64,000 nt of DNA, taken from NCBI GenBank assembly GCA_018817385.1, contig JAHIUA010000024.1, positions 62,001 to 126,000 on the forward strand. Direction: 5' to 3'. A program made the position numbers and the translations under genes. Below the pieces are notes generated by a model. That model was not told the origin of the DNA, did no database searches, and worked only from the letters and a program-made list of their open reading frames with translations. Position 1 is the first letter of the stretch, and every line of letters begins with the position of its first letter. This document shows, piece by piece, positions 1-64,000 of the stretch. The DNA comes from Pseudomonadota bacterium (GTDB lineage Bacteria > Desulfobacterota > Desulfobulbia > Desulfobulbales > Desulfocapsaceae).

Positions 1-1
1 G

Positions 2-2179
2 CGGAAAATCAGACCAGCGGTGCAATATGTTCATCAAAAAAGAACTCCTTTGACATGTTATGAGATCGGTGTTCTTGGTGTCTTTTACCGAATCATTCAG
101 CCTGTTTTTTACCAAGGCTCGTATGTCGGCGTTGTCGAATTGGGATTCAAGGTGCATAGTGTTCTGGAATCTCTCAAAAAACAGATTTCTGATCCTTTAG
201 CCACCTATTTTGTGGCGGATAGATGGCAAAAGATGGCCAAGTCTCTGGAGTATGAGTCTCTTCCTTTTGGCAAATACATCATAAACAGTCATAATGATCC
301 TTTTTTCAAACAACTCCCTCCTGACCTTGATATTTTAGCGGAGAATGTGCGCTTAACCATTGCCGGCAATGCGTATCTGTTGCATGCCTACCCAGTTTTT
401 ACAGACTTTCAGGGAAAACCAATTGGTGGGTTTGTGGTGATGCAGGATCTCTCCCAGGCGCTCATAGCCAAAAAAACATTTATTATTCAATCTGTTGCTT
501 TTTCCTGCTTGTTGCTGGCAATCTCATTGGTCGTTCTTTATCTCAGTTTTGGTAAAATAATTGACAAGCTTGAGCTTTCCCGGGCCAGTCTGAAAAAAAC
601 GGTTGTCAAGCTTGGTATGGAGGTTGATGAACGCAAACAGACGGAAATGCAACTCTCTAAAAGTAAAAAGGAGTGGGAAAGAACCTTCGATGGCATTGGT
701 GATATCGTCACTATCATGAATGGTCAGCTCCAGATTCTCAAGGCCAACCAGGCAGCGTATAGATTGCTCAATGCTGAACCTGGCACCTTGATTGGCAAAT
801 TCTGTTATCAGGTGTTTAATAACCGATTGTCTGCCTGCATTGCTTGTCCCGGTATTGATACTATAAATAACTGCATGGTAAGCTCCTCTGAGATTGAACA
901 TCAGTATCTCGGGAAAAGCTTTTTGATAACCACTTCTCCTGTTCCTGATGAACATGGTGAATTTACGCATATTGTTCATATCGCTAAAGATATTACCGAG
1001 AAAAAAGAGCTTGAAACTAAATTGCGGCAAGCCCAGAAAATGGAAGCCATTGGTGCCTTGGCAGGTGGAATTGCCCATGATTTCAATAACATTCTGACAG
1101 CGATCTACGGCTATAGTCAATTGGCCATGCGGAAAGCAGGTGCTGACAGAAAGCTCGTTTATGACCTGAATCAGATTCACTCTGCCACTGAAAGGGCAAA
1201 AGATCTCGTGAGCCAGATCCTTACCTTCAGCCGTCAGACCGAGTATGCCAAAAGACCTCTGCAGATATCCCTTATTGTCAAAGAAGCTCTAAAGCTTCTC
1301 CGCTCGTCAATTCCCACTACAATTGAGCTTAAACAGAATATCGATGCCCAGGCTAACATCTTGGCCGACCCGACCCAAATTCATCAGGTTGTCATGAACC
1401 TTGCCACCAATGCCTACCATGCCATGATGGAATCAGGTGGCATTTTGGGAGTTTCATTGAAGGAAATCATCATTAATGGCAATGACATGATTACTGAAAT
1501 TAAAATGAGGCCGGGAAAATATATTTGTCTCGAGGTGAGTGATACCGGCTGTGGTATGGACAAGGAGACAAAGGAGAAAATCTTCGAACCCTATTTCACC
1601 ACTAAAGAGGTCGGCAAGGGGACAGGACTTGGCCTGGCAGTCGTTCATGGAATTGTCACTGATTGTAATGGCTATATAACTGTTTACAGCGAACCTGGCA
1701 AAGGTACTGCTTTTCTTTTGTATTTTCCAATTGTTGAAGGGGAAGCGGTTGATTGTTCGAACCAAGGAGTTGCAGAACCTGTCCGTGGTGGCAATGAACG
1801 AATTATGTTTGTTGATGATGAGGCGATTATTGCCAATCTTGCCTCTGAAGTTCTAAAAATATATGGCTATAAGATCACAATGTTCACCAACGCTGTGCTG
1901 GCGATGCAAGACTTTGCAACCCATCCAGACGAGTACGACCTCGTTATCACCGACATGTCCATGCCCATCATGACAGGCTTACAGCTTAGCCGGAAAATCA
2001 AGGAAATCCGCCCCGATTTGTCAATAATACTCTGTAGCGGCTACAGCGAAATAATCTACAAAGAAAAGGCTCTGGCACTTGGTATTAGCAGGTATGTCCC
2101 GAAACCCTTGATGATGGACCACCTGGCAAAGGTTGTCAGAGAAGTGCTTGATCTGGATAAGCCCTCAATAGATCAGTAA
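2..2179 (+). CDS. Hybrid sensor histidine kinase with PAS and C-terminal receiver domain (5' end cut by window)
   Basis: The reading frame is open to the window edge, so the true start lies upstream; the first start-like codon inside is GTG at 20 (residues counted from there, 719 aa). An extracytoplasmic Cache-like sensor segment comes first, then one visible transmembrane helix (about 153-176), a PAS domain (about 215-325), an H-box with [10 protein letters not shown] (phospho-accepting His near 353), an HATPase_c domain with GTGLGL, and a receiver domain whose acceptor Asp is near 645 (VITDMSMP). The layout is that of a membrane hybrid kinase that passes phosphate from His to its own receiver and probably on to an Hpt protein. 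The PAS region holds a CIAC pair and two further Cys (about 262-285); a redox or metal role is only a guess. No partner regulator is adjacent. Confidence 0.93.
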
Positions 2180-2690
2180 GATATGCTTTAATCTGATTCA
2201 GATTATCGTTTGCTCTCTTTACCCGGCACAGCCTGCTCTACGATCCATGCCTCGCTGAAGTGGCACCTCATCCAAGAGTCTTCTGCCGGAGACTCCTTAT
2301 TTCCTCTCCTCTTGTGAATATTCTCCAACACATGGTGTTTAAGGTTACGGTCAAGGGATGTGATTTGATTGTGATAAAAAAACAGGGTGTTGTGACGAAA
2401 CTCGATTCTAAATCAGTAGAGGGCAGGGAGAGGATTGGGAATATTTTTTGAGATGAGATCGCTTCTTCCTTTTCCTGAATAGATAAATATGGCAGATGCT
2501 GGTAAAGATAATGGGGAAATTTGATGCCTAGGAGTCTGTCAAATTTGCAGCAGATTTATGTCTAAGTCCGACAGGCTCCTAGGTCTCGTTATGAGGAGCA
2601 GTGGCATCTTTTGCTAACCTCACCATAGCAGACGAGAGAGATGAGAGAAAAAGAGGTAAAGGAACAGGATGTGCAGATTCAGGAGGAAGA
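2180..2690. other. Intergenic stretch between kinase and membrane-protein gene
   Basis: No convincing gene. A 63-codon frame at 2260-2451 lacks a ribosome binding site and family features. The only clear structure is the inverted repeat at 2527-2583, annotated separately. Confidence 0.5.
2527..2583. repeat. Short palindromic element with CCTAGGAG ends
   Basis: CCTAGGAGTCTGTC at 2527-2540 is matched in inverted orientation by GACAGGCTCCTAGG at 2570-2583, 13 of 14 positions pairing, around a 29-nt loop. The arm resembles the ends of the elements at 23265, 56921 and the lone end near 13536, so it is probably the shortest member of the same MITE-like family. A terminator role is unlikely because no T-run follows. 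Confidence 0.65.
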
Positions 2691-3095
2691 ATGGCTGAGG
2701 TAGAAAAAGCGGAAGAGTTTGATCTCAACAGGCAGGGGAGGATTGGGGACCGCCCCTTCTGGGTGATGATCTTCTCCATCGTGATCAGGGCTGTGCACCA
2801 GGTGGGTGCGGCAGTCTGTCTGGCTTCTTTTCTCCTGGACGTGATGGACTGTCCCCCTGCCTTGTATCTTGGCATTGTCACCATAAGCGGAGTGGCGCTT
2901 ATGGTGACCGAGGGGATGAGGCACAGACAATTTTACCGGGAATTGTCGGGGTTGAGCACCGTTGTCAAGCTTATCCTGCTTGGTGCCGCCTATCATGGTT
3001 TTTTGCCGGCGACGGCGACGGTGCTGGCAATGTTCTTGATGGCATCAATCAGCTCTCATATGCCCAAGGTCTTTCGGCACAGGTTGTTCTATTAA
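2691..3095 (+). CDS. Small conserved-type inner-membrane protein, function unknown
   Basis: A 134-aa protein. The start is fixed by AGGAGGAAG directly before ATG 2691; the frame is open further upstream to 2601, but that part is Arg/Lys-rich and has no ribosome site. After a charged N-terminus (MAEVEKAEEFDLNRQGRIGD) come about three or four hydrophobic segments (roughly 22-45, 50-68, 85-103, 108-122). It looks like a small integral membrane protein; I do not recognise the family. It lies 40 bp before the AEC permease gene in the same orientation and may be co-transcribed with it. Confidence 0.65.
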   Translation: MAEVEKAEEFDLNRQGRIGDRPFWVMIFSIVIRAVHQVGAAVCLASFLLDVMDCPPALYLGIVTISGVALMVTEGMRHRQFYRELSGLSTVVKLILLGAAYHGFLPATATVLAMFLMASISSHMPKVFRHRLFY

Positions 3096-3134
3096 AGGGC
3101 TGGATACCTGTTCAGCTGTATCGGAAACCTTGTT

Positions 3135-4049
3135 ATGATCGTTTTAAACTCCCTTTTTCCTATCTTCGTCCTGGTTGTTCTGGGCAGTGTGCTCAAACGA
3201 TTCGACCTGACCAGTGACGCCTACCTGAAGACCTCGGATAAGCTGGTTTACTATATCTTTTTCCCGGTTCTCCTCTTCTGGAAGATCGGTGGGGCGTCTT
3301 ACAGTTCGGCAATAGACTGGAGATTTTGTTTTGCCGTTTTGCTGGCTCTGCTGATGATGTTTGTTATCAGCACCATCGTGATCAACCTGGGCTCAATTTC
3401 CCGCTTTAAGGCGGGCTCCTTTTCTCAATGCTGTTACCGGTTCAATACCTACATCGGTGTTGCTGTTATTCTCAACAGTCTCGGGGAGGAGGGTGTTGCC
3501 AGTTTTGGTGTGTTGATTGCCATTGTTATCCCGCTGATCAATGTTTTTGCCGTTTCAGTGCTTATCTGGTTTTCAGGTGAGGAAGTGGCCCTGAGCAAGA
3601 GAGTGCGTGCCGCCTTGCGGGCACTGGTGGCCAATCCCTTGATTATTGGCTGCTTGACCGGTCTGGTTTATGGCCGTCTTGTTGGTTATTTCCCTGTTTT
3701 TGTAGACAATTCCCTCCACCTTATGTCGATGGTTACCCTGCCGCTGGCCTTACTGTCAGTTGGCGGTTCATTGTCTTTCAAAGGACTGCAGAGGCATCTG
3801 CCTTTGTCGCTGTTGGCCGCTCTCCTCAAACTGGTCGTGTTGCCCATAAGCGGATTTGTGATTTTTAAGTCATTTGAGGTTACCGGAATTTCATTTAAGG
3901 TGGGCATGATCTTCTTCTGCCTTCCTGCTTCAACCTCGATCTATGTTTTGTCTTCCCAGTTGAACAGTGATACGGAGTTGGCCGCCTCGGCTATTGTGGT
4001 TTCAACGATCCTTTCCTTTATTTCCCTCTCCATCGCGCTGCTTCTCTGA
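3135..4049 (+). CDS. AEC-family permease (auxin efflux carrier-like)
   Basis: A 304-aa protein with about ten hydrophobic helices in the two five-helix halves typical of the AEC family (malonate/organic-acid-type transporters, Mem_trans). Recognisable stretches are the N-terminal LFPIFVLVVLGSVLKR, the central loop before NPLIIGCLTGL, and the second-half helix VGMIFFCLPASTSIYVL. Substrate is unknown; bacterial relatives move dicarboxylates or other small anions. Start at ATG 3135 has only a weak purine patch upstream (CGGAAA). The final codons and the downstream flank recur as a decayed copy at about 9123-9330, showing that this locus was once duplicated. Confidence 0.87.
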   Translation: MIVLNSLFPIFVLVVLGSVLKRFDLTSDAYLKTSDKLVYYIFFPVLLFWKIGGASYSSAIDWRFCFAVLLALLMMFVISTIVINLGSISRFKAGSFSQCCYRFNTYIGVAVILNSLGEEGVASFGVLIAIVIPLINVFAVSVLIWFSGEEVALSKRVRAALRALVANPLIIGCLTGLVYGRLVGYFPVFVDNSLHLMSMVTLPLALLSVGGSLSFKGLQRHLPLSLLAALLKLVVLPISGFVIFKSFEVTGISFKVGMIFFCLPASTSIYVLSSQLNSDTELAASAIVVSTILSFISLSIALLL

Positions 4050-4382
4050 GTTGTGGTCGATAGCTTGGACCACCTACAGCGCAGCAGGAATTGGTCTTCT
4101 CCTGCGGACCTCGGGCATTTGTTTATTCTTGAATTTTGTCCTCTTCTGCCCTCTTATGAATGGAGACAAGCATATTGACGTGTATAGCGACATGACTTAC
4201 GATATTGACTATACATTTCAAGCATACGATCACAAGAGCCCCTTTTTTCAACACGACGTATATCAGAAGTGGCATGAAAATTGGTCGCCAAAGGAGACTG
4301 AGTAGGTGCGCTTGAGCTTTTTTACCCGAATCACGGTTCGGAAACACAGAAACTTTCCCCCGTTATCATATAGGAGAAAAGA
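4050..4382 (+). other. Intergenic region before corA
   Basis: The first 80 bases are shared with the decayed copy at 9123-9330. A 49-codon frame (ATG 4156 to 4305) rich in His, Tyr and Asp is possible but lacks a ribosome binding site. A purine-rich site (AGGAGA) at the right edge belongs to corA. Confidence 0.4.
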
Positions 4383-5447
4383 ATGGCAAGATTCCTGAAA
4401 AACAAGGAAGCCTCTATGGGGCAGGTCCCTGGCGAACTGGTTTTTATCGGCGATCAAAAGGTGCAAGAGACAACTATCCGGATTCTTGATTATGATGAGA
4501 AGCACCTGGACGAACAATATCTACAGGATATCAAAGACGGTATACCTTATAAAGATACGGCGACAGTTACCTGGCTTAATATCTATGGTCTGCACGATAC
4601 AGAAGTTATCAAGTCAATTGGCAAGGCTTTCGGACTTCATGCCCTGATTCTTGAAGATATAAGCAATACCGGACAGCGCCCGAAGATGGAAGAGTTTGAC
4701 AACTATATCTTCTTTGTGCTCAAGATGATGCGCTATGACGAGGTTGAAGGAAAAATCCACAGTGAACAATTAAGCATGGTCCTCGGTAAAAGCTTTCTTC
4801 TCACCTTTCACGAACGACCCGCTGATGTCTTTGAACCCGTACGTGATCGAATCCGAAAACAGAAAGGAAGAATTCGTAAGGTAGGCATTGATTATCTGGC
4901 CTATGCGCTCCTGGACACGATTGTCGATAATTATATTTTCATCATAGAGCGCCTTGGCGAACAGATTGAAGAAATCGAAGATGAAATCCTTGAGAGTCCG
5001 ACACAGGACGTTCTCACTAAGATTAACAACTATAAGCGTGAAATGAACTACCTGCGTAAGTCTATCCGACCTGCTAAAGAGTTTGTTTTGCAGCTGAGCA
5101 GGCTTGATTCAGACCTTATCCAGGAACAGACCGCACCGTTTATCAAAGATCTCCTCGACCTTGTCAGTCAGGCTGTAGATGTCATAGACACCTACCGGGA
5201 AATGCTTTCCGACCATTTGAATATCTATAATACTGGGGTGAGCAACAGGCTGAATGAAATCATGAAAGTTCTCACCATTTTTTCGGCTATTTTTATTCCC
5301 CTTACCTTTATTGCCGGTATTTATGGCACAAATTTTGAGCATGTACCTGAACTGCATTATCGCTACAGCTACTTCATCTTCTGGGGGGTGATGCTGATGG
5401 TTGCCCTGGTAATGGTCAGGTTCTTCAAAGGTAAAAAATGGATATAG
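4383..5447 (+). CDS. corA: CorA-type divalent cation (Mg2+/Co2+) transporter with GTN in place of GMN
   Basis: A 354-aa protein with the long acidic cytoplasmic domain of CorA, the stalk helix, and two C-terminal transmembrane helices (about 292-312 and 325-347). The first helix ends in YGTNFEHVPEL; the family signature is YGMNF...PEL, so the Met of the selectivity-filter GMN motif is Thr here (residues 315-317). The rest of the motif environment is intact, as is the Lys-rich C-terminus (KGKKWI), so the protein looks functional. AGGAG six bases upstream supports ATG 4383. CorA proteins form homopentamers that import Mg2+ or related ions down the membrane potential; ZntB relatives carry GIN/GVN variants, so altered specificity is possible. 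Confidence 0.93.
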   Translation: MARFLKNKEASMGQVPGELVFIGDQKVQETTIRILDYDEKHLDEQYLQDIKDGIPYKDTATVTWLNIYGLHDTEVIKSIGKAFGLHALILEDISNTGQRPKMEEFDNYIFFVLKMMRYDEVEGKIHSEQLSMVLGKSFLLTFHERPADVFEPVRDRIRKQKGRIRKVGIDYLAYALLDTIVDNYIFIIERLGEQIEEIEDEILESPTQDVLTKINNYKREMNYLRKSIRPAKEFVLQLSRLDSDLIQEQTAPFIKDLLDLVSQAVDVIDTYREMLSDHLNIYNTGVSNRLNEIMKVLTIFSAIFIPLTFIAGIYGTNFEHVPELHYRYSYFIFWGVMLMVALVMVRFFKGKKWI

Positions 5448-5576
5448 GCAGCAATAATACAAAAACAATACAAAGATACTCGTTAAAAGACAGCGCTAAA
5501 GAAAATACTTTTTCTATCGGTACCTTGTAACAGAAAGGGATTACTGGTCTGCTCAATCTTGGAAAGGAGATCCGAA

Positions 5577-5807
5577 ATGATGTATTTCAAACTCATCCTG
5601 AGCCTTGTTCTGACCGGAACAGTCGTTCTTTTCGTTATCCAGAATATATCAGTGGTGGAGATCAGTTTTTTATTCTGGTCCTTTGCTATGTCTCGGGCCC
5701 TTCTGATTTTTTTCGTTCTGGCCATCGCTATTGTGATCGGCTGGTTGCTGCATGGATATTTTTCCCATCGCCGCAATTTGCCGGACAAACCATTGATCAC
5801 GTCATGA
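5577..5807 (+). CDS. LapA-domain (DUF1049) small membrane protein
   Basis: A 76-aa protein with two hydrophobic helices (about 4-26 and 38-62) separated by VVEISFLFWSF and followed by a short basic tail (SHRRN), the usual plan of LapA/DUF1049 proteins. In enterobacteria LapA acts with LapB to control LPS synthesis; many bacteria carry stand-alone copies of unknown role. Two ATGs in tandem (5577, 5580) follow AAGGAGATCC; either may be used. No LapB neighbour is present. It sits between corA and mscS in the same orientation. Confidence 0.82.
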   Translation: MMYFKLILSLVLTGTVVLFVIQNISVVEISFLFWSFAMSRALLIFFVLAIAIVIGWLLHGYFSHRRNLPDKPLITS

Positions 5808-5813
5808 AACAGT

Positions 5814-5978
5814 GTGGGGCGGGAGATATCTCAGCTTGTCATCGAAGACGAAACCAGTATTAAAATTTCTGATTTCTCCGTTCCCTCGAGAGACATGGCC
5901 GTCCAACAGTACCAGTTGCAGAGAATAGGAGTCTTCATGCTTTTATGGCGTAAACAACTTTTCAACAATCGGAGATAA
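5814..5978 (+). CDS. Possible small gene between the LapA-like and mscS genes, no known family
   Basis: A 54-codon frame starting at GTG 5814, six bases after the LapA-like stop, and ending in TAA at 5976-5978, just upstream of mscS. Composition looks protein-like (REISQLVIEDETSIKI..., then a hydrophobic/basic end ending QLFNNRR). Its last codons overlap the GGAG that serves mscS, which would allow coupled translation. There is no good ribosome site for the GTG and no recognised domain; it may be the tail of a decayed gene. Confidence 0.3.
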   Translation: MGREISQLVIEDETSIKISDFSVPSRDMAVQQYQLQRIGVFMLLWRKQLFNNRR

Positions 5979-5982
5979 CATA

Positions 5983-6858
5983 TTGATTGGTTTAATGGAA
6001 AGTCTGGTATCCCGTCTGAAGGAATATTTTGATCCCGAAAGGATAGGACCGATTCTGGCAGAACTTCTTGTGAAAATTATCATTGGTGCAATTGTACTGA
6101 CGGTTTTTTATCTGATCTGGTGGATACTGAAGCGTGTCGCAATACCAGGCTTGAAACGCCGTCTTGACAAGACCACTGCCGCCTTTGTTGAGACATTGAT
6201 AAAATTCAGTATCTTGAGTGTAGCCGTACTTGCCGCTCTCAGCGCAGCCGGTATCCAGACTGCAGCAGTCTTGACTTCTCTAGGCGTGGTTGGCCTCACG
6301 ATAGGCTTTGCAGCGCGTGATACACTTTCCAATATCATCTCCGGCATTCTTATATTCCTGGACCGTCCCTTCACTATAGATGACCTGGTAGAAATAGACG
6401 GGAACTACGGTCGAGTAGAGCGAATAACCTTACGTTCCGTGCGCATCATAACAAACGATGGCAAGATGCTCGCAGTTCCCAATACCGAAATCATGAACAA
6501 AACTGTCAGTTCCTACACGAATTTTCCTCACCTGCGTGTGGATATAGGCATTACCGTAGCGGTCACAGAAGACCTTGACCGTGTGCGCTTAATTTTGATT
6601 TCTCTGGTACAAAATGATCCCGACTACATGACCACCCCCTCACCCACCGTGGTAGTGACACAGCTCAATGATTACAATATTGTCCTGGAACTTCGTGTGT
6701 GGCTGAATGATGAACGTCAACATGTACAAAAGCGGCATCACCTGCGTGAGCAGGCATTTAAGACCTTGACAGCGGCTGGAATAGATATGCCTTTTGAAAC
6801 AATCCAGCTGGCTCCGCACCGGGTAACTGTCAAAGTCTCAGACAAACAAAAAAAATAA
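5983..6858 (+). CDS. mscS: MscS-family mechanosensitive channel
   Basis: A 291-aa protein with the MscS core: three N-terminal transmembrane helices (about 23-46, 62-84, 90-120), the last being the Gly/Ala-rich pore helix (LGVVGLTIGFAARDTLSNIISG), then the beta domain beginning RPFTIDDLVEIDG and the alpha/beta C-terminal domain. It opens under membrane tension to release solutes during hypo-osmotic shock. GGAG at 5971-5974 is 8 nt before TTG 5983 and 20 nt before ATG 5995, which favours the TTG start. It follows corA and the LapA-like gene on the same strand. Confidence 0.93.
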   Translation: MIGLMESLVSRLKEYFDPERIGPILAELLVKIIIGAIVLTVFYLIWWILKRVAIPGLKRRLDKTTAAFVETLIKFSILSVAVLAALSAAGIQTAAVLTSLGVVGLTIGFAARDTLSNIISGILIFLDRPFTIDDLVEIDGNYGRVERITLRSVRIITNDGKMLAVPNTEIMNKTVSSYTNFPHLRVDIGITVAVTEDLDRVRLILISLVQNDPDYMTTPSPTVVVTQLNDYNIVLELRVWLNDERQHVQKRHHLREQAFKTLTAAGIDMPFETIQLAPHRVTVKVSDKQKK

Positions 6859-7327
6859 CCGGAGAGACTGCTGGGTGAAATAACCTGCTTTTAGAACTTA
6901 CAGCCATTGCCTCATCTGCCGCCTTATGCATGGCTGTTTCTTGCAGTCACTGGATGTGCAGCGCGGGGGGTAACTTAAATGAAAAACACTGGAGTCTTGT
7001 GATGGCATCACGGCTAATGGAGGCTATTCTTTCTGAAGAGTACAGCAACTAAGTAATCGCGCTTATATCCCGGTATGAGTTACCAGTTTACTGGCTGACC
7101 TGCGAATGTAAAAAAAATATATCTTCAAGACGTGTTCACCCAGGTCCCCAATAATATCTTTTTTCAAAAATTCCTGCGCCGAAAACAGGGCTCTCGGACT
7201 GAGGGACTTGGACAGCACCTCCTCAGAAAACAATTTTCCTTTTCCATGACCAGTCGCGATGCTATAAAATCCGACACAGACCGCTAATCTCTGCCAAGAA
7301 TAAAAAACATTCAGGAGTATAACACAC
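6859..7327. other. Intergenic region between mscS and the CNNM-domain gene
   Basis: No gene can be supported. Short frames (for example 6979-7000) end after a few codons and the complementary-strand frame through here is mostly the shadow of the downstream gene. CAGGAG near 7313 serves the gene starting at 7328. Confidence 0.5.
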
Positions 7328-8335
7328 ATGCAGGATATTTTTATCTGGCTGGGGATACTGTTCTGCGTATCACAGTCTGCAATTTTTTCAGGTCTCAATC
7401 TCGCTTTTTTCAGTATCAGCAGATTGCGCCTTGAGGTTGAGAGTGCCAATGGCAGCAGGGCTGCCTCCAGAATACTGGCCATGCGCAATGATGGAAATTT
7501 CCTTCTGGCCACAATTCTCTGGGGAAACGTGGGTATAAATGTCCTGCTCACTCTGCTTTCAAGCTCAGTGCTGGCCGGAGTCATGGCCTTTCTTTTCTCG
7601 ACACTCTTTATCACCATTGCCGGTGAAATTTTGCCCCAAGCCTATTTTTCCAGAAACGCCCGTAAAATGGCCTCTGCCTTAAGTCCTGTCCTCAGGTTCT
7701 ACCAGATACTCCTCTATCCTGTAGCCAAACCATCAGCTATGGTACTTGATACCTGGCTGGGTGGAGAGTCAATCCATTTTTTTAAAGAGCGTGACTTGGA
7801 AGAGATGTTTCACCTCCATATCAAATCAGAAGAGACTGACATAGGCACCATGGAGGGACAGGGCGTTCTCAACTTTCTCGCCCTGGATGATCTCTTTGTG
7901 TGTGAGGAAGGCGAAAATATTGACCCGGAGAGTATTGTCATGATCCCATTTGACGGTACCCATCCTGTTTTCCCGGAAATAAAAAGAAATGCAGACGATG
8001 CATTCCTCAAACTCATTCAAACATCAGGAAAAAAATGGGTAATCCTGACAGACGAAAAAGGAGAAGCCAGACTGGTTCTGAATGCAGATGCATTCCTGCG
8101 GGATGCATTTTTTGGGAATACTCCTTTTACCCCTCTCCACCACTGTCACCGTCCCATCATGGTTACAGATCCAAACACATCGCTTGAAGATGTTATTATG
8201 CGTCTCCAGGTTATTCCCCAGAGGGAAGGGGATGACGTAATAGATGCCGACATCATTCTCCTCTGGGGAAACCAGAAGCGGGTCATTACCGGGGCCGACA
8301 TTCTGGGAAGACTGCTGCGAGGAATAGTGGCATAA
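7328..8335 (+). CDS. CNNM/CorC-type transmembrane protein (DUF21 plus CBS region)
   Basis: A 335-aa protein. The N-terminal half is a CNNM (DUF21) membrane domain of about four helices containing the conserved stretch ending in ITIAGEILPQAYF (a version of the family's E-(I/V)-xPK). It is followed by a cytoplasmic stretch (EEMFHLHIKSEETDIG..EGQGVLNFLALDD) resembling the linker into a CBS-domain pair, with a divergent CBS region to the end. The CorC_HlyC domain found in longer homologues is absent. CNNM proteins take part in Mg2+ export or homeostasis. ATG 7328 follows CAGGAG at a usual distance. Its place near corA fits a cation-related role. Confidence 0.85.
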   Translation: MQDIFIWLGILFCVSQSAIFSGLNLAFFSISRLRLEVESANGSRAASRILAMRNDGNFLLATILWGNVGINVLLTLLSSSVLAGVMAFLFSTLFITIAGEILPQAYFSRNARKMASALSPVLRFYQILLYPVAKPSAMVLDTWLGGESIHFFKERDLEEMFHLHIKSEETDIGTMEGQGVLNFLALDDLFVCEEGENIDPESIVMIPFDGTHPVFPEIKRNADDAFLKLIQTSGKKWVILTDEKGEARLVLNADAFLRDAFFGNTPFTPLHHCHRPIMVTDPNTSLEDVIMRLQVIPQREGDDVIDADIILLWGNQKRVITGADILGRLLRGIVA

Positions 8336-9122
8336 GGTATTTCTCCCCTTACCTTAAAATAAATCTGATCCCTTTTGTTCTGACCTGTTAACAGTGAGTA
8401 TGGACAGTGTCACTTGGGCCGCCAACAAACAACGTCCCTCAGACCCTAGACGTTGTCGGCGCCAAGTGAACCGCTTGGTGCGGCTATTTTTACGATTGGA
8501 TTTATCGGCCAAGGAGTCATATGACTCCGGCCCTTTTTCTCAAGCTGCTGCTTGAATTTATGGGTGGAGTACACCCGTCGCCCTGAATAGTTCAACAATG
8601 CCTAGCTCGATCCAGAAGACATTAAGGACTGGGGAGATGCTCTGTCCTTCCTGATTATTGCCCACAACGAAAGTAAGATAGTATCAATCGTGTTGAATGC
8701 CCAAACATAAAGGAAAGGACTCTGAGGTCCAAACCAACTTACAAAAGAGAAACTGAAGATTCTCATCAGCACTCAAATTATCTCAATGGCACGAATATTC
8801 GAAAACACACAGGCAGTAAGCCTGACCAGTAAACTCCTTTTCATATTTATGATTCATGGATCACAAATGGACTCCCAACCATTCGGAATAAGTGGAGTTT
8901 GTCAATTGTATTGACAGGAAGAGATACCGTCTTTTTCCGCTTATTGTGAGAACAAAACAGGGAAGGTGAAAAACAAACCGTATCCCTGAGATCCATTACA
9001 AAAAAAAATCAAATAATCTAACCATAAATTAATGAATTTTCATATGGATATGTTTATCTCTTTTAAAAGAAGAGCAACAGGGAATAGGCCCGAATTAACT
9101 CTTTAATACATGTCAGATTTGT
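8336..9122. other. Gene-free accessory sequence with decayed coding remnants
   Basis: No intact gene. A 51-codon Arg-rich frame starts at ATG 8400 and ends at 8555 without a ribosome site. Another frame (about 8606-8707) reads like the tail of a lost protein (LDPEDIKDWGDALSFLII) but has a stop just upstream. A small inverted repeat (TGTCAA...TTGACA) lies near 8899-8915. Bases 8968-9056 match 23006-23098. Confidence 0.45.
8968..9056 (+). repeat. Diverged copy of the sequence at 23006-23098
   Basis: Both copies begin with a GAAAACAAACCG-type motif, continue through an ATCCCTGA stretch and share TAACCATAAAT and a following ATATGG stretch in the same order and spacing. I estimate about three quarters identity by eye. 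It is non-coding in both places. Each copy is next to RAYT and DUF1566 debris, so it probably belongs to a larger duplicated and broken block. Confidence 0.6.
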
Positions 9123-9330
9123 GCAATTTTGTTTAAGGTGGAAATGATCTTTTTTCCCCTTTTTGCCTCAACCGTGGACTTTGTTTTGTTCTGCCAGTTG
9201 AAAAGTGGATATAGCTTGAATGGAATTGGCCGTTTCGACTATTGATGTTATAACGGTTCTGTCTAATATGTTGCTCTCAATCGGCCACCTTCTTTACGTT
9301 GTGATTGTCAGCTTGCAGCACGTACAAGTG
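9123..9330 (+). pseudogene. Decayed copy of the 3' end of the AEC permease gene and its downstream flank
   Basis: Translation from 9132 gives FKVEMIFFPLFAST followed by VLFCQL, against FKVGMIFFCLPAST and VLSSQL in the AEC permease encoded at 3135-4049. The correspondence runs on to a stop and past the end of that gene: the sequence before GGCATT near 9342 matches the flank around 4070-4120. Only about the last 50 codons are present, with stops and small indels. It is a truncated, non-functional duplicate. Confidence 0.75.
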
Positions 9331-9334
9331 CTGC

Positions 9335-9465
9335 ACCAATTGGTTCGGCATTTCTTAGAAGTCCCTTTTGGGCTTTGACAAGGGTCCTCTAAGGACTCAA
9401 TCACTCTTTTTGAAAAGCATTTGCCATGGAATTGGTATGTTGACCTGGTCTGTCCCCGTATTTCC
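9335..9465 (-). mobile_element. RAYT element remnant (leader side only)
   Basis: Contains the leader hairpin motif CTTAGAAGTCCCTTTT followed by AGGGTCCTCTAAGG and a degraded right end (TTGACCTGGTCTGTCCCC), matching in order the region upstream of the intact transposase (19886-20002). The transposase coding part is missing, replaced on the left by the AEC remnant. Confidence 0.65.
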
Positions 9466-9472
9466 TGTTTTC

Positions 9473-9555
9473 CCAAACAACTGATTATTTCGTCTGGCCT
9501 GTTATAAGTGAGCAATAAAACGTTCACTATCCTCTCAAGGTAACCTTCAGCCCCA
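9473..9555 (+). pseudogene. Fragment of the 3' end of the DUF1566-protein gene
   Basis: Codons from about 9480 read TDYFVWPVISEQ and stop, against TGYFVWPVRGEQ and stop at the end of the gene at 21906-22598. The match continues about 30 bases past the stop codon (a GTTCACTATCCTCTCAAGG-like stretch). Only this end is present, so it is a relic from duplication or recombination around the RAYT elements. Confidence 0.75.
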
Positions 9556-9744
9556 GGTCGAGATTGGCGTCGGCTGGGTTCGGGCTAGGTTGCCTGCCTG
9601 GGCCATTATAATTTATCTGCAAGTAAAAGGTGTTTTGAAATCCTGTGCTTCGTATATGAGGGCAAGGGTGTGAAGCAGGTTCTTTTAGGGCTGTGGGTGC
9701 TGGCTTGTCGGCTGTGTTTGCATGGTATGATCAACGAAGAGGAT

Positions 9745-10725
9745 TCATCGCAATGCTCGCTTGGCAAACCACATTCCCGGTAACATTGGCAGCCATAAGG
9801 TGAAACCGCGCAGCAGTACAGTGGATGTGAGGGCAGCCTCGATCGGTATGCCAAGCAGGCCCAGCATACTGACACAGGTTACCTCGAAACTGCCGAGACC
9901 AAGCGGAATCGGACTGACCGTAGCGGCTATGGAGGCTAATACGAAACTTGGAAAGGCCACCCAGAATGACACCGGAACACCGACCATTTGCAGCATGACC
10001 CACAGTGTACCGGCATCCAACACGAAAACGGCCGTATGTAACAAGGTGGCGGAGATAACCAGGGACGGACTTCGCAACAGGTTACCAGGTGCATTCGCGA
10101 AGGCGCTCATGACATTGTTCAAGCCGGGAATCCGCAGCAGCAGGGCTGGCAGTTCCTTTTTTCCCAAACTCCGTACCCATAAGGCCCCGGCCGGAATGCC
10201 CACCGCGACAAAACAAAAGATGCCCACAACCACCATGATCCAAACATGAATGGCATGGTAGAACCACAGTACCAGGACAGACACCAGTGCGGCAAGGAGA
10301 TAGGCCCCGTAGTATACCACCAGACTCAACAACAATGTGGCCATACACAGGTGAACAGGAACCCCGCGGTGGTTCAAGGCGGCGATAAAGAAAGTCGTGC
10401 CGCTCATACCACCGCTGGGCATGACCTGATCAGAAAAAAGTTTGGCGATACCCAATGGCACCAATGACAGGAACGAATGGTGCATTTCCTCTTGCTTGAG
10501 GGCCAGATACCACACGGCTGCCACACTGGCGTAGGTCATGGCTTGAAGCAATAATGCCAGGATTAACCAAGCAGGCTTGGCCTGGCGGAGGAGTTCGACG
10601 AAATGCTTCACCTCACCGAAGTGGGTGACCATCAGGATCAATCCCGACAGCAACAACAGGCCGACAAACCAGGCCTTGAGTTTATGCCATGCAGGTTTTG
10701 CGGTGGGTTGGTTTGTTAGTGACAC
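9745..10725 (-). CDS. UPF0104 / lysylphosphatidylglycerol synthase-TM family membrane protein
   Basis: A 326-aa polytopic protein with about eight hydrophobic helices and family-typical motifs: an N-terminal helix, KPAWLILALLLQ, DQVMPSGGMSGTTFF, and near the C-terminus SPIPLGLGSFE, matching the P-x-G-x-GxxE segment of this family. It corresponds to the flippase-like transmembrane part of LPG synthase (MprF) without the catalytic aminoacyl-transferase domain. Its substrate is not evident; other members are linked to lipid or polyprenol export. The start is GTG 10725, preceded by CAGGTG, 20 bp after the mgtA stop, so the two are an operon. Codon use is more GC-rich than that of the debris around it. 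Confidence 0.85.
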   Translation of the reverse strand: MSLTNQPTAKPAWHKLKAWFVGLLLLSGLILMVTHFGEVKHFVELLRQAKPAWLILALLLQAMTYASVAAVWYLALKQEEMHHSFLSLVPLGIAKLFSDQVMPSGGMSGTTFFIAALNHRGVPVHLCMATLLLSLVVYYGAYLLAALVSVLVLWFYHAIHVWIMVVVGIFCFVAVGIPAGALWVRSLGKKELPALLLRIPGLNNVMSAFANAPGNLLRSPSLVISATLLHTAVFVLDAGTLWVMLQMVGVPVSFWVAFPSFVLASIAATVSPIPLGLGSFEVTCVSMLGLLGIPIEAALTSTVLLRGFTLWLPMLPGMWFAKRALR

Positions 10726-10745
10726 GATAATAGCACCTGATTCTA

Positions 10746-13289
10746 TCAGCCGAAGCGGCGAAAAAAAGCATGTTTGGTGAATTCGGACACACCTATATAG
10801 AGTGCCGTAATGACCAGAATGGCAGCTATAACAGGAGCTGGTAAAGGAACAAAGCCGAACACTGCACCGATAGGCAGGTATGGCAGCATCAGCGTGAGCA
10901 ACACGAGGCCTACCGTGCTCCAGATCAGAAATCGTCCGGGAGTGCTATGATAAAAGGGTTGATAAGTGCGGAAAACAAACAGGATGAGTAATTCCGTTAG
11001 GAGGGATTCCACGAACCAGCCGGTGCGAAACACTTCGGCTGCCTCGCCTGCGAAAGACAACAATACACCAAAGGTCAGCAGATCAAACATCGTACTCAGC
11101 AAGCCGAAGGTGATCATGAAATTGCGGATCAATTTGATATCCCAGCGGTGCGGCGTGCTTTGCCAGTCGCGGTCGACGTTGTCACCGGAAATGCCCATGG
11201 CGGGGATGTCGGACATAAAATTGTTGAGCAGGATCTGTTTGGCCAGTAGCGGCAAGAAGGGTAAAAAGAGTGAGGCCACTGCCATGCTGATCATGTTGCC
11301 GAAGTTGGCGCTGGTGGTGATAAAAACATATTTCAGCGTGTTTGCGAAGGTATGCCGACCTTCATCGATATCCTGGCATAAGACTTCGAAATCATGCTCC
11401 AGCAACACGAAGTCCGCTGCCTCTTTGGCAACATCCACGGCCTGATCCACCGAGATTCCAACATCAGCAGCATGCAGCGCCGGTGCGTCGTTGATGCCAT
11501 CGCCCAGGTAACCGACAACATGCCCAGATTTTTGTAATGCGCTGATAATGCGTTCCTTTTGGTTCGGATGTACCTCGGCGAACAAGTTGACGTGGGAGGC
11601 CAGATACCACAGGGCCTCATCCTTCATGGTGGCCAGTTCAGCGCCGGTGATGATACGCTTCACCTCGATGCCGACTGCTTCCGCCACATGGCGGGCGACG
11701 AACTGATTGTCACCGGTGATGATCTTGAGCTGCACACCAAGCTGGTGTAATTTATTCAGGGTTTGTCGCACGCCTTCCTCCGGCGGATCGAAGAACAAGA
11801 GAAAACCGGTAAATACCAGGCCCTGTTCATCGTGACGTGTATAAACGTCACTTGCTGGCACGGCCTTTTGGGCGACCCCCAATACCCGGTAACCCTGTTC
11901 GCTCCAGATGGCGAACTGCGACAGGATCGCCTGGAATCGTGCCTCGTCCAAGGGTTCGATTGCTGTACCGAGCTGCACGCGGTCGCAGGCATCCAGCACG
12001 TTCTGCAAGGCGCCCTTGGTGATCATCTGTGCTGAGGTTTTTCCTTTTTGACCAACCACAATACTCAGGCGTTTGCGCACAAAATCATAGGGAACTTCAT
12101 CCAGCTTGTGATAAGCCGACACATCTATGCTCGCTTGCGCACCTGCCGCTACGATGGCTTCATCCAAAGGGTTGGCAAGTCCGGTCTGCAAGAGGGAATT
12201 AAGGTAAGCATAGTGCAGAACCGGATCGCATGGTTGGCCAGTGACATCTAAAGTCGTGTCCAATTGGACCACGCCTTTCGTCAAGGTACCGGTCTTGTCG
12301 GTGCACAGTACATCCATACTGCCGAGGTTTTCAATGGCATTCAGGCGTTTGACGATGACTCCGTGTTTGGCCATGTTTTTTGCGCCACGTACCAGGGTGA
12401 TGGTGAGTATAGCCGGGAGTAATTCAGGAGACAGGCCCACCGCTAAGGCCATAGCAAACAACACTGTCTCGATGGTCGGGTGTTGTAGGGCAATATTGAT
12501 GGCCAAAACGGCAAGCACGATGACCACCATGACGCGCACCAATAAGGCACCGAAGTGACGCAGCCCCCGCTCGAACTCAGTCTCTGGTGGACGCAATGCC
12601 AGCGTATTGGCAATCTGGCCGAAGTTTGAATTTTTTCCGGTATGGACGATCAAAGCCATCGCCATACCGCTGCGCACCGAAGTGCCCATGAAAACGCAGT
12701 GATGGCGTTCCACAAGGCTGGCGCTTTCCGCTGCAAGCCCTGGCCGCTTTTCAACGGGAAAGGTCTCGCCAGTCAACAGCGCTTGGGAAACGTAGAAGTC
12801 CTTTGCCGCAAGTAGAATACCGTCGGCGGGAATGAGACTGCCGGCTGTAAGCTCGACGATGTCACCGGGTACCACTTCCTCTGAATGGATTAACCGCCTC
12901 TCACCGTCCCGCCGAACTGTTGTCTTTACCGATACCCGTTGCCGCAGCTGTTCCACGGCATTGGTGGCACGATACTCCTGAACAAAACTGAGCACCGCGC
13001 TGATCAATACAATGGCCAGCACGATTAGTGCGTCCAGCCAGTCGTGCACAATGAGGGCAACGACTGCAGCAAATATCAGAATCAATACCAACGGGCTACG
13101 GAATCGGTCCAGGAACAACCTCAGGGCTCTGTGGCGTCCACGGTCAGTAACAAGCGTGTTACGGCCATATCGCTGCAAGCGCTCTGTTGCAGTCGCCGTG
13201 TCAAGTCCATCGCGATAGCTGCCTAGCCCCTCAATCACTTCATTGATCGGCCTGTTCCAGTAACCTTTTGTCGTTGCAGATTGACTCAT
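10746..13289 (-). CDS. mgtA: MgtA-type magnesium-translocating P-type ATPase
   Basis: An 847-aa type III P-type ATPase. Visible parts are a cation-ATPase N-terminal domain (1-60), helices M1/M2 (about 66-105), the actuator domain with LLTGETFPVEK (about 171-181), the M4 segment SPELLPAIL, the phosphorylation motif DKTGTLT with Asp331, TGDN and GDGINDAP in the P domain, and six C-terminal helices. MgtA imports Mg2+ using ATP when external Mg2+ is low. The start ATG overlaps the stop of an upstream RAYT-derived frame as ATGA, and a perfect 22-nt palindrome lies nine bases before it. The GC-rich codon use and position among RAYT debris suggest acquisition by transfer. Confidence 0.95.
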   Translation of the reverse strand: MSQSATTKGYWNRPINEVIEGLGSYRDGLDTATATERLQRYGRNTLVTDRGRHRALRLFLDRFRSPLVLILIFAAVVALIVHDWLDALIVLAIVLISAVLSFVQEYRATNAVEQLRQRVSVKTTVRRDGERRLIHSEEVVPGDIVELTAGSLIPADGILLAAKDFYVSQALLTGETFPVEKRPGLAAESASLVERHHCVFMGTSVRSGMAMALIVHTGKNSNFGQIANTLALRPPETEFERGLRHFGALLVRVMVVIVLAVLAINIALQHPTIETVLFAMALAVGLSPELLPAILTITLVRGAKNMAKHGVIVKRLNAIENLGSMDVLCTDKTGTLTKGVVQLDTTLDVTGQPCDPVLHYAYLNSLLQTGLANPLDEAIVAAGAQASIDVSAYHKLDEVPYDFVRKRLSIVVGQKGKTSAQMITKGALQNVLDACDRVQLGTAIEPLDEARFQAILSQFAIWSEQGYRVLGVAQKAVPASDVYTRHDEQGLVFTGFLLFFDPPEEGVRQTLNKLHQLGVQLKIITGDNQFVARHVAEAVGIEVKRIITGAELATMKDEALWYLASHVNLFAEVHPNQKERIISALQKSGHVVGYLGDGINDAPALHAADVGISVDQAVDVAKEAADFVLLEHDFEVLCQDIDEGRHTFANTLKYVFITTSANFGNMISMAVASLFLPFLPLLAKQILLNNFMSDIPAMGISGDNVDRDWQSTPHRWDIKLIRNFMITFGLLSTMFDLLTFGVLLSFAGEAAEVFRTGWFVESLLTELLILFVFRTYQPFYHSTPGRFLIWSTVGLVLLTLMLPYLPIGAVFGFVPLPAPVIAAILVITALYIGVSEFTKHAFFRRFG

Positions 13290-13441
13290 AACTTACCCAA
13301 CATCACGCCAGCGTGATGTTCTGTTGTTATCGGTCCATTCTTCAGGAGGTTGATCAGAAATTCTCTTGTATGACATCTGTGTGTGAGATGCCACAGTTGT
13401 CCCGGAGTATCATGCCTCTTTGCTCTGGCAAGAGGCTCCAT
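13286..13441 (-). pseudogene. Truncated RAYT transposase N-terminus leading into mgtA
   Basis: A 51-codon frame from ATG 13441. Residues 5-30 (ARAKRHDTPGQLWHLTHRCH...) match the N-terminus of the intact RAYT (PRANRHYIPGCVWHITHRCH). It then diverges and ends in TGA, which overlaps the mgtA ATG (ATGA). The frame is open further upstream to 13651, but that part is unrelated to transposase. It is a relic of a more distant RAYT subtype; read as a leader it could couple translation into mgtA. Confidence 0.55.
13299..13320. promoter_or_regulatory. Perfect palindrome in the mgtA leader
   Basis: AACATCACGC and GCGTGATGTT form a 10-bp perfect inverted repeat with a 2-base centre, nine bases upstream of the mgtA start codon on the minus strand. 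In RNA it would fold next to the ribosome site (GGGTAAG); as DNA it could be an operator. Which role, if any, cannot be told from sequence. Confidence 0.5.
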
Positions 13442-13759
13442 TGTTTGCAGAATTGCAATATTCTCTTTATTGCCTTTGGAAAAGCCATGATAGACGGAAA
13501 AGGACTGTAAGTAAGTGCGGTTGTGCGGATCTCTCGGACAGGCTCCTGGGGCGTTAGCGTGGCTCGATTCCGTTTCGATTAATTGTAATACCTGCATGGT
13601 CGGCAAGAGTGCAACAAAGGCACTGATGCACCTACTGGCAGGCGTTGTCATTTCAACAATGATTACGTTGCCAGGGTCGGTGCCATGGGAATATTTTCCA
13701 TCAACTGAGTCTATCGTGATTTTGATCGTATGAAACGGGATGGAAGACTTTATGGCTCC
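13442..13759. other. Intergenic region upstream of the RAYT/mgtA leader
   Basis: No gene is supported. The motif CTCGGACAGGCTCCTGGG at 13534-13551 matches the right end of the MITE-like elements at 2527, 23265 and 56921, without a recognisable left end. A 72-codon frame at 13515-13733 lacks support. Confidence 0.45.
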
Positions 13760-14515
13760 TTAAATCATGAAATTGCCGCCAGTTACAGGAATATATTGAC
13801 CCGTCAAGTAGTCTGATAACGAAGAGGCTAGAAAAACAGCAACAGCAGCAACATCATCTGGTATACCAATGCGTCTGAGCGGAGTAAAGGCTGCTATCTG
13901 TTCGTGCATTTCTGCCGGTTGTCCGGCTGTAGCATCCGTTTTCACTAGACCCGGGCCGATCACGTTGACTGTAATTCCCTCAGGTCCAAGTTCCGTTGCC
14001 ATTACTTTTGCCATGCTGTCCACCGCCGATTTAGCTGCAGCGTGAGCTGAAAAACCATACGCCGGTTGCCGGGAAAGACTGCTGCTGATAAATATCAATT
14101 TGCCGGTCTTTCGTTGAGTCATGTCACGCAGAACAGCTTGTGAGCAGTTGTAGAGGGCCTGTATCTCACCGGTTATTTTCGCATGGATTTCTTCCCAGGT
14201 GAGGGCAATAAATGGTTTGATTGGGAAATCAATGTTGGCATTGTTTACCAGGACATCAATTTTTCCAAAGGTTTTGATAGCAGTTTCAACCATGGTATTC
14301 ACTGCAACAGCATCCCGAACATCAGCTTTGAAGATTATACCATCACCACCGTTTTCCTTTACCTGGGCTAACACAGCTTCGGCTTTTTCCCGGTTGTTGT
14401 GATAATTGATGATCACCGTTGCGCCATGCGAGCCAATGGTTTTCGCTATCGCTGCTCCTATTCCTCTGCTTGCGCCCGTAACAATAACTACTTTACCATT
14501 AATATCAGTTTTCAT
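13760..14515 (-). CDS. FabG-like SDR oxidoreductase with His at the catalytic Tyr position
   Basis: A 251-aa classical short-chain dehydrogenase. The cofactor motif TGASRGIG (about 14-21), NNAN (91-94) in place of NNAG, and the catalytic-region Ser145 and Lys162 are present, but the residue four before the Lys, where Tyr is expected, is His158 (FSAHAAAKSAV). The C-terminus has the usual GP.LVKTDAT and SLSDYLTGQYIPVTGG. It most resembles 3-oxoacyl-ACP reductase/glucose dehydrogenase-type enzymes, NADPH being likely given the Arg after the Ser in the Gly motif. With Tyr lost it could be inactive, use His, or belong to a subfamily with this change. There is no obvious operon partner. Confidence 0.85.
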   Translation of the reverse strand: MKTDINGKVVIVTGASRGIGAAIAKTIGSHGATVIINYHNNREKAEAVLAQVKENGGDGIIFKADVRDAVAVNTMVETAIKTFGKIDVLVNNANIDFPIKPFIALTWEEIHAKITGEIQALYNCSQAVLRDMTQRKTGKLIFISSSLSRQPAYGFSAHAAAKSAVDSMAKVMATELGPEGITVNVIGPGLVKTDATAGQPAEMHEQIAAFTPLRRIGIPDDVAAVAVFLASSLSDYLTGQYIPVTGGNFMI

Positions 14516-14583
14516 AACTGTCCTCTTCTCTTTGTCTTGTTTGCGGCTATGCGAGGCTATGTGAATAGCAGCATATTGCCTCG

Positions 14584-14835
14584 TCAGTTGCTGATGTGCT
14601 TCTCACCCTCATGATCGGTTATGATTTCTTGTCTCTCTCGTTTGTACCGATCGTATGAAGGAGCCTCCTTGTCCGGTTGTGGAAGTTCATCCGCGCGCTT
14701 CATTTCCTGGACCTGTTGGGAACTCTCATATATGCCTCGAAAAAAGTTGTTATGGGATTTTTCGTTTTCGGCACAAGAGCAAATGCTCCATATCAAAAAT
14801 ATCATAATTACTGAAAACCTTAATGTTAATTTCAA
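14584..14835 (-). CDS. Small putative lipoprotein, unknown function
   Basis: An 83-aa protein starting at TTG 14835, five bases after AGGAGG; this strong site sets the start inside a longer open frame. Residues 1-20 are a signal peptide ending in a lipobox-like ICSC, so the mature protein would begin at the second Cys. The mature part (ENEKSHNNFFRGIYESSQQ...) is charged, with many Glu, Lys and Arg, and probably helical. I recognise no family. It lies 68 bp upstream of the SDR gene in the same orientation and could be transcribed with it. Confidence 0.55.
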   Translation of the reverse strand: MKLTLRFSVIMIFLIWSICSCAENEKSHNNFFRGIYESSQQVQEMKRADELPQPDKEAPSYDRYKRERQEIITDHEGEKHISN

Positions 14836-14923
14836 AATTTCCTCCTGAATAACCAACTTATTATTCGTCCAATTCGTCGACCAACAAATTCGGGGTATAC
14901 TCAATTACTCAATTCGTTCAATT

Positions 14924-15889
14924 CGGGTCGGACCAAGGCAACTGCTTGGATTTCATGAGATATTGGATATAAAAAAGGTGTTATCTTGGCTTTAAAGGCC
15001 TTTTTTGCCGGTGAAAAGAGTGCTGTAAGGAGACCTGGGCTCTTTCAAGATCGTGGTGTCCTGATCATTGGAGGCTATTGAACGGCCGACCCCTTTCCCT
15101 CCAAGCCTCTTGTGTATATCTTGGATATACCGTTCATTGCCAACAGCAACAGACTTGCTCCAAGGGGGATTTTGTCGGCATGTCTTGTTTTTCAGTTCAG
15201 TTTCAACCCATTCCCAATGATCCCTGCGTAGACAATTCTCATCTTTCACAGCACAGAGTCTCCTGAGCGATACTCTATCAATGATCGAGTACCGCTTTGG
15301 TGGATTCTGAATGTCATTGTATCCACCTACACAATATTCAAATGGATGTTGAACCACTCGGCCCGAACCATGTTGAGGTCGCTAAAGACCAGACATTTTG
15401 CCAGGTATCCTTCTGTCTGGACAGCAGTGGCGTGGTGTCGGTCTTTCCAGAATGCACCTTTCCGCTTTTTGCGTGCATTGAACTCCTGAGCCGTTCGTCC
15501 TGCTTATCAACTTATCAACTGGAGGTTCTTGGAAATGATCTCCTCGCCTGTATCAACAACAAGTAAATGAATATGGTTGGAGGTACTTATTTAATTGAGA
15601 AGACAAAGACCATACTTCTTCCTGGCCTGATATAACCAGTGCCGCCAGCGCTTTTTGTCTTTGGCGAATTTCAAAAGAAATTCCTGCTGATGACGCTTAT
15701 GAGTAATGTGCCAGACGCAGTCTGGGATATAATGTCTGTTTGCCCGTGGCATTTAGAAGAAATCTCTTAGAAGCCCCTTTTTTAGCTCAAAAATGGGCTT
15801 CTAAAGGCTGAAAGCACTTCTTTTTGAAGGGTATTAAACATGAAATTAGTATGTTGGCTTGGTCGACTTGGTCGACTTGGTCCGACCCC
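14924..15889 (-). mobile_element. RAYT element copy with both ends, transposase decayed
   Basis: The left end CGGGTCGGACCAAG (14924-14937) and right end CTTGGTCCGACCCC (15876-15889) are inverted copies of each other and match the ends of the intact element at 19065-20002. In between lie the leader hairpin (CTTAGAAGCCCC...GGGCTTCTAAAG, about 15762-15810) and a disrupted transposase. Next to the right end the motif GGTCGACTTG is tandemly repeated, possibly from slippage. Confidence 0.8.
14992..15752 (-). pseudogene. RAYT (Y1_Tnp-type) transposase pseudogene
   Basis: Aligned to the intact 263-aa transposase, this copy keeps the ATG (15752) but has a stop after the codons for GLCLLN (near 15592), a 9-bp duplication (TTATCAACT, near 15510) and a one-base deletion near 15359 that shifts the frame. 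From there the C-terminal part is open again, ending in GKKGL and a stop about 13 residues earlier than in the intact copy. The HUH motif SNHIH survives in sequence but is out of reach of translation. Confidence 0.85.
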
Positions 15890-15954
15890 TTGTTTGCGTG
15901 TTTGGGGTAAGGGGGGTTCGACAAAAGACGATGCTTTCGACAAATATGTTATTG

Positions 15955-17211
15955 TCATGCAAGTATTCTGCCTTTTTCTTCATCTACCAGTAAAAGCAGG
16001 CATCCACCGCTGATAAAAAGAAAAATAATGGCCAGTAGTGATAAGCGGGGACTGCCGGTGAGAACACTGATCCCGCCCATGAGAAGAGGGCCGATGACTG
16101 CGGCAAATTTACCCAGCATATTATAAAAACCAAAAAATTCAGCGGCCCTGTCAGGAGGGATAATCCGGCTGTAAAGAGACCTGCTTAAAGATTGCACACC
16201 TCCCTGTACCAGGCCAATTGCCACAGCCATCATATAGAATTCGGCAATTGTATCCATGAACATTGCCCAGACTGTTACGAGTAGGTAGATGCCGATGCCC
16301 AGCAGGATTGCCTTTTTGGTTCCCATTTTTTCGCCCAATCTGCCAAAAAGAAGAGCTGCAGGGAAACCGACAAATTGGGTGATGAGGAGGGCAAGAATCA
16401 GGTTGTTTGAGTCAAATCCCAAGGCCATGCCATAATCAACCGCCATGCGGACAATGGTATCTAACCCGTCAATATAAAGCCAGTAGGCAATAAGAAACTG
16501 AAAAACTATCTTGTGTTTACGGATTTCCCTGAAGGTTTTTTTTAGTTGCCTCAGTCCGGCCCCAATTGAATCTTTTCCTTTTTCGATGGCTGATGAACAA
16601 GGTTCATTGACCCAGAAAAAAAGGGGCAGGGAAAAAACAAACCACCAGCAGGCAACGGTTAAAAAAGAAATTCTGACAGCCTGACCTGCATCAGCAAGAC
16701 CAAAGAGCCATGGTTTCAAAGTTGTCAGTACATTAAAAGCAAAGAGGATTCCTCCTCCAAGGTATCCGAGGCTGAAACCGAGAGAGGAAATTATGTCTCT
16801 TTGATCCGGTGGCGCAACGGAAAGCATCAGGGAATCATAGAAAATATTTCCCCCGGAAAAACCGATAATGCCGAATACATAAAGCAAGGCGGCCAGGAAC
16901 CAGTTCCCCTGGGAGACAAAAAAAAGAGACGCGCTTGCCGTGACGCCAAGAAGCGTGAAGGAAAAAAGAAATTTCTTCTTTGCGTAGGCCTGATCTGCAA
17001 TAGCACCGAGCAGGGGGGCAAGCAAAATAACACTCAAACTGCCAATGGAATTTGCCATACCAAGACGCAGTGTGCTGGTGGAAACATCGACACCGGCACA
17101 CCAGTATTGTTTGAAGAAAATCGGGAAAAACCCTGCCATTACAGTTGTGGCAAAGGCTGAATTGGCCCAGTCATAAAAGGCCCAGGAGATGGTTTTTTTA
17201 TCAAAGCGCAT
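15955..17211 (-). CDS. UMF1/Atg22-type MFS transporter
   Basis: A 418-aa membrane protein with about twelve helices. The N-terminus SWAFYDWANSAFATTVMA is the hallmark of the UMF1 (Atg22-like) branch of the major facilitator superfamily, followed by the loop LLGAIADQAYAKKKFL and later GGVQSLSRSLYSRIIPP, also typical. Substrate is unknown; yeast Atg22 exports vacuolar amino acids and bacterial members are uncharacterised. The ATG at 17211 follows a T-rich stretch without a strong ribosome site. The intergenic space upstream, before the gdpD-type gene, holds heptamer repeats. Confidence 0.88.
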   Translation of the reverse strand: MRFDKKTISWAFYDWANSAFATTVMAGFFPIFFKQYWCAGVDVSTSTLRLGMANSIGSLSVILLAPLLGAIADQAYAKKKFLFSFTLLGVTASASLFFVSQGNWFLAALLYVFGIIGFSGGNIFYDSLMLSVAPPDQRDIISSLGFSLGYLGGGILFAFNVLTTLKPWLFGLADAGQAVRISFLTVACWWFVFSLPLFFWVNEPCSSAIEKGKDSIGAGLRQLKKTFREIRKHKIVFQFLIAYWLYIDGLDTIVRMAVDYGMALGFDSNNLILALLITQFVGFPAALLFGRLGEKMGTKKAILLGIGIYLLVTVWAMFMDTIAEFYMMAVAIGLVQGGVQSLSRSLYSRIIPPDRAAEFFGFYNMLGKFAAVIGPLLMGGISVLTGSPRLSLLAIIFLFISGGCLLLLVDEEKGRILA

Positions 17212-17225
17212 GTTTTTTAATTGAA

Positions 17226-17350
17226 AGTTTGGAGTCTTCGATGTCTCACGAACTCGCTTGTCGGAGTGTGGAGTTTAGAGTTAAGGAAGGTTTCTATTAA
17301 AAACAGATAAGGACCATAACTCCGCACGCTACACTGCAAACTCCAAACTT
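17226..17350. repeat. Degenerate heptamer repeats in inverted arrangement
   Basis: AAAGTTTGGAG (17226-17236) and CTCCAAACTTT (17340-17350) are exact inverted copies. Inside, units such as GGAGTGT, GGAGTTT and AGAGTTA follow one another on one side and AACTCCG, AACTCCA and AACTTTT lie on the other with 7-base spacing. The RNA would fold into a long imperfect hairpin between the two minus-strand genes. It shares the 7-base periodicity of the arrays at 40848, 45727 and 62673. Confidence 0.6.
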
Positions 17351-17353
17351 TTT

Positions 17354-18142
17354 TTATTCTCTCTGAAGGAGGCGAGATTTATTCTGCAGTTTCTCTATCA
17401 TTATCCCCGGAAAATCACTAACAATACCTTGCACATGCCCCTTGATGGCCTTGTCGAGTTCAGCTTCGTTGTTGACTGTGTAGACGCCTGTGAAAATATC
17501 ATGTTTTTGTATGTCGGCTGCCATTTCTTCTGTGAGCTGATTGAGAGAAAGGACTACAACCTCGCAGTTTACTGCAGCTTTGATCTCAGAAACCAGGCGT
17601 TCATCTCCTGGAATTATCACTGCTGCAGTGTAAAATTTTTCCTTAAGTGACTGAAGATAACGCAGGGATTGATGGTGAAAAGAGGAAAAAAGTGTGAATG
17701 GTGCAAAGCCTGCTTCAAGTGTTGTTGATGCAATGAGGTCAATTCTCTTACGATAATTCTCATGGGGAGAAGGAGGTTTTATCTCGATATTGATGCAGGC
17801 TTTTCCTTTCAATATTGCAAAGACATCACTGAGAAGGGGAATTCGTTCTCCACTGAATTTTAGGGAAAACCAGGAACCAGCGTCGAGTTTATGAAGATCG
17901 GCGTATGAGAATCTGCCGGTTTCTCCTGTGCCATTTGTTGTTCTTTCCAGGGTGGGGTCATGAAAGACGATTATCTCCTGGTCTGCAGTGAGTTGTACGT
18001 CTATTTCAATCATTGATACGCCGGCCTCGAGAGCCTGGCTGATAGCAGTGAGAGTATTTTCCGGTGCAGTGCCTGATGATCCTCGGTGTGCAACGACTAC
18101 CTGCTTTTCGCTTGATTGAACAAGATCATAAAGTGACTCCAT
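17354..18142 (-). CDS. Glycerophosphodiester phosphodiesterase (GDPD/UgpQ type)
   Basis: A 262-aa protein of the GDPD family. The catalytic pattern is present: VAHRGSSG with His19-Arg20, PENTLTAI, EIDVQLTAD with the metal-binding Glu/Asp, VFHDPTLERTTNG with the second His, and IEIKPPSPHE. It has no signal peptide, so it is a cytoplasmic UgpQ-like enzyme that splits glycerophosphodiesters from phospholipid turnover into glycerol-3-phosphate and an alcohol. Length is normal for this class. It lies downstream of a decayed lipase-like hydrolase gene on the same strand, which could once have supplied related substrates. Confidence 0.92.
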   Translation of the reverse strand: MESLYDLVQSSEKQVVVAHRGSSGTAPENTLTAISQALEAGVSMIEIDVQLTADQEIIVFHDPTLERTTNGTGETGRFSYADLHKLDAGSWFSLKFSGERIPLLSDVFAILKGKACINIEIKPPSPHENYRKRIDLIASTTLEAGFAPFTLFSSFHHQSLRYLQSLKEKFYTAAVIIPGDERLVSEIKAAVNCEVVVLSLNQLTEEMAADIQKHDIFTGVYTVNNEAELDKAIKGHVQGIVSDFPGIMIEKLQNKSRLLQRE

Positions 18143-18189
18143 TGTGTCTCCTGAGGAAAAAATTATAAATGAAGAAGAAAGTTTTCTAA

Positions 18190-18600
18190 ACCTCTTATTT
18201 ATCTGTTTCCTGTGATCAGAAAGTCGCTGTTGTGGTCACCGTTTATCTGCAGAAAAGTTTTTGGTTCCTATGCAGCTTCAAAAAGATTGAGGCCATGACT
18301 GAAAGGAATAATGTTGTCATCTGGGCTGTGGACAATGAGGAGTGGAGAGTTGATTTTCTGCAGGGCTGTATAGGAGTATCGTAATGGAAGCGGCACAGCA
18401 TATGGGTCGGGAAAAAGGGTATAAGGCCTGAAGCCATATCTTTTGCAGAAGTGAATGTCGATTCAAGAATACATGCCTTTGGCTTATCATGGGCGGCAAG
18501 CCATACGGCAACTGCTCCGCCAAGGGAGCGGCCAAAGAGGATAATATCTGATGGAGGGATTTGCTTTATGTCCATGAGATAAGGTGATAAGGATTCGCTT
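18190..18600 (-). pseudogene. Alpha/beta hydrolase (BEM46-like) pseudogene
   Basis: The readable part PPSDIILFGRSLGGAVAVWL holds the nucleophile elbow GRSLGG of lysophospholipase-like hydrolases, followed by ACILESTF. After YDTPIQ the frame is lost: the expected segment (LQKINSPLLIVHSPDDNIIP) lies in another frame, and that frame meets a TAG near 18270. The first half of the protein is missing; a frame at 18566-18805 starting with a hydrophobic helix may be its detached N-terminus. The gene is broken by truncation and at least one frameshift. Confidence 0.8.
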
Positions 18601-19011
18601 TACAGGGAAAAAGTACAGCCGTCAAAAAGAGGCGTTTTCCCCTCCCAACCAGTACGGAATAAAGTCTGGATTGTTCCTTGAGGACTACCGTTAGCCACCT
18701 CCCACCGACAACAGTCTCGGCAGCAAGAACCAAAAAGTCACAACCCACTCCAATTCCAACTAAAATCAGTAAGAATAGGCTACAATACAACCACCAATAC
18801 AGCAAGTTAAAAAGACGGCCCCTGCGGAGCCTTTGGTATCACACGACTTCTTACAGTTACACCCACTTGCTCTTTATCTGCAGTACTGGCCACAGACAAC
18901 TCCTTTGGGCTGAAAATCGCTAGCAATCACCTTTGTAAGTTGGTTCTTCATCGCCTGGCCAGCAGTCATCAACTTGCTCATAGCAACTCTCCTGTTTCGC
19001 AAGCACAGATG
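18601..19011. other. Stretch left of the intact RAYT element
   Basis: Contains the possible detached N-terminus of the hydrolase pseudogene (18566-18805, minus) and a 35-codon minus-strand frame (ATG 18981 to 18874; MSKLMTAGQAMKNQLTKVIA...) preceded by AGGAG seven bases upstream. That short frame ends in Cys residues and could be a small peptide gene or a broken N-terminus; I do not recognise it. Confidence 0.35.
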
Positions 19012-19075
19012 CGGGGGGCGGGGTCGCAGGGGTTGTGGGGTCGGGGTGGGGGTCGGGGTGGGTCGGGGTCGGACC
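19012..19075 (+). repeat. G-run tract next to the RAYT left end
   Basis: At least eight runs of three or more G within about 60 bases (GGGGGGCGGGG, GGTCGGGG repeated), ending inside the RAYT terminal motif GGGGTCGGACCAAG. The unit GGGGTCGG is repeated imperfectly and looks like an expansion of the element end. The plus strand could form G-quadruplexes. Confidence 0.75.
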
Positions 19076-19093
19076 AAGGCAACAGCTTGGATT

Positions 19094-19885
19094 TCAAGAG
19101 ATATTGGATATAAAAAAGGCATTATCTTGGCTTAAAAGGCCTTTTTTGCCGGTGAAAAGAGTGCTGTAAGGAGGCCTGGGCTCTTTCAAGGCGATGGTGT
19201 CCTTATTATCAGAGACCATTGAACGGCCGACCCCTCTCCCTCCAAGCCTCTTGTGTATATCTTGGATATAGCGTTCACTGCCAACAGCAACAGCCTCACT
19301 CCAAAGGGGATTTCGTCGGCATGCCTTGTTTTTCAGCTCAGTTTCAACCCATTCCCCATGTTCCTTGCGTAGACAATTCTCATCTTTCACAGCACAGAGT
19401 TTCCTGAGCGATATCCTGTCAATGATCGAGTACCGCTTTGGTGGATGCTGAATTTCATTATATCCAGCTACACAATATTCAGATGGATGTTGAACCATTC
19501 CGGCCCGAACCATGTTGAGGTCGATATAGACCAGACATTTTGCCAGGTGTCCTTCTATCTGGACAGCTGTGGCATGGTACCGGTCTTCCCAGAATGCACC
19601 TTTCCGCTTTTTGCGTGCATTGAACTCCTGTGCCGTTCGTCCTGCTATCAACTGGAGGCTTTTGGAAATGATCTCCTCGCCGGTATCAACAACAAGTAAA
19701 TGAATATGGTTGGAGGTAACTGTGTAATTGAGGACACAAAGACCATACCTCTTCCTGGCCTGATATAACCAGTGCCGCCAGCGCTTTTTGTCTTTGTCGA
19801 ATTTCAAAAGGAATTCTCGCTTATGACACCTATGAGTAATGTGCCAGACGCAGCCTGGGATATAATGTCTGTTTGCTCGTGGCAT
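19094..19885 (-). CDS. REP-associated tyrosine transposase (Y1_Tnp/HUH superfamily)
   Basis: A 263-aa protein with the IS200-like/RAYT fold. The N-terminus MPRANRHYIPGCVWHITHRCH is typical of RAYTs; the HUH motif is SNHIHLLV (His60, His62), followed by RTAQEFNARKKRKGAFWEDRYH and the conserved helix LVYIDLNMVRAGMV with a Tyr soon after (SEY), the likely nucleophile. The family cuts and joins single-stranded DNA at REP palindromes. The C-terminal 90 residues are less conserved. It is the only uninterrupted copy in the window; three others with coding sequence are clearly broken. The start ATG at 19885 has no strong ribosome site. Confidence 0.93.
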   Translation of the reverse strand: MPRANRHYIPGCVWHITHRCHKREFLLKFDKDKKRWRHWLYQARKRYGLCVLNYTVTSNHIHLLVVDTGEEIISKSLQLIAGRTAQEFNARKKRKGAFWEDRYHATAVQIEGHLAKCLVYIDLNMVRAGMVQHPSEYCVAGYNEIQHPPKRYSIIDRISLRKLCAVKDENCLRKEHGEWVETELKNKACRRNPLWSEAVAVGSERYIQDIHKRLGGRGVGRSMVSDNKDTIALKEPRPPYSTLFTGKKGLLSQDNAFFISNIS

Positions 19886-19896
19886 AGGTAAAATTT

Positions 19897-19936
19897 CTTA
19901 GAAGTCCCTTTTTCAGCTCAAAAAGGGGCTTCTAAG
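19897..19936. repeat. Leader hairpin of the RAYT element
   Basis: CTTAGAAGTCCCTTTTT and AAAAAGGGGCTTCTAAG pair over about 17 positions with one mismatch and a 6-base loop, just upstream of the transposase start. The same hairpin recurs with changes at about 15762 and 9350, so it is a fixed part of the element, perhaps the REP-like recognition structure or a brake on read-through transcription. Confidence 0.7.
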
Positions 19937-20064
19937 GGCTGAAAGCACTTCTTTTAGAAGAATAATTCCCATAAACTTAGTGTGTTGACTTGGTCCGACC
20001 CCGTGTTTGGCCGTGTTTGTACCCCGTGTTTGTGTACCGTGTTTTGGTGTACCGTGTTTTGGTG

Positions 20065-20113
20065 TTTTAGAAGAATAATTCCCATAAACTTAGTGTGTTG
20101 ACTTGGTCCGACC
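20065..20113 (+). repeat. Direct duplicate of the RAYT right end
   Basis: Bases 20065-20113 repeat 19952-20000 almost exactly (TTTTAGAAGAATAATTCCCA ... TTGACTTGGTCCGACC). The two copies are 113 bp apart, separated by short repeats of a CCGTGTTT type. A second right end therefore lies outside the intact element. Confidence 0.85.
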
Positions 20114-20213
20114 TCGTGTTGCGTGTGGTTGAACGACCTGTGTTGAAGAATCATAGAGCTCAGGACGCCTCATTAAGAAAAAAACAGGTCAAAACGGGAA
20201 TGGCTGTTTTAAT

Positions 20214-20852
20214 CTATTCTTCTTCATTTTTAATTTTGTCTCTTAAAAGAGAGTGTTCTTCGAAAATCTGTTTCTCTAGACTGAAGGTCTTCTCGCCAAT
20301 TTTTCTTCGAACCAATTTTTGAAAAAAAAGATTGTTGGGGATTTGTGTATCAATAACGTTACCTTCAGTAGAGGATCTGAGTGTGGTAAACATCAAATTT
20401 ATATTTCGTACTACTCCACTAATTCCAGTTGTCATAGCAGGATCGACAATTTCTACTTCATCACCTACCTTGAATGGTTGAAATATTAATAACATAAATG
20501 TGCATAGAATATTACTTAGCACACTCCAAACGGCTACAAATCCTATAGCGACCATTGCAACCACTGCAGATATTACTGTCCAGATGCTGGCGATTGAAAG
20601 CCCAAGCTGCTGAAGAATTAGTAAGAATAAAAAAATAGTAATAAGCCATTTAGATATATTGTTGAGGAACTGAGCGATAGTAGGCGAAATGAATTGTTTT
20701 GATGCAAGAAAATTTGTAGCTTTATTGTTTATTTTTAACAAAAAGCCAGAAATAACAAGAATTATAATTATGATAATAATTTTATGACTGGCTGTTATCC
20801 AAAATTCAGGTCGTGACAGTAGTGTTATAAAATCAGGATTCAATTTTTCCAT
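20214..20852 (-). CDS. Short MscS-like mechanosensitive channel protein
   Basis: A 212-aa protein with three N-terminal hydrophobic helices (about 23-42, 68-88, 92-122), the last being the pore-helix equivalent, then FQPFKVGDEVEIV, the start of the MscS beta domain. The large C-terminal alpha/beta domain is missing; after the beta domain it ends in a charged tail (KIKNEEE). Short forms of this kind exist in other genomes, so it need not be broken. Base composition is clearly more AT-rich than in the flanking core genes, suggesting a foreign origin. It is flanked by RAYT debris on one side and a group II intron piece on the other. Confidence 0.8.
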   Translation of the reverse strand: MEKLNPDFITLLSRPEFWITASHKIIIIIIILVISGFLLKINNKATNFLASKQFISPTIAQFLNNISKWLITIFLFLLILQQLGLSIASIWTVISAVVAMVAIGFVAVWSVLSNILCTFMLLIFQPFKVGDEVEIVDPAMTTGISGVVRNINLMFTTLRSSTEGNVIDTQIPNNLFFQKLVRRKIGEKTFSLEKQIFEEHSLLRDKIKNEEE

Positions 20853-20974
20853 TTGTAGATAAATCCAAGTTTAATTGTAATATTAAGAGCGATTAACGTC
20901 CTTTTTCACCTGCTGACGGTTGAATGACATCTCAACCCAATGCGTAGCAAAATGTTTACATCACACTGAAGATC

Positions 20975-21182
20975 GCGCGTATGAGCCAGTTAGCGTGTAA
21001 ATTTTTGTGTATGCCTGGCATGGGCGTGAACTTATGGGGTTAAAGTTCTCTGTAAGTGTTCCTGTTTTAGGATGTTAACCTAGCATAAATTACTAGCCGA
21101 ATGCAAGGGCGTTACCGCGAGGTAGGGTCTGAAGGAAGCCGGAGCGCAAACTTGTGAGCTGACGAACAGAAACGTCATATAA
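20975..21182 (+). mobile_element. Truncated group II intron (5' domain I portion)
   Basis: The order of motifs GCCTGGCATGGGCGTGAAC, then CCGAATGCAAGGGCG, GGTAGGGTCTGAAGGAAGCC, and CTGACGAACAGAAAC followed by CATATAAGGC is that of domain I of bacterial group II introns. A GTGTATG near 21007 or GCGCGTATG near 20975 could be the 5' end. The intron stops abruptly where RAYT-derived sequence begins at about 21183; the reverse transcriptase gene and domains V-VI are absent. Recognition is from memory of intron consensus sequences, not from a covariance search. Confidence 0.6.
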
Positions 21183-21685
21183 GGCCGACCCCTCTTCCAC
21201 CCAGCCTCTTGTGTATATCTTGGATAAGCATTCACTGCCAATAGCAACGCCCCACTTCAAAGGGGATTTTGTCGCATGTCTTATTTTTCAGTTCAGTTTC
21301 AACCCATTCCCAATAATCCCTGCGTAGATAATGCTCATCTTTCACAGCACAGAGTTTCCTGAGCGATACTCTGTCAATGATCGAGTACCGTTTCGGTGGA
21401 TTCTGAATTTCATTATATCCACCTACACAATATTCAGATGGATGTTGAACCATTCCGGCTCGAACCATGTTGAGCTCGATATAGACCAGACATTTTGCCA
21501 GGTGTCTTTCTGTCTGGACAGCATTGGCGTGGTACCGGTCTTCCCAGAATGCACGTTTCCGCTTTTTACGTGCGTTGAACTCCTGAGCCGTTCGTCTTGC
21601 TATCAACTGGAGGTTTTTGGAAATGATCTCCTCGCCGGTATCAACAACAAGCAAATGAATATGGTTGGAGGTCACTATGTAATTG
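21183..21685 (-). pseudogene. RAYT transposase pseudogene, both ends lost
   Basis: The middle of the transposase is readable (YIVTSNHIHLLVVDTGEEI through LVYIELNMVRAGMVQHPSEY to KNKTCDKIPFEV), including the HUH motif. Upstream of that the normal N-terminal 50 residues are replaced by unrelated sequence with repeated GGACCCCG-type units (21700-21750). Near the C-terminus small indels break the frame around 21232-21270, and the copy ends at 21183 against the intron fragment. Confidence 0.85.
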
Positions 21686-21905
21686 GGTTTACACGGCTTA
21701 CCCCGATCTTCCCCCGGACCCCGCCGACTCGACCCCGGACCCCGATGTGTTAATACCATATTGGCCTGGTCTGAGTCCGTATTTCCTCTCTTTTTACTGA
21801 CAAATATATTTTGCCAGCAGTAAAAAGGGAGGAAATGTATTTGCCAGGGAGATGCAAATGTGTTTAATATCATAAGCATAATCTCATAATAATAGGGAGG
21901 TAGGG
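21686..21905. other. Spacer between the RAYT relic and the DUF1566-protein gene
   Basis: Begins with a C-rich stretch of repeated CGGACCCCG-like units, then a TTGGCCTGGTCTGAGTCCG motif that resembles the degraded RAYT right end near 9440. GGGAGGTAGGG just before ATG 21906 is a strong ribosome site for the next gene. Confidence 0.5.
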
Positions 21906-22598
21906 ATGAAAACAAAACTGATTTGTATCTGTTCGACTTTACTATGCTTTAGCTCTTTCTCGTATGCGCAAAATCAAGTGGTGGTTATCCCTCTTGGAGG
22001 GATAACTACACCTTCAACACCCGCCCCGGTAGCAAAAACAGGACAACAGATTTCTTATGTAGTTGGAGATGACGGCTCTCTTCAAAAAGGCATTGCTTTG
22101 CCTTCTCCTCGTTTTACTAATAACAATAATGGAACAGTAACAGATAACCTCACTGGCTTAATTTGGCTTACTAATGCAAATTGTATTCAAACAGATAACG
22201 CTGCTTTTGATAATGATATCATAGTGGGTGATGGAAGAGTTACTTGGGCACATGCCCTTGATTTTATAGCGGGGGTAAATGCCGGCACGTATAGTTGTGG
22301 TGATACAAGCAACGGTGGCGCAAATCAAATAGACTGGCGTTTACCCAACAGGTTTGAAATGGAAAGTCTTTTTCATTTAAATTTTTTCAACCCCATGCTT
22401 TCAAACGCTGCAGGTACAGCTCAGTGGTCAAATGGTGACGTGTTTACAGGGGTTGCTACTTCAAATTTTTACTGGTCGTCAACAACCACTCCAGGATCTA
22501 CCAGTGACGCTTTTGCCTTAGATTTTTGGATTGGCGATGTTACATCAAGATCCAAAACAACTGGTTATTTCGTATGGCCTGTTAGAGGTGAGCAATAA
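21906..22598 (+). CDS. Secreted DUF1566 (Lcl C-terminal-like) domain protein
   Basis: A 230-aa protein. Residues 1-21 are a signal peptide (KLICICSTLLCFSSFSYA, cut before QNQ). The mature part has the DUF1566/Lcl_C pattern: RFTNNNNGTVTDNLTGLIW (about 69-87), WRLPNRFEMESLF, YWSSTTTPGS, and the end GYFVWPVRG. In Legionella Lcl this domain takes part in surface attachment; in most bacteria the role is unknown, with a predicted place outside the cell or in the periplasm. Paired Cys (about 98 and 132) could form a disulphide. The strong GGGAGG ribosome site sets the start. A fragment of its 3' end is found at 9473-9555. Confidence 0.87.
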   Translation: MKTKLICICSTLLCFSSFSYAQNQVVVIPLGGITTPSTPAPVAKTGQQISYVVGDDGSLQKGIALPSPRFTNNNNGTVTDNLTGLIWLTNANCIQTDNAAFDNDIIVGDGRVTWAHALDFIAGVNAGTYSCGDTSNGGANQIDWRLPNRFEMESLFHLNFFNPMLSNAAGTAQWSNGDVFTGVATSNFYWSSTTTPGSTSDAFALDFWIGDVTSRSKTTGYFVWPVRGEQ

Positions 22599-22746
22599 AC
22601 GCTTGCTATCATCCCAAGGTAAACTTGAGACCCCGATGCTGAGAAATAAAAACTGCAAAAAGGGACATCTGTGCTCAGTAAAAAAGGACATCTGGAGGAA
22701 AACGGTGATCTCCTGTCTGTTCTCACCACTTCCGCCGTTTCTCTAA
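22599..22746. other. Spacer after the DUF1566-protein gene
   Basis: Contains two copies of GGACATCTG about 25 bases apart (near 22663 and 22687). No gene is supported. The first 40 bases are shared with the relic at 9473-9555. Confidence 0.4.
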
Positions 22747-23005
22747 TTCGTAATTGCGGGTCGGATCAAGGCAACAGCTTGGATTTTAAGAGATATGGGA
22801 TATAATTTAAGAGATATGGGATATAAAAAAGGCATTATTTTGGCTTAAAAGGCCTTTTTGACCGGTGAAAAGAGTGCTGTAAGGAGGCCTGGGCTCTTTC
22901 AAGGCCGTGGTGTCCTTATTATTAGAGACCCTTGAACGGCCGAGTCCTCTCCCTCCAAGCCTCTTGTGTATATCTTGGATATAGCGTTCACTGCCAATAG
23001 CAACA
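22747..23005 (-). mobile_element. RAYT element remnant (transposase 3' end and left end)
   Basis: Starts with the element end GCGGGTCGGATCAAGGCAAC and runs through a duplicated AGAGATATGGGATATAA unit and the TAAAAGGCC hairpin into codons for the transposase C-terminus (GSERYIQDIHKRLGGRGLG ... PPYSTLFTGQKGLL, minus strand). It breaks off at about 23005, where the repeat shared with 8968 begins. The rest of the transposase is missing. Confidence 0.82.
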
Positions 23006-23098
23006 TGGAAAACAAACCGCATCCCTGATACCCGTCCAAAAATGAATCACCATTCACTTAACCATAAATAGACTAGTTTTTATATGGGTATAATTACC
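23006..23098 (+). repeat. Diverged copy of the sequence at 8968-9056
   Basis: Shares GAAAACAAACCG, ATCCCTGA, TAACCATAAAT and ATATGG in the same order with the copy near 9 kb. Non-coding; it adjoins a RAYT remnant exactly at the breakpoint. Confidence 0.6.
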
Positions 23099-23511
23099 CA
23101 TTTCACAGGAATTCTAAGAGAAATCCAGTGGAAAAACCACGCAGTGAGAGGTGGAAAGAAATCAGAGTGTATTCCTCAACCCGTCCGTTTTTCCCCCAGC
23201 CTGTTCTGAAGAAGTCTCAGCTCAACTATAACCAGCTGCATTCATCCTATATCGCAACCCCATGAGTTTGTCCGAGAAGGCCCTTTTCCCCAAACTCTTC
23301 GCTATTTTTTCGAAATGCCTCAATGTTGGATAAAATGCCTATTCTCGGACAAGCTTCTCGACGAGGACCTTTGTCAGGAATTCTGGCCAAATGGAGTGTT
23401 TCCCTAGACAGTCTATGTGTGATATATTGATTGGGGAGGCTGATTGTGCTGGCACAAGAGGTCTTGGTGAGGATTGCTGTTACTTCAAGAAGAGGAAGGA
23501 GAAAACTCTGT
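23099..23511. other. Upstream region of the PEP/pyruvate-binding protein gene
   Basis: Holds the MITE-like element at 23265-23355 and, near the right edge, the purine-rich AGGAAGGAGA that serves ATG 23512. The coding frame is open back to 23431, but that extension (Arg-rich) has no ribosome site. No other gene is seen. Confidence 0.5.
23265..23355. repeat. MITE-like element with TTGTCCGAGAA ends
   Basis: AGTTTGTCCGAGAA (23265-23278) and TTCTCGGACAAGCT (23342-23355) are inverted copies with one mismatch. After the left end comes GGCCC-TTTTCCCC-AAACTCTTCG, the same as in the element at 56921 (CCC-TTTCTCCCC-AACTCTTCG). It is 91 bp and has no coding capacity. Confidence 0.75.
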
Positions 23512-26500
23512 ATGCGTCTTGATTCCGGAAGAATGATCTCTGATTTCGATCCTCATTTTAAGATTTTTGATGAGCTCATGCCCTTTAAGGTGCGTGAGAT
23601 CCTGCTGGTTTCCAGTCCCTATGATGCTTTTATTATGGAGGAGGACGGTTCCCTTGCCTCCCGGATTGTGCATGAATATCAGGGCTTGAATCTGAGTGGC
23701 GCTCCTCGTCTGACGCTCGTCTCCTCTGGCCGCGAAGCCCTGGAGGCCTTGCGACGGCGATCCTTCGATCTGGTGATAACCATGCCCAATGTTGGTGGTA
23801 TGGATGCCTTTAGTCTGGGAGCGGCAATCAAGAATATAAATTCCAGCCAACAGGTGGTACTTATTGCCCACAGTCTCCAGGGTATCTACCCTCTCCCGGC
23901 GAGTGTCGACTGCCAGTTCATCGATAATATCTTTCTCTGGTGCTGTGAGGCAGATCTCCTCCTGGCGGTGATCAAGAATTTCGAAGACCATGTCAATGTG
24001 GATGCTGACACCGCCCGGGCCATGGTCAGGGTGATCATCTTGGTGGAAGATTCGCCGGTTTACAGGTCGTATTTTCTTCCTCTCATCTACCATGAGGTCG
24101 TGCGCCAGACCCAGGGCGTCCTCGGTGAGAGTCTTAATGAAAGGCATCGATTGCTGCGTATGCGGGCCCGGCCTAAGATTCTCAGTGCTATCAATTATGA
24201 AGAGGCAATGACCCTCTACCAGGCCTATAAACCCTATGTCTTCGGAATAATATCCGACGTACGCTATCCAAGACAGGGGAAAATGGATGCGGAGGCCGGG
24301 CTCCGGTTCCTGAAGCTCATCCGTGAAGACGTGCCGGATCTGCCCCTGTTGATGCTTTCTTCCGAACCTGAAAACAGAAAATGGGCCGAGTCCATTCCTG
24401 CGGTCTTTCTCGACAAGAACACACCCCATGTCAAAGAAGAGATCCACTCCTTTTTCTTCAATTACCTTGGGTTTGGAGATTTTGTCTTTCGCCTGCCGGA
24501 CGGCACAGCCATCGGCCGGGCCTCAAATCTTTCCGAATTTGAAGCCCAGCTCCGTACTATTCCGGATGAGTCCCTTCGCTATCATGCCCAGCGCAACCAT
24601 TTTTCCAACTGGGTCATGGCCCGTGCCGAAGTAGCTCTGGCAACCCGTCTCCATCGTGATCATATCGGCGGGATAAAGCGCTGTGCCGATATGCGTGAGG
24701 ATATCGTTTTTAAAGTTCATTCCCTGCGGAAGTTGCGGCAACAGGGGGTTGTTGTCAGGTTTTCCCGGGACCACTATGACCCTGCGATAATGGATTTTGT
24801 CAAGATCGGAGATGGGTCCATGGGCGGGAAGGCACGCGGCCTCGCCTTCATGTGGATGCAGCTTCAGCAGGCGCGGGGGTCCCATCGGACCCTGGCTGAA
24901 AACAATGTCAGTCTGCCCAAGACCTGTGTCCTTACTGCAGACGGATTTGATGACTTTATCAGAACGAACAACTTTGTCTTCCAGGAAGAGGCTGACGAGG
25001 CCATTGGCAACCGTTTCCTGGCAGGGGAGTTGCCCGACTGGTTGAAGGCAGATCTGCGTGCCTTTCTTTCCCGAGTGACCTTCCCCCTGTCCGTCCGTTC
25101 CTCAAGCCTTCTTGAAGATGCCCAGTTCAAGCCCTATGCCGGCCTCTATTCCACCTATTTCTTGACTAATAATCATCCTGACCTCTCAGTGCGCTGTCAA
25201 AACCTGGAACGGGCGATAAAACTTGTCTATGCCTCCACTTGGTTTGAAGGCCCCCGTTCCTTTTCCAGGTTGGCCGAAAAAGGGGGGGACGATTCCATGG
25301 CCGTGATCATTCAGCAGGTAGTGGGACAGGAGTTTGGGGGCTACTGGTATCCTCATATCTCAGGGGTTGCCCAGTCTCACAATTTTTACCCGGTCATGAA
25401 GATGAAGGCCGAGGATGGAATCTGCCATATTGCCATGGGGGTGGGCAAGACCGTGGTCGAGGGCGAGAAATCGCTGCGTTTCTCGCCGGCCCATCCTGAA
25501 CACCTGGTCCAGTTTTCCACCGTGGACGATATTCTGGAGAATTGTCAGCGCCAGTTCTATGCCCTTGATATGGGCCGTTCCGAATATCTGGACAGGGAAG
25601 GGTCAAATCTGGTACGGCGCGGAGTGCAGGATGCGGAACAGGAAGGGCCGGTGCAACTGCTTGCCTCCACCTATATTGCTGAGGAAAATCGCATTCGTGA
25701 TAGTGTCTTTCCTGGTCTCAAGGTCCTCACCTTTGCCAAAATTCTCAAGCATCAGCTCTATCCCTTGCCCGAGATCCTCCGGGAACTTCTCGACCTTGGC
25801 CAGCGGGGGATGGGCTGTGAGGTGGAGATCGAATTTGCGGTGCGTCTGGATGAAAAGATACATAGGAGTGAATTCTTTTTTCTCCAGATGCGGCCCATGG
25901 TCACCGGTGGGGAACATGCTGATGTCGCTGTCTGTGCTGTGGATATTGATGCGGCATTCTGTTTTTCAACGGCCTGCCTTGGCCATGGGCGATTTGAAGA
26001 TATGGCCGACATCGTGGTCGTCAGGCCCGATACCTTTAATCCGGCCCAGACTCGAAAAATTGGCGAAGAAATCAGCGTCCTGAACTCCAGGCTGCTGGCT
26101 GAGGAACGTCGCTATCTGCTCATTGGTCCTGGCCGCTGGGGTTCAGCCGACCCGTGGCTGGGAGTACCGGTGCAGTGGCGGGATATCTCCGGGGTGGGGG
26201 CCATTGTTGAACTGCAGAATGCAACGCTCCATGCCGATCCATCGCAGGGATCTCACTTTTTTCAAAATATTACCTCACTGGGAATTCCTTACCTCACGGT
26301 TAAGGAACAGGTGGATGGCAGTTCAGAAAAGTGCAGCAGCAAGGGGAGGAGTGACTGTTTGAACTGGCAGTGGCTTTTGGCCCAGGAGAGAAAAGAGGAT
26401 GGACCTTTTGTCCGTCATATTCGCCTGCCGTCTCCCTTTGTCATGAAGTGCAACGGTAAGGAAGAGATCGCTGTTCTCCATGTAAAAGATAGAGGGGCCC

Positions 26501-26550
26501 GGCCTGGTGAAAGGTGCCCCATGAGTAATGATAGCTTATTGAAGCAATAA
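23512..26550 (+). CDS. PEP/pyruvate-binding (PPDK N-terminal) protein with two receiver-like domains
   Basis: A 1012-aa protein from ATG 23512. Domain 1 (about 25-150) looks like a receiver domain without the acceptor Asp (VITMPNVGG where VITD is expected). Domain 2 (about 165-320) is receiver-like with ILVEDSP and an Asp in IISDVRYP. A linker leads into a PPDK-N ATP-binding region (about 440-830: DGSMGGKARGLAF, SVRSSSLLED, GYWYPHISGVAQS, GPVQLLAS, EIEFAV). The phospho-His swivel and PEP/pyruvate barrel domains of true PPDK or PEP synthase are not visible; the C-terminus is YLLIGPGRWGS...HADPSQGSHFFQ. It is therefore probably a regulated phosphotransfer or ATP-dependent signalling protein, not the central metabolic enzyme. 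The end of the gene lies inside a strong hairpin. Confidence 0.85.
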   Translation: MRLDSGRMISDFDPHFKIFDELMPFKVREILLVSSPYDAFIMEEDGSLASRIVHEYQGLNLSGAPRLTLVSSGREALEALRRRSFDLVITMPNVGGMDAFSLGAAIKNINSSQQVVLIAHSLQGIYPLPASVDCQFIDNIFLWCCEADLLLAVIKNFEDHVNVDADTARAMVRVIILVEDSPVYRSYFLPLIYHEVVRQTQGVLGESLNERHRLLRMRARPKILSAINYEEAMTLYQAYKPYVFGIISDVRYPRQGKMDAEAGLRFLKLIREDVPDLPLLMLSSEPENRKWAESIPAVFLDKNTPHVKEEIHSFFFNYLGFGDFVFRLPDGTAIGRASNLSEFEAQLRTIPDESLRYHAQRNHFSNWVMARAEVALATRLHRDHIGGIKRCADMREDIVFKVHSLRKLRQQGVVVRFSRDHYDPAIMDFVKIGDGSMGGKARGLAFMWMQLQQARGSHRTLAENNVSLPKTCVLTADGFDDFIRTNNFVFQEEADEAIGNRFLAGELPDWLKADLRAFLSRVTFPLSVRSSSLLEDAQFKPYAGLYSTYFLTNNHPDLSVRCQNLERAIKLVYASTWFEGPRSFSRLAEKGGDDSMAVIIQQVVGQEFGGYWYPHISGVAQSHNFYPVMKMKAEDGICHIAMGVGKTVVEGEKSLRFSPAHPEHLVQFSTVDDILENCQRQFYALDMGRSEYLDREGSNLVRRGVQDAEQEGPVQLLASTYIAEENRIRDSVFPGLKVLTFAKILKHQLYPLPEILRELLDLGQRGMGCEVEIEFAVRLDEKIHRSEFFFLQMRPMVTGGEHADVAVCAVDIDAAFCFSTACLGHGRFEDMADIVVVRPDTFNPAQTRKIGEEISVLNSRLLAEERRYLLIGPGRWGSADPWLGVPVQWRDISGVGAIVELQNATLHADPSQGSHFFQNITSLGIPYLTVKEQVDGSSEKCSSKGRSDCLNWQWLLAQERKEDGPFVRHIRLPSPFVMKCNGKEEIAVLHVKDRGARPGERCPMSNDSLLKQ

Positions 26551-26559
26551 GCTATCATT
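26527..26559 (+). repeat. 15-bp perfect hairpin spanning a stop codon
   Basis: AATGATAGCTTATTG and CAATAAGCTATCATT pair perfectly around AAG. The right arm contains the TAA stop of the PPDK-N-type gene. No T-run follows on the plus strand, so it is not a classic terminator; it may protect the 3' end of the mRNA or be a palindromic insertion that rewrote the last codons. Confidence 0.7.
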
Positions 26560-26685
26560 AAGAAAAATGGAAATATTAAAGTGTTAAGGCTGGGAGCTTG
26601 TGGCCGTCAGTTTTATTTGCAATAAACCGGGGTTTGAACATTTTTTCGTTCAGGTGCTGGATGTGATTTTCTTTGGGAGAGTGAT

Positions 26686-28035
26686 ATGGATGAGATACTG
26701 AGCGTGATAAAAAACAAAGACCCGGAACAGCGCGAATTTCACCAGGCGGTGGATGAGGTCCTGGAGACGGTAAAACCGGTGCTCGATAAAAATCCTGAAT
26801 ATAGAAAGCAGGCGGTTCTGGCCCGTATCACCGAACCGGAGCGGGTGATCATGTTCCGGGTACCCTGGATGGATGACGACGGACAGGTTCATGTCAACCG
26901 TGGTTTTCGGGTGGAGATGAATTCAGCCATTGGTCCTTATAAGGGGGGGCTGCGTTTCCATCCTTCCGTCAATCTTGGCATTATCAAGTTTCTCGCCTTT
27001 GAACAGGTATTTAAAAATTCCCTGACCACCCTGGCGATGGGCGGGGGCAAGGGCGGGTCAGACTTTAATCCTAAGGGGAAATCGGACGCCGAGGTCATGC
27101 GGTTCTGCCAGGCATTCATGGCTGAGCTTTTTCGTCATATCGGGCCGAATACCGATGTCCCTGCCGGGGATATTGGGGTGGGGGCTCGTGAGATTGGATT
27201 TCTCTTCGGGATGTATAAGAAACTGAGCAACGAATTTACCGGTGTCCTTACCGGCAAGAGCCTGGACTGGGGCGGCAGTCTGATCCGTCCCGAGGCAACC
27301 GGCTACGGGACTGTCTATTTCGGCGCAGAGATGCTGGCTACCCGGGGAGAGACCTTTGCCGGGAAAACTTGTCTGGTTTCAGGGGCTGGGAATGTGGCCC
27401 AGTTTACCACCGAAAAATTAATCGAGTTGGGGGGGAGGGTGTTGACTCTGTCCGATTCTTCCGGTTATATCTACGATGAGCAGGGGATAGACTCGGAAAA
27501 ACTGGCCTTTGTTCAGCAGTTGAAAAATGTCCGCCGAGGACGCATGGCTGAGTATGTGGAAACCTATCCTGACGCGGTTTATATCCCCGTAGATCCAACG
27601 CTTGATTATAATCCGCTCTGGGCCCATAAGGCGGATTGTGCCTTTCCCAGTGCCACCCAAAATGAGATTGGTGCCAAAGATGGTGAAAACCTGGTGAAAA
27701 ACGGGATTATGCTGGTGAGTGAAGGGGCCAATATGCCATCGGTACCCGAGGCCGTGAACCTTTTCATCGAGCATAGTCTCCTCTATGCGCCGGGTAAGGC
27801 CGCGAATGCGGGCGGGGTCGCTGTTTCAGGTCTGGAAATGGCCCAGAATTCCATGCGCCTGGCCTGGCCACGGGAAGAGGTGGATGCACGATTGAAACAA
27901 ATCATGAAGTCTATTCATAAAACCTGTCTCGATGCCGGTGAAAACTATGGGGTAAAGGGTAACTATGTTGCCGGTGCCAATATTGCAGGATTTGTCAAGG
28001 TGGTGCATGCTATGCTGGATCAGGGCCTTGTTTGA
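26686..28035 (+). CDS. gdhA: NADP-type glutamate dehydrogenase
   Basis: A 449-aa protein of the hexameric GdhA class. Seen are GGLRFHPSVN (substrate binding), MGGGKGGSDFNPKGKSD with the catalytic Lys, PAGDIGVGAREIGF, the Rossmann motif SGAGNVAQF, and ANAGGVAVSGLEMAQNS. It makes glutamate from 2-oxoglutarate and ammonium with NADPH, or the reverse. Length and motif spacing are those of the bacterial NADPH-dependent enzyme. GGGAGAG lies just before ATG 26686. It stands alone here; the pnt operon 25 kb downstream could supply NADPH. Confidence 0.96.
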   Translation: MDEILSVIKNKDPEQREFHQAVDEVLETVKPVLDKNPEYRKQAVLARITEPERVIMFRVPWMDDDGQVHVNRGFRVEMNSAIGPYKGGLRFHPSVNLGIIKFLAFEQVFKNSLTTLAMGGGKGGSDFNPKGKSDAEVMRFCQAFMAELFRHIGPNTDVPAGDIGVGAREIGFLFGMYKKLSNEFTGVLTGKSLDWGGSLIRPEATGYGTVYFGAEMLATRGETFAGKTCLVSGAGNVAQFTTEKLIELGGRVLTLSDSSGYIYDEQGIDSEKLAFVQQLKNVRRGRMAEYVETYPDAVYIPVDPTLDYNPLWAHKADCAFPSATQNEIGAKDGENLVKNGIMLVSEGANMPSVPEAVNLFIEHSLLYAPGKAANAGGVAVSGLEMAQNSMRLAWPREEVDARLKQIMKSIHKTCLDAGENYGVKGNYVAGANIAGFVKVVHAMLDQGLV

Positions 28036-28190
28036 AAGGTGGGGAGCTCTCCAGTACCCAGGGGTATATGAAAGCTTTTTGGGATAAAGAGACTGGTTGA
28101 TTTGTACGATTGAATCAGCACCAATATAAATGGGGAAACTTCTACAGTCTGAAGGGGTGCCCAAATCAGTCGTGTTTGAGATGAAGTGTT

Positions 28191-28961
28191 GTGAAGAGAA
28201 AAAAGATGGGTGTTGCTGTGTCGCTCTATGATGAACAGTGTGCGCGGGAGTATGCCCAGTTGGAATCCCAGCTGGAACATCACTTTGTGGAGGTGGCCGT
28301 GGAGTGTCCCTATCATCTTCCTCAAGTTGCAATCTTTTATCAGGCCCTCTTCGGCCCTCTGCCCGATCGAATGATGGAGGTTTTTTTGGCCTCAGGGTAT
28401 CGACGTAATGGAAACTGCCTCTACACCATGCATTGCCCGGCCTGTCGGGCATGTGTTCCCATTCGTCTTCATCCTGAGACATTTACGCTGAATCGGAATC
28501 AGCGTCGAGTGATGAAAAAAAACCAGGATCTGGAGATAGAGTTTTCTTCCCTGGAACTCAATGAAGAAAATGTCGCACTCTGCCAGAAGTTTCTCAGTGG
28601 TCGTTATCCTCATAAAAACAATGATGCCCGGTCCTACTATGAGGGCTTTTTTCTCAATGGGATCGTTTCTGGAATGGAGATCCGATTTCGCCTGCAGGGG
28701 CGGTTGGTGGGGAACGCCATCGTAGATGTGGGACAAAACTGGATGAACGCAGTCTATTTCTATTTTGATCCAGGCGAGGCTCCCCGTAGTCTTGGGACCT
28801 TCAATATCCTGACCCTGATCAAGACCTGTCTTGACCTAAATATCAGTTACCTCTACCTGGGGTATTACATTGAGGAGGTGGCTGCCATGAATTACAAGGC
28901 CCGCTTCTCGCCCCGTTATCTCTTTCTTGATGGAAAATGGCAGCGACTGGGCAAGAATTGA
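28191..28961 (+). CDS. bpt: Aspartate/glutamate leucyltransferase (Bpt; ATE family)
   Basis: A 256-aa protein of the bacterial ATE family. Typical features are CPYHLPQVAIFYQ near the N-terminus, YRRNGNCLYTMHCPACRACVPIRL with the Cys cluster, FTLNRNQRRVMKKNQDLE, and the acyltransferase-fold end SLGTFNILTLIKTC...YLYLGYYIEEVAAMNYKARFSP. Bpt proteins attach Leu to N-terminal Asp or Glu of proteins, marking them for ClpAP; some homologues use Arg, so the donor is uncertain. GTG 28191 and ATG 28206 are both possible starts, with only weak upstream purines for either. Confidence 0.88.
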   Translation: MKRKKMGVAVSLYDEQCAREYAQLESQLEHHFVEVAVECPYHLPQVAIFYQALFGPLPDRMMEVFLASGYRRNGNCLYTMHCPACRACVPIRLHPETFTLNRNQRRVMKKNQDLEIEFSSLELNEENVALCQKFLSGRYPHKNNDARSYYEGFFLNGIVSGMEIRFRLQGRLVGNAIVDVGQNWMNAVYFYFDPGEAPRSLGTFNILTLIKTCLDLNISYLYLGYYIEEVAAMNYKARFSPRYLFLDGKWQRLGKN

Positions 28962-29105
28962 ATGGGAAGGGGGGCTCGAATGCGTATTGGGCGTCAGGTG
29001 CTCCATCGCTGCCAGTCTCCAAGGGTGATCCGGGGGGGAGTTGAAGGCGGCCACTATATGTCGTGGGTCTTTGTGTCGTTTTTGCGATATGTGGTATCAA
29101 TTTCT

Positions 29106-29135
29106 TTGACAGGTTGAGGGGTTACATGGTATAAA
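29106..29135 (+). promoter_or_regulatory. Predicted sigma-70 promoter
   Basis: TTGACA at 29106-29111, 18 bases, then TATAAA at 29130-29135 (or GTATAA with 17). It would transcribe the small frame at 29216 and perhaps der. Confidence 0.55.
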
Positions 29136-29215
29136 GTCGAAAGTATTCTGTTGAGGTATTCAAAAGAGGGTAAGTTTTTTTCTGCGGCGTTATTCCTTTA
29201 ATGAAGGATTTTCCC

Positions 29216-29392
29216 ATGAAAAAATGGCACCTGGAGGGAGTGGTTCACCCCACCGCTCCCAAGAAATTTTTACTTCCCAACTCTGATCGGACAGCCCCTT
29301 TTCTTCATCCCGGTCCTGCAGGTATCCACAAGGAACATAAAGTAAAAATCTATTGTCGACGGGTTGCGGCTTTTCTCATTCGTTTTTTGTAA
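29216..29392 (+). CDS. Possible 58-aa protein, no known family
   Basis: ATG 29216 follows AAGGA by seven bases and a strong promoter by about 80 bases, which is why it is listed. The protein (MKKWHLEGVVHPTAPKKFLL ... ending CRRVAAFLIRFL) is basic, Pro- and His-rich, without a signal peptide or recognised domain. It could equally be chance coding in a transcribed leader. Confidence 0.3.
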   Translation: MKKWHLEGVVHPTAPKKFLLPNSDRTAPFLHPGPAGIHKEHKVKIYCRRVAAFLIRFL

Positions 29393-29792
29393 AACTGCAT
29401 ACCTGACCTTTTTTTATACCTGTTTTCTTGCCAATCCCAGGTAGGGATATTGTTATGCCCGAAACATCAATTGAGCGAGCCTTGGCAGGGTATCATTTGT
29501 TGGCATCCAATTCCATGGCAGGAAGGTAACGGATCAAGAACAATTGTCTGCCGATTTGTGCCTGTGTTACGGAAGGAGAAGTTTCTTCTACAGGTGTCTC
29601 GTTGCCCATCACTTCGTTACATTTTCTTTTTTCCAGTGCATAGTAGGGAGCTATTGATGATTTGTTCTTTGGCCCCTGCCTTGAATCAGGTGCATTCTTT
29701 GTTATTTTAGTGTACATGTGTTGGTCCTATAAGAAAAGAAAGATGTAATAGTTCACAAGAGGCTGCAACCCTCTGAAATAAAACAGGAAATT

Positions 29793-31139
29793 ATGTCCAT
29801 ACAAACTCATTCAATCGTTGCTCTGGTCGGACGTCCCAACGTCGGGAAATCCACCCTGTTCAACCGAATTACCAGGTCAAGAAAGGCCCTGGTTGATCCT
29901 ACACCCGGTGTGACCCGCGACCGCCATTATGAAAAGGTGGTATGGAATGACAACCTTTTCATGCTGGTTGATACCGGCGGTATTGAAGACAGCAGCGGTG
30001 ATGTCATGGGAGGTCATATTCGGGATCAGGCCATGGCAGCCATTGAAGAAGCCGATATCATTCTTTTCCTTCTCGATGGTAAAGAGGGATTGACTCCTGC
30101 AGATAAGGAAGTGACCAATCTGCTCCGTCGCACCGAAAAGACCATCTTTTATGTGGTCAATAAGATCGATGGCCCGGAACAGGAAGAGGAGCAGTTGTAC
30201 CAGTTCTACGAACTGGGTGTTGAGAAGTTCTGGCCCCTGTCGGCTGAACATAAGTACGGCTTTGCTGATCTTATGGCTGGACTGGAGGAAAGTCTGCAGG
30301 CAAACGATGAAGAAATCGATCTGCCAGAGGGAACCATCAAAGTTGCTTTTTTCGGTCGTCCCAATGTTGGCAAATCCTCTATGATTAACCAGATCCTGGG
30401 ACAGGAACGTATGGTGGTCTCCGAGGTCTCGGGTACCACCAGAGATTCGGTAGATACCCTGCTCAGTTATGGCAAATACAACTATCTACTCATCGATACT
30501 GCCGGGATAAGGAGAAAGGGAAAGACCACGGAGAAGTTAGAAAAGTTCAGCATTTTAAAGGCATTGGCGGCACTTGAAAAATGTGATATTGCCGTGGTGC
30601 TTATCGATGCGAGCGAAGGAATCACCGAACAGGATACCAAAGTGATTGGCTATACCCAGGAACAGGGGAGGGGCCTGATTTTGCTGGTCAACAAATGGGA
30701 CCTGGTTCAGGACGACAAGATACGCCAGGAGCAGATCATGGCTGAGATTGCCCTTGCTGCTCCCTTTGTCGGCTTCGCTCCCCTGCTGACCGCCTCGGCA
30801 CTCACGGGGTATGGAATCAAGCGTCTCTTTCCTGTCATTGGTTCCGTCTATAAACAGTTTACTGCCAGCTTTCCCACTGCGGCCCTGAACAGATTGCTTC
30901 AGGATGCGGTGGAGGCCCATTCTCCGCCCATTTATAAGAATAAGCGGCTTAAATTTTATTACACCTCCCAAGTGGGGAGTCGTCCGCCGAAATTTGTGGT
31001 TATGAGCAACAGTTCCAAGGGTGTCCACTTCTCCTATGAACGGTATCTGGTCAACAGGTTTCGTGAGGGTCTCGGTCTGGACAAGGTTCCTCTGCAGCTC
31101 TTCATCCGTGATAAAAACAGGGATAAGAAAAAGAAGTAA
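29793..31139 (+). CDS. der: Ribosome-assembly GTPase Der (EngA)
   Basis: A 448-aa protein with two tandem GTPase domains, the defining feature of Der: G1 motifs GRPNVGKSTLF (about 11-21) and GRPNVGKSSMI (about 188-198), DTGG and DTAG G3 motifs, and NKID and NKWD G4 motifs, followed by the KH-like C-terminal domain (HSPPIYKNKRLKFYYTSQVG). It acts in 50S subunit assembly and is normally essential. The C-terminus is Lys-rich (NRDKKKK). The start ATG lies after AGGAAATT. Confidence 0.97.
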   Translation: MSIQTHSIVALVGRPNVGKSTLFNRITRSRKALVDPTPGVTRDRHYEKVVWNDNLFMLVDTGGIEDSSGDVMGGHIRDQAMAAIEEADIILFLLDGKEGLTPADKEVTNLLRRTEKTIFYVVNKIDGPEQEEEQLYQFYELGVEKFWPLSAEHKYGFADLMAGLEESLQANDEEIDLPEGTIKVAFFGRPNVGKSSMINQILGQERMVVSEVSGTTRDSVDTLLSYGKYNYLLIDTAGIRRKGKTTEKLEKFSILKALAALEKCDIAVVLIDASEGITEQDTKVIGYTQEQGRGLILLVNKWDLVQDDKIRQEQIMAEIALAAPFVGFAPLLTASALTGYGIKRLFPVIGSVYKQFTASFPTAALNRLLQDAVEAHSPPIYKNKRLKFYYTSQVGSRPPKFVVMSNSSKGVHFSYERYLVNRFREGLGLDKVPLQLFIRDKNRDKKKK

Positions 31140-31208
31140 TAACATCCTGTTCTCCCTCTACTTGTTCATTCTGACATCCATCTGTAATGTTCTTGAGGAA
31201 ATGAGATC

Positions 31209-31760
31209 TTATTGCAGGAGAAGCAGGTAGAGCAGGGGACAGAGAAAACCGATGATGGTCAGAACCAGGGCCCGGCGACGCCCCGTCCCTCCGATCATGA
31301 GAAATCCGGTGAGGGCCAGGAGGCAGATGGCCAAGGCATAGATATCGGCTATCCATGTCCAGGCCCCCTTTCCCTTGTTTAAATGCAGGTAGTTGATAGC
31401 AAAGAGAATTGGTCTGCGCTCCACCCTTTCTGTAACGGTTTCGCCGCTGGCGATGCTGACATCAATGGTATATCCCTCCGCAAAGATCCGCATCGTTTCC
31501 GGGGTCAGCATGGTAACGTTTTTAAATTGAGCAGTAACATTGAGTTCTTGCAGGCACTGCTGGATATAGTTCATGTCCGGGCTTTTTCCTGCGGCCAGGG
31601 GAGATACCTGGCTTTTTTGTGTCTCTATGGTATAGCTTGGATTGAAGGCGTGTGAGGTGTGGTTAACCACCAGGCCGCTTATTCCATAAAGTAGAGTAAG
31701 GCCGATGCAGAGATAGCCCATATCCCGATGGAGGATGAAATTCCATTTTTTCCAGGCCAT
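31209..31760 (-). CDS. PepSY-associated transmembrane protein
   Basis: A 183-aa protein. A first helix (about 14-32: YLCIGLTLLYGISGLVVNH, with His residues suited to haem or metal), a periplasmic segment of about 90 residues (PSYTIETQ...AINYLHLNKGKGAWTW), and two C-terminal helices (about 136-157 and 162-182). This is the PepSY_TM-like plan seen in small proteins linked to iron/haem or periplasmic regulation. It starts two bases after the stop of the DUF4920 gene, which lies upstream on the same strand, so the two are an operon. Confidence 0.78.
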   Translation of the reverse strand: MAWKKWNFILHRDMGYLCIGLTLLYGISGLVVNHTSHAFNPSYTIETQKSQVSPLAAGKSPDMNYIQQCLQELNVTAQFKNVTMLTPETMRIFAEGYTIDVSIASGETVTERVERRPILFAINYLHLNKGKGAWTWIADIYALAICLLALTGFLMIGGTGRRRALVLTIIGFLCPLLYLLLLQ

Positions 31761-31762
31761 TT

Positions 31763-32224
31763 TCAGTCGATCTCCGCTCCCAGTCCACGGATACGGTAGT
31801 AGGTAGAAGGACCTTTGATGGAGGTGAGATCAACCTGGCCGCCACTCTCTTTTGCCTGATGTTCAGCCAGGGAGCGAGCCTGATCTTCCGTCAGGTGCAG
31901 GGCTTCAACGATTCCCTCGACCCTGGCCATCTGGCCTTTGGCCTCCAGGGGGAAAACGATTTCACCATCCACCACCTTGACCTGGATCTTTTCAAAGGGA
32001 ACATCGCTGGCGATATCCATCCAGCAGCCTCGGGCGGCGCAGACATTGATGATGAGGCCTTCAATGAGCACTCGTTTGCCAGTGTATTGGTCAGGGTGTT
32101 GATTGATTTCCGAGACCTTGGTTACTTCCTCCAGGGTAAGGGGTTCACCGAGCTGCATGGCGGCAAAACAGGTGGTGACGGATAGCAAGAAAAGGACGAG
32201 TAGAAAGAGGCTGTGTTTTTTCAT
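31763..32224 (-). CDS. Secreted DUF4920-type OB-fold protein
   Basis: A 153-aa protein from ATG 32224, five bases after GGAG; the ATG three bases upstream is too close to that site. The N-terminus is a signal peptide (KKHSLFLLVLFLLSVTTCFA). The mature part has the DUF4920-type sequence: GKRVLIEGLIINVCAARGCWMDI, with CAARGCW as a probable metal-binding CxxxxC. Such proteins are periplasmic and uncharacterised. The PepSY-type gene follows with a two-base gap, suggesting a joint task, perhaps metal or haem handling. Confidence 0.8.
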   Translation of the reverse strand: MKKHSLFLLVLFLLSVTTCFAAMQLGEPLTLEEVTKVSEINQHPDQYTGKRVLIEGLIINVCAARGCWMDIASDVPFEKIQVKVVDGEIVFPLEAKGQMARVEGIVEALHLTEDQARSLAEHQAKESGGQVDLTSIKGPSTYYRIRGLGAEID

Positions 32225-32533
32225 CATTTCTCCAGAAGAGTGTAAGGAAAGGGCTTGCAATGCATCGCTACCCTGTAGCATCTATTGTAGGTGGTGATTG
32301 AGAAAAATGTCAATGGCTAACTCCAGAGCTATGAACACAAAGGCAGTCGCATGGATAGCTGAGAGCCGGGGAACAAACACTTGGAGCAAAAGAAGGTTGC
32401 CAGGTATGCGGGAGCTCCCCCTTCTTTCTGTATGAGAACTGTCCATGTGGGCAGGGTATTTCGCTAGAAAGAGAGGGATAAAAAAATAGAGACCGAATTG
32501 TGCCATTGCTGGAAATCAAAGAGGAATTGAGAC
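32225..32533. other. Divergent intergenic region before trmO
   Basis: Lies between the divergent DUF4920 and trmO genes and should hold promoters for both, but no convincing -35/-10 pair stands out. A 74-codon minus-strand frame (32506-32282) has a hydrophobic end but no supporting features. Confidence 0.4.
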
Positions 32534-33031
32534 ATGACCATAGTATGCGATCCAATCGGGGTTATTCATACCCCTTTTCAGACGAGCGAAGGAATGCCCA
32601 TTCAACCGACAGGGGCTGCCGGGGTACAGGGGACTGTGGAGATCTATGAGAAGTTTGCTGAGGGATTACAAGATATTGACGGTTTTTCCCATCTTATCCT
32701 CCTCTACCATTTTCATCAGAGTCATGGCTATAAACTGCAGGTTGTACCATTTATGGATACGTGTACTCGTGGTCTCTTTGCCACTCGGGCACCCAGACGT
32801 CCAAATCCCATAGGCCTGTCCATAGTCCGTCTCCTGAGGGTTGAAGGCAGACATCTGCAGGTGGAAAATATTGATGTCCTCGATAACACACCCTTGCTTG
32901 ACATTAAGCCTTATGTGCCGGTTTTTGATGCCCAGGAGCAGGTGAGAAGCGGTTGGCTGGAGAATGAGAACAGGGATGTATCCCACCAGCGAGCAGATTG
33001 TCGCTTTTCCGACGAGGATAGTGGCAGCTGA
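32534..33031 (+). CDS. trmO: tRNA (N6-threonylcarbamoyladenosine37-N6)-methyltransferase TrmO (TsaA-like)
   Basis: A 165-aa protein with the YaeB/TsaA beta-barrel signature: PIGVIHTPFQTSEGMPIQ at the N-terminus, GFSHLILLYHFH, TRGLFATRAPRRPNPIGLS and LLDIKPYVPVFD. TrmO adds a methyl group to t6A37 in tRNA(Thr) from S-adenosylmethionine. It lacks the C-terminal domain of the E. coli enzyme (235 aa), as do many bacterial and archaeal homologues. No partner gene is adjacent. Confidence 0.93.
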   Translation: MTIVCDPIGVIHTPFQTSEGMPIQPTGAAGVQGTVEIYEKFAEGLQDIDGFSHLILLYHFHQSHGYKLQVVPFMDTCTRGLFATRAPRRPNPIGLSIVRLLRVEGRHLQVENIDVLDNTPLLDIKPYVPVFDAQEQVRSGWLENENRDVSHQRADCRFSDEDSGS

Positions 33032-33334
33032 TTAAGAGATGAAAGGGATCAAAGGTCTTGCTTGGAAATTGTTGCAATATCAGATTGTTGCTTTCAATGT
33101 TTGACAAGGGTGACTGTTTCTAGCTATAGTAGCCGCTATAACAATGTCAGTATCATCAAAATGCAGCCCTTCCTGATGCCTGCCTTCCTGAGATTACCCT
33201 ATCTCCGCTGGCAACAATTCGAGGGGGGCATAGCGCATCCAGTATTTTCTGATTTCGTCTCCTTTATGGAGGGTCTTTATGCCTGCACTCAGAAAAGCAT
33301 CAGGTTCCGTTCGCTGGTAATCAGGAAATGAAAT
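33032..33334 (+). other. Upstream region of the SLC13-type permease gene
   Basis: Holds a strong predicted promoter at 33101-33130. An 89-codon frame (33062-33331) overlaps that promoter and lacks a ribosome site, so it is not called. The region between promoter and gene is an untranslated leader of about 200 bases. Confidence 0.45.
33101..33130 (+). promoter_or_regulatory. Predicted sigma-70 promoter for the SLC13-type permease gene
   Basis: TTGACA at 33101-33106, an 18-base spacer and TATAGT at 33125-33130, close to consensus. The next gene on this strand begins about 205 bases downstream. Confidence 0.6.
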
Positions 33335-35203
33335 GTGAATTGGTTTTTTCCTGGCTCAGGAGAAAATCGCAGCCCCAGATTTCTTTCTTCTGTCTTTGAT
33401 ATCATGGATCCTCTTATCATTACCATCGTCATCCTGACCTCGACTTTTGTACTCCTGGTTTTCAGCAAACTCCCACCAGCAGCAATCTTTATCGGGGCTC
33501 TGACCTTGACCATTACCTTCAAGCTGGCTCCGCTGGAGGAGTCTTTGAAAGGATTTAATAATCCGGGCGTGCTCACCATCGGTGCCTTGTTTATGATTGC
33601 GGCAGGGATGTACTCCACCGGAGCCATCTCCATTCTCAGTGAAAAATTCATCGGCCGCCCCCGTTCAGTAATAAAGGCCCAGATCAAAATTCTCCCCCAT
33701 ATCGCTTTTGGATCTGCTTTTTTGAACAACACTCCCTTGGTTGCCATGATGATTCCGGTGATCAGAGACCTTTCTCGAAGCTGTGGGCTTGATGCGAAAA
33801 AGCTTTTTATTCCATTGAGCTATGCATCTATTCTTGGCGGAACCTGCACCCTGATCGGTACCGCCACCAATTTGGTGGTGTCCGGTCTGGTTAACGAGAC
33901 CCTGAAACGGGGGGACTCGGATTTGCCCTATATGGTGGCGGTGAGGATGTTTGATCTCTCCTGGGTGGGGGTGCCGATTACGATTGCTGGCCTGGCTTTT
34001 CTCGTGGCGACTGGTAAATGGCTGCTCCCTTCTGCTCCTCCTGCTTCCCGACTTGAGGAGCAGGCCAGTCGGAGGATGTATCGGGTGGAATTGAGTGTGG
34101 AAGATACCAGCCCGTTGATAGGCAAATCTATTGATGATGTCGGCCTCAAGAAAAGTGATAACTTTGCCCTCATCTGTTTTCACCGTGGAGGTGAACGTCT
34201 GGAGGTGACCCCGAAAACCCTCCTGGAAGCTGGTGACACCATGGGTTTTTCAACTGATATCACTGGAGCTCAGACACTGTGGACCACCATCGGGCTCAAG
34301 CCCCTGTATTCGACCAAGGAACAGAAGGTGAATCGGCATCGGCACCATCTGGTAGAAGTGGTGGTTTCCCGGAGAAATACCATGATAGGTCAGCAGATAG
34401 AGAAGGTGGAGAGCAAGGAACGCAACTTCGAGGTGTGGTTGGTAGGTTTTGCCAGGGGGGTGGCTGCTATGCATTATCCTCTGCGGGACGCAGTGGTCCA
34501 GGCAGGTGATATCGTGTTGCTGGAGGTGAAGGATACTTTTTTTTATCGCAACCGGAATGAAACAGAGTTTTCCATGACCAAAAAGTTACAGGGGGCTACT
34601 ATTCAGCGGACTGATAAGGCCTTGATTGCTACGGTTATAACGGTACTCATGGTTTTTTTGGTGGCTTTCGGCTTTATGACCATGCTCAACGCTGCCCTGC
34701 TTGCAGCTGGTGCCATGCTCCTCACCGGTTGTATGACTCTCAACGATGCTGGCCGTTCTGTCAGTTTTTCCACCCTCATGATCATTGCCTCGGCAATGGG
34801 ATTGGAGTCGGCAGTCACTGCCTCCGGCCTGTCAGCCCATATTGGACAGTTTCTCAGCGCCTTAGGGGGAGATAATGCTTACCTGGCCCTGGCCGTAGTC
34901 TTTCTTGGCTGTATCCTCATGGATGCCATGGTCACCAATGTGGCCTCCGCTGTCTTCATGTTTCCCATTGCCATGGCTATTGCCTCAACCCTGGATGTCA
35001 GCTTCATGCCCTTTGTGATTACAGTGATGGTGGGAGCCTCCTGTAGTTTCATCTCGCCGGTGAGCTATCAGACTAACCTGATGGTCTATGGTCCGGGAAA
35101 CTACACGTTTGTCGATTTTGTTAAGATTGGTATCCCGCTTTCTCTTCTTGTCGGGGCGATCACTATTTTTCTGACGCCTATCTTTTTTCCCTTTCAGGTA
35201 TGA
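33335..35203 (+). CDS. SLC13/DASS-type anion permease with two RCK_C (TrkA-C) domains
   Basis: A 622-aa membrane protein. The N-terminal membrane half (about 24-235) has the family motif FLNNTPLVAMMIPV and GGTCTLIGTATNLVVSGL. Then come two cytoplasmic TrkA-C-type domains (about 245-315 and 330-415) and the C-terminal membrane half with VTNVASAVFMFPIA and SCSFISPVSYQTNLMV. This plan matches permeases annotated as sodium:sulfate symporters (SLC13/CitM). In a sulfate-metabolising organism sulfate or a dicarboxylate is plausible, but the substrate cannot be read from sequence. GTG 33335 follows AGGA; ATG 33404 is an alternative that would start nearer the first helix. Confidence 0.88.
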   Translation: MNWFFPGSGENRSPRFLSSVFDIMDPLIITIVILTSTFVLLVFSKLPPAAIFIGALTLTITFKLAPLEESLKGFNNPGVLTIGALFMIAAGMYSTGAISILSEKFIGRPRSVIKAQIKILPHIAFGSAFLNNTPLVAMMIPVIRDLSRSCGLDAKKLFIPLSYASILGGTCTLIGTATNLVVSGLVNETLKRGDSDLPYMVAVRMFDLSWVGVPITIAGLAFLVATGKWLLPSAPPASRLEEQASRRMYRVELSVEDTSPLIGKSIDDVGLKKSDNFALICFHRGGERLEVTPKTLLEAGDTMGFSTDITGAQTLWTTIGLKPLYSTKEQKVNRHRHHLVEVVVSRRNTMIGQQIEKVESKERNFEVWLVGFARGVAAMHYPLRDAVVQAGDIVLLEVKDTFFYRNRNETEFSMTKKLQGATIQRTDKALIATVITVLMVFLVAFGFMTMLNAALLAAGAMLLTGCMTLNDAGRSVSFSTLMIIASAMGLESAVTASGLSAHIGQFLSALGGDNAYLALAVVFLGCILMDAMVTNVASAVFMFPIAMAIASTLDVSFMPFVITVMVGASCSFISPVSYQTNLMVYGPGNYTFVDFVKIGIPLSLLVGAITIFLTPIFFPFQV

Positions 35204-35238
35204 ACAAGGGCTGAAACCTGAAAGGGAAATGGCCAAAA

Positions 35239-36213
35239 TCAGGCCTGTTGTCCTGCAGGGGACGGGGCTGGCGATGGCTGCCCGGTTGTTTTCGGCGCTT
35301 TTTGGACCTCTTTGATGGTGGACATGGCAGCGGCTACCATGGATGTCACATCTGTAAGGTTGCTGGGTATAATCATGGTGTTATTTTCTCTGGCCAGATT
35401 GCCAAACTGGGCGATGTAGCTTTTTGCCACGTCCAGATTGGCGGCTTCACTGCCACCGGGTATAGTGAGGGCCTCAGCCACCTTGCGAATCCCCTGGGCC
35501 GTGGCCTCGGCCACCAACATAATTTCCTGGGCCCGCCCCTCGGCCTCGTTTATCCGCTTCATCTTTTCACCCTCCGAGAGGGAAATAGCTTCAGCCCGGT
35601 CGCCCTCGGCGCGGTTGATGGTGGACTGCTTTATTGCCTCGGAACGGGCGATCTCGGCTCGTTTTTCCCGTTCGGCCTTCATCTGTTTTTCCATGGCATC
35701 AAGCACGGTGCGCGGCGGCTTGATATCCTTGATCTCGTAACGGAGTACCTTGACCCCCCAATTCTCGGCCGCCTCGTCCAGGGCCAGAACTACCTGGCCA
35801 TTGAGGGTTTCTCTGGCTTCAAAGGTCTTATCCAGTTCAATCTTGCCGATGGCGGAGCGCAGGCTGGTCATGGCCAGCTGGGCTGCGGCAAAGTGATAGT
35901 TGTCGATGCCGTAGGCGGATTTCTTGGCATCGATTACCTGGAGGTAGAGGACACCGTCGACCTCCAGGGTAACGTTGTCGGATGTGATACCGGTCTGAGC
36001 GGCAATGTCGATGGGTTCTTCTTTCATGCTCCGTTTATAGGCAACTCTATCGAAGAAGGGGATGAGGATATGCAATCCAGCCTGCAGTGTTTTTCGATAT
36101 TTACCCAGTCGTTCAACCACATACTCCATGCGCTGGGGGACGACCACCGCGGTTTTTAAGAGAATGATAAAGATAAAGGCAATCAGGACGCCAAGGGCAA
36201 TAAAAGTTTCCAT
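35239..36213 (-). CDS. SPFH/stomatin-family membrane protein (QmcA-like)
   Basis: A 324-aa protein from ATG 36213, seven bases after AAGGAG. One N-terminal helix (about 3-20) is followed by the SPFH (band 7) domain (VVPQRMEYVVERLGKYRKTLQAG...GVLYLQVIDAKKSAYGI) and a long Ala/Glu-rich coiled-coil region (EKQMKAEREKRAEIARSEA...EATAQGIRKVAEAL), ending in a Pro-rich tail. Such proteins assemble into rings at the membrane and often pair with NfeD-type proteins and control FtsH or membrane quality. The NfeD-like gene lies directly upstream in the operon. Confidence 0.93.
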   Translation of the reverse strand: METFIALGVLIAFIFIILLKTAVVVPQRMEYVVERLGKYRKTLQAGLHILIPFFDRVAYKRSMKEEPIDIAAQTGITSDNVTLEVDGVLYLQVIDAKKSAYGIDNYHFAAAQLAMTSLRSAIGKIELDKTFEARETLNGQVVLALDEAAENWGVKVLRYEIKDIKPPRTVLDAMEKQMKAEREKRAEIARSEAIKQSTINRAEGDRAEAISLSEGEKMKRINEAEGRAQEIMLVAEATAQGIRKVAEALTIPGGSEAANLDVAKSYIAQFGNLARENNTMIIPSNLTDVTSMVAAAMSTIKEVQKAPKTTGQPSPAPSPAGQQA

Positions 36214-36249
36214 GGTTTTCTCCTTAAAGGGGTGGGGGGACACAGACTA

Positions 36250-36690
36250 CTAAATCTTTTTTACCTTGAGCAGTAGATTGTCCTGTCTGATGATGGTGAC
36301 GGTTTCTCCTTCTCCAATGGCTTCGTCTGCTTCGGCCCGCCAGAAGGAGCCGGAAAACTTGACATGGCCCTCCGCAGGTGGATTGATGGCTGTGATGACT
36401 ACGCATTTTTCACCGCCTCGGGCTATGACCGAATCGAGGCTGTCACCCCTGGCATCGCCGATAAAGACTTTTTTGACAATACCCCGCAATCCAAAGAGGG
36501 TAGCGAGGGAGGAACATAGAAAAAGAGCAAGCTGGTTGTTAATGCTCAAGGGAAAAAACCAGCAGGCCAAGGCGGTTATCCAGGCACCAAGGCCAAAAAA
36601 GAAAAGGACAAAGCTGGTGACAGCCATCTCCATAAGAAAGAGGATGACGCCGACAATTAGCCAGAGCAGGCCGGGGTAGATGATTTCCAT
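36250..36690 (-). CDS. NfeD-family membrane protein
   Basis: A 146-aa protein with two or three N-terminal helices (about 6-25, 28-46, 50-66) and a C-terminal OB-fold of the NfeD type (GDSLDSVIARGGEKCVV...GSFWRAEADEAIGEGETVTI...LLLKVKK). NfeD proteins of this short class act with an SPFH partner; here the stomatin-like gene follows 36 bp downstream, the standard arrangement. ATG 36690 is preceded by CAAGGAAT. Confidence 0.9.
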   Translation of the reverse strand: MEIIYPGLLWLIVGVILFLMEMAVTSFVLFFFGLGAWITALACWFFPLSINNQLALFLCSSLATLFGLRGIVKKVFIGDARGDSLDSVIARGGEKCVVITAINPPAEGHVKFSGSFWRAEADEAIGEGETVTIIRQDNLLLKVKKI

Positions 36691-37200
36691 AGGATTCCTT
36701 GTGTGGGTGAAAAAAAGATCTGAAGCGGAGTCGGTTCTGTGTTGCCTGTCTCCCCATTGTAGGGGAAAGAAAAAAAACAGTCAAATAAGAGAGGAGAAAA
36801 TAACAGGGTGTGTTTTACAAGGAGAAGTCTGTAAGGGAAAAAAGGACGTTTCAGTGAGGTATGAGAAGGAGAGTCTGGGGAGCAGAGAAAGAAAAAAAGA
36901 AAAAGAAGAGAGGAGCCATGTCGGACAGCGGTCTCTTATGGTAGCCATTATCCTGGATAATCATAACTCTTTAACAGTACTCCCTCTTACTCCCTTCAGT
37001 TCTTCTCGACTCGGACGAGTGGGCTTCGAAGTCCTGACTGAACCGATAAAAGGCACTGCTGAACAGTTACAGAGCGGGTGCTTGCCAATTATGGGCCATT
37101 ACCTGAACAGGTCGAATATTGCCTCTGCTTTCCCTGTCAAGCTCCTTGTTTTTGCTGGGAGTTGACAGGGAAAATAATTTCTCGTGGGAGGCAATGATCT
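36691..37200. other. Purine-rich intergenic region
   Basis: A 161-codon plus-strand frame (36680-37165) starts inside the NfeD-like gene and is made largely of Lys/Glu from a GAAAAAG-rich stretch; I do not think it is a gene. CCCTGTCAAGCTCC (near 37133) and GGGAGTTGACAGGG (near 37158) form an imperfect hairpin close to the end of the next minus-strand gene. Confidence 0.45.
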
Positions 37201-38301
37201 TTATTCGTTTGCGATCATAGGGATGGCATCAAGCTCAAGTTCTTCCTTCAACTGGGAATTCTGGCTCCAGAAAGGCTTCGTCAGGGGCTGATATTCAAGT
37301 GGTGTGTCCACAAGAGCGGTGCCAAAAGCCTGCCTCCTGGCAAGGAAGCAAAAGGCTTCCAGATGCTCACTGACCTCGCCGGTAAGGGCAGACAGGAGTG
37401 CCGGCAGGGCGCAGGCAGGCATCTGCCTCTGTTTCCAACCGCCGGGAAGGGCAAATATAAAGCGCATGTCGGTACGTCGTATGCGGTTTCCAAAATAGAC
37501 TTCTTGCGGCAGCGCCTTTTCAGGGATTGCCGGTCTGGAAAAGTCTATAATTACAGAATCCTTCGAGATGAATTCGTGAAGATTTGAATCGAGAAAATCC
37601 TCTCCTTTTGGCATCAGGTTAATCACAAAATTGACATCATGCAGATTTTCCATGTTTTCATCCGATTGCAAAGGGACGACTTTTCCCCGGCGAGTATAAC
37701 GGACATCCACCGTATTGCACTGATAGCCTTGATGGTTGAGATACTCCTGGAGGGTGCCGCCCAGTTCTCCGCCGCCAACTACGGCAACTTTGCGGGCATG
37801 AAAAAAAGAACGCTTCTGACGGGTCACCCAGTTGATCGCTTCGTGAATACTGAAGATGTTGCCATTGATGCTGCTGAACAGGGGTGGATCCATGGGGATA
37901 TTATGGCGCCGGGCAAATATCGGACCAAGCTGACCGGCCAGGCCAATGGTCCGTGCACCTGCCAACCGACGTATCCAATGCATACGTCTGACAATGGCCT
38001 CAGCAAGGGCACGGTTTTTTTTCCGAGCCAGATCTTGGGTCAGATCGGGGATAACAAAATATATCCCCATGGGCATCCAGCCGTTCATGATTAATCCCCC
38101 AGGAGTGGGTCTTCCTGAGAAAAAACGTCGTAATAAGGGAATTCTTGGACAAAACCCCCGGCATTCAACTTCATCGGTGGGATATACGAGAAAAACAGTC
38201 TTAAAAATACCAGAACGTCCGATCAGGGCAATAAACAGCCAGAGAGGCCAGCGCAGTACGGTACCGATCAGGATAAATATTATCTGACGAAAAATAGGCA
38301 T
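37201..38301 (-). CDS. Membrane-anchored protein with a Rossmann-type domain, function unknown
   Basis: A 366-aa protein. The N-terminus is hydrophobic (FRQIIFILIGTVLRWPLWLFIALIG). A central motif VAVVGGGELGG (about 173-183), followed by an NTVDVRYTRRGK stretch, points to an NAD(P)-binding Rossmann fold. Further on are NFVINLMPKGEDFLD and IIDFSRPAIP, where bound substrate or cofactor could be handled; the overall order recalls the C-terminal parts of shikimate-dehydrogenase-like or acyl-ACP-reductase-like proteins, but I cannot place it in a family. It ends in an acidic tail. No operon partner is present and the region upstream is a divergent spacer. Confidence 0.75.
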   Translation of the reverse strand: MPIFRQIIFILIGTVLRWPLWLFIALIGRSGIFKTVFLVYPTDEVECRGFCPRIPLLRRFFSGRPTPGGLIMNGWMPMGIYFVIPDLTQDLARKKNRALAEAIVRRMHWIRRLAGARTIGLAGQLGPIFARRHNIPMDPPLFSSINGNIFSIHEAINWVTRQKRSFFHARKVAVVGGGELGGTLQEYLNHQGYQCNTVDVRYTRRGKVVPLQSDENMENLHDVNFVINLMPKGEDFLDSNLHEFISKDSVIIDFSRPAIPEKALPQEVYFGNRIRRTDMRFIFALPGGWKQRQMPACALPALLSALTGEVSEHLEAFCFLARRQAFGTALVDTPLEYQPLTKPFWSQNSQLKEELELDAIPMIANE

Positions 38302-38777
38302 ATTTGGCTCCTTTTGTTTTGGTTAGCTGACTCATTTTTAGCGGAAAACTATTTGACATCAGCGATGTTTTTTTCTTTTTTGGGGGGGTGAGATCTAATA
38401 ATATGAATCGCAATTGTTGTTTGATGGAATGAAAAAACTGAACTGGATATTTTTAAAAGCATTTTATTTTTGACGTGTTAAAATGATTTGATTGGAGAAT
38501 TCGAAGGTGAAAATGTGCCTCTTTTAAGAGGCACGTTTTTATACGTATCGGTTCTCTTTTTTCAGGAGATAAGTGAAATTGTAAAATAGAGGAAAAAGAA
38601 AGGGAGTAATCTTTTTCTGTTGGCTGGGGCAGGAAAGAAGGGCATAAGAGAATCTTATGCAACGGTTTGTTGTTTCTCATGGAGAATTCCGTTGTCTTTG
38701 GTTCTTTTATTATATGATTATACAGTAACTTAAAACTGATGTTGAATAAAGCCAATAAAAATAAAGAGGAGAGAGGA
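38302..38777. other. Divergent spacer with a terminator-like hairpin
   Basis: AT-rich region between the Rossmann-type gene and the porin gene. It contains the hairpin at 38515-38541 (listed) and GAGGAGAGAGGA, the ribosome site of the porin gene. No protein-coding frame is supported. Confidence 0.5.
38515..38541 (+). terminator. Rho-independent terminator-like hairpin without an upstream gene
   Basis: GTGCCTCTT and AAGAGGCAC form a 9-bp perfect stem with a TT centre, followed on the plus strand by GTTTTT. There is no plus-strand gene upstream within 3 kb, so it could end a small RNA made from this spacer or act as an attenuator in the porin leader. Confidence 0.6.
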
Positions 38778-40067
38778 ATGAACAAAGAGAAAAAAAAATT
38801 CAGTCTTGCTCTTTGCAGTGTATTGGTTATGGCTCTGCAGAGTCCGGCTTTTGGGGCAGGCCTGTCTCAAGAGGATCTCCTGTTGCAGATGCAGAAACTT
38901 ATTGAAGATCAGCAGGCTAGGCTGGATAGGCAGGATAGTGAAATTGCCCAGCTCAAGGAGCAGATGGCAGCTCTTGTCGGAACGACTGAAGGCAATACGG
39001 AGAAGATTGCCAAGGTTGAGGGTATGGAATTGGATAGGGTCGTCACCTCTAGTAATCGCAGAGTCACTGTGGATTTCTATGGTCAGGTCAACCGTGCCTT
39101 TCTCTGGGCTGATGATGGGAACAGCACCAGGGGATACTTTGTTGACAACAGCAATTCATCAACCCGCTGGGGACTTAAGGCCCGTGGTAAGTTGAACGAG
39201 GCGTTTTCCCTGGGAGCCTGGATTGAAGGAGAGATGATTACTAATAATTCTCAATCTGTCAATCAATGGGAGCGGAACCCAGACTCGACTGACTGGTACA
39301 AGTCCCGCCATCTGGAGCTTGATCTTGCTTCAAAATCTTACGGTACCCTGTGGCTGGGGAAGGGATTTACGGCCTCGGACAGTATTTCCGAGATCGATCT
39401 TTCCGGAACCACTGTGGCAGGGGGGTCCGATGTTGCTAAAATTGGAGGCGGCAATTATTTCTATGACAGTAAAACCGGCTTGAGCAGTGTTAGCATAGGT
39501 TCAGTCTTTAATAGTATGGACGGGCTCAGTCGACGGGACCGGATACGATACGATAGTCCGGATTTTGCTGGGATCACCCTCTCAACTTCAGCCATGTCCG
39601 ATGCCTATGATGCGGCAATTCGCTATAATCGTAGCTTTTCAGGGTTCAAGGTCAATAGTGGTCTAGCCTGGGCAAAACCGGGCGATTTTATCAGCGCTGT
39701 CGATAACCAGTACAATGGTTCCCTGGCAATTCTTATGAATTGTGGGTTTAACTTAGCTGTTGCAGGTGGTATCCGTGAGCAGAAGGCAGAGTCTCAAGAG
39801 GACGCAACGTTCTGGTATACTAAGTTGGGCTATGCCCTGGACGTGTTTGACTTAGGGAGCACCTCTTTTTCAGTAGACTATGGCGAGTACTACGATATGG
39901 CCATGAATAACGATACGGCTACTTCTTTTTCTCTGGCTGCTGTTCAGGCTGTCAAGGATTTTGGCACGGAATTGTATCTTAGCTACCGTTTCTATAAACT
40001 GGAAAGGGATATGACAGACTTTGATGATATTAACGTTGTCCTCACCGGTGCCAGGATAAAATTTTGA
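38778..40067 (+). CDS. Outer-membrane porin with N-terminal coiled coil
   Basis: A 429-aa protein from ATG 38778, directly after GAGGAGAGAGGA. Residues 1-27 are a signal peptide (KFSLALCSVLVMALQSPAFG). A coiled-coil segment follows (about 28-75: LLLQMQKLIEDQQARLDRQD...), typical of trimeric porins in this group, then a beta-barrel region rich in Tyr, Gly and alternating hydrophobics (TVDFYGQVNRAFLWADDGN, WGLKARGKLNEAFSLGAWIEG), ending in the aromatic-type C-terminal strand VLTGARIKF with the Phe needed by the Bam machinery. It would form a passive channel for small solutes. Confidence 0.88.
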   Translation: MNKEKKKFSLALCSVLVMALQSPAFGAGLSQEDLLLQMQKLIEDQQARLDRQDSEIAQLKEQMAALVGTTEGNTEKIAKVEGMELDRVVTSSNRRVTVDFYGQVNRAFLWADDGNSTRGYFVDNSNSSTRWGLKARGKLNEAFSLGAWIEGEMITNNSQSVNQWERNPDSTDWYKSRHLELDLASKSYGTLWLGKGFTASDSISEIDLSGTTVAGGSDVAKIGGGNYFYDSKTGLSSVSIGSVFNSMDGLSRRDRIRYDSPDFAGITLSTSAMSDAYDAAIRYNRSFSGFKVNSGLAWAKPGDFISAVDNQYNGSLAILMNCGFNLAVAGGIREQKAESQEDATFWYTKLGYALDVFDLGSTSFSVDYGEYYDMAMNNDTATSFSLAAVQAVKDFGTELYLSYRFYKLERDMTDFDDINVVLTGARIKF

Positions 40068-40093
40068 TAAATGAAGTCATTGAGGATGCAATG

Positions 40094-40297
40094 ATGTGGA
40101 GAAGAGTATCCTTTCTGCTGGTTCTGCTTTCTGTTCTCCTGGTGAGTTGTGGTGGCAAGCCTTTGGATTCCTCCCCTGACAACGAAAACCAGGGGCCCGG
40201 TCTTTTTTCCGGTGAGTCAGGGGTCTTTCGGATCTTGGGGGACTCTGACCCTGTTGCTGCCGGTCAGGAAGGAGGGCAGGATTCGGATTCTCAATAA
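40094..40297 (+). CDS. Small lipoprotein downstream of the porin gene
   Basis: A 67-aa protein. ATG 40094 lies seven bases after GAGGA; the ATG at 40091 is possible. A signal peptide (RRVSFLLVLLSVLL) ends in the lipobox LVSC, so the mature protein starts at Cys18 or nearby. The mature part is short, acidic and Gly/Ser-rich (GKPLDSSPDNENQGPGLF...), without a recognised domain. It begins 26 bp after the porin stop, so the two are probably co-transcribed. Confidence 0.6.
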   Translation: MWRRVSFLLVLLSVLLVSCGGKPLDSSPDNENQGPGLFSGESGVFRILGDSDPVAAGQEGGQDSDSQ

Positions 40298-40399
40298 GTT
40301 ACGGAGGGTTGCTGTTGCTGGAGCAGCAGTTTGGGGGAATGTTAGCGGCTGAAGCTCTTCCTTTTGGAGGGGAAAAACCTGCTGCCTTCTCTCTCTTTC
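40298..40399 (+). other. Spacer after the lipoprotein gene
   Basis: CTCCTTTTGGAGG-like pairing near 40355 may form a weak hairpin; nothing else is seen. Confidence 0.3.
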
Positions 40400-40710
40400 G
40401 AGCTGGCGGTCAGTGAGTTCCCGCATCCCCTGCACAGAGGGGAGCTGCCATGGTGTTCGCCATATTTTGAGTCCCAGCTATAGCAAATAGATGCCGCCTG
40501 CGTATTTGACATCTGTGAAGAAGCTTCCCAAAATCGCAGTTATGGAAGAGAGCCCGTAGATGGCCAGGAGGAGGAAAATCAGATCCGCCGATCACAATTG
40601 CAAAGACAAGAACGGCAACATGGGAAAATCCGCTGGCCAAGGTGGCAAAGACACCGGAGCCTAGGAGACGTTGCCAGGAATAACATGGCAGCAGCAAAGG
40701 GAAGGAGAGT
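40400..40710 (-). pseudogene. LysE/RhtB-family amino acid exporter pseudogene
   Basis: Reading the minus strand in shifting frames gives IYGLSSITAILGSFFTDVKY and then AGGIYLL, a TAG stop, and LGLKIWRTPW. This matches the LysE-family helix pattern (KxxGAxYLxxLGxKxWR). Upstream in another frame is GSGVFATLASGF, which fits the first helices. At least one frameshift and one stop, and loss of most of the protein, make it a relic. Confidence 0.7.
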
Positions 40711-40847
40711 GAGAAGCGTCATGCCGTCCTCTCTAGAGAAGAATAGCGAATATCGCCCAGGGACGTTTGAACTGAAAAGAAGTAAAAGAAAACTTTTCAG
40801 CAGTCCTCAATCCCTGGTCGACATTCGATGGATGGTGTCATAACTTC

Positions 40848-40917
40848 CCGCAAACCGCAAACCGCAAACCGCAAACCGCAAACCGCAAACCTTGTCCTTC
40901 GTCCTTCGTCCCTCAGC
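40848..40917 (+). repeat. Heptamer array (CCGCAAA)6 with four further heptamers
   Basis: Six perfect CCGCAAA units (40848-40889) are followed in phase by CCTTGTC, CTTCGTC, CTTCGTC and CCTCAGC. The last unit contains the TGA stop codon (minus strand) of the aminotransferase gene. The unit and phase are like those of the array at 62673-62756. Confidence 0.9.
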
Positions 40918-42097
40918 CCTTGGCCGTGGCCATGGCATTTTTGAAGGCCTGGCTTGATGCGGCAATGATTGAGTCGTTGACACAGAAGGCCAGACGAAAA
41001 TATCCGGGAGCCCCAAATCCCTGCCCGGGAACGGCGAGGATTTTTTCCTTCTGGAGAATGGAACAAAATTCGACATCATTTTCTAGAGGAGACTTGGGAA
41101 AGATGTAAAAGGCCCCCTTGGGTGGGATGAACTCGTAGCCGGCCTCGCTGAGAACCTTACAGAAGGTTTCACGTCTGCGGAAATAGATGGAGTTATCAAC
41201 ACACACGTCCTGGAGTTCAGCCACCACCCGTTGCATAAGGGCCGGGGCATTGACAAAGCCAAGGATGCGGTTGGCAAGGGTCATGGCATTGAGCAGTGCC
41301 CCTTTCTCTGTGATATCGGGGTGTACGGCCAGGTAGCCGATTCGTTCTCCGGGAAGGGAGAGGTCCTTGGAGTAGGAAGAGAGGACAATGGAGTTGTTAG
41401 TAGCCTGAAAGACGCTGCCCACCACGTTGTCATCAAAGATGATCTTGCGGTAGGGTTCGTCTGCGATCAGATAGATAACGGTCCCGAGGGCAGCGCCTTT
41501 TTCGTCCAGCAACTTACCCAGCGCATTCAGAGATTCCTGGGAGTAGATCTGTCCCGTGGGATTGTTGGGAGAGTTGACGATTACCGCCTTGGTCTGCTCG
41601 GTGATGGCTGCCTCAATGGCTGTAAGATCAATATTGAATTCAGAGTCGGTTGCTACCACCTTGCCCACGCCGCCGTGGTTGTCTACATAAAAGTGATACT
41701 CCACAAAGTAGGGGGCAAGGAGGATCACCTCTTCACCGGGGTTGAGCAGGGCTTTCATGACCACGTTCAGGGCTCCGGCTGCCCCGCAGGTCATGAGCAT
41801 ATCGCCGTGGAAGACATCTATGCCATGTTCTTCAGACATCTTGCCTGCCAATGCTTCGCGGACCCAAGGGTATCCTCCGTTGGGCATATAGGCATGAACA
41901 CCGGGACTCTCGTCGCTGGCGATTTCCTGAATTACCTTGTAGAATTTTGGTGGCGGAGGAACATCTGGGTTCCCCAGACTGAAGTCAAAAACATTTTTAG
42001 CTCCGTACTGGGCCTTCATTTTGGCACCTTCTTCAAACATCTTCCGGATCCAGGATGATTTTTCGGAAAAGAGGCGCATTTTATTGGATATAGACAT
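40913..42097 (-). CDS. Class I/II pyridoxal-phosphate aminotransferase
   Basis: A 394-aa protein from ATG 42097, seven bases after AGGAG. The aspartate-aminotransferase fold I is shown by FSLGNPDVPPP near the N-terminus, TCGAAGALNVV, NSPNNPTGQIYS, DEPYRKI and the PLP-binding Lys in SSYSKDLSLPGERIGYL. The C-terminal domain ends with GQGFGAPGYFRLAFCV. It transfers an amino group between an amino acid and a 2-oxo acid; the family includes aspartate and aromatic/alanine-type enzymes and the exact substrate is not clear. The heptamer array abuts its stop codon. Confidence 0.9.
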   Translation of the reverse strand: MSISNKMRLFSEKSSWIRKMFEEGAKMKAQYGAKNVFDFSLGNPDVPPPPKFYKVIQEIASDESPGVHAYMPNGGYPWVREALAGKMSEEHGIDVFHGDMLMTCGAAGALNVVMKALLNPGEEVILLAPYFVEYHFYVDNHGGVGKVVATDSEFNIDLTAIEAAITEQTKAVIVNSPNNPTGQIYSQESLNALGKLLDEKGAALGTVIYLIADEPYRKIIFDDNVVGSVFQATNNSIVLSSYSKDLSLPGERIGYLAVHPDITEKGALLNAMTLANRILGFVNAPALMQRVVAELQDVCVDNSIYFRRRETFCKVLSEAGYEFIPPKGAFYIFPKSPLENDVEFCSILQKEKILAVPGQGFGAPGYFRLAFCVNDSIIAASSQAFKNAMATAKG

Positions 42098-42128
42098 CAA
42101 GTTACTCCTTTTAACTCTGATTATATGA

Positions 42129-42959
42129 TTACAGTTTTTTTAAATAATCGTAGGCCGCATTAATTTCTTTCATCTTTTCCTCGGCCACACCGCGGAATTC
42201 CTCGCCGAGATGGCTCACCTTATCTGGATGATATTTCATACTCAATTTTCGGTAGGCCTTTTTGATGGCCTCTTGATCGGCTCCTGGTTCCAGCCCTAGT
42301 ATAGCATAGTATTGATCTGCCGAGCTGTGGGAACCGCCTGTTTGTCGCCCGCCACCGTATTTGTATTTGGCCTCAATGGTACGTTTGTCGTAATCAGTGA
42401 TCTGCAGGTAATCGGCAATGTTTCTCGCCATCTGCAGTTCTGTATCGGGGACCTGTCCCCCCTCTGCATAGAGGATTTGATAGACCAGTTCGAGGAGGAT
42501 GAGGCGTGGTTCGTAGGCAAAGGTGTCCCGGAATTCTCGCAGAGAATCGGCCATGGGTTGGCTGGAAGACACGGCTTCCTTGATCAGGTTTTTTACCCAG
42601 AACATCTGGGCCTGATTATAGCGCAGGTTGTATTGAAAAAAACGCTGGATGGTGGAGATCTCTTCTTTAGATACCCGGCCGTCTATCTTGGCGATGTCGA
42701 CCAGGATCTGGACCAGCAGCCAGACAAAACGATTGTGACTTTCTGTCTGTGAAGATTCATAGCTGGAGACTTTTTTCTGCATCCAGTAGGTAAATCCCCA
42801 GAACAGGCCAAACAAGAGCAAGATTCCGAAAATTCCTGAGTAGATCAGGGTGCCGAGGAAAGAAAAAAGGGCGGGGAACCCCCCGGTGAGGAGGATAAAG
42901 AGAAGCAGGAGCAGGAAGCAGCCTCCGCATCCTGGTTGTTCGGGTCGTTTGTATTGCAT
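42129..42959 (-). CDS. DjlA-like membrane DnaJ protein (TerB-like plus J domain)
   Basis: A 276-aa protein. An N-terminal hydrophobic region (about 12-63, one or two helices; [15 protein letters not shown]) is followed by a TerB-like helical domain (about 82-190: [20 protein letters not shown]...) and a C-terminal J domain (about 213-276) with the HPD motif ([12 protein letters not shown]). This is the DjlA arrangement; it would stimulate DnaK at the inner membrane. It lies 29 bp after the end of the aminotransferase leader, on the same strand, downstream of ftsY. Confidence 0.88.
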
Positions 42960-42996
42960 GTTCTTTCTCTATTCTTCTAGCCTCCTTGAGGCTGAA

Positions 42997-44250
42997 TCAT
43001 TTGGTTTCCTCTGTGAAAAGGGCATTAATAAATTCGTCTGGATCAAAATCTCGCAGATCGTCAATTTGTTCGCCGATGCCAATAAAGCGGATGGGGATCT
43101 TTAATTCACGGCAGACATTGGTAACGATACCACCCTTGGCTGTTCCATCAAGCTTGGTCAGGGCCAGTCCGGTGATGGTCACTGTATCGTTAAAGAGTTT
43201 TGCCTGCGACACACCATTCTGGCCGGTGGTGGCATCGAGTACTAACAGGACCTCATGGGGGGCACCTTCCAGGCGTTTAGCCATGACCCGTTTGATTTTT
43301 TTCAGTTCTTCCATGAGGTTGACCTGGGTGTGGAGTCTTCCGGCGGTATCTACGATAAGGACGTCATAATTGTTGGCTACGGCCTTGTCTATGGCATCAA
43401 AGACCACTGCAGATGGATCAGCCCCTTCAGGATGGGAAACGACCTCTACCCCATTGCGGTCACCCCATATTTTGAGCTGGGCTACGGCTGCGGCGCGAAA
43501 GGTGTCAGCAGCTGCCAGGAGTACGGATTGCCCGGATTTTTTGAACTTGTTGGTGATCTTGCCGATGGTGGTGGTTTTGCCGACACCGTTGACACCGACC
43601 ACCATGATGACAAAGGGACCGGATTCAGGCATGACCAGTTCAGCCGGTTGGTTAGACTCCATGATAAAGGAGCGCAGTTTTTCTTTAAGTACACCTCTGA
43701 GGAGGAGTGGATCCGAGAGCTCTTTGCGTTTGACCTGTTTCCTGGCATCGTCCAGGATTTCCATGACAATATTGATGCCAAGATCAGCGGTGATCAGGAT
43801 TTCTTCCAGCTCCTCAAAGAGTTCGGCGTCGATTTCTTTTTTTCCGAGGAAAAGGGTGTCAATACGGTAGACCAAAGATTCTTTGGTCTTTGCGAGTTTC
43901 TTCGAGAGACGTTGAAACATGGAGGTTTTTTGCACTGCAGAGGGCGGTAGTGTTTCAGGGACCACCTCTGTTACAATTTCTGGCTCACTTGCGATCACAG
44001 CAACATCGTCTGTATCGATTTCTGCGTCCGAGGAAGAGTCAGGGGTTATCGGCTCAGGTGCTTCGGTGATTTCAGTTGGTACAGCAGTGGATTTTGGCTC
44101 AGATTGATTGCTGGTGCTAACAGCTTCTTGAGGCAACGACTGAGCAACAATGTCATCTTTGGCATCTGCTGTCTGCGGGGCGTGTTCCTCGGGTGAGAAA
44201 GAAGGGGTTTCTGTTTTTTTGCTAAACTTTTTTTTGAACCAACCTAACAT
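42997..44250 (-). CDS. ftsY: Signal recognition particle receptor FtsY
   Basis: A 417-aa protein. A variable acidic N-terminal A domain (about 1-110, rich in Glu, Pro, Ser and Thr) is followed by the helical N domain and the SRP GTPase NG domain: [14 protein letters not shown] (G1), [30 protein letters not shown] and [10 protein letters not shown], ending in [18 protein letters not shown]. It receives ribosome-SRP complexes at the membrane and feeds them to SecYEG. Length is within the usual range. The DjlA-like gene follows it. Confidence 0.97.
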
Positions 44251-44750
44251 GCAGAATTCCTTGTCATGATGAGATGAGTAAAATGATTTCCACTCAATGA
44301 AATGATATCTCGAACTTTTTATCGCTCTCAGAAAGTATTATCCGCAATATTACCAAATGCAGCCAAAGACCATGTGTGCCATTTTTCGAGGCGTTCCAGC
44401 GCTGCTGCTGCGGTTTACTTCATCGAGCGCCTCGGATTAGAGACAACTCTCTTATCTCTAGACGGACACTGTCGGACCATAGAGGACGACTTTTTGTCTA
44501 TGCAAAACGGTTCATATTACGGCTAGATCCAGAAGAAAGCAATAAAAACAGTGAGAGTAACTATGCAGGGCTGGGCAAAGGGAGGGAGGAACTGAGTTCC
44601 TAGAGGATTTTGTTTGCATTTCCAGAGAACAGCATTAGTGTATGCAGGGTCCAGATTGGGCCGTATCACTTAGCAGCGGCTACTGTTAAAACGCTGCTTG
44701 TTAGAGACTAAGTAGTTAAAAACATTCACATATAGTTACGGGAGGTTATT
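44251..44750. other. Divergent spacer between ftsY and mrp
   Basis: Should carry promoters for both genes. A 74-codon plus-strand frame (44302-44526) ends in a fairly protein-like stretch (YFIERLGLETTLLSLDGHC) but has no ribosome site. GGGAGG immediately before 44751 serves mrp. Confidence 0.4.
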
Positions 44751-45716
44751 ATGTCAAGTTCGTGTAAATCAAGTTCCTGCTCCAGTGGTAGCTGCAGTAC
44801 TCCGGAGTCGCAACAGGCTGCTATGGCGCAGCAGGATAATGCCATCACCCGATCTCTTGGGAAGATTAAAAATAAAATTTTAGTAATGAGTGGCAAGGGT
44901 GGGGTCGGTAAATCTACGGTTTCCGTTAATCTGGCACTTGGACTCGCTCAGCGTGGGCACAAGGTTGGCCTCATGGATGTGGATCTGCACGGGCCTGATG
45001 TTATCCGTATGCTCAATATGACCGGAAGCCTGGAGGCGCCTAAAAATCCTGACGATCTGGTGGCACCCCTCAAATACAATGATAATTTGAAGGTGGTCTC
45101 TTTGGAATACATGATGAAGGACCGGGATGAGGCCATTATCTGGCGCGGTCCTCTCAAAATTCAGGCCATTCGTCAGTTTGTTGCCGACATGGATTGGGGG
45201 GAACTGGACTATCTGGTTATCGATGCCCCTCCTGGTACCGGAGATGAGCCGCTTTCCGTTGCTCAGACTATCCCCCTTGTCAAGGCTCTGGTGGTCACCA
45301 CTCCTCAGAAAGTTGCCCTGGCTGATGTCCGTAAGTCGTTGAACTTTTGTAAGACCGTTGGCGTGGAGGTTGTAGGTGTTGTGGAAAACATGTCGGGTTT
45401 TGTCTGTCCCGAATGTAATGCCACTGTTGATATTTTTAAGAAGGGTGGAGGGGAGGATATTGCCCGGGAGTTTGACCTTCCATTTCTCGGTGCGGTGCCC
45501 ATGGATCCGAAGGTGGTTGTCGCAGGTGATGACGGTATCCCTTACCTTACCTCTGATTCTGATAGCCCGGCCATCGCCGCTTTTGCCAAGGTTATTGATG
45601 CCGTTGAACTGCGTCTGCCTCCTGTAGCTGCTCCCAAGCCCCTGGCCATGGCCTCCGGCGCCGGCAGTTGCGGCTGTGGTAGTGGTCCCTGTAATCCTAC
45701 TAGCTGCGATTGTTAA
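44751..45716 (+). CDS. mrp: Mrp/Nbp35-type iron-sulfur cluster carrier ATPase with Cys-rich tails
   Basis: A 321-aa P-loop protein of the Mrp/ApbC (Nbp35) family. Deviant Walker A VMSGKGGVGKSTVSVN (about 45-60), LMDVDLHGPD, YLVIDAPPGTGDEP, and the cluster-binding CPEC (about 222-225) are present. Both ends carry unusual Cys-rich extensions: SSSCKSSSCSSGSCS at the N-terminus and GSCGCGSGPCNPTSCDC at the C-terminus. It would deliver 4Fe-4S clusters to target enzymes. GGGAGG sits just before the ATG. The next gene on this strand, an MBL hydrolase, is 195 bp away across a repeat region. Confidence 0.93.
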   Translation: MSSSCKSSSCSSGSCSTPESQQAAMAQQDNAITRSLGKIKNKILVMSGKGGVGKSTVSVNLALGLAQRGHKVGLMDVDLHGPDVIRMLNMTGSLEAPKNPDDLVAPLKYNDNLKVVSLEYMMKDRDEAIIWRGPLKIQAIRQFVADMDWGELDYLVIDAPPGTGDEPLSVAQTIPLVKALVVTTPQKVALADVRKSLNFCKTVGVEVVGVVENMSGFVCPECNATVDIFKKGGGEDIAREFDLPFLGAVPMDPKVVVAGDDGIPYLTSDSDSPAIAAFAKVIDAVELRLPPVAAPKPLAMASGAGSCGCGSGPCNPTSCDC

Positions 45717-45726
45717 TGCCCAGGTG

Positions 45727-45902
45727 ACGAGACTGAAGGCTGAAGAGAAAAGTGCATTGACTGCATGTTATCATTTCTTCAGTCTTCAGTTTCTTAATTT
45801 GATCAGGTGGACGGGCTGAAGGAAAAATGAGATAACACGAGTTGTCGTTTTTTTTCTGCAGGTTTTTTTGTCAGCCCTAAACCTCTAACCCTTCAGCCTA
45901 TT
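45727..45902. repeat. Degenerate heptamer repeats and hairpin between mrp and the MBL gene
   Basis: CTGAAGG and CTGAAGA (45734-45747) are paired by an inverted CTTCAGTCTTCAG (from about 45777), giving a long imperfect hairpin. Further right, CCCTAAA, CCTCTAA, CCCTTCA and GCCTATT (45875-45902) follow at 7-base spacing. The region has the same periodicity as the arrays at 40848 and 62673 but is more decayed. Confidence 0.55.
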
Positions 45903-45911
45903 GTAAATCCT

Positions 45912-46541
45912 ATGTTTTTGAAACAATTAACCGTTGGCATGATGGGCGTCTGCTGCTACATTGTCGGCTGTTCCAAAACTTCTCGCTGTGCAGTGATTGA
46001 TCCTGGTGGAGATGAAGAGAAAATTTTACAGGAAGTGAAAGATTCGGGGCTGACCATCGATTATATCATTGCCACCCATGGTCATCCCGATCATGTCTGC
46101 GGGAATCGTATCATCAAAGAAGCCAGCGGTGCTGAAATCATTATGCATGAGGCTGATGCTGAATTCTTTGCCAAACCGGAGGTGGAAAAATATTTTTCCA
46201 TGCTCGGACTGGAGGCCTCCCCGCCAGTGGATCGCAAGGTGAAGCATGGCGATGTAATCTCCATCGGAGAAGAACAGCTGCAGGTGATTCACACCCCCGG
46301 TCATACTCCAGGGGGGATTTGTCTCTACTGTGCCCCTGACCTTATCACCGGAGATTCACTTTTTGTTGGTGGAATCGGCAGGACCGATTTTCCCGGCGGC
46401 TCCTATGAGGAACTGATCAGTGCCATCAAGGAAAGACTTCTGATCTTGCCTCCTGAGACCTCGGTCTGGCCAGGACATGGCTATGGTGGCAACCGTTCTA
46501 CTCTTGGGGAGGAAGCTCGCAGTAACCCGTACCTGAGTTAA
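45912..46541 (+). CDS. Metallo-beta-lactamase-fold hydrolase (glyoxalase II-like)
   Basis: A 209-aa protein. The metal-binding THGHPDHVCG motif (about 56-65), the further His in HTPGHTPGG, Asp in TGDSLFVGGIGRTD, and the final His in VWPGHGYGG are all present, so a two-metal site is expected. It belongs to the short glyoxalase II-like/YcbL branch, which hydrolyses thioesters such as S-lactoylglutathione or related compounds. It follows mrp and precedes selB on the same strand. ATG 45912 has no strong ribosome site. Confidence 0.9.
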   Translation: MFLKQLTVGMMGVCCYIVGCSKTSRCAVIDPGGDEEKILQEVKDSGLTIDYIIATHGHPDHVCGNRIIKEASGAEIIMHEADAEFFAKPEVEKYFSMLGLEASPPVDRKVKHGDVISIGEEQLQVIHTPGHTPGGICLYCAPDLITGDSLFVGGIGRTDFPGGSYEELISAIKERLLILPPETSVWPGHGYGGNRSTLGEEARSNPYLS

Positions 46542-46542
46542 G

Positions 46543-46682
46543 GCCACCTCGAAAAATTGCCTTTTTGGCCAAGCTCTTCGTCACAGTCAAAAAAACAATG
46601 CTCACATATCAACTCTATGCTGGGCTTCTTTTTTCGACTGTCTCTCGATCTTGAATAAGAATGCGAATTTTTCAAGGCACCG
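46543..46682. repeat. MITE-like element, diverged copy
   Basis: The ends CCTCGAAAAATTGCC and GCGAATTTTTCAAGG are inverted copies. Inside, CAGTCAAAAAAACAATG faces TTCTTTTTTCGACTG, the same inner arrangement as in the element at 56921. The GGCCAAGCTCTTCG near the left end matches the CCCCAACTCTTCG of the other copies. About 140 bp, non-coding. Confidence 0.65.
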
Positions 46683-46731
46683 TTGCTTTTCCATAGTTTT
46701 CTTTGTTTTTTAAAGCTGGTGGCGATTATTT

Positions 46732-48666
46732 ATGCGTGAAATAGTTCTAGGCACAGCAGGCCATGTGGATCATGGCAAGACGAGTTTTGTTCGAGCCCTC
46801 ACTGGCATTGAAACTGACCGTTTAAAAGAGGAAAAGAAACGCGGGATCACCATTGAACTGGGGTTCGCCTACCTGGATCTCCCCTGCGGTCACCGTCTTG
46901 GAATCGTGGATGTGCCAGGGCATGAGAAATTTGTTAAAAATATGGTGGCCGGTGTTACCGGTATGGACCTGGTAGCCTTTATCATTGCCGCAGATGAAGG
47001 TATTATGCCCCAGACCAAGGAACACTTTGAGATCTGCCGCCTCTTAGGAGTGCAGCAGGGGATCGTTGTTATCACCAAAAAAGATATGGTGGAGGAAGAA
47101 TGGCTGGAGATGGTCACTGAAGAGGTTCGAGACTTCTGCCGTGGCAGTTTCCTGGAAGATGCACCCCTGGTCCATGTCTCTTCCCTCACTGGAGAAGGGA
47201 TTGAGGAGGTTAAAGCCCTCCTGGACGACTTTGTCTCCCGGCAGCAGTTGCATGAAGCCTACGGGCCTTTTCGTCTTTCCGTGGATCGTATCTTTGCCAT
47301 GAAGGGATTTGGGGCGGTAATCACCGGCACATCACTTTCCGGACGAGTCGCTCTGGGCGAAGATCTTCGTTTCTATCCCACAGACCTAACAGCCAAAGTG
47401 CGTGGCATTCAAATCCATTCCCAGGATGTGGCTGAGGTGGAGGCTGGACACCGAACTGCCATCAACCTTCAGGGCGTTGATACTGCTGTTGTTTCCCGGG
47501 GAATGGTTGCCGCAACCCCTGGCTGTCTGCTGCCCGGTTATATGCTGGACTGTGATTTTCTTTATCTTGCCTCCAACGCCAAGCCTTTAAAGCATCGAAC
47601 CCGGGTCCGGGTTCATCTCGGAACAGCCGAGATCATGGGCAGGATTTCTCTGTTGGAAAGCGACACCTTGCAGCCTGGAACAGAGGCCAATGTCCAGCTC
47701 CTGCTGGAAGAGCCTGTGTCGGTCTGGCCAGGTGATCGCTATGTCATCCGCTCCTATTCCCCTGTGGCCACCATTGGTGGTGGAGCAGTATTAGGGAATA
47801 TGCCACCTCGCAAGCGTAAACGGTTGACAGAGAAAGATCGGCAGAAAAACAGTGAAGCCTTTCGAATCCTCCTGGATGAAAACCTGGAAGAAAAAATTCT
47901 CCTCTTTCTCCGTGAAAGGGGAATCGCAGGTCTTACCTTTGATGAACTGGCCGTACGTCTGGGTATCTTCAGCAAACAACTGAAGAAGGTGCTGACAGCT
48001 CCGCTTTCTTCGCGAAGGATGGTGGTGGTGGACTCTACAACCCAGCGCTACCTGGCAAAGAGTGTGAGCGACGAGGTGGAACAGTCTCTACTTGAAGCCT
48101 TGGCCACCTATCATCTGGGAAATCCTCTTCAGATTGGACTGTCTAAAGAGGAGCTTCGTTCCGGGCAGGGGAGAAAAGTGGACCAAAAGATCTTTCATTT
48201 CTGCCTGAGCGAATTGCAGAAGAGGGGGCTGGTGGTACAGGAGGATTCGCTTGTCCGTCTGGCTTCCCACCAGGTGGCCCTCCAGGCTGATGAGAAAAAA
48301 CTGCAGCGTGATCTTGGGGCCTGGTACCGAGAGAAGGGGCTCGCCACGGCAACGATGCGCGAAACCACAGATCATTTTGCTGAATACCCGGGAACTCTTG
48401 TCAAGGAGGTCTTTGGTCTCCTGGTGCGGGAGGAAAAACTGGTGAAGGTGAGTGAAACTCTGTTCTACGATACGGCCACTCTTGCAGAGCTACAGGACAA
48501 GGTCATTGCCTTTATTGAAAAGGAGGGGAAAATTGATGCCCCCAGTTTTAAGGACCTGACCGGCTTGACGCGAAAATTCTCCATTCCCCTGCTCGAATAT
48601 TTCGATCGTATTAAGCTTACCATCCGCATAGGAGATCATCGGGTGCTGAGGAAGATGAGCACCTGA
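46732..48666 (+). CDS. selB: Selenocysteine-specific elongation factor SelB
   Basis: A 644-aa translation GTPase. [19 protein letters not shown] (G1), [17 protein letters not shown] (G2), [12 protein letters not shown] (G3) and TKKD (G4) are typical of SelB, followed by EF-Tu-like domains II and III and four C-terminal winged-helix domains (about 380-640) that bind the SECIS hairpin. It carries Sec-tRNA(Sec) to UGA codons in selenoprotein mRNAs. Length is normal. SelA, SelD and tRNA(Sec) are not in the window. Selenoproteins (formate dehydrogenases and others) are common in sulfate reducers, which fits the inferred lifestyle. Confidence 0.97.
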
Positions 48667-48684
48667 ACGCAGGATTCAGGCGTT

Positions 48685-48858
48685 ATGGGTTCTCCACTTC
48701 GCATCTTTTTCCCTGTAGCCTGGAGAGCTGCGCAGGCAGTCAATTGTGGTTGCGATTGCCCACTCTGTAACACTGTAAAAGTTCAGGGGCTGTCCCGTCC
48801 TCTTTGTACGTTTTTTTTGGCAAACCTTATTGGAGGAGTTCCTGCACCAGCATCTTGA
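48685..48858 (+). CDS. Possible 57-aa Cys-rich protein downstream of selB
   Basis: A frame from ATG 48685, 18 bp after the selB stop, containing CGCDCPLC, a compact metal-binding-like Cys cluster, and a hydrophobic end (FFLANLIGGVPAPAS). The frame overlaps the end of the convergent DUF1638 gene by about 30 bases, and the ribosome site is weak. It is listed because of the Cys cluster and the spacing; it may be chance. Confidence 0.25.
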   Translation: MGSPLRIFFPVAWRAAQAVNCGCDCPLCNTVKVQGLSRPLCTFFLANLIGGVPAPAS

Positions 48859-49465
48859 AGTGAGAAAGATCAACTGGCAGGATTTCAACCTCCACCTGGG
48901 TCAGATCATAAAAGTCTATGATCTGTTCGTCACTCAGTGCTTCTACGCCTGTATCCAGAATGAGAATCTTATTGTACCAGCCCAGATTAAGACGAGCATC
49001 GGTGACTGACCAATGCCCTTCTTTGATGGATTGATTGATCATTCGAATCCAGGCCGGAGTCATGAGTGAAGTTCGATTCTTTTGTAGTTTCTTGGCCAAC
49101 TCATCGCCTACCAGTATGTCGATGCAGTTTCTGGCCTGGGGAATTTTACCGCCGCAGTCTTCCACTACCTCTGTCATATCCCGTTTTCCCTTACAGTGTC
49201 TTCCCACGAGAAAACGGACATCTTCTCCTGTCGTCCTGACCTGTTCCAGGCTGGACTGCAACTCTTCTTCCATTCTCATCGGATTGTTGTGGATGCTGTA
49301 GTGCATATAGTTGATGCGAGGGGCAAGTCCAAGCTCTTCCAGCACCGCCTCCAGTTCATGGCGGAAGATGGGACAGGCTATGAGGGACCTGTCTTGAGCG
49401 GTTTCAGAGGCAGTGGATGAAATGGGATAATTGGTCTCTATTCGTTTTTCTATTTGCTTGTCCAT
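48827..49465 (-). CDS. DUF1638-domain protein
   Basis: A 212-aa protein from ATG 49465; the frame is open to 49606 but the extension looks non-coding. The DUF1638 pattern is visible: LIACPIFRHELEAVLEELG, INYMHYSIHNNPMRMEEEL, VRFLVGRHCKGK, GGKIPQARNCIDILVGDE, ending in a region with LGWYNKILILDTGVE. The family is widespread in anaerobes and often lies near corrinoid methyltransferases; the function is unknown. The Cys residues at CPIF, RHCKGK and RNCIDI could bind a metal. It is convergent with selB and downstream of tilS on the same strand. Confidence 0.8.
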   Translation of the reverse strand: MDKQIEKRIETNYPISSTASETAQDRSLIACPIFRHELEAVLEELGLAPRINYMHYSIHNNPMRMEEELQSSLEQVRTTGEDVRFLVGRHCKGKRDMTEVVEDCGGKIPQARNCIDILVGDELAKKLQKNRTSLMTPAWIRMINQSIKEGHWSVTDARLNLGWYNKILILDTGVEALSDEQIIDFYDLTQVEVEILPVDLSHFKMLVQELLQ

Positions 49466-49639
49466 AACCTGCTTTGTCGCTGAGAGAAGGGAGGCCTGCG
49501 GCCCTTTGCCATGAGCATGGGGAGTTCTTTTCTTTTTAACTCCTCTTAGTACCATCAAAAAAGCATCGACACAAATCAATTGTATCGATGTCTTTAGACA
49601 GTCCATTTGAAAAGAGAGGGCGATCGGGCCGGGAACTGA

Positions 49640-51145
49640 TCAGAAAACAGAAGAATTTTTGTCGGCCATTGCTCTCCACAGGAGCTGAAATGCAGTCGTG
49701 CCTGTTGCCGAGGTTTGGAAGTGGTGGTCAAGGCGGAGCCCTGGAATAGCGATGATCCTTTCTTCAGAGAGAAGAAGGGGGTAGCAATCTCTCTTGTCGG
49801 CAGGGATTTTCTGGTCAGAGAAAAAGCGCGTAATTTTTTTTCTGCCAGGGGCGCCCAGGGGATGGAAGCGGTCACCGGGGAGAGGTGGACGCAGGAGCAG
49901 GGGGAAGTGAATTTTGGCTGGGTCAAGAAAGAGTTGCCCGGCAGTCCCTCTCTTTGGAGGTGAGAGGACTTCTTCGATCAGGAGTTCATGACCTAATTCA
50001 GGGACAGGATATCTTCCGGGACCTGGAATGGTAAGGGGGGAAAATTCCTTTTTGATAATGGACGGACCGCGATAGGCTTTTTTCCCGGCAGGGTGCTGGA
50101 AGGTGATGGTGCTCCCCTGTCTGTTCGCACGCAAGCCCTGGCAAAGATGGATTTCCCCGTTTTTTAGCGTTGTGGCCAGTAAAAGGAGATTCTCGATTTT
50201 TTGGAAAGAGGGTCTGGAGTCCATGTTCCAGCAGATTTTTTCAAGGACTCGGCGCTGGATGGCTCGATGTTCTATTATGAACAGAGAAAGATCGAGAGAG
50301 AGTATTCTTTCCCTGGGAGGCGTGCCAGGCTCCATCCTTTCCTCTCGAACCTGATCGAGATAGGCCTTATGGCTGAGGTCCTGCAGCAGTCTGTCCTCTT
50401 CGTGGAGGATAGCGGCGGTCTGTATCAAGGTTTGTGCCATGGCCTTGTTGTATTCGTTTTCAAGCTTCGGCAGTAGATCCAGACGGATTCTGTTTCGTAG
50501 AAATCGGGTGTCAAGGTTAGAACTGTCCTGGCAAAAGGGTATTTCCTGTTCCTCCAGGAAATTGATCAGGGTCTCTTTTCTTTCTCCCAGCAGGGGGCGG
50601 ATAAGTGTTCCCCGTTGCAGGGCCATTCCGGAAAGGCCTGTGCAACCGCTTCCTCGAATGAGGCGGAGCAGAACCTCTTCTGCCTGGTCATTTGCTGTAT
50701 GGCCAACGGCTATACAGCCTGCCTGATATTCCTCTTGTAAAGTTTTCAGGGCCTGGTAGCGAAGCATGCGGGCTGCCTCTTCAATGGAGGTATGTTTCTC
50801 GCTGCTGGCGGCTGCAACATTGACGGCAACAGAGCGAAAGATAGCAGAACAGGCTTTTGCCCTTTCCTGGACCAATTGTTTCTCAGCTGATATCTCAGCA
50901 GGACGCAGGCCATGATCAACATAGACAGCGATACGAAGAGTGGCAGGAAAAAGAGTAGAGAGGAGATGGAGAAGGCAGACGGAATCAGCTCCTCCAGAGA
51001 CTCCTATGAGTATAGGGAATTCAGGGTCAATTAAGGAAAAAGAAGCAATGACTTTTCCTATCCGCTGCTCCAGACCTCTGACGGAACGGGAGAAGTGGTT
51101 AGTCGCTTTTCGGCCTGGTTCCAGTTTTTTGTTTGATTGTTCCAT
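49640..51145 (-). CDS. tilS: tRNA(Ile)-lysidine synthase TilS
   Basis: A 501-aa protein. The PP-loop GVSGGADSVCLLHLL (about 48-62) and VDHGLRP, HTANDQAEEVLLRLIRGSG and RPLLGERKETLINFL are the TilS signature, with the C-terminal substrate-binding domains (PLLLRPPLPGDRFHPLGAPG, KKITRFFSDQKIP). It converts cytidine 34 of tRNA(Ile) CAU to lysidine so that AUA is read correctly; it is normally essential. The N-terminal extension before the PP-loop is about 30 residues longer than usual, so a downstream start is possible. Confidence 0.95.
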   Translation of the reverse strand: MEQSNKKLEPGRKATNHFSRSVRGLEQRIGKVIASFSLIDPEFPILIGVSGGADSVCLLHLLSTLFPATLRIAVYVDHGLRPAEISAEKQLVQERAKACSAIFRSVAVNVAAASSEKHTSIEEAARMLRYQALKTLQEEYQAGCIAVGHTANDQAEEVLLRLIRGSGCTGLSGMALQRGTLIRPLLGERKETLINFLEEQEIPFCQDSSNLDTRFLRNRIRLDLLPKLENEYNKAMAQTLIQTAAILHEEDRLLQDLSHKAYLDQVREERMEPGTPPRERILSLDLSLFIIEHRAIQRRVLEKICWNMDSRPSFQKIENLLLLATTLKNGEIHLCQGLRANRQGSTITFQHPAGKKAYRGPSIIKKEFSPLTIPGPGRYPVPELGHELLIEEVLSPPKRGTAGQLFLDPAKIHFPLLLRPPLPGDRFHPLGAPGRKKITRFFSDQKIPADKRDCYPLLLSEERIIAIPGLRLDHHFQTSATGTTAFQLLWRAMADKNSSVF

Positions 51146-51481
51146 AGTTATTCGTATAGCATAAATAGAGAATAGAACAAAGTGACAACTGCTCTCTCTG
51201 CTGTTTGTGTTTCTTCTGTTCTAGCTTGCCAGGGTGTTCCCGAAGATGGGTACTCAGGTGCTGCCTGTTGATTCCTGCAGGCTGAAGAGTGCTTATCCCT
51301 GAGAACTCCCAAGAAACGCATGCCAGTTTTTCACCATGGAGCGTGAGCGGTTTGGCGATTAAGTCAATCTGTTTGCTCAAATTGAATAATCAGCTTGTCG
51401 CTCCTGGTGGTATCCATTGTCTGCAGGGAGAGGGGGAGCACTGGCTGGTTTTTTTTCCAGATGAGATTTCGGGGAAAACGT
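51146..51481. other. Divergent spacer between tilS and the Hpt gene
   Basis: On the minus strand TTGTCA and a TATAC-type -10 near 51155-51190 could be a tilS promoter. A 71-codon plus frame at 51289-51504 is not supported. Nothing else is seen. Confidence 0.4.
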
Positions 51482-51811
51482 ATGTCTATGTCACCCTTGC
51501 TTGAGCGGGTAAGATATCATATCTGTGATCATTTTCAGTTGCCAGAGGATAAGGTTGACGCCATGTTGCCGGCCTTTCTTACGACCTTGCAGAATCATAT
51601 GAAAAATATTGAGGATGCCCTGGGAGCAAATGACCCGGCAACCATTGGTCGGATGGGTCATGCCTTGAAAGGGGCACTGCTTAATTTTGGCCTTGATGAT
51701 ATGGCAGATATTGCCAACATGATAGAGGATGAAGGCAAGTCGGGAAACAGTGGTGCTGATTTTAGCGGCATGGTGCAGCGCTTGAAAGAAAAACTGGCTG
51801 AAATTCTTTAG
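51482..51811 (+). CDS. Histidine phosphotransfer (Hpt) domain protein
   Basis: A 109-aa single-domain protein from ATG 51482 (after GGGGA; ATG 51488 also possible). The helical bundle includes RMGHALKGALLNFGLDDMADI, where the His of GHALKG is the phosphorylation site, as in Hpt domains of multistep phosphorelays. The C-terminal helix is VQRLKEKLAEIL. It could receive phosphate from hybrid kinases such as the one at the left end of the window, but no partner is adjacent. Confidence 0.85.
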   Translation: MSMSPLLERVRYHICDHFQLPEDKVDAMLPAFLTTLQNHMKNIEDALGANDPATIGRMGHALKGALLNFGLDDMADIANMIEDEGKSGNSGADFSGMVQRLKEKLAEIL

Positions 51812-51999
51812 AAACCGTTCCAAAATAACCTGGCCATTTTCAGCCAGTTCGTTACAGATCCTTATACAGGTCCGAGTATTGCTCTGGCCATGTTGTCTTT
51901 TTGCCAATGGCTTCGTCCTGATTCCTCATCAAGAATTGTCTGGTGGAAAATGATCTTTGTTGAGGTCGTTGTCCGCGAGCCAGAATATCCTATGGAACA

Positions 52000-52037
52000 A
52001 AAAAGGTGGTTTGAGAGAGATCTCAAACCACCTTTTT
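52000..52037. terminator. Strong hairpin at the end of the pnt operon
   Basis: AAAAAGGTGGTTTGAGA and TCTCAAACCACCTTTTT form a perfect 17-bp stem with a GAGA loop. Read on the minus strand it is followed by a T-rich run, so it ends pntB transcription about 20 bases past the stop; it could act in the other direction as well. Confidence 0.85.
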
Positions 52038-52058
52038 GCTGTAATGTGGCAGGCGTTG

Positions 52059-53441
52059 CTATTCTTTGACAGCCGCCAGCAGTTTTTGGATGGATGCCTT
52101 GGCGTCACCAAAGAGCATCATTGTGTTGTCCTTGTAGAAGAGTTCGTTTTCGATTCCTGCAAAGCCCACATTCATGGAACGTTTAAGTACGACAACGGTC
52201 TGCGCTTTATCTACCTCGAGGATAGGCATGCCATAGATGGGACTGTTCGGGTTGGTTTTGGCTGCCGGGTTGACAACGTCGTTGGCCCCGATGACCAGGA
52301 CAACATCGGTGGTGCTGAAGTCGTCATTGATGTCTTCCATGGCAAAGAGCTGGTCGTAGGAGACATCGGCCTCGGCAAGGAGAACATTCATATGACCAGG
52401 CATACGGCCGGCAACGGAATGGATGGCGTAACGTACCTCAACTCCTTGCTCGGACAGGTAATCACCGAGTTCGCGGGTAACATGCTGGGCCTGGGCTGCC
52501 GCCATACCGTATCCGGGAACGATGATCAGGGACTCGGCACTCTCAAGTACTGTGGCCACATCATCCACTTCAAAACCCTTCATGCTGCCTGTAGGACCGT
52601 CTCCGGCATCGACAACGGAATCATCGACCTTGCCAAAGGCGCCAAAGAGGACATTGGCCAATGAGCGATTCATGGCATCACACATGATCTTGGTGAGGAA
52701 AAGACCTGAGGCACCGACCAGGGAACCGACAATGATAAGGGCGTTGTTGTTCAGGGCAAAACCGGTCATGGAGACAGCCAAACCGGAATAGGAGTTGAGC
52801 AGGGAGACGATAACCGGCATGTCAGCACCACCAATGGGGATAACGGCCAGGACGCCAAGAGCCAGAGAGAGAAGGAGGATGGCAAAAAAGGCCAGTCCAT
52901 TGCTTGGGTCCTGGAAAACTATCCAGGCCAGGAACAGGGTGCCAATCAGGATGGCAGCATTGACTATCTGCTGACCAACATAGGTGATGGGCCTGGTTGA
53001 GATGATGCCCTGGAGTTTAGTATAGGCAATGATAGATCCGGTGAAGGTCAGGGCTCCGATGATGATGGAGAGGAGCAAGGTGATCAGGGTAAAGGAGGCA
53101 AAGGCCCCTGTATGGCCTTGAAACTCGGCCATGGCAACCAGGGCCGAGGCTGCACCACCACAGCCATTGAAGAGGGCGACCATTTCCGGCATGGAGGTCA
53201 TCTCCACCTTGATTGCTGCATAACCGCCGATGGCAGCCCCTATGGCAATGGCGATAATGATCATGGTGTATCCGAACATGTCCGGATTAGCCAGAGTGGC
53301 GATAATGGCCACCGCCATCCCGATCATGGACATTTTGTTACCGAGCTTGGCTGTAGCAGGAGAACTTAAATTTTTGATACCGAGCATGAATAGCACCGCT
53401 GATATCAGATAAATAAAATCGATAATATTGACAGTAGACAT
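52059..53441 (-). CDS. pntB: NAD(P) transhydrogenase subunit beta
   Basis: A 460-aa protein with an N-terminal membrane domain of nine or so helices (about 1-260) and a soluble NADP(H)-binding domain III: IIVPGYGMAAAQAQH, YAIHSVAGRMPGHMNVLLAEADV and VLVIGANDVVNPAA. With PntAA and PntAB it couples proton entry to hydride transfer from NADH to NADP+, making NADPH. The last gene of the operon, it ends at the hairpin 52000-52037. ATG 53441 lies after AAGAGAGTC. Confidence 0.97.
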   Translation of the reverse strand: MSTVNIIDFIYLISAVLFMLGIKNLSSPATAKLGNKMSMIGMAVAIIATLANPDMFGYTMIIIAIAIGAAIGGYAAIKVEMTSMPEMVALFNGCGGAASALVAMAEFQGHTGAFASFTLITLLLSIIIGALTFTGSIIAYTKLQGIISTRPITYVGQQIVNAAILIGTLFLAWIVFQDPSNGLAFFAILLLSLALGVLAVIPIGGADMPVIVSLLNSYSGLAVSMTGFALNNNALIIVGSLVGASGLFLTKIMCDAMNRSLANVLFGAFGKVDDSVVDAGDGPTGSMKGFEVDDVATVLESAESLIIVPGYGMAAAQAQHVTRELGDYLSEQGVEVRYAIHSVAGRMPGHMNVLLAEADVSYDQLFAMEDINDDFSTTDVVLVIGANDVVNPAAKTNPNSPIYGMPILEVDKAQTVVVLKRSMNVGFAGIENELFYKDNTMMLFGDAKASIQKLLAAVKE

Positions 53442-53530
53442 GGCTTGACTCTCTTATTGGTACATTTCTATGACCGCCCTGGGCACCAGATGCCAGGGCA
53501 GAGAAAATTTAGTGTCTGATTGGCACGCTG

Positions 53531-53836
53531 CTATTGTTTTTTTCTTTGCTTCTTTTTCTTGAACATCTGCAGCATTCGATCTGTGACCATGTAGCCGCCC
53601 ACCACGTTGATCGTGGCAAAGACTACTGCGAGGAAACCAATAACAGATTCGGCGTTAATAGATTCGGGCCTTCCCGTGGCAAGTAATGCCCCAACGATGG
53701 CTATGCCTGAGATGGCATTTGATCCGGACATGAGCGGGGTGTGCAGGGTTTGGGGCACTTTTGAAATGAGTTCGGCCCCGGCAAAGCAGGCCAATACAAA
53801 AATGGTCAAACCGACAATAATTGTTCCTGTATCCAT
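53531..53836 (-). CDS. pntAB: NAD(P) transhydrogenase subunit alpha part 2 (membrane)
   Basis: A 101-aa protein with three helices (about 8-22, 40-57, 64-88) and the typical FAGAELISKVPQTLHTPLMSGSNAISGI. It is the separate membrane part of the alpha subunit; in E. coli it is fused to PntAA. The split form is common in many bacteria outside the enterobacteria. It lies 11 bp after pntAA. The C-terminus is strongly basic (KKKKQRKKQ). Confidence 0.95.
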   Translation of the reverse strand: MDTGTIIVGLTIFVLACFAGAELISKVPQTLHTPLMSGSNAISGIAIVGALLATGRPESINAESVIGFLAVVFATINVVGGYMVTDRMLQMFKKKKQRKKQ

Positions 53837-53847
53837 TTTTTTTCTCC

Positions 53848-54978
53848 TTAACTGGCCATGAGCGACTTGGTCAGTGCGTGCATGATTTCGCCGTCTTTGG
53901 TGACCAGTGATCCTCTGGTGATTTCATCTTCCATGTTCATGGTGAAGCCTTTCTCGTCACAGAGATGGAGGAGAAATTTCTCAACGTTTTTGGAAAACAT
54001 CTGACTGGCATGAAACGACATGGTGGAAGGCAGGTTGGCGTGACCGATGATGGTGACTCCGTGCACTACCGTATTCTTTCCCACCGTGGTGACGGCACAG
54101 TTGCCGCCCATCTCTGCAGCCAGATCAACGATGACCGATCCAGGCTTCATGGATTTGACCTGTTCTTCTGTGATCAGAATGGGAGCCTTTTTCCCCGGGA
54201 TAAGGGCCGTGGGGATAACCACATCAGACTTGGCAATATGTTTACTGATCAGCTCTGCCTGTTTCTGTTTGTACTCAGCGGACATCTCTTTGGCGTAGCC
54301 GCCACCGCCGGAGCCGTCTTCTTTCACCGGCACCTCAACGAATTTTGCCCCTACGGAATTGACCTGTTCCTTAACTTCGGGACGGACATCAAAGGCCTCT
54401 ACCACACCGCCCAGACGTTTGGCCGTGGCGCAGGCCATGAGGCCAGCCACACCGGCACCCAGTACCAGGACCTTGGCCGGGGCCACGGTTCCTGCTGCGG
54501 TCATGAGCATGGGGAAGAATTTGTTGATGTTGTCTGCGGCAAGGAGTACGGCCTTATATCCGGAGATGGTGCTCATGGAGGAAAGGACATCCATGGATTG
54601 GGCCAGGGAGGTTCGGGGAATGATATCAAGACCGAAGGAGGTGATTTTTTTCTCCTGCAGTCTTTTGACCAGGTCGTGGCGCATGGTAGACTGGATAATG
54701 GAGATATAGAAGGAGCCGTCCTTCAGCATCTCAACTTCTTCCATAGATAGTGGCCGAACTTTGACTACACAGTCTGCCTGGGCAATAGCCTCTTGGGCAG
54801 AGGCCACAATGGTGGCTCCTTTATCCGTATAATCCTGGTCACTGAATCCCGAGGCCAGGCCTGCACCTGTTTCGATCAAGACTTCAAAGTCTTTTTTTGT
54901 CATTCGTTTGATCGAATCTGGAATAATAGCAACCCTGTTTTCGCCCTCTTCAGTCTCTTTCAGGACAGCGAGTTTCAT
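53848..54978 (-). CDS. pntAA: NAD(P) transhydrogenase subunit alpha part 1 (NAD-binding)
   Basis: A 376-aa protein of the alanine dehydrogenase/PNT family. N-terminal KETEEGENRVAIIPDSI, the Rossmann motif LVLGAGVAGLMACATAKRLG (about 172-191), the mobile-loop region, and MKPGSVIVDLAAEMGGNCA are all present. It binds NAD(H) as domain I of the three-subunit transhydrogenase. It is the first gene of the operon, with pntAB and pntB following. Confidence 0.96.
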   Translation of the reverse strand: MKLAVLKETEEGENRVAIIPDSIKRMTKKDFEVLIETGAGLASGFSDQDYTDKGATIVASAQEAIAQADCVVKVRPLSMEEVEMLKDGSFYISIIQSTMRHDLVKRLQEKKITSFGLDIIPRTSLAQSMDVLSSMSTISGYKAVLLAADNINKFFPMLMTAAGTVAPAKVLVLGAGVAGLMACATAKRLGGVVEAFDVRPEVKEQVNSVGAKFVEVPVKEDGSGGGGYAKEMSAEYKQKQAELISKHIAKSDVVIPTALIPGKKAPILITEEQVKSMKPGSVIVDLAAEMGGNCAVTTVGKNTVVHGVTIIGHANLPSTMSFHASQMFSKNVEKFLLHLCDEKGFTMNMEDEITRGSLVTKDGEIMHALTKSLMAS

Positions 54979-55249
54979 AGTGGGTCCTCATTAAATAATA
55001 AAAAAAATGTCGAATCGTTACTCCTGCAAGTGCCGAAAGTAAAGATAAGAGTGTGGAAAAGAATGAGCGGCCAATACTACGGTATATTGCCGAAATGGTC
55101 AAGAATTTAGATTTTAAGTTGAGGAAAAAAAGGAGGAAATAGCGTGCATATGTTCGCAAACTCTTCTCCTTCACAGCATTCCTTCAGGAACACTTGGAAG
55201 GATTGCTCGTCTGGAGGAGAGGGGAGGACCTTCTGGAGAAATGAATTTC

Positions 55250-56701
55250 CTATAACCTTTCTGGATTTCTTTTTTGTAGTTGCTCCAAAAGCCTGGTATG
55301 AATGTTGTCAAATCCACCATTAGACAGGATGGCGACTACATCATTAGGTTGCAGGAGAGGGCGCAGTTTGTCAAGGATGGTGTCGGTGTCCGGGCAGGAC
55401 TGGGCCTGCAGGCCACGCGTCATCAGGTCTGCTGCCAGTTGTGGCGCTGAAAAAAGATCTTCTGCAGGAATTCCCTCAAGCGGCACAGGTTCACGAATCA
55501 GGGTGAAATCGGATGAATCAAAACAGGGGATGTAGTCTTTCTGAAAAATGGCGCGCCTGGAAGAATTGGTGCGGGGCTCAAAAACGGTGATCAGGCGCTG
55601 TCCGGCATAGGCAGCTTTTAAGGCCTGGAGCGTTTCCCGGACTGCTGTCGGGTGGTGGGCAAAGTCATCAATGACTGTGATGCCATTGATGATTCCTCGT
55701 ACCTCCTGACGTCGTTTTATTCCGCCGAATTGACTCAGTCCCTGGCGGGTGAGGTCGGCAGATACGCCGATTCGGTGCAGGACCGCCGCCACGGCCAGGG
55801 CGTTCAGACAGTTGTGTCTTCCCGGGAGACGGACTGCAAGGTCTGCCCATGTCTGTCCCTGAAATCGGGCTTTGAACCTGGTGCTTCCTCCCTCTGCATG
55901 CACTTCATCGAGGGACCAGTCCAGGCCCTTGTCAAATCCGTAGCCTTGTACTTCGCAGCGGGCATCCTTTACCACTTCTGCCACATTGGGATCTTCGAGA
56001 TGGGCGACGAGCAGGCCGTTTTCAGGGAGTAGCGACACGAACTTCTTAAAAGAACGCTTGATGGCATCCAGATCGGCAAAGATATCAGCATGATCAAATT
56101 CCACCGAGGTGATGATGGCAATATCGGGTCGATAGTGGAGAAATTTGGATTCCTTGTCAAAGAAAGCGGTGTCGTATTCATCACCTTCAGAGACGAAGTG
56201 GGGGCCGGTGCCGAGGCGAAAGTTGGCCTCAAATTCACGGACAATACCGCCGATCATAAAGGTGGGATCAAGTCCTGCTCGGTGCAGGCAGGAGGCCAGC
56301 AGGGAGGAGGTGGTGGTCTTGCCGTGGGTGCCGGTCACCACGAGTGAGATCCTGGATTTGATGAAAAAATGGGCCAGGGCCTGGGGGAAAGAGAGGTAAG
56401 GGATGTTGGCCTGGGCAAGGGCTATTGCCTCTGGGTTTTTTCTGGTGATGACATTTCCGACAATGACCAGGTCGGGACGGGGGCTCAGGTTTTGAGGACC
56501 ATAGCCGTCGCTTGGGTGAATGCCGATTGCCTCGAGAAAGTGGGACATGGGCGGATAGACCGCTTTGTCAGAACCGCTAACGGAGTATCCGGACGATTTC
56601 AGCATCCCGGCAAGTGCGGCCATGCCGGTGCCGCAGATTCCCATGATGTGGATATGGTGGATCGTTTCCGGGGCCTGGTTTAGAGCAGGAGAGAGTTCCA
56701 T
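55250..56701 (-). CDS. mpl: UDP-MurNAc:L-Ala-gamma-D-Glu-meso-DAP ligase Mpl
   Basis: A 483-aa Mur ligase. IHIMGICGTGMAALAGMLK at the N-terminus, the P-loop GTHGKTTTSSLLASCL (about 119-134), GRHNCLNALAVAAVL, DDFAHHPTAVRETL and FEPRTNSSRR mark the Mpl branch. It reattaches recycled murein tripeptide to UDP-MurNAc, saving peptidoglycan material; AmpG, encoded near the right end of the window, imports such fragments. Its ATG overlaps the stop of the 53-aa gene upstream (TGATG), so translation is probably coupled. Confidence 0.93.
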   Translation of the reverse strand: MELSPALNQAPETIHHIHIMGICGTGMAALAGMLKSSGYSVSGSDKAVYPPMSHFLEAIGIHPSDGYGPQNLSPRPDLVIVGNVITRKNPEAIALAQANIPYLSFPQALAHFFIKSRISLVVTGTHGKTTTSSLLASCLHRAGLDPTFMIGGIVREFEANFRLGTGPHFVSEGDEYDTAFFDKESKFLHYRPDIAIITSVEFDHADIFADLDAIKRSFKKFVSLLPENGLLVAHLEDPNVAEVVKDARCEVQGYGFDKGLDWSLDEVHAEGGSTRFKARFQGQTWADLAVRLPGRHNCLNALAVAAVLHRIGVSADLTRQGLSQFGGIKRRQEVRGIINGITVIDDFAHHPTAVRETLQALKAAYAGQRLITVFEPRTNSSRRAIFQKDYIPCFDSSDFTLIREPVPLEGIPAEDLFSAPQLAADLMTRGLQAQSCPDTDTILDKLRPLLQPNDVVAILSNGGFDNIHTRLLEQLQKRNPERL

Positions 56702-56862
56702 CAGGGCTTATGGACGGTCTTTTTCACCGTTTCATATATCTTTGCAAAGCTTGTCTCAAAGGTTGCCGGGGTAAGGCGACCCACCTCGATAAATTTGACG
56801 GCGATCTCCTTGGCTACTTTCAGGAGCACTTCGTCAGCGATTTTCCGGTCTTTGTCATCCAT
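56701..56862 (-). CDS. 53-aa protein translationally coupled to mpl
   Basis: A short gene from ATG 56862 (MDDKDRKIADEVLLKVAKEI, continuing VKFIEVGRLTPATFETSFAK and a basic tail). The stop TGA shares a base with the mpl start (TGATG). The sequence is helical and amphipathic, with a clear protein-like codon pattern. I recall similar short conserved proteins in related genomes without known function; some are named conjugal transfer proteins, probably wrongly. An upstream ribosome site is weak (AGAGAG). Confidence 0.7.
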   Translation of the reverse strand: MDDKDRKIADEVLLKVAKEIAVKFIEVGRLTPATFETSFAKIYETVKKTVHKP

Positions 56863-57282
56863 ACTCTCTGCTCGTTAGAATAAAAATGTTTGAGTTAGGC
56901 TGTTACTGGCAGTCACTATCCCTGGGAGCATGTCCGAGATTGCCCTTTCTCCCCAACTCTTCGGAATTATCAAAAAACAATGTTCGCAATATCAGACAGA
57001 TGGCTGTACTGATTTTTTGATAATTTCTTGATTTGAGAAGGAATACCTATTCTCGCATAAGCTCCTGGGCCAAATAGACAGCTGATAAAAAGTTGCCGTA
57101 CAATGAAAATAATAAAAATCGTTTTCGCGCTCCCAGGTGCTGCATCTTCAGGTGCTCGGTACTTGTGGCTACGAAAAACGCCCCTGCTGTTGGAAGAAGG
57201 CCAATTCGTCGTGGGCAGCAGGGGCGGATTCCAGCAGGAATAACGGTCAAGCCATTCCTGTAGAATAGTTGTCGTCTCAGAT
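56863..57282. other. Intergenic region upstream of the mpl pair
   Basis: Occupied mostly by the MITE-like element at 56921-57069. The rest (57070-57282) has only short unsupported frames. Confidence 0.45.
56921..57069. repeat. MITE-like element with nested inverted repeats
   Basis: CCTGGGAGCATGTCCGAGAT (56921-56940) faces an ATTCTCGCATAAGCTCCTGG end (57049-57068) as an imperfect inverted repeat. Inside, AATTATCAAAAAA and TTTTTTGATAATT are perfect inverted copies around a region that aligns with the core of the element at 46543. About 149 bp, non-coding. Confidence 0.72.
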
Positions 57283-57873
57283 TCAGGGAAGATTGGCAAT
57301 CCCTTTCAAGTCAATGCACCTGGCATAGTCTAAAAGTTCTTTTCGGCTCAGCAGTTGTCCGTCCACTGTGACAACAAAACGATTGTTGATGACAATATTA
57401 ATCTTGCCACTGTTGTTCTCATAATTGACTATACCCTTGTAGCCGTTGATCAGCTCAAACTGGCCGGCGGTAGAGGCAAATATCGGGTTGGAAAACATCA
57501 TGATCATGGATTGGAGGAGGGGGGAATCTGTGACAATGGAAATGGTCACCGTTGCCTCTTCCTTCCTGTATGTTCGTTCTGCAGTCAGGCCACCGCCAAA
57601 GAGAGAGGCAGCAGTGACTTGGGATTTTCCTTCATCAGCCTCCCAGCCTGCAATGGGTTCGGGCAGGAGTTTGCTCAGGGCCTCACCTTTCTTCTGGCGA
57701 ATCAACTGGCTGCCATAATCGAGGCTGCTGGCGGCGTTGGTGAAATCCTGGTTTTTGTATTCTTCCAAGGCCTTTTCAATGATCTGGATTACCGGATCTG
57801 GTTCCTCGGCCATGAGAAAAGAGGGAGCCAGGAGGAAAATACACAGCAGGAGGCGGACACTGTTTTTGAGCAT
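57283..57873 (-). CDS. Secreted protein of unknown function
   Basis: A 196-aa protein. Residues 1-22 are a signal peptide (VRLLLCIFLLAPSFLMA, cut before EEPDP). The mature part begins with a helical, TPR-like segment (VIQIIEKALEEYKNQDFTNA), then KLLPEPIAGWEADEGKSQ and a beta-rich region with repeated hydrophobic strands (ATVTISIVTDSPLLQSM...) ending in LLDYARCIDLKGIANLP. I recall similar conserved hypothetical proteins predicted in the periplasm. No operon partner. Confidence 0.7.
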   Translation of the reverse strand: MLKNSVRLLLCIFLLAPSFLMAEEPDPVIQIIEKALEEYKNQDFTNAASSLDYGSQLIRQKKGEALSKLLPEPIAGWEADEGKSQVTAASLFGGGLTAERTYRKEEATVTISIVTDSPLLQSMIMMFSNPIFASTAGQFELINGYKGIVNYENNSGKINIVINNRFVVTVDGQLLSRKELLDYARCIDLKGIANLP

Positions 57874-58244
57874 GAACGTATTCCTTTTTCAGGTAACAGA
57901 GAGATGACAGTCTTACAGATAAGCCTGGTCTTTGAAACTTCTTCCTCTGCTGTATGATTGCAACTATCAGTTGGAGTTACCCTTCGCTACCCTCCATTCC
58001 TTCAAAGGTATCTGCCTGATAACTCTCTCTTGATACGGTGAAAATTGGATATTACAGCTTAAAAGAGAAAAAAAACAGACTCTGTCCCTAAGTTCTCCCC
58101 AACTGGTATGGAGAGCAGGTTACTGGAACGCGAGGGAAAGGAAATACTACTCTTTTTCACTGTGAATCTTTTGTAATATTGGTAACACAGAATACGATTG
58201 CTGGCAATATCAGAGGTTGAATCTTTTGTTTATTGGCTTGCCCA
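57874..58244. other. Spacer between the secreted-protein gene and tRNA-Gln
   Basis: No gene or repeat that I can support. AT-rich near 58040-58080. Confidence 0.45.
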
Positions 58245-58290
58245 AAAAACAAACAGGCCCTTTACTTGTTTTCAAGTAAAGGGCCTGTTT
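58245..58290 (-). terminator. Rho-independent terminator of tRNA-Gln
   Basis: AAACAGGCCCTTTACTTG (58251-58268) and CAAGTAAAGGGCCTGTTT (58273-58290) form a perfect 18-bp stem with a TTTT loop. On the minus strand it is followed by TTTGTTTTTT, five bases after the tRNA CCA end. Confidence 0.9.
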
Positions 58291-58295
58291 TATAC

Positions 58296-58369
58296 TGGCT
58301 GGGGGACAAGGATTCGAACCTTGATAAGCGGAGTCAGAGTCCGCTGTCTTGCCATTAGACCATCCCCCA
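58296..58369 (-). tRNA. tRNA-Gln (anticodon CTG)
   Basis: Reading the minus strand, TGGGGGA (5') pairs with TCCCCCA, then G and an encoded CCA. The D arm is GGTCTAATGGCAAGAC, the anticodon arm GCGGACTCTGACTCCGC with anticodon CTG at the centre of the 7-base loop, and the T arm has the GGTTCGAATCC core. All stems pair. The gene has its own promoter and terminator. Confidence 0.96.
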
Positions 58370-58390
58370 AGGATAGCTCACGAGTAGGTT

Positions 58391-58419
58391 TATTTAGAAA
58401 ATTTCGTAGCTCATGTCAA
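58391..58419 (-). promoter_or_regulatory. Promoter of tRNA-Gln
   Basis: On the minus strand TTGACA (58419-58414), exactly 17 bases, then TAAATA (58396-58391), about 20 bases before the tRNA 5' end. It is close to the sigma-70 consensus and independent of the amrB transcript upstream. Confidence 0.75.
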
Positions 58420-58433
58420 GAAAAAAGAGGTAG

Positions 58434-59246
58434 TCAGGAGATAACTACTCCGGCATAACCGACAACCTGGTCAGTGTCACCGGTGATTTCCCCTGAATCG
58501 GTATAGCGGATCAGCTCTGTTTTCGTTGCTCCCAGTTCCAGGGCGGCGATGAGGGCTACGGTTACCGGCATAATCCCACACATGGAGATGTGATGACCGG
58601 TCACGGCACGATAGAGCATGTCGGGATCCATGTCGGCCAGTTTTTTGAGGACATAATGATCTTTTTTGTACACTGCCTCCCGTGATTCGTAGTGGGTCAT
58701 GTCGGATGATGCGACGATGAGAACTTCTTTTCCCGCCCGTTTGATGACCTCTGCCAGGGCCAGGCCGATCTCATCCAGGACCGAATAGGAGATATGGGAG
58801 ATGGCGATGGGAACAATGGAGAGTCTTGGTTGTGCCATCTGCAGGAAGGGGATCTGGACTTCCAGCGAATGCTCATAGCAGTGAGCAAGCTCATCTTTTT
58901 CGATATAGCTGGTCTCTGTCAGGAGGGCATTTGCAAAATCCTGATCAACAGGCACTTTGCCCATGGGCATGTCCCAGGTGGCAGTGGAGAGGCTTACCGG
59001 TGTGCCCTGACCGGTATGGTTCGGTCCCAGGAGGACGACCGTCTCCGGAATCACAATACTGCCCAGGGTTTCGGCGGCAACAGCCCCTGAGTACATATAT
59101 CCCGCATGGGGTGAAACTGCTGCCAGTACCTTTTTCCTTTTGCCATGAAATCCTGCTGCCAGTTCCTGGATGGCTATCCTCAGCGAATCAGCTGTTCCCG
59201 GGTAGAAGCGACCGGCGACGGCCGGTGGGCGAATAGTATTCTCCAT
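58434..59246 (-). CDS. amrB: AmmeMemoRadiSam system protein B (MEMO1 family)
   Basis: A 270-aa protein of the Memo family. PPAVAGRFYPG at the N-terminus, SPHAGYMYSGAVAAE with a metal-binding-type His, GPNHTGQG, EHSLEVQIPFLQ, SSDMTHYE and GHHISMCGIMPV are the family motifs, with length as usual. In other genomes Memo is found with AMMECR1 and a radical SAM protein; neither is next to it here. The family resembles ring-cleaving dioxygenases in fold, with a suggested role in metal/redox chemistry. It is followed after one base by the cysS stop region, upstream being cysS on the same strand. Confidence 0.93.
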   Translation of the reverse strand: MENTIRPPAVAGRFYPGTADSLRIAIQELAAGFHGKRKKVLAAVSPHAGYMYSGAVAAETLGSIVIPETVVLLGPNHTGQGTPVSLSTATWDMPMGKVPVDQDFANALLTETSYIEKDELAHCYEHSLEVQIPFLQMAQPRLSIVPIAISHISYSVLDEIGLALAEVIKRAGKEVLIVASSDMTHYESREAVYKKDHYVLKKLADMDPDMLYRAVTGHHISMCGIMPVTVALIAALELGATKTELIRYTDSGEITGDTDQVVGYAGVVIS

Positions 59247-59247
59247 A

Positions 59248-60717
59248 TCAGCTCCGTTTGACGGTCCAGCCTGTACCCTCAGGGCCGTCTTTCAATTCTA
59301 TACCTTGTTCGAGAAGCCTGTCCCGTATAGCATCACTGCGGACCCAATCTTTGGTTTCCCGTGCCTGATTGCGTTCTTGAATGAGAGTGCGGATTTCTTC
59401 TTCATTGATATCGATGTCAGCAAGCATGGTTGCTTTTTTGGTAGCCAGATACTGGTTTGCATCTTCCTGAAGGAGTCCCATGATGCCGGCCAGTCTTTTC
59501 ATGGTAGCAACGGTGGTGAACAAGAGAATGGCATCGGTGCTCGCAGGTACCTCAGGGATTTGCCTCAAAATCTTGTTGAGGGTTTTGACTGTTTCAAAAA
59601 GAGCTCCCTGGGCCTGGGCGGTGTTAAAGTCATTGTCCATGGCCTTTTGAAAGCGCTCTTCCATGGACTCTAATTTCTTTCTGTCCTTCGTGCTTATCAC
59701 TGGCTCTGCACTGTCTGAGGTGGTCGTGGCCAGTCTTTCCACAGCGGCAACGCATTCGTACAGACGATCGAGTCCGGTCATGGCATCCTGCATGGTCTCC
59801 TGGGAGAAATCCAGGGGGTTACGGTATTGGGTGGAAAAAATGAAGAAGCGCAATACTTCGGGATGGTAGTGTTCCAGAATATCCCTGATGGTCAGGAAGT
59901 TGCCCAGGGATTTTGACATCTTTTCATCACGGATGGTGACAAAGCCGTGGTGGATCCACATGTTGACGAATGGCTTGTCGTTGGCTCCTTCACTTTGGGC
60001 CAGTTCATTTTCGTGGTGGGGGAAAATGAGGTCTTGGCCGCCACCATGGATGTCAAAGGTGTTGCCTAGATATTTGCGGCTCATGGCTGAACATTCAATG
60101 TGCCACCCCGGACGCCCTGGTCCCCAGGGGCTTTTCCAGCTTGGTTCGCCGGGTTTGGAAGCTTTCCACAGGACAAAGTCCATGGGGTTAGTCTTGTTTT
60201 CATTGACCGAGATCCGGGCACCAGCCAGCATGTCTTCGAGGTTACGGCCGGAAAGTTTGCCATACCCGGGAAAGCTGTTCACTGAATAGTAAACATCGCC
60301 ACCGGCAGGATAGGCCATGTTCTTGGCAATGAGTTCGCTGATCAGGTCGATCATTTCCTGGATATGCTCGGTTGCCTTGGGCTCCCTGTTTGGCCGTTCT
60401 ATACCGAGTTTGTCCATATCAATATAGAATTCATCTATAAAACGGTTGGCCAATTCTTCGGTGCTGGTTCCCTGCTCCATTGCCCGTTTGATAATCTTGT
60501 CATCAATGTCGGTGAAGTTGCGTATGTAGGTGACCTTGTAACCCCGATAGCGCAGGTAGCGGACTATCATGTCGAAGGCGAGTGCTGAGCGGGCGTGTCC
60601 GATATGACAGTAGTCATAGGAGGTGATACCGCAGACGTAAAGCTTTACATGGCCTGGTTCGATGGGTTGGAGCAGGTCTTTTTTTCGTGTGAGAGTGTTG
60701 TATATCTTGACTGGCAT
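59248..60717 (-). CDS. cysS: Cysteinyl-tRNA synthetase
   Basis: A 489-aa class I synthetase. LYVCGITSYDYCHIGHARS holds the zinc Cys and the HIGH motif (about 27-45), DIDDKIIKRA, HGGGQDLIFPHHENE with zinc ligands, and KMSKSLGNF (about 268-276). The C-terminal helical DALR region (about 340-480) is present. It charges tRNA(Cys) with cysteine and is essential. The amrB gene begins one base after its stop, so they form an operon. Confidence 0.97.
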   Translation of the reverse strand: MPVKIYNTLTRKKDLLQPIEPGHVKLYVCGITSYDYCHIGHARSALAFDMIVRYLRYRGYKVTYIRNFTDIDDKIIKRAMEQGTSTEELANRFIDEFYIDMDKLGIERPNREPKATEHIQEMIDLISELIAKNMAYPAGGDVYYSVNSFPGYGKLSGRNLEDMLAGARISVNENKTNPMDFVLWKASKPGEPSWKSPWGPGRPGWHIECSAMSRKYLGNTFDIHGGGQDLIFPHHENELAQSEGANDKPFVNMWIHHGFVTIRDEKMSKSLGNFLTIRDILEHYHPEVLRFFIFSTQYRNPLDFSQETMQDAMTGLDRLYECVAAVERLATTTSDSAEPVISTKDRKKLESMEERFQKAMDNDFNTAQAQGALFETVKTLNKILRQIPEVPASTDAILLFTTVATMKRLAGIMGLLQEDANQYLATKKATMLADIDINEEEIRTLIQERNQARETKDWVRSDAIRDRLLEQGIELKDGPEGTGWTVKRS

Positions 60718-61072
60718 AATAATGAATCTGATGGTGCTGCGCTGAAAATCGAGTTGTTTTGTATGATAACAAACTGAAAATTAATTACATTTAGAGAAAT
60801 CCTGCCCGCTGTTCAGACAGTTCCAGCCCGTAAGGGGACAGAGAAAAGAGTCCTTAAGGGCTGGCAGGTAATGAATAATTATCTTGCTTGTTATGATAAA
60901 AAAAACTAATTATTTTAATAACTCCTAGAGCTATCGGCTACTGTTGCTGTGCTTGCATTTCGCAAGGGGATACTGAGTAAAATTCTTCCGTGTCAGTGAC
61001 ATAGTGTTTCTTATATATGCAATACTGATCAATCAGCAAATATCATAATCTTTATAAAGGGAAAAGACAAGA
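60718..61072. other. Divergent spacer between cysS and ampG
   Basis: AT-rich region that should hold both promoters. TTATATAT-type -10 candidates lie near 61010-61020 but no clear -35 could be paired. AAAGGGAAAAG near 61060 is the ribosome site of ampG. Confidence 0.4.
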
Positions 61073-62641
61073 ATGGTGGAAAAAAATGGCGGCGGGACCG
61101 GGAAAAGAGATATGTTGCGGGTCTGGATCCATCCACAGGTCTTGACCATGCTCTTTCTGGGATTTTCTGCGGGCATTCCCATCCTTCTCATCTTTTCCAC
61201 CCTTTCTGTTTGGCTCCGTGAAGCAGGGGTGAGTCGCTCTGCCGTCACTTTTTTCAGCTGGGCGGCCCTTGGCTATTCCTTCAAGTTCATTTGGGCCCCC
61301 CTGGTGGATAAACTCCCTCTGCCCCTGCTTACCAGGATGCTGGGGCGGCGCAGGTCCTGGATGCTCCTTTCTCAGTTTTCTGTGATTCTCGCCATTTGCT
61401 GGATGGGTTTGACCGACCCCACCCGGGGAGAGTCGAGCCTGGTGTTCATGGCCTTGGCGGCTGTCTTTCTCGGATTTTCCTCGGCCACCCAGGATATTGT
61501 CATTGATGCCTACCGTATTGAGTGTGTTGAGGAATCCTTGCAGGCCATGCTTGCCTCTACCTATGTGGCTGGATACCGAATTGGCATGCTGGTGGCAGGG
61601 GCAGGATCCCTTTATCTTGCCTCGTGGTTCGGGACCTCACGCCAGGTGTATGATGTGGGGGCCTGGCGGCTGACCTATCTGGTTATGGCAGCCGTGATGC
61701 TGGTAGGGGTGGTTACCACCTGTCTGATTGCTGAACCAGAGAAGACTACAAGGAATTCCTATCGTTACAGTGTCCCCCAGTATATTCGTTTCTTCGTCCT
61801 TTTTCTTTTGGCCGGGACTTGTTTTGCTTCCTGTTTTTTTCTGACGGCCCCCCTGGCCGTATGGTGCAAGGAGGTGGCTGGCGAAAGTTTCGGAGTCCAT
61901 GTCCGTCTTTTGAGTTTTCTGGTGGAGACAGGACGTCTTTTTCTTGCCCTGGCAACAGCGGCAGTAGCGGCCTGGTTGGCCGTCAGGGCAGGACTTGCCG
62001 ACAGGGATATGGTACGAGAGAGCTATGTAGAACCGGTACGGGACTTTTTTGTTCGCTATGGGGGGAAGACGGCAATTCTCCTCCTGCTCCTGGTGGGATT
62101 TTATCGGATATCGGATATTGTCCTCGGAGTGGTCTCCAATGTCTTTTACCTGGACATGGGGTTCAGTAAAAACGTGATTGCCACCGTGACCAAGACCTTT
62201 GGTCTCCTCATGACCCTGGTCGGAGGGTTTCTCGGGGGCCTGCTTACCTACCGTTTTGGCGTATACCGCATTCTTTTTCTGGGTGGGATTCTGGCTGCGG
62301 CCACCAATCTTTTATTTATGCTCCTGGCAAGGAGCGGCAATGATGTGACTCTGCTCGCTGTCGTCATTGGGGCGGACAATCTCTGCGCCGGACTGGCATC
62401 CACCGCCTTTGTCGCCTTTCTTTCCAGCCTCACCAATATCTCTTTTACCGCTGTCCAGTACGCCCTCTTCAGCTCGCTGATGACCCTTTTCCCCAAGCTC
62501 ATCGGCGGATATTCCGGGACCGTAGTCTCCACATTTGGCTATGAGACATTCTTCCTGATGACTGCGCTTCTGGGACTCCCAGTGCTGGTTCTGATCTGGT
62601 TTGCCGGCAGGCTGGCCGAAAATAAATTAAAAATCAGATAA
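61073..62641 (+). CDS. ampG: AmpG-family muropeptide permease
   Basis: A 522-aa MFS protein with about fourteen helices. The AmpG-like N-terminus MLFLGFSAGIPILLIFSTLSVWLREAGV, the WAALGYSFKFIWAPLVDK loop and SSATQDIVIDAYRIECVEES are characteristic. It imports anhydro-muropeptides from the periplasm for recycling; Mpl, encoded at 55250, uses the peptides. The central region (about 215-340) is longer than in E. coli AmpG. It converges with mutY across a heptamer array. Confidence 0.92.
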   Translation: MVEKNGGGTGKRDMLRVWIHPQVLTMLFLGFSAGIPILLIFSTLSVWLREAGVSRSAVTFFSWAALGYSFKFIWAPLVDKLPLPLLTRMLGRRRSWMLLSQFSVILAICWMGLTDPTRGESSLVFMALAAVFLGFSSATQDIVIDAYRIECVEESLQAMLASTYVAGYRIGMLVAGAGSLYLASWFGTSRQVYDVGAWRLTYLVMAAVMLVGVVTTCLIAEPEKTTRNSYRYSVPQYIRFFVLFLLAGTCFASCFFLTAPLAVWCKEVAGESFGVHVRLLSFLVETGRLFLALATAAVAAWLAVRAGLADRDMVRESYVEPVRDFFVRYGGKTAILLLLLVGFYRISDIVLGVVSNVFYLDMGFSKNVIATVTKTFGLLMTLVGGFLGGLLTYRFGVYRILFLGGILAAATNLLFMLLARSGNDVTLLAVVIGADNLCAGLASTAFVAFLSSLTNISFTAVQYALFSSLMTLFPKLIGGYSGTVVSTFGYETFFLMTALLGLPVLVLIWFAGRLAENKLKIR

Positions 62642-62672
62642 AACAACTGCAGGAATTGCAGTGTCTTCCAAA

Positions 62673-62756
62673 CCGCAACCCGCAACCCGCACACCGCACA
62701 CCGAAAACCGCACACCGCAACCCTCACACCGCAAACCGCAACCCTCCACCCCTCAC
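62673..62756 (+). repeat. Heptamer array of twelve CCGCAAC-like units
   Basis: Twelve in-phase 7-base units: CCGCAAC twice, CCGCACA twice, CCGAAAA, CCGCACA, CCGCAAC, CCTCACA, CCGCAAA, CCGCAAC, CCTCCAC, CCCTCAC. The last unit holds the TGA stop codon of mutY (minus strand), as at 40848-40917 for the aminotransferase gene. It lies between the convergent ampG and mutY genes. Confidence 0.9.
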
Positions 62757-63835
62757 ACCTCTTTCCTTTTTTTCAAAAAACTAATCAGTTTACGGTGACC
62801 GGCCGGAAAGGCATATTCCTGCAGGGTCTCGAAGGGCACCCAGCGAAAATCCTGGGCGGCATGGAGCACGGGGTCGCTGTCTGTCTGGTTCAGTTTGACG
62901 AAAAAGCAGTGGAGAGTGACCCGGTAGCGGGTGTAATGATGAATGGTGGTGGTGATTTTCGATTCCACCTGCACCTCAAATTCAGTTTCTTCGAGAAATT
63001 CCCGAACAACGGTTTCTTCCGGGAGCTCATTTTTTTTCATTCGTCCTCCTGGAAACTCCCAGAGGGATCCCCAGACATCGTCTGCCAGACGTTGTTGGAT
63101 ATAGAGAAGTCCCTGGTGGATAAGGATACCGGTGGCCATATCAATGGGGGTAATTTTCTTTCCTGTTTTGGGAACTGGGCGCTCCAAAATCAAGTCATGG
63201 TGAAGGGCCAGGCAGTGGGGGGCCAAGGGACAGGCAGAGCAATCGGGATTTTTGGGGCGGCAGATCAGGGCTCCCAGTTCCATGAGGGCCTGGTTAAAAT
63301 TGCGTGCCTGGCCAGCGGGAAGGAGCTCTTCAGCTCTGGTCCAGAAGAGCTTTTTTGCCTCAGGGCTGCCCGGGATCAGATCGATATTGAGGAATCGGGC
63401 CAGGATGCGCTCGATGTTGGCATCTACCACCGGAACATCGCGATTGTAGGCAATGGAGGCAATGGCTCCGGCTGTGTAGGGCCCGATGCCGGGGAGAGTG
63501 AGGAGGAGCTTGCGCTTATCAGGGATCTCTCCCTGATATTCGGAGACCAGAATCTGTGCTGTTTTGAGAATGTTTCTCGCCCTGCTGTAATAGCCCAGGC
63601 CCTCCCAGCATTTAAGAATTTGCTGCTCTGAGGCCGCTGCCAGGGTTTTTAAATCGGGAAACTCTTGCATCCAGCGCTCGAAAAATATGGTCACCCGGTC
63701 CATCTGAGTCTGCTGGAGCATGATCTCGGAGATCCAGATCTGGTAGGGTTTATAATGACGCCTCCAGGGCAGGTCGCGTTGATTTTCAGCAAACCAGGAG
63801 AGCAATGCTTCCTGGGGGGTGGTGGGTTGTGACAT
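62753..63835 (-). CDS. mutY: A/G-specific adenine glycosylase MutY
   Basis: A 360-aa protein from ATG 63835 (the frame is open to 63904, but the extension is not typical). LPWRRHYKPYQIWISEIMLQ with the catalytic Glu, the helix-hairpin-helix LTLPGIGPYTAGAI, VVDANIERILARF with the catalytic Asp, the 4Fe-4S motif CRPKNPDCSACPLAPHC (C-x6-C-x2-C-x5-C), and a C-terminal NUDIX-type domain (GGRMKKNELPEETVVREFLE) that recognises 8-oxoG. It removes A mispaired with 8-oxoguanine. Length is standard. Confidence 0.96.
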   Translation of the reverse strand: MSQPTTPQEALLSWFAENQRDLPWRRHYKPYQIWISEIMLQQTQMDRVTIFFERWMQEFPDLKTLAAASEQQILKCWEGLGYYSRARNILKTAQILVSEYQGEIPDKRKLLLTLPGIGPYTAGAIASIAYNRDVPVVDANIERILARFLNIDLIPGSPEAKKLFWTRAEELLPAGQARNFNQALMELGALICRPKNPDCSACPLAPHCLALHHDLILERPVPKTGKKITPIDMATGILIHQGLLYIQQRLADDVWGSLWEFPGGRMKKNELPEETVVREFLEETEFEVQVESKITTTIHHYTRYRVTLHCFFVKLNQTDSDPVLHAAQDFRWVPFETLQEYAFPAGHRKLISFLKKRKEV

Positions 63836-64000
63836 GGTCTTGTATGCTCCGTTGGGGGCTTTGAATTGACTGGTCTGGAGTGGAAAAGTTTTAAGTATTT
63901 GCACATTATACTTGCATTCGCGGCGGCAGTTTTTTACCTTACCATTCAGTCTGTAAAGTTCAAGTGGTCAGGGTGTCTTAAAAGATCAGGTTTTTTTGTT
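63836..64000. other. Right edge of the window
   Basis: Upstream region of mutY; no further gene begins within the last 165 bases on either strand. Confidence 0.4.

Follow-up and report, generated by a model that had tools for sequence, protein, structure and literature searches.

An intact element of an already described transposase family was found in a stretch of 64,000 nt (the window) from a 5.38-Mb genome in 105 contigs. Comparison with its relatives pointed to a hidden boundary, situated about 8 nt beyond the visible motif of each end, and revealed tandem duplications of the flank that tend to start at the same place. The simplest account would be a cut near -8 followed by extension and rejoining of the end, and unequal strand exchange is close behind. 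The family itself is known; what appears to be new is the end anatomy and the phased flank duplication, neither of which was found in the openly licensed literature searched, preprints not included.

The element and its copies

The intact element covers 19065-20002, and its ends are exact 14-bp inverted copies of each other. The end sequence GGGGTCGGACCAAG is exact at 19065-19078 (+), 19989-20002 (-) and 15876-15889 (-), and has one mismatch at 14924-14937 (+). This site search bore out the sequence-only reading, which had described exact inverted ends and a further copy (14924-15889) with one change. With up to two mismatches the window holds six sites, as compared to a mean of 0.41 and a largest count of 4 in 100 dinucleotide shuffles; the fifth (20102-20115, -) is a duplicated right end and the sixth (22757-22770, +) is the left end of a truncated copy. 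Between the ends lies the gene of an intact TIRYT transposase of 263 aa (19094-19885, -) with H60-I-H62 (HUH) and Y120, so the proposal of a unit defined by its ends and carrying its own transposase also stood.

The end motif GGTCGGACC (0 to +8) is located at 19067-19075 (+) on the left side and at 19992-20000 (-) on the right. The 8 nt outside it, both stretches at inferred positions, are TGGGTCGG on the left (19059-19066, +), with the predicted cut at the outer edge, and AAACACGG, as read on the minus strand, on the right (20001-20008, -). Further in, a 41-nt CTTA..TAAG inverted repeat begins at +64 of each end, at 19131-19171 (+), where it overlaps the 3' end of the gene, and at 19896-19936 (-). 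The left flank (19012-19066, no strand assigned) is a G-rich repeated sequence, GGGGTCGGGGTG-like. The right flank (20008-20120, no strand assigned) is an array of AAACACGG-type units followed further out by another copy of the end (about 20065-20120), which repeats -7 to +49.

Several other copies are found in the neighbourhood. The broken older copy (14918-15895, -) has both ends, with motifs at 14926-14934 and 15879-15887, and the flanking 8 nt, and there are CAATTCG-type repeats to its left. An internal fragment of a transposase copy (21118-21693, -) has 73% identity over residues 50-241, and no end motif was found at this fragment. A truncated copy (22759-23004, +) consists of a left end (GGTCGGATC) and a C-terminal gene fragment, and an N-terminal scrap of a diverged copy is located at 13337-13432 (-). 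The copies are thus clustered within about 10 kb (13337-23004), as they also are in three other genomes, G035, G036 and G046 (L058, L060, L061), and the clustering suggests local movement.

In the whole host genome GGTCGGACCAAG occurs 10 times, and the same pattern read backwards once. The sites outside the window are a degenerate copy at the start of contig C18, a solo end on C29, two ends on C82, which are a tandemly duplicated end, and a site on C23 that looks like chance. A search for short non-coding units with two ends, which the sequence-only reading had called for, was successful in some relatives, where at least six units too short for the gene were seen (163-244 bp), and gave none among the 10 motif sites of the host genome.

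The transposase and its relatives

The gene between the ends encodes a Y1 transposase (PF01797, E 5.6e-12). Y1_Tnp is matched by all 12 aligned relatives, and H60, H62 and Y120 are invariant in the 12 aligned sequences. The scores for the NCBIfam families REP_Tyr_transpos (65.5 bits) and transpos_IS200 (29.3 bits) are below the family cut-offs of 80 and 55. When the PDB was searched by sequence there was no match at E 0.01. The predicted structure has a mean pLDDT of 70.6, with residues 239-263 below 50, and its best fold match is TnpA_REP of E. coli, 4er8 (E 3e-6; TM 0.60 by target length and 0.40 by query length). The C-terminal region has additional helices and strands in the predicted model, and no match to a helix-turn-helix family. 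There was no match in PADLOC; 13 plasmid records matched, each with less than 60% identity, and a single partial match was found on viral contigs.

RAYT-like genes with terminal inverted repeats were named TIRtrons or TIRYTs in 2013 (Di Nocera et al., PMC3733652), and in 2018 TIRYTs were tentatively equated with subclass 2.1 (Quentin et al., PMC6006769), for which a C-terminal helix-turn-helix extension is described (PMC6006769). Y1 elements bounded by terminal inverted repeats are therefore of a known kind, and the element is a member of the TIRYT/TIRtron branch of the RAYT (HUH/Y1) transposases. It has in common with this branch a RAYT-like Y1 gene between terminal inverted repeats at a fixed distance, an additional C-terminal region, and families of short repeats with the same ends. 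The motif GGGGWSAS is described in the repeat of most, not all, TIRYT/TIRtron members, and the motif found here, GGGGTCGG, is one base off. The hidden 8-nt boundary, the inverted repeat at +64 and the phased flank duplications were not among the features found in the accessible portions of the published descriptions.

The HUH/Y1 fold and the match to REP_Tyr_transpos, although below cut-off, are shared with RAYT proteins such as TnpA_REP (4er8). Unlike these, the element lacks a GTAG-type REP, its protein of 263 aa has the additional C-terminal region, and the tyrosine motif is Y-IDL-NM. This motif, YIDLNM within residues 120-129 (19485-19530, -), differs from the Y---NP given for class 2 proteins in PMC6006769. 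With the IS200/IS605 elements (IS608, ISDra2) the element shares structural matches, the lack of a target-site duplication and, presumably, the Y1 chemistry. It differs from them in that the ends are inverted and conserved in sequence, in that the inner repeat is 64 nt from the motif, and in the lack of conserved bases at the inferred cut.

Within the taxonomic family of the host, some match was found in 70 of 93 genomes, and among the matches listed at least 13 other genomes have at least 50% identity over at least 180 residues. Of the 566 relatives found in genome contigs, 80 loci were taken, and these 80 belong to Desulfobacterota, Gammaproteobacteria, Planctomycetes (Scalindua), Nitrospirota, Zetaproteobacteria and others. 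We used 73 of them, leaving out four duplicates (L082, L087, L099, L113) and three loci at or near a contig edge (L097, L119, L133); with 19 genes from the window and further genomes this gave 92 genes. The motif GG[TG]CNG[AG]CC is present, with at most one mismatch, at 176 of the 184 gene ends, and is exact at 147 of these, while at the remaining 8 it is beyond one mismatch or too close to an edge. Among 395 genomes of the phylum, 55 have the motif plus inner bases, in up to 31 copies. GGGGACAGACCACGTTT was found in 2 of 297 genomes.

Some of the places occupied by the relatives may be mentioned. At L169 (about 1440-1490) an element end follows GTCGCCCCCCGTGCGGGGGCGTGGATTGAAAC, as though inserted in a spacer; from its appearance this is presumably a CRISPR repeat. 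In L174, L175 and L176 several ends are situated directly behind the TAG that closes the neighbouring reading frame, for instance GTCGACTAG and GAATTCTAG.

Anatomy of the ends

Each end consists of the motif GGTCNGACC and about 15 more partly conserved inner nucleotides. The degenerate consensus over 265 ends is YGGGGTCGGACCAAGNYAAC, of which the 14 bp are the visible part, and the consensus of the 265 distinct ends across the motif edge reads YGG followed by GGTCGGACCAAGNYAAC. In the flank, no position between -4 and -13 exceeds 0.11 bit. A subterminal inverted repeat is present inside each end. CTTA is found at exactly +64 in 159 of the 265 ends, with 10 ends at +63, 13 at +65 and fewer than 8 at any other offset between 0 and 129, and TAAG is found at +100 in 115 ends. 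Together they bound the 41-nt inverted repeat, which has inner TTTT/AAAA blocks. The support for pairing beyond these blocks is modest, 293 double changes as compared to 228 in 300 shuffles (sd 17, largest 271), and when the inner stretches of the window element were folded as DNA the z-scores were -1.93 for the right end and -1.11 for the left. The inverted repeat could form a hairpin or represent a pair of protein sites in inverted orientation.

The sequence-only reading had taken the ends as a possible pair of facing REP units, which would make the element a BIME-like unit with its own RAYT. The RAYT-type protein, with TnpA_REP 4er8 as its best fold match, and the short two-ended units of the relatives speak for this idea. 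However, no REP tetranucleotide has a fixed position across the 265 ends: GTAG, GTGG and GGAG are found at any one offset in at most 16 of them, and GTAG in at most 4. CTAC/CCAC/CTCC at +7, in 45 ends, is part of the motif itself. Furthermore, GGTCGGACC alone folds weakly as DNA (-2.5 and -0.5 kcal/mol), the ends do not follow the rule of a tetranucleotide plus a hairpin, and the genome has only 10 motif sites. We find facing REPs highly improbable.

The hidden boundary was deduced from recent copies within the same genome, where in several cases the identity extends about 8 nt past the motif and then ends. In G035 three right ends have TGGTATGG in common, in G036 the flank common to the two copies is GAGAGTGG at one end and CTTTCCAG at the other, and in G006 two copies agree in GACAACGG on one side and over 6 nt on the opposite one. 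In 28 independent pairs with an inner identity of at least 0.85, the agreement is 98/140 over positions -4 to -8 as compared to 78/224 over -9 to -16, and it drops from 18/28 at -8 to 8/28 at -9. The common flank is 7-10 nt long in 13 of the pairs and shorter than 7 nt in 15. As judged from these alignments, the real terminus seems to be situated about 8 nt outside the motif, without any demand on the sequence, and the bases seem to be replaceable too. In two loci of other TIRYT groups, L048 and L052, the two ends of the element share 7-8 more nucleotides outside the core (ATAATTG and GGACAATA), which would fit homogenised terminal stretches. Coupling sequences of Tn916-type elements are a case where a few bases of the old flank move with the element; the enzyme is unrelated, and the likeness is one of behaviour only.

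Phased tandem duplications of the flank

The sequence-only reading had not mentioned tandem repeats outside the ends. Exact repeats of 7 nt or more that reach the boundary were found at 77 of 265 ends, as compared to 29 of 991 controls, which were pseudo-boundaries 250-490 nt outside the same ends; 188 ends had no detected array. In 46 of the 77 cases the start is at -7 to -9, and the right edge is variable. Since the 7-nt minimum biases short repeats toward starts near -8, the long repeats are more telling. Of 14 repeats that reach at least +10, with right edges from +10 to +49, 10 begin at -7 to -9. In a stricter set, where at least the GGT of the element is included (n=30), 14 start at -7 to -9, 8 at -11 to -14 and 8 at -3 to -6, and the start at -7 to -9 is a tendency and not an absolute rule. 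The data sets for the motif count, the phased repeats, the long repeats and the same-genome pairs share ends and are not independent.

A long case was observed in the host genome, where C82 has a 558-bp tandem duplication which starts at -7 (GACCTCG before the boundary, GGTCGG after it) and ends near +542; its junction contains 8 nt of filler that resemble the motif. The repeat units are degenerate copies and differ from site to site. Repeats adjoin both ends in 12 out of 84 elements, a single end in 32, and no end in 40. Target-site duplications were not found above the level of shuffled pairs in the 84 elements; 6-mers common to both flanks were present in 17 elements in the same orientation (14.7 in shuffled pairs) and in 12 as direct repeats (15.2). 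A DDE insertion sequence was rejected, as the target-site duplication lengths are those of shuffled pairs, and the absence of a target-site duplication fits a single-strand Y1 pathway.

It is conceivable that the arrays were there before the element, through a preference for inserting into existing short tandem repeats, or that they are errors of assembly. Phased repeats were present at 45 of 117 ends in MAG loci as compared to 7 of 42 in one-contig genomes, and at 3 of 24 ends in named isolates (Fisher p 0.04 against the control). Part of the arrays may thus be misassembled, and misassembly or sampling bias may inflate the MAG figure. The effect nevertheless persists, although weaker, in the one-contig genomes, which are above the control (Fisher p 4e-4), and the degenerate unit copies are unlike the product of read collapse or duplication. 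A target preference is contradicted by the units themselves, which contain element bases up to +49; this is impossible for repeats that were there before, so neither prior repeats nor target preference explain the arrays. Nor do the two ends of an element share units more than shuffled pairs do. Both explanations appear improbable to us.

Probable array growth after insertion, and arrays in a second group

Two species, G423 (one contig) and G276 (110 contigs), have 88-99.5% identity around shared ends, and it was possible to compare the arrays at orthologous positions. Of 11 such ends, 7 have an indel (3, 5, 7, 10, 12, 16 and 33 nt), in each case no further than about 30 nt from the edge of the motif; the other displayed columns are gapless. 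One end has three GCAATCC units in G276 and one in G423, and another has an additional flank-plus-motif unit in G276. These two G276 arrays are near draft contig ends, which would suit an assembly error, and the other five indel ends are not.

No clean empty site was found between G423 and G276. Two candidates were rejected: at L173 5261-5501 the place is taken by about 50 nt of unrelated sequence, and L246 has a different 0.9-kb difference. The same loci contain interspersed repeats of about 100 nt (L173:5531-5631, G423) and about 175 nt (L246:1687-1862, G276), each with about 45-55 matches in the sister genome.

A second TIRYT group has ends that read GGGGACAG and then ATTTAT or ACCACG, adjoining transposases 26-37% identical to that of the window (L046, L047, L052, L055, L056, L057). 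Here phased repeats were found at 17 of 47 ends as compared to 6 of 121 controls, starting at -5 to -10 from the first G. The set includes 30 + 2 loci known here from their ends, and it is A-rich outside the motif, which makes several of the weaker repeats doubtful; the clear ones are L308, L317, L329 and L330.

Origin of the duplications

As read from these sequences, the transposase may nick about 8 nt outside the motif, after which the 3'-OH would be extended and the flap rejoined by the enzyme. TnpA, bound to the inner signals, would cleave a single strand some 8 nt outward from GGTC and be little selective about the bases there; the flank would then end in a 3'-OH, and the element would carry a 5'-phosphotyrosine. 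In an aborted transposition the 3'-OH would be extended by strand displacement over a variable distance, and TnpA would join the displaced 5' end to it, giving one tandem copy of the stretch from -8 to x; repeated rounds would build the arrays. If both ends were cut, the element would move in single-stranded form, bordered on either side by about 8 nt from its former site. Cleavage by HUH enzymes gives a 3'-OH, which in Rep proteins and relaxases is able to prime replication (PMC8266576), and by analogy the HUH chemistry would allow a nick, extension and rejoining. The start of the long repeats lies at the edge of the flank that travels along. Against this model count the scattered starts in the stricter set, the 15 of 28 pairs that share less than 7 nt, the 188 ends with no detected array, the lower frequencies in named isolates and one-contig genomes, the motif-like filler on C82 and the failure to find a clean empty site. 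We consider it possible, just short of an even chance.

The duplications could also arise independently of the enzyme, by slippage or template switching, if a polymerase stalls at the end or at a bound protein, falls back and recopies the flank. The filler at the C82 junction could then be copied from the motif, and its likeness to the motif suits template switching; the starts are partly variable, and some arrays have short junction homologies. The long units, however, mostly have a fixed start and a free stop, which is the opposite of what a fixed obstacle would give (fixed stop, free restart), and the start falls where the carried flank has its edge. This explanation seems doubtful to us. 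A further possibility is that TnpA cuts near -8 and that an unequal exchange follows between two strands, for example sister strands at a fork, without nick-primed synthesis. It would give the same fixed start and easily explain the 558-bp unit, and cleavage and strand transfer are reported for relatives (PMC8266576). The right edges, on the other hand, have no common site, and a second specific cut is not apparent; we judge the exchange to be unlikely.

Implications

Returning to the nick, extension and rejoining, it may be proposed, tentatively and at somewhat less than an even chance, that TIRYT transposases in general are machines of this kind, which would cut at a fixed distance, reseal after limited synthesis, and turn any neighbour into a phased tandem repeat. 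If this is true, bacterial minisatellites and 0.5-kb duplications would arise regularly as by-products of these enzymes, in several phyla and in two TIRYT groups or more, and the elements would take along some 8 nt of their old flank when they change sites. It would also mean an enzyme-linked source of short tandem repeats and an explanation to the fuzzy boundaries of the elements. The finding bears on the movement of the RAYT relatives and on the origin of REP-like repeats and short tandem arrays in bacteria, and both questions would become testable in a widespread family whose cut position can be read, which carries flank along and in which phased duplication is ongoing.
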